NCBI GenBank assembly: GCA_903853285.1
Contig: CAINTF010000137.1
Span: 1-11,992 of the forward strand
DNA length: 11,992 bases
Origin: an uncultured Acidimicrobium sp.
GTDB lineage: Bacteria; Actinomycetota; Acidimicrobiia; Acidimicrobiales; Ilumatobacteraceae
Reading direction: 5' to 3'
The notes under the pieces were generated by a model. That model worked only from the letters and a program-made list of their open reading frames with translations. It was not told where the DNA came from and did no database searches. Of this stretch, positions 1 through 11,992 are shown one piece after another; positions within the stretch are counted from its first letter, which is position 1; each line of letters opens with the position of its first letter. The position numbers were made by a program, and so were the translations under genes.

Positions 1-3000
1 CACCACTATTCGGTCGCGTAATCCGTTGAGCAACAATGTTTGCTGCGTCTCAGCCAATCCAAGTTCCCATGGCGCACCAACATGTTTGAGCGAAGTAAGC
101 GGAGATGCGCCAGTACCACCATCGTGACCCGAGACCAACACCACGTCGGCTTTGGCTTTACTCACACCCGCAGCAACTGTGCCGATACCAACTTCGGCCA
201 CCAACTTGACATGAACTCGAGCGGTTGGGTTCGAGTTTTTAAGATCGTGAATGAGTTGCTTCAAATCTTCAATCGAATAAATGTCGTGGTGTGGAGGAGG
301 ACTAATCAAGCCAACACCTGGAGTTGAGTAGCGAGTTTTTGCAATCCATGGATACACCTTGTGGCCGGGCAACTGGCCGCCCTCTCCCGGTTTTGCACCT
401 TGCGCCATCTTGATCTGCAAGTCGTCCGCATTCACTAAATACTCACTCGTCACACCGAAGCGTCCTGACGCAACCTGTTTAATTGCCGATCGCTTCGAGT
501 CGCCGTTTGATAGCGGAATATTTCGTTCTGCGTCTTCGCCACCCTCGCCCGTGTTGCTCTTGCCACCAATTCGGTTCATTGCAATCGCCAACGTTTCGTG
601 AACTTCAGCCGAGATAGACCCGTAGCTCATTGCTCCTGTAGAAAAACGCGTGACAAGACTGGCGACAGATTCGACTTCGTCAATTGGTATTGGCGTGCGA
701 TCTGCCGAGAATTCAAACAGACCACGCAAAGTGGACAACACGCGTGACTGATCATCCACCGACTTGGTGTACTGCTTAAAAACGTCGTACCGGCCAGCAC
801 GCGTTGCATGCTGCAACCGATACACAGTTTCTGGATTGAACAAATGATGCTCGCCCTCGCGGCGCCACTGATATTCACCGCCCAACTCAAGTTTGCGATG
901 CATTCGTTGATCAGGGCGAAGCGGATGCGCGATCGCGTGACGTGCAGCAACTTCTGAAGCGATCTCGCTCAGTCCAATGCCATCCAATCGCGAAACAGTT
1001 CCAGTAAAAAACTCGCCGACAAGTTCTTTGCTCAGTCCAAGTGCTTCAAATATTTGCGCGCCGGTATATGAAGCAACGGTGGAAACGCCCATCTTTGACA
1101 TGACCTTGAGGACGCCTTTGCCTGCAGCCTTGATGTAATTGTTGATTGCCTTTTGGGCATCAACGCCACCGAGTCCGTTAACACCTGTTCCATCATTCGC
1201 CGCGATCATGTCTTCGATCGATTCAAAAGCCAGATACGGATTGATGGCTCCTGCGCCATAACCAATCAGCAATGCCATGTGATGCACCTCGCGCGCATCA
1301 CCACACTCAACTATCAAACCAACTTGCGTGCGCTTCTTTTCTCTGATGAGGTGGTGATGCAAAGCGCTCGTCAGCAACAGTGACGGAATTGGCGCAAAAA
1401 CTTCATCAGAGTTTCTGTCAGAAATGACAATGATTCGCGCACCGTTATCAATAGCTTCGCTTGCAGTTGCCCGTGCCGCATTCAGCGCTTCGCGAAGCCC
1501 CTGTTCTCCATCAGCGACTCTGTACAGACCACTCACTACAACAGACCGCAATTGTGGATACGTGTTGTCGTCATTGATATGAATAATTTTTGCTAGTTGA
1601 TCGTTGTTAATGATTGGGAAAGGCAATACCAATTGTCGACAGTGCTCTGGACCTGCTTCGAGCAGATTGCTTTCTGGTCCCACTGCGGTGCCTATGGATG
1701 TCACGACTTCTTCACGGATTGCGTCAAGCGGTGGGTTCGTGACCTGTGCAAACATCTGCTGGAAATAATCAAACAGCAGTCGCGGGCGTGCGGACAACAC
1801 TGCGATCGGCGTGTCTGTCCCCATCGACCCAAGCGGTTCTCCACCACTCTTAGCCATTGGCGCCAAGATAATTTTGAGCTCTTCGTGTGTGTAACCAAAA
1901 ACTTGTTGGCGTCGCAGCACGCTGTCGCGACTAAACACCATGTGCTCTCGCGCCGGCAAGTCACCCAGTTCCACAAGTCCTGCGTCGAGCCATTCTTGAT
2001 ATGGCGCTGTCGAGCTCAGTTGCTGCTTAATCTCGTCGTCTTCAACAATGCGCCCCTCATTCGTGTCAATTAACAACATTCGACCTGGCTGCAGCCGACC
2101 TTTGCGCACAATCTTTGATTGATCTATGTCAACAACTCCGACTTCACTGGCCATGATCACAATGTCATCGTCGGTCACCCAGTATCGACTTGGTCGAAGC
2201 CCATTGCGGTCTAACACTGCGCCGATCAGAGTTCCGTCAGTGAAAGCAATACATGCTGGTCCGTCCCAAGGCTCCATTAATGAAGCATGGAATCGATAGA
2301 AGGCGCGCTTTTCTGCGCTCATCGTCTTGTTGTTTTCCCAGGCTTCAGGAATCATCATCATCACTGCGTGAGGCAAACTTCGGCCACCCAGGTGCAGTAA
2401 CTCGAGCACTTCATCAAAACTCGCAGAGTCACTGCCACCCATTGCGCAGATCGGAAATGCTCGCTCAAGCTCAGGCAGCAAACTGCTGTTCAAAAGAGAC
2501 TCACGTGTACGCATCCAGTTGCGATTACCTTGCACCGTGTTGATCTCACCGTTGTGGGCGATAAATCGGTAAGGGTGAGCAAGCGGCCACGATGGAAATG
2601 TGTTGGTCGAAAATCTGCTGTGCACGAGAGCGATCGCTGACTCAATTCGTGAATCGGTGAGGTCTGGGAAAAACATTGCCAACTGAGGTGTCGTCAACAT
2701 ACCTTTATAGATGAGTGTGCGGCTCGACAAGGACGGAAAGTACGTCTGCAATTCTGTTGGCAATTCGTGTTCAATGCGCTTGCGAGCAATGAATAACTTG
2801 CGGTCAAGCGCTATCTCTCGTGCGCCTTCCCTGTCCGCGATAAACACTTGCGAAAATGCTGGCATCACGTCTCGTGCGCTTTTGCCAAGACAACTTGGAT
2901 CAACTGGCACTTCACGCCATCCCAAGACATCGAGATTTTGTTCAGTAATGATTTGTTCAACCGCAGCGACTGCTGCATCACGAAGGTTTTTGTCAGCCGG

Positions 3001-3288
3001 CAAAAAGGCAATACCTACTCCGTAACTTCCTACGGCAGGCAAAACAAAACTGACAACCTCGGCAAAAAAACGATGTGGAATCTGAATCAATACACCCGCG
3101 CCGTCTCCGGTTTCTACCTCGGCACCAGTGGCGCCTCGGTGTTCCATACTGCAAAGCGCACCAATGCCCATCGCAACGATGTCATGCGACTTGCGACCTT
3201 TGATATCAACGACAAATGAGACGCCACAAGCGTCGTGTTCAAAGCGTGGGTCGTATAAACCGCTTGCAGGCGGCATTACATGTTGCAT
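1..3288 (-). CDS. gltB: Glutamate synthase (GOGAT) large/alpha chain, C-terminally cut by the window edge
   Basis: GltB makes two glutamates from 2-oxoglutarate and glutamine. The N-terminal class-II amidotransferase releases ammonia, which is tunnelled to an FMN-binding synthase domain. 1096 codons are visible, without a stop, out of the roughly 1500 usual for the family. After a short propeptide comes DACGV, whose Cys21 is the expected amidotransferase nucleophile once the propeptide is cleaved; HRGATGAE and [12 protein letters not shown] follow, and NWMRTRE lies near residue 257. Near the edge, PPPHHDIYS (about residue 997), [12 protein letters not shown] and [11 protein letters not shown] mark the FMN domain. 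The [3Fe-4S] cysteines and C-terminal beta-helix should lie outside the window. ATG 3288 is preferred: an in-frame TAG lies five codons upstream and AGGA sits about 10 nt before it; ATG 3276 is an alternative. I read the frame at many points and saw no break. The gltD partner is not visible and could lie to the left. Confidence 0.97.
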
Positions 3289-3315
3289 CGTCGTCGTGTC
3301 CTATTTGAATGCTCG

Positions 3316-3342
3316 GTTCAGATGATCTCATTCAGTCTGAAC
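3316..3342. promoter_or_regulatory. Operator-like inverted repeat upstream of gltB
   Basis: GTTCAGA (3316-3322) and TCTGAAC (3336-3342) are perfect 7-bp inverted arms whose centres lie 20 bp apart, about two helical turns. Nested in the right half is a second palindrome, TTCAGTCTGAA (3331-3341). The element lies 28-54 bp upstream of the gltB start, in the only non-coding DNA before it. It fits a dimeric regulator site for nitrogen or glutamate control, but the binding protein is unknown and the repeat could be chance. Confidence 0.4.
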
Positions 3343-3358
3343 TTTTTGCAGATTGCTA

Positions 3359-3392
3359 AAAAGAAATCCGCAGGGACGACGCTGGCCCGTGC
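3359..3392 (-). terminator. Possible weak rho-independent terminator after the crotonase gene
   Basis: On the minus strand, 18 nt past the crotonase stop, GCACGGG pairs with CCCTGC (6 bp with one bulged C, loop of 10), followed after a few bases by the T-rich run TTTCTTTTT. This could separate the crotonase transcript from gltB, which would then need its own promoter in the remaining ~70 bp. The stem is short and bulged, so the call is tentative. Confidence 0.3.
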
Positions 3393-3410
3393 AAGAACTC
3401 TAGCGAGATA

Positions 3411-4283
3411 TCAGCGAAACAAACTGCCCGACTCAAAGTTTGGTGGACGCTTTTCAAAATGCGACTTCACTGCTTCAGCCTGGTTTGCGCTGCCAATCAA
3501 CTGGCCAATAGTTGCTCGTTCGGCCGCAAACTGCTCGGCTGCCCCACTATTTGCAAGCAAATTTATGAGTTTCTTGGCACCACGAACCGCTTCTGGGCTG
3601 CGACCTGCAATCTCACGAGCCATCGTCATTGCATCGGCATGCACATCTTGCGACAACTGAGTTGCAATGCCCATCTCATGTGCCTCATGACCACTGAAAA
3701 TGCGGGCAGTGAATACCAGATTTTTTACAATGTCCGGTCGCACAAGCCGGCTCAGCATCAATGTTCCCGTCATGTCGGGAATGAGACCCCAGTGCACTTC
3801 GCGCACTGATAGTTGAGTTTCTGGATGGACGATACGAATATCACATCCAAGAGCAATCTGAATTCCGCCACCCAACGCATGACCATGCACCGCCGCTATC
3901 ACTGGCACTGGCACTTCTTGCCACACCCAACACACCTGTTGTGCCATGTGCGTGATACGACCATCCACCATTGCACCAGCATTCATGTCTGGCTTGCTGT
4001 CATTTGAGTTTGTCCGAGGACCAGCCTCTGCCATCTGTGCAAACGATGAAAAATCGAGTCCAGCACAAAATGATGCACCGTCCCCAGACAGCACCACTAC
4101 ACGCAAGCCATCAAGGGTTTTGAGGTATTCGCCAGCAGCACTGAGAGACGTAAACATTGCGTTGTCGAGCGCATTCCGTTTATCGGCTCTATTCATCTTC
4201 ACATCGGCAATGCCATCAACTATCGAAACTGTGACCCGATCTTCAATAACCCCAGGCACATCTACTCGCTGAACTGCGCTCAT
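3411..4283 (-). CDS. Crotonase/enoyl-CoA hydratase family protein
   Basis: A 290-residue single-domain crotonase-fold protein, expected to act in the cytoplasm on an acyl-CoA thioester (hydration or isomerisation). The first oxyanion-hole segment is SFCAGLDF (residues 71-78); the second is HGHALGGG followed by IQIALGCDIR (133-150). Aligned by eye with rat enoyl-CoA hydratase, the second catalytic Glu is kept (Glu162 in VREVHWGL) but the first is Gln142. Asp170 in IPDMTG sits where dienoyl-CoA isomerases carry an Asp. The substrate is therefore uncertain; the GG(L/I)QIALG(A/C)DIR pattern is, from memory, shared by a broad subgroup annotated only as crotonase/ECH family. ATG 4283 was chosen because GGGG (4290-4293) lies 6 nt upstream; the in-frame ATG at 4331 adds 16 unlikely residues. 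The gene is divergent from the nitroreductase and lies 122 bp upstream of gltB on the same strand. Confidence 0.9.
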   Translation of the reverse strand: MSAVQRVDVPGVIEDRVTVSIVDGIADVKMNRADKRNALDNAMFTSLSAAGEYLKTLDGLRVVVLSGDGASFCAGLDFSSFAQMAEAGPRTNSNDSKPDMNAGAMVDGRITHMAQQVCWVWQEVPVPVIAAVHGHALGGGIQIALGCDIRIVHPETQLSVREVHWGLIPDMTGTLMLSRLVRPDIVKNLVFTARIFSGHEAHEMGIATQLSQDVHADAMTMAREIAGRSPEAVRGAKKLINLLANSGAAEQFAAERATIGQLIGSANQAEAVKSHFEKRPPNFESGSLFR

Positions 4284-4339
4284 CACATTCCCCTTTGCCA
4301 AGTCGTGTATCTCTATCGTGGCATGGCACACTAGACGCC

Positions 4340-4984
4340 ATGCAACTGAACCTTTCCTCCGAAGAAGTCCTTACATCCACCCGCAGCGTGCGTAAGCGTC
4401 TCGACTTCGAGAAGCCGGTCGAGCGCAAAATTGTTGAAGAATGCCTCGAAATCGCGCTTCAGGCGCCTACTGGCGGCAATAGCCAAGGATGGCATTGGAT
4501 TGTCATTGAAGACGCGGCAAAGAAAAAAGCACTTGCAGACATTTATCGCGCCAACTGGGCCGTCTACGCAAATCTTCCAAGCGGTAAGCCACGTGGAGAT
4601 GTCCGCGACGAGCAACTCCCCAAAGTTCGTGACTCGGCGACCTTTTTGGCGGAGAATTTCGAAAAGGCACCACTGCTACTTATTCCATGCATCGAAGGTC
4701 GTCTTGAAAATCTCGATGTTGCGAGTGGAGCAGGTGGTTGGGGTTCACTGCTTCCAGCAGTGTGGAGCTTCATGCTCGCTCTTCGCGGGCGCGGAATGGG
4801 TTCAGCATGGACGACGATTCACTTGATGTTTGATGGCGAGAAAAAGGCTGCCGAGCTTCTCGGTATTCCTTTCGACAAAGTCACTCAAGGCGGATTGTTT
4901 CCTATTGCCTACACAATCGGTACCGAATTCAAAGCAGCCAATCGACTTCCACTTGACAAGGTTCTGCACTGGAACAAGTGGTAA
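4340..4984 (+). CDS. Nitroreductase-family FMN oxidoreductase
   Basis: A 214-residue protein of the nitroreductase fold, which normally dimerises, binds FMN and uses NAD(P)H to reduce nitro-aromatics, quinones or other small substrates in the cytoplasm. The N-terminal TRSVRKRLDF (residues 14-23) and QAPTGGNSQGW (41-51) match the FMN-phosphate and ring-binding segments; GSLLPAVWSFMLALRGRGMGSAW (starting at 135) is the usual central-helix segment; the protein ends in HWNKW. The length is typical. ATG 4340 gives the canonical N-terminus; the in-frame ATG at 4295 would add 15 residues encoded over the promoter region of the divergent gene. No Shine-Dalgarno sequence precedes 4340, so a leaderless or weakly initiated mRNA is possible. 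Its stop lies 4 nt from the stop of the converging gntR gene, leaving no room for a separate terminator. The natural substrate cannot be told from sequence. Confidence 0.9.
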   Translation: MQLNLSSEEVLTSTRSVRKRLDFEKPVERKIVEECLEIALQAPTGGNSQGWHWIVIEDAAKKKALADIYRANWAVYANLPSGKPRGDVRDEQLPKVRDSATFLAENFEKAPLLLIPCIEGRLENLDVASGAGGWGSLLPAVWSFMLALRGRGMGSAWTTIHLMFDGEKKAAELLGIPFDKVTQGGLFPIAYTIGTEFKAANRLPLDKVLHWNKW

Positions 4985-4988
4985 CAAA

Positions 4989-5741
4989 CTAGTCAACGAG
5001 GCGTAAACCTGTTGGCGAAATAGAAGCCGGCACAGACGGCAACTCAACAACGAAGTTTGTGCGATGTGCAGGAAACACGTGATGTGAAACCAGCACGGCA
5101 TGTCCTGCATCGTTCTTGGTGACGCGATCACAATGCAACACGGGTGACCCCACTGGAATTTCGAGCAACCTTGCTTCAACTGCCGTTGCTGCATCCGCTC
5201 CAATTTTTTGTGTCGCCCCACCAAGCTTCACATTGAGCAAATCATAAAATGAAGTTGTCTCAACATCGTGACGAGACAAGTGCTTGCCAAGTTCAAATGA
5301 ACACCACACGGTCACGACCGCAAATGGTTCGTCGGCCGCCATGTTGATGCGCTTGACACGCAGTACTTGATCGCAGTCAAGTGTTTTAGCAATATTCCGT
5401 GATGCCTTTTCAAATGCAAATTCGATGATGTGGCGAGTTGGTGTCATGCCACTTGCCGACATCTGCTCCTCGATTGTCCCCAATCTGCCAAGCGTCTGCG
5501 ATATCGGATCGCTAGCTACAAACCAGCCAACCCCTTGTCGCGCACTCACGATGCCTTCTTCGCGCAATAATTCGAGAGCCCTGCGCACCGTCACACGACT
5601 CACTGCAAATTCACGGCTCAGTTCAGACTCGCTTGGCATCAATCGCCCGGCCAAAAAATGACCGACATTGATCCGCTCTCGCAGCGATGCCGCTATGTCT
5701 TGATACCGAATGCTTCGCACTTGTACTATACTTGTATACAT
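4989..5741 (-). CDS. GntR-family (HutC-type) transcriptional regulator with UTRA domain
   Basis: A 250-residue regulator. Residues about 12-76 form the GntR winged helix-turn-helix ([13 protein letters not shown], then [22 protein letters not shown], then [18 protein letters not shown]). Residues about 95-236 match the UTRA ligand-binding domain, with the typical [16 protein letters not shown] and [14 protein letters not shown] segments; the family binds small metabolites and usually represses its own or adjacent genes. ATG 5741 gives a normal N-terminus; a TTG at 5768 would be an unlikely extension. No Shine-Dalgarno sequence is visible. The gene is divergent from aconitase, with 47 bp between start codons, and its start codon lies inside a GTATAC-rich operator candidate. 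Control of the aconitase gene and of itself is the natural inference. The ligand is unknown; a TCA-cycle acid would make sense but is speculation. Confidence 0.92.
5719..5741. promoter_or_regulatory. Candidate GntR/HutC operator in the gntR-acn promoter region
   Basis: ACTTGTA occurs twice, at 5719 and 5730, exactly 11 bp (one helical turn) apart. The second copy leads into the 8-bp palindrome TGTATACA (5733-5740); the first is followed by GTACTATAC. HutC-subfamily operators are known to follow a GT...TA...AC pattern, which both halves resemble. The element contains TATACT (5727-5732), a good -10 hexamer for the aconitase gene (about 57 nt before its ATG), but no convincing -35 at standard spacing. 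Binding there would block the aconitase promoter and also the first codon of gntR. Confidence 0.55.
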
Positions 5742-5788
5742 GGCCGCAAATAGCAAGCCAGTATTCAAAAACTGAGAGGACTATCGAT

Positions 5789-8065
5789 ATGACTGCAACA
5801 GCAGGAACCCCCATCGAACTCGTCAACAGCGTGTACGCATCGCTTGAAGCAAACGTTGCACTTGGCCGTAAGCGCTTAGGTCGCAATCTCACGCTGACCG
5901 AAAAGATTCTGATCAACCATCTCACCGATCCAAAAAAACAAGAGATGGAGCGCGGACGCAGCTACGCAGACTTCGCACCAGATCGTGTTGCGATGCAAGA
6001 TGCCACCGCACAGATGGCCCTGTTGCAATTCATGACTGCTGGACTTCCAACTACTGCCGTGCCATCGACGGTTCATTGCGACCACCTCATTTCGGCAAAA
6101 GTTGGGGCTCGTATCGACATGGGTGTTGCAATCGACACCAATAAAGAGGTGTATGACTTCTTGCAAAGTGTTTCGGCAAAATATGGCATCGGTTTCTGGG
6201 GCCCAGGGAGCGGCATCATCCACCAAGTTGTACTCGAGCACTACGCATTCCCCGGCGGAATGATGATCGGAACTGACAGCCATACTCCGAATGCTGGCGG
6301 ACTTGGAATGGTCGCAATCGGAGTCGGTGGTGCTGATGCAGTAGATGTGATGACCGGTTTCCCATTCAATGTTCGTTGGCCAAAAGTAATTGGAGTAAAA
6401 CTCACCGGAAAACTTTCTGGTTGGTCTAGCCCGAAAGATGTCATTCTTGAAGTCGCACGCGTGCTTACCGTCGAAGGCGGCACCGGCGCAATTGTTGAAT
6501 ACTTCGGAGAAGGTGCCGACACCATTTCGGCAACTGGCAAAGCAACTATTTGCAACATGGGTGCCGAAATTGGGGCAACATGTTCAGTGTTTCCATATGA
6601 CGCAAACATGTCGGCTTACTTGCAAGCCACAGGACGTGCCGACATCGCCAAGGCCGCCGACAATGTTGCAACAAACCTGCGCCCAGACGACGATGCAACA
6701 TACGACCAAACCATCGTGATCGATTTATCGTCACTCAAGCCGCTCATCAATGGCCCGCACTCTCCAGACCGCGCTCACAAGATCGGCAAAGATATTGGCG
6801 CTGCAGCAACAGCAAACGAGTGGCCACTCGAGATCTCGTCGGCACTCATCGGTAGTTGCACCAACTCTTCATACGAAGACATCACACGTGCAGCGTCTGT
6901 TGCGCGTCAAGCAAGTGCTCATGGTCTCAAAGCAAAAGTTGAATTGCTCATCACTCCAGGCTCCGAGCAAATTCGTGCGACAATCGAACGAGACGGACTT
7001 CTCGCAGACCTTGAAGCGATTGGCGCAACAGTTTTAGCCAACGCGTGTGGTCCGTGCATTGGTCAGTGGGATCGATCAAAGGAAGTAACGGGTAAACCGA
7101 ACACCATCGTCAACTCGTTCAACCGCAATTTTCCTAAGCGCAACGACGGCTCGGCCAACACACTCAGTTTTGTTACAAGCCCCGACACCGTCATCGCACT
7201 CGCACTCGCTGGTCGTCTCGACTTTGATCCAACAACCGACACATTGACCGCACCTGACGGCACACAAGTGAAACTCGAGATTCCTCAAGGCGAAGTATTG
7301 CCAAAGGCCGGTTACGACGCAGGCAATGACACGTTCATTGCCCCACCCGCAGACGGCTCAAATGTGCAAGTGAGCGTCAGCCCAACAAGCGATCGACTGC
7401 AATTGCTCGAACCATTTGCAAAATGGAACGGCAACGACTTCCTCGGCATGCCGATTCTCATGAAGGCCAAAGGCAAATGCACCACCGACCACATCTCCGC
7501 TGCTGGTAAATGGCTCACCTACCGCGGTCACCTGCAGAATATTTGCGGCAACTTATTTGCTGGTGTCGTAAATGCATACAACGATGTTGTTGGTGAAGGC
7601 ATCGACATGATCGATGGACAAACACGCACCTTCCCAGAAATTGCCCGCCATTACGGCGACAACGAAGTGCAATGGACCGCAATCGGTGATCAGAATTATG
7701 GCGAAGGCTCGAGCCGCGAGCACGCCGCAATGGAGCCTCGATATCGCGGTGCTGCAGTGATATTTGCGCGCTCATTTGCTCGCATCGCAGAGACCAACCT
7801 CAAGAAGCAAGGCATTGTTCCACTCACATTCGCCGATCCAGCCATGTACGACATGATCGGCGAACTCGACACCATCACAGTGCGAGACATGCCGCCCAAG
7901 CCAGACCAACCGGTGCGTTGTTACCTCAATCAACGTGGTGGAGACCAGATCGAGTTTCAGGCACTGCATACATTCAGCAAAGAGCAAGTCGAATGGTTTA
8001 AGGCCGGCAGTGCGCTCAATGTGGTGCGTAAAAAGGTTACGAAGGCTGCTGCAAAAACAAAATAA
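5789..8065 (+). CDS. acn: Aconitate hydratase, mitochondrial-type, [4Fe-4S]
   Basis: Isomerises citrate to isocitrate via cis-aconitate in the TCA cycle, in the cytoplasm. The protein has 758 residues. The [4Fe-4S] ligands are Cys357 ([11 protein letters not shown]), Cys420 and Cys423 ([10 protein letters not shown]), with the same 63- and 3-residue spacing as human mitochondrial aconitase. Also present are [14 protein letters not shown], the [15 protein letters not shown] segment opening the C-terminal swivel domain, and the active-site serine loop [11 protein letters not shown]. Long blocks resemble mitochondrial ACO2 ([39 protein letters not shown]) much more than the ~890-residue bacterial AcnA/IRP group. 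A Lys/Ala-rich tail ends the protein. ATG 5789 is well supported: GAGAGGA lies 8 nt upstream. Reading could extend to 5687, but that part overlaps gntR and is not aconitase-like. It lies divergent from the HutC-type regulator, which probably controls it. A small membrane-protein gene follows after 18 bp. Confidence 0.97.
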
Positions 8066-8083
8066 CTCAACTACTGTTCGAGC

Positions 8084-8347
8084 ATGGAGAGTCTTGCTCG
8101 TCTCGTAGCGATCATTCTTGGAGCTGCGCTTGGTTCAGGAATCATTGCAGTCTTTTTGTGGCGTAAACCACCACACAATGGGATAGTTCGCGCAGTGTTG
8201 GTTGTACTGATGTTGCCCGTGATGTGTATTGGAATATTTCTTGCCTCTCTCTCCGTTGGCATTGGAGTGCGCGCTCTAGGAGTCGCAATTTTTATTGCAG
8301 CCGTACTTGCAACAAAGTCGATGTTCGCTCGGAAGAATTTGCACTAA
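8084..8347 (+). CDS. Small hypothetical membrane protein
   Basis: An 87-residue protein I do not recognise. It has three hydrophobic stretches, about residues 5-26 (LARLVAIILGAALGSGIIAVFLW), 34-57 (IVRAVLVVLMLPVMCIGIFLA) and 62-78 (GVRALGVAIFIAAVLA), joined by short loops with RKPPHNG between the first two. A basic tail (FARKNLH) suggests the C-terminus stays in the cytoplasm by the positive-inside rule. It starts 18 bp after the aconitase stop with no clear ribosome binding site, so it may be read from the aconitase mRNA. The hydrophobic pattern, not similarity, supports it over the antisense frame at 8071-8262. Confidence 0.6.
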   Translation: MESLARLVAIILGAALGSGIIAVFLWRKPPHNGIVRAVLVVLMLPVMCIGIFLASLSVGIGVRALGVAIFIAAVLATKSMFARKNLH

Positions 8348-8357
8348 ACATCAGCCA

Positions 8358-8473
8358 AGAAATGGGAAAGGCCCCACATCTCTGCGGGGCCTCTCAACCT
8401 AAGAATCCTGTGGCGGGGGAGCCACATTTTTGGATTCTGTCGGGCGGGCTCTGGGGGGAGCCCACCGCGATAT
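8358..8473 (-). ncRNA. Candidate 6C-like small RNA (two C-loop hairpins plus terminator)
   Basis: Read on the minus strand, this gene-free DNA folds by eye into three hairpins in a row. The first (8463-8446) has the stem GGGCTC/GAGCCC around a loop with six consecutive C. The second (8438-8402) is AGAATCC, five A as a bulge, TGTGGC, the loop TCCCCC (five C), GCCACA and GGATTCT: 13 pairs in all, fully complementary. The third (8392-8369) is a GC-rich terminator. The actinobacterial 6C RNA family is defined by two stem-loops each carrying about six C in the loop, and its mycobacterial member acts in trans on G-rich ribosome binding sites. Promoter-like boxes lie just upstream. Ends are estimates: start near 8473, end in the U-rich tail near 8358, about 115 nt. 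The strand choice rests on the C-rich loops and on the T-rich tail being on this strand. The second loop has five rather than six C, so membership needs a covariance-model test. Confidence 0.65.
8369..8392 (-). terminator. GC-rich rho-independent terminator of the 6C-like RNA
   Basis: AGGCCCC (8392-8386 read on minus) pairs perfectly with GGGGCCT (8375-8369): 7 bp with a 10-nt loop, followed on the minus strand by TTTCCCATTTCTT. On the plus strand it is followed by CTCAACC without a T run. It is thus better as a minus-strand terminator, although the stem may also halt transcripts leaving the small membrane-protein gene 22 bp away. Confidence 0.65.
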
Positions 8474-8479
8474 GTAACT

Positions 8480-8509
8480 AGTATGCCCTACCCGTGGGTA
8501 AGCGCGCAA
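8480..8509 (-). promoter_or_regulatory. Promoter-like boxes for the 6C-like RNA, with a palindrome in the spacer
   Basis: On the minus strand TTGCGC (8509-8504) and CATACT (8485-8480) are separated by 18 nt and would place transcription start near 8473, just before the first C-loop hairpin. Each box matches the sigma-70/SigA consensus only moderately. The spacer contains a perfect interrupted palindrome, TACCC-GT-GGGTA (8489-8500), where a repressor could sit. Confidence 0.4.
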
Positions 8510-8528
8510 GGCGAACGACACGATATCC

Positions 8529-8549
8529 CCTATCTATTTTTAAGATAGG
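8529..8549. promoter_or_regulatory. LysR-type regulator binding site (ATC-N9-GAT)
   Basis: CCTATCT (8529-8535), seven A/T bases and AGATAGG (8543-8549) form a perfect 7-bp inverted repeat. It contains ATC-N9-GAT (8532-8546), the classic LysR-family recognition pattern, and the looser T-N11-A motif. It lies 30 bp upstream of the lysR start, as expected for autoregulation, and is centred about 66 bp upstream of the predicted start of the divergent small RNA, the usual position of a LysR recognition site at a target promoter. Confidence 0.6.
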
Positions 8550-8579
8550 TAGACCCGTAAATTGGCTAGTCTGAGGACA

Positions 8580-9527
8580 ATGGAGATTCGCCACTTAGCC
8601 AGCCTGATCGCAATTGCCGACCACGGCTCGTTTTCGGGTGCCGCTCGGGCCCTCGGAACCGTGCAAAGTAACGTCTCCGCCCATATCTCTCGCCTTGAAA
8701 AAGACCTGGGAGTCGCCCTGGTCGAGCGAAATGGTGGTGCGCTCACCGAAGAAGGTGTGGTCGTAGTCGAACGCGCTCGTCGAATAATTCACGAATTACA
8801 AGACATTGAGGCCGATGTTCATTCAAGCGACACCGAAGTTGAGGGCGAGACACGCCTCGGTTGCATTGGAACCACCGGGCGGTGGCTCATGCCTCGACTT
8901 CTTCCAGCACTCAAAAAATCTCACCCCCTCGTGCGCGCCATCATTCACGAAGGCGGCACATCCAGTCTCATACCGCGCGTCTTGAGTGGAGAACTTGATG
9001 CCGCGATAGTCCACTTCCCTGTTGATGATCCCGAATTAGTTCTTGAACCATTGTTTTCCGAAGATCTTGTGTTGCTCGTACATGCAAAACACAAATGGGC
9101 CACACTTGAAACAATTACGATCGCAGAACTTGTGACCGAACCAATCTTGCTCGCACCACGCAATACTGCGCTTCGAAAAATTATCGATCGTGCGGCAGGC
9201 GCACAACGACTTGCCTTTACTGCGCAAGCAGAAATCGACGGAGTGCGACTACTCACTTCACTCGCATTCGAAGGATTTGGGCCAGCAATTGTTCCTGCAA
9301 CCGCTATTCCTGGATGGCTCAAAGGTGAATTCGTGCGCGTAACTATTCCAGAACTTCCGCGACGAGTGGTTGGATGGGCTTCGCGACGACGACCAATTCC
9401 TAACAAATCGACTCGTGCAGCACTTGAAGTCACCAAAAATGTTGTTGCAAAAAGTGGAGATCGCCAGCCTGGAGTAACTACGGCTCTTGTTTCACCCAGT
9501 CAAACTTCGTCTACAGTCAAGGCGTGA
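8580..9527 (+). CDS. LysR-family transcriptional regulator
   Basis: A 315-residue LysR-type regulator. The N-terminal winged helix-turn-helix covers residues 1-60 (MEIRHLASLIAIADHGSFSG, then AARALGTVQSNVSAHISRLE, then LTEEG), followed by a linker helix (60-85) and a periplasmic-binding-protein-like effector domain from about 90 (TRLGCIGTTGRWLMPRLLPAL) to about 285. Residues 290-315 are a Ser/Thr-rich tail outside the fold. ATG 8580 gives the standard LysR start; GAGGA lies only 2 nt before it, an unusually short gap, so initiation may be weak. TTG 8562 would add six atypical residues. Its TGA overlaps the ATG of the carboxyltransferase gene by one base (TGATG), so the two are very likely co-translated. 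The usual mode is autorepression and inducer-dependent control of neighbours; candidates here are its own operon and the divergent small RNA. The effector is unknown. Confidence 0.93.
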   Translation: MEIRHLASLIAIADHGSFSGAARALGTVQSNVSAHISRLEKDLGVALVERNGGALTEEGVVVVERARRIIHELQDIEADVHSSDTEVEGETRLGCIGTTGRWLMPRLLPALKKSHPLVRAIIHEGGTSSLIPRVLSGELDAAIVHFPVDDPELVLEPLFSEDLVLLVHAKHKWATLETITIAELVTEPILLAPRNTALRKIIDRAAGAQRLAFTAQAEIDGVRLLTSLAFEGFGPAIVPATAIPGWLKGEFVRVTIPELPRRVVGWASRRRPIPNKSTRAALEVTKNVVAKSGDRQPGVTTALVSPSQTSSTVKA

Positions 9528-10897
9528 TGGGATTGAACAGCAAAGCATCGATCCCAGTCCAACTGCAACAAGCGGTTAAAGGCGCGGTCAGCGCTGAAGT
9601 GCGATTACTCAGCGAATCGCAACGCAACGTTGTTTGGGTTGAAATTGATCCGACAGTCCATTTCGGAGCGCTCTCCGCAGATGCATCTGGCGTCATCGCA
9701 AACGCAGCGACGACAGCACTCAATCAACGCTTGCCGCTCGTGTTGTCCATGGCATCATCCGGAGCCGACATTCTTGGAGGAATAGACGCATTATTTGGAT
9801 GGGGTCAAGCTGCGCGAAGAGTCGCAATGTGTTCCGGCATCGTTCCTATTTTTACCATCGTGACCGGTCCTGCTGTGAGCGGCCCAGCACTACTCATAGG
9901 TCTGAGCGACTTTGTGATCATGACCAAGGATTCGTATGCATTTGTATCCGGCCCCACCATGGTCGCCGAATTCACTGGTATCACAATGACCAACGAAGAG
10001 CTTGGTGGCACCGATGCTCACTCTCGACAAAGTGGTGTTGCGAGTTTGGTCGTTGCAGATGTAGAGAGTGCACTCATTGCACTCGAACAACTGCTCTCAT
10101 TTATTCCGGACAATGTAGACAACGTTGCTCCTCATGTTGCAACCAATGACCCTTCAGATCGCCTTACGCCTGAAGCTGGCGCAATTATTCCCGACACTGC
10201 AACGGGCAGTTACGACGTGCGTAAAATCATTCGGGCCATCGCCGACGACGCAGACATGCTCGAGGTACGCGAAAGCTGGGCGGCCAATGTCATCACCGCG
10301 TTCATCACTATCGATGGTGAATCAGTAGGCGTGGTCGCCAATCAACCAATGGTGCTGGCTGGCACGCTGGATATTCCTGCTTCACAAAAGGCTGCTCGAT
10401 TTGTTTCGTTCTGTGATGCCTTCAACATTCCCCTGCTCACACTTGTTGACACGCCAGGTTTTTATCCCGGCAAAGACCTGGAATGGCGCGGCATGATTCG
10501 ACATGGAGGACAACTCGTCTTTGCATATGCTCGTGCGACTGTGCCCCGCGTTTGCGTCATCCTCCGCAAAAGTTATGGAGGCGCCTACATCGTTATGGAC
10601 TCAAAAGGCATGGGCAACGACTTATGCATGGCTTGGCCAAGTGCGGAACTTGCGGTCATGGGTGCTGGTCAGGCTGCTGCGATCTTGCAACGACGTGCGA
10701 CACCAGAAGAGCGTGCAGCATTCGAAGCCGACTACACCGAGCGCCTACTCAACCCTTATGTTGCTGCCGAGCGTGGATACATCGACGCAGTCATTAACCC
10801 TGCGGAAACACGACGTGAAATTTCGGCTGCATTCACTATGTTGCGCGACAAGCGCGAGCGACTCCCTGCTCGCAAACACGACAACTCGCCCCTGTAG
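9527..10897 (+). CDS. Acyl-CoA carboxylase beta subunit (carboxyltransferase), N-terminally short
   Basis: Family members move the carboxyl group from carboxybiotin to an acyl-CoA (acetyl- or propionyl-CoA), working with a biotin-carrying alpha chain that is not in this window. The 456-residue protein matches the AccD/PccB crotonase-like double domain. The C-terminal half is canonical: VGVVANQPMVLAGTLD, VDTPGFYPGKD, the oxyanion motif RKSYGGAYIVM, AWPSAELAVMGAGQAAAI, LLNPYVAAERGYID, and a basic end similar to PccB. The residue after GGAY is Ile355; in Streptomyces coelicolor this position is Asp in PccB and Ile in the acetyl-CoA-accepting AccB, which hints at a wider substrate range. The N-terminal half is divergent: the usual opening of about 75 residues (TARERI...GSF) is absent, GGARIQEG becomes SGADILGG, and GPCAGG becomes GPAVSG. 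It cannot be extended, because an in-frame stop lies at 9425-9427 with no start codon in between except GTG 9524. Coupled to lysR by a one-base overlap. Confidence 0.88.
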   Translation: MGLNSKASIPVQLQQAVKGAVSAEVRLLSESQRNVVWVEIDPTVHFGALSADASGVIANAATTALNQRLPLVLSMASSGADILGGIDALFGWGQAARRVAMCSGIVPIFTIVTGPAVSGPALLIGLSDFVIMTKDSYAFVSGPTMVAEFTGITMTNEELGGTDAHSRQSGVASLVVADVESALIALEQLLSFIPDNVDNVAPHVATNDPSDRLTPEAGAIIPDTATGSYDVRKIIRAIADDADMLEVRESWAANVITAFITIDGESVGVVANQPMVLAGTLDIPASQKAARFVSFCDAFNIPLLTLVDTPGFYPGKDLEWRGMIRHGGQLVFAYARATVPRVCVILRKSYGGAYIVMDSKGMGNDLCMAWPSAELAVMGAGQAAAILQRRATPEERAAFEADYTERLLNPYVAAERGYIDAVINPAETRREISAAFTMLRDKRERLPARKHDNSPL

Positions 10898-10962
10898 CGA
10901 GGCAACCGCTAAACTCGTACGTGGGGACAGGAAGCTCCTCATCAAAATTGAAGGGAATCAAG

Positions 10963-11992
10963 ATGGCTGAAACAATCACCATCATCGATGACCGAACAGG
11001 CAAAAAAGTTACTGTTCAAGTCAAAGATGGCGTCTTTGCCTCATCGGCGCTACGTGAACTCGATCCGAATCTTCGGATGTATGACCCAGCCTTTTTGTCG
11101 ACAGCAGCATGTGCGTCATCCATCACCTATCTAGATGGTGAAGCAGGAATTCTGCGCTATCGCGGTTACCCAATCGAACAGCTTGCCGAAAAATCAACCT
11201 TCCTTGAAGTCGCTTACCTCCTACTCAAAGGCGAGCTTCCAACAAGCCAGGAATTAGAAGCCTGGAATTTCGAAGTCACTCATCACACGATGATTCACGA
11301 AAACATGCGCAAGCGCTTTGTTGACGGCTTCCATTACGACGCACACCCAATGGGCATGTTTATTTCCGCTATCGCAGCTCTTGGAACCTTTTATGACGAT
11401 TCCAAAAATATCTTCGACGAGGAAGTACTGAATAAGCAGATCCGCCGGCTAGTCGCCAAAGTTCCAACCATCGCAGCAATGACTTACCGTTTCTCGTCTG
11501 GATTGCCATTCGTGTTGCCAAACAACTCGATGTCATACGCACAGAACTTTCTCAACATGATGTACCGCATCGGCGATGACTACACAGTGCATCCAGCACT
11601 TGCTCGCGCAATGGATGTGTTGTTTATTTTGCACGCAGATCATGAACAAAACTGTGGCACGACCACGATGCGAGTAGTTGCGTCATCACATGCCGATCCG
11701 TATTCGGCGACTGCAGCAGCTGCGGCAGCGCTGTCTGGCCCACTCCACGGTGGTGCTAACGAAGCAGTGATTCGCATGCTCACAGAAATCGGCGACATTA
11801 AGAATGTTCCTGCATTCGTCGAAAGCGTTAAGGCTGGCGAAGGCAAGCTCATGGGCTTTGGTCATCGCGTGTATAAGAACTACGACCCGAGGGCGAAGAT
11901 AGTCAGAAGAGTGGCAGAAGACGTCTTTTCAGTGTGCGGCCGAGAGGAACTCATCGACATCGCAATGGCCCTGGAGAAAATCGCCCTGAGCG
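10963..11992 (+). CDS. gltA: Citrate synthase, C-terminally cut by the window edge
   Basis: Condenses acetyl-CoA and oxaloacetate to citrate, the entry step of the TCA cycle. 343 codons are visible of about 430 expected for the long bacterial (GltA) type, which has the small N-terminal beta domain seen here (TITIIDDRTGKKVTVQVKDG). Motifs: LDGEAGILRYRGYPIEQLAE near residue 57, LHADHEQNCGTTTMR (about 225), SGPLHGGANEAV with His262, and GFGHRVYKNYDPRAK with His301. These match the two histidines of the His-His-Asp catalytic triad; the Asp lies beyond the edge. ATG 10963 is preceded by GAAGGGA at 10950-10956, a good ribosome binding site 6 nt upstream. A 65-bp gap after the carboxyltransferase stop has TAAACT (10910-10915) as a weak -10 and no clear -35 or terminator, so read-through from the lysR operon is possible. 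From about 11881 Arg codons change from all CGN to mostly AGR. Confidence 0.96.
   Translation, partial: MAETITIIDDRTGKKVTVQVKDGVFASSALRELDPNLRMYDPAFLSTAACASSITYLDGEAGILRYRGYPIEQLAEKSTFLEVAYLLLKGELPTSQELEAWNFEVTHHTMIHENMRKRFVDGFHYDAHPMGMFISAIAALGTFYDDSKNIFDEEVLNKQIRRLVAKVPTIAAMTYRFSSGLPFVLPNNSMSYAQNFLNMMYRIGDDYTVHPALARAMDVLFILHADHEQNCGTTTMRVVASSHADPYSATAAAAAALSGPLHGGANEAVIRMLTEIGDIKNVPAFVESVKAGEGKLMGFGHRVYKNYDPRAKIVRRVAEDVFSVCGREELIDIAMALEKIALS

Follow-up and report, generated by a model that had tools for sequence, protein, structure and literature searches.

Divergent pairs of a regulator gene and a small RNA gene include OxyR/OxyS and GcvA/GcvB. At oxyS, the first OxyR site is centred at -66, a further site lies nearer the promoter, and the extended consensus for LysR-type proteins is CTATA-n9-TATAG (all from the consulted part of PMC5002191). 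A different resemblance is offered by the C-loop RNAs of actinobacteria. According to the consulted sections of PMC4046766, 6C RNAs have two stem-loops that typically carry six C residues each, and C. glutamicum is a known carrier. The B11 RNA has three stem-loops, one of which is a terminator hairpin with a C-rich loop. In M. marinum, repression depends on this terminator loop, which base-pairs with G-tracts close to ribosome binding sites; loop 2 is dispensable, and loop changes combined with compensatory mRNA changes support base-pairing (consulted part of PMC12395582). In M. abscessus, either C loop alone suffices in the case of eccB4 (consulted part of PMC10470900).

The window examined here, meaning the whole stretch of 11,992 nucleotides, comes from a freshwater bacterium and contains a candidate small RNA gene with three hairpins on the minus strand at positions 8352 to 8473, where the 5' end is inferred from a -10 box and the 3' end from a terminator. 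The feature is real and is conserved far above chance. Hairpin 1 (8440 to 8470) presents six C residues in its loop (8453 to 8458) and has a bulged C and a G-U pair in its stem. Hairpin 2 (8402 to 8438) has 7 + 6 base pairs, an A5 bulge (8427 to 8431) and the loop UCCCCC, with its five C residues at 8415 to 8419. Hairpin 3 (8364 to 8399) is terminator-like, has the loop AGAGAU and is followed by AUUUC, which amounts to a weak U tail only. All three hairpins lie on the minus strand and are supported by both folding and alignment. For the reverse complement of 8350-8490 the folding energy is -67.3 kcal/mol, compared with a mean of -45.1 for shuffled versions (sd 4.05, z -5.48), and none of 200 shuffles equals its energy.

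The first-pass annotation had described much of this architecture. Its C6 loop, A5-bulged stem with a C5 loop and GC-rich third hairpin are all present in the fold, and its proposal of an independent small RNA gene on the minus strand is supported, here with a length of about 120 nucleotides, C-rich loops and strong compensatory change. The 5' end it gave, 8473, agrees with a promoter-like -35/-10 pair. Other parts of the description need to be qualified: there are three hairpins as claimed, and hairpin 1 is not perfect; the U-rich tail exists in a weak form; and the placement between acn and lysR is right on the lysR side, the left neighbour being not acn itself but an 87-amino-acid ORF downstream of it. 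This hydrophobic ORF (8084-8347, plus strand) is matched in 8 of 47 family loci, its own included, and has no Pfam family above its cut-off.

When the window was scanned with Rfam at low thresholds, the only matches were BjrC68 and GlsR7, both at chance level, and the best explanation is that this RNA is not represented in Rfam. The BjrC68 match (RF02353, described by Rfam as a Bradyrhizobiaceae RNA) lies near the terminator hairpin and scores 22.0 bits against a cut-off of 39, with a best score of 27.7 bits in 20 family loci. It draws on the GC-rich terminator, and we judge it to be due to chance.

There are many representatives of this RNA in the Ilumatobacteraceae. An initial DNA search of 100 genomes, including the genome of the window, yielded 28 matches, and 26 of these entered the first alignment. 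One match was dropped as spurious (L028, with 22 bases and no motif), and another (L026) was excluded since the contig end falls inside the RNA. With a covariance model, R1, built from eight of these sequences, the RNA is detected in 192 of the 221 family genomes, in 74 of the 79 good ones and in all 27 genera, with E-values that are rough for this model and for model R2 used below. No R1 match at E<=0.01 was obtained in 29 of the 221 genomes (5 of the 79 good ones), and genus g9 is weak with R1, its best E-value being 8.6e-5.

Compensatory change among relatives, which the first-pass annotation had proposed as a check, is extensive. In an alignment of 45 members, which was fitted to R1 and is hence biased towards the R1 structure, 94.8% of cells are paired and 33 of 39 pairs have changed on both sides. 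The covariation score of these 45 members is 0.557, compared with 0.039-0.078 on slid alignments, and none of 500 shuffles attains any of five covariation measures. In the RNAalifold structure of an unfitted MAFFT alignment, both partners have changed in 14 of 26 pairs. The C-rich loops named in the first-pass annotation are likewise typical: a run of CCCC or more occurs in loop 1 of all 45 aligned members and in loop 2 of 44, the window having C6 and C5. The A5 bulge, which had been suggested to mark a variant, is not a mark of the family. A C run of this length is also found in the terminator loop of 26 of the 45 members and is absent there in the window. In one member (L068) a UUCG tetraloop replaces the second C loop, and C runs are retained in loops 1 and 3.

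The exact terminator motif occurs in 61 named contigs, whose titles include Acidimicrobiia, Acidimicrobiales, Ilumatobacteraceae, Acidimicrobium, Actinomycetota and Actinomycetes; two of them are acIV. Three odd titles among the 61 (two Bifidobacterium breve and one Acidobacteria) are probably misnamed MAGs. It is from contig titles of this kind that the family name used here is derived. Where at least 150 nucleotides of upstream sequence are available, a divergent LysR gene lies within 450 nucleotides in 56 of 58 contigs, and the box described below is present in 57 of 58.

The putative promoter region of the RNA has a conserved architecture that was read from the sequence and the alignment. 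On the minus strand there are a promoter-like -10 box, CATACT (8480 to 8485), and a -35 box, TTGCGC (8504 to 8509), separated by an 18-bp spacer. Further upstream lies a LysR-type dyad, CTATC-N9-GATAG (8530 to 8548), whose centre at 8539 corresponds to -66 from the inferred start at 8473, and seven nucleotides from the dyad there is a third half-site (8522 to 8524, ATC on the minus strand), identified by the alignment and by a test across loci. The dyad is close to the extended LysR consensus cited above. In the family alignment, ATC, GAT and ATC are invariant upstream of the -35 box and their spacing is nearly fixed. The complete box is present in 20 of 21 family loci and 50 of 60 order loci. 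With the -35/-10 pair picked by best score and the start inferred from the -10 box, the dyad centre lies a median of 66 from the start, both in family loci (quartiles 66-67) and in those outside the family (66-66). This LysR-type box, and with it the proposed control of the RNA, is a new point that went unnoticed in the first-pass annotation.

In most order loci outside the family, the first half-site shares bases with the LysR start codon, as judged by eye, and LysR therefore probably limits its own expression too. In the genus of the window the LysR start codon is further away, although the dyad is still present. Across the phylum, the exact promoter pattern, with zero mismatches allowed so that its absence carries little weight, occurs in 2 of 296 genomes: one belongs to the order, and the other, G275, to another order of the same class. 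The G275 locus (L246) has a LysR relative with 38% identity, the same box and a ACTGTTGGACAGAT element; no C-loop RNA was seen there, and by eye the reading frame on the divergent side resembles WhiB.

The LysR-type regulator gene itself (8580 to 9527, plus strand) diverges from the RNA, and its true start is probably the ATG at 8580. It is followed by a carboxyltransferase gene with a Carboxyl_trans domain (9524 to 10897, plus strand) and by gltA, encoding citrate synthase (10963 to 11991, plus strand), which runs off the window and probably starts at the ATG at 10963 and not at the GTG at 10921. Of 47 family loci, 46 have a LysR gene adjacent to the RNA and divergent from it, and the remaining locus (L026) is truncated by the end of its contig. 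The carboxyltransferase gene is normally found downstream of lysR in family loci, and gltA is present in 18 of the 20 longer family stretches. The gene acn is in view at 21 of 47 loci, although 27 of the 47 span only about 1.5 kb per side. Thus, the RNA and lysR form the constant unit, and acn and the RNA do not.

The LysR protein is also widespread in the order, where a relative at E<=1e-45 is found in 195 of 248 genomes, with a single match in each. A search of 99 genomes from another order of the class gave no LysR match at E<=1e-25, an empty answer that is not proof of absence. Among 82 aligned LysR sequences there is no column with Cys in more than 15%. The absence of a conserved cysteine in this alignment makes a small ligand likelier than redox sensing, and the neighbouring genes would point to acyl-CoA or citrate metabolism.

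Outside the family, 60 loci were chosen by hand from LysR matches so as to spread over families, and the sample is therefore non-random. There is at least one C5-loop hairpin 60-300 nucleotides from the LysR start in 47 of these 60 loci, with at least two in 22 and at least three in 7. Shuffled versions of the same loci have at least one hairpin in a mean of 8.4 cases (maximum 16) and two hairpins in a mean of 0.5 (maximum 3), and control counts are 2 of 60 for G-loop hairpins and 3 of 59 for the next stretch. A looser hairpin descriptor, loosened after misses had been seen, raises the count to 49 of 60. The pattern ATC-N9-GAT-N7-ATC occurs in all 49 loci with C-loop hairpins and in 1 of the 11 without (Fisher 1.5e-10); in that one (L195), which the descriptor missed, C-loop hairpins are visible by eye. 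Since a relaxed version of the first two half-sites is found nearly everywhere (58 of 60), the third half-site is the part that goes with the RNA.

The family model R2 gives matches at E<0.01 in 25 of the 60 outside loci, with a best score of 42.1 bits, compared with 12.1 bits at most in 30 control loci. A whole-genome search with R2 identifies 20 of 298 order genomes, 12 in the family itself and 8 elsewhere. Among these eight outside matches, three (L118, L120 and L121) are beside LysR, and two (L117 and L122) have C-loop hairpins and no LysR within the stretch examined. The remaining three (L119, L123 and L124) were set aside as chance-like by eye. That a blind search reaches only eight outside genomes indicates little sequence similarity outside it, and the case outside the family thus rests on the LysR-anchored loci. 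In other words, the case outside the family thus rests on the LysR-anchored loci.

This RNA has several features of 6C and B11: it is short, occurs in actinobacteria, carries C-rich loops on its hairpins and includes a terminator hairpin. The first-pass annotation called it 6C-like, matched its layout to the 6C family and proposed scoring it with the Rfam 6C model; membership of 6C is not supported by this test. The RF01066 cut-off of 47 bits is not reached, and the locus differs, with LysR as the neighbour and not HAD-IB. There is no RF01066 match in the window at E<=1 and none in its own genome, which is 82% complete, at E<=10. The best scores are 33.0 bits in 20 family loci and 36.8 bits in 20 order loci, all below the cut-off. 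Across the phylum, RF01066 matches 36 of 396 genomes, with none in the order and one in the class (G583, 36.5 bits). However, 4 of 14 control genomes match at E<=10 and none of these exceeds the cut-off; even C. glutamicum, a known carrier, falls below it, so the RF01066 score alone cannot exclude distant kinship. We therefore call the RNA 6C-like in its presumed working, not a tested member of 6C, and it differs from 6C further in having a LysR-type box in its promoter.

One possibility is that this RNA is true 6C that has been relocated, such that a single ancestral actinobacterial C-loop RNA now resides beside HAD-IB in part of the phylum and, in Acidimicrobiales, beside LysR. We regard this as an idea worth keeping that is still somewhat doubtful. 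The loop type is the same, many relatives have a C loop in the terminator hairpin, and one RF01066 locus (L094 in G453) likewise has three C-loop hairpins instead of two. R2 reaches up to 27.9 bits on RF01066 loci, 14 of 30 of which match at E<0.01, whereas none of 30 control loci exceeds 12.1 bits; the scores on RF01066 loci may reflect a common layout or distant kinship. The sub-threshold score of C. glutamicum also fits this idea, as does the failure to find 6C in the order where it would be expected. Among RF01066-found loci, 25 of 30 are divergent from a HAD-IB hydrolase, including 18 of the 19 above the cut-off, a neighbourhood observed in the loci analysed here and not a published definition. 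At 30 loci of the closest order relatives of the HAD-IB gene, there is no close pair of C-loop hairpins; a C5-loop hairpin lies on the divergent strand in 7 of them, with 3 stretches being shorter than 500 nucleotides, and one locus (L229) has two such hairpins that are 121 nucleotides apart and more than 700 nucleotides away. On the other side, every score of the RNA lies below the cut-off and no common neighbour is seen. A HAD gene beside several order loci was considered as a shared neighbour; it is a relative with 31-40% identity and a longer frame, and it was rejected as evidence of homology because a closer relative (about 44-56%) sits elsewhere. Finally, in sequence the two RNAs have only C loops in common, and short hairpins could acquire those independently.

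With respect to OxyR/OxyS, the likeness is one of arrangement: a LysR-type gene diverges from a small RNA gene, with a dyad at -66 and a further site nearer the promoter, as in the consulted part of PMC5002191. However, the RNA is unrelated to OxyS, carries C loops and belongs to another phylum. OxyR requires two redox-active cysteines and the LysR protein here has no conserved cysteine, which argues against peroxide sensing through an OxyR-type disulphide. The NCBIfam OxyR model scores the protein at 114.8 bits, with a cut-off of 329.

Taken together, we consider it probable that the locus encodes a trans-acting C-loop small RNA that the divergent LysR-type regulator controls directly. In this scheme LysR would bind the dyad at -66, and with an inducer it would also occupy the third half-site nearer to the -35 box, turning the divergent promoter on, so that its role at this promoter would be activation rather than repression. 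The predicted transcript would end at a terminator of its own. The C-rich loops, two here and three in many other genera, would be held on stable stems and would pair with G-runs of ribosome binding sites, and this pairing would block translation; such a mode has been shown for B11/6C in mycobacteria. The retention of loops on changing stems fits a B11-like use, though the genus of the window has no C run in its terminator loop, which distinguishes it from B11 even as 26 of 45 family members and many order loci have one there. This counts against the model, since in M. marinum the key loop of B11 is the terminator C loop and its loop 2 is dispensable.

RsmY-type RNAs act as protein sponges, and the C loops might similarly bind a protein and not mRNA. 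A sponge would be laid out in this way, with near-identical UCCCCCA loops recurring on stems and becoming more numerous in some genera, and the search for mRNA targets gave none. We nevertheless find a sponge unlikely, because the best-studied look-alike, B11, supports base-pairing in the consulted part of PMC12395582. No C-loop-binding partner is known to us in actinobacteria. A still more improbable reading is that there is no trans product at all and that the element acts only in cis, as a bidirectional terminator between the 87-amino-acid ORF and lysR. Hairpin 3 is a strong inverted repeat and R1 matches weakly on the opposite strand there, as this would predict. However, the gene on the terminator side varies as the LysR box, the promoter-like boxes, the C-loop hairpins and the terminator stay, and the loops are kept while their stems change, for which a terminator has no need.

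The trans-acting RNA that we favour should have targets with G-runs. The 8-mer GGGGGAGC, which is perfect to both loops, has 14 sites in the genome of the window, compared with 7 for the backward control pattern. Two of the 14 are the RNA gene, one is another hairpin, seven are inside ORFs of at least 100 amino acids and four are antisense to such ORFs; this search of the genome thus gave no clear leader target. The G run of the gltA leader, proposed earlier as a target, proves to be a weak candidate, as its length ranges between GGG and GGGGGG and some relatives lack it, and judging from the sequence the gltA leader is at best one candidate target. In the window (10923-10938) and in family loci, this leader has a small hairpin of the type GGGGGAGAAAGCCCCC shortly after a -10-like box, and the letters of its stem change across genera.

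A second conserved hairpin was observed elsewhere in the genome (G000:C218:6819-6939; L316 and L322, with relatives L323-L341). It lies between a divergent histidine kinase gene and an OmpR-like response regulator gene, both labelled by eye, and displays the loop AUGCUCCCCCUUG on the histidine-kinase strand. Of 61 genomes searched, 22 have a match to this hairpin, and each of the 22 is among the 23 of its own genus; 6 loci scanned against Rfam gave nothing at E<=1. The mismatches of one strand are G-U pairs on the other, which favours the C-loop strand.

In the literature consulted, which included few subscription papers, no description of a small RNA regulon was found for these mostly uncultured actinobacteria (acIV and its kin). 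A family-wide covariance model, a defined, predicted promoter and a candidate regulator are now provided, and they make it possible to test how C-loop small RNAs are controlled and whether the name 6C covers a single family or more than one. We tentatively suggest that a metabolite-sensing LysR of central carbon metabolism, encoded beside carboxyltransferase and citrate synthase, and a C-loop RNA may form an ancient regulon of Acidimicrobiales. Such a regulon would stand in actinobacteria as an independent parallel to both OxyR/OxyS and 6C. Within it, changes in C-loop number, from one to three or more, would have occurred repeatedly and would set the reach of a single regulator directed at G-runs.
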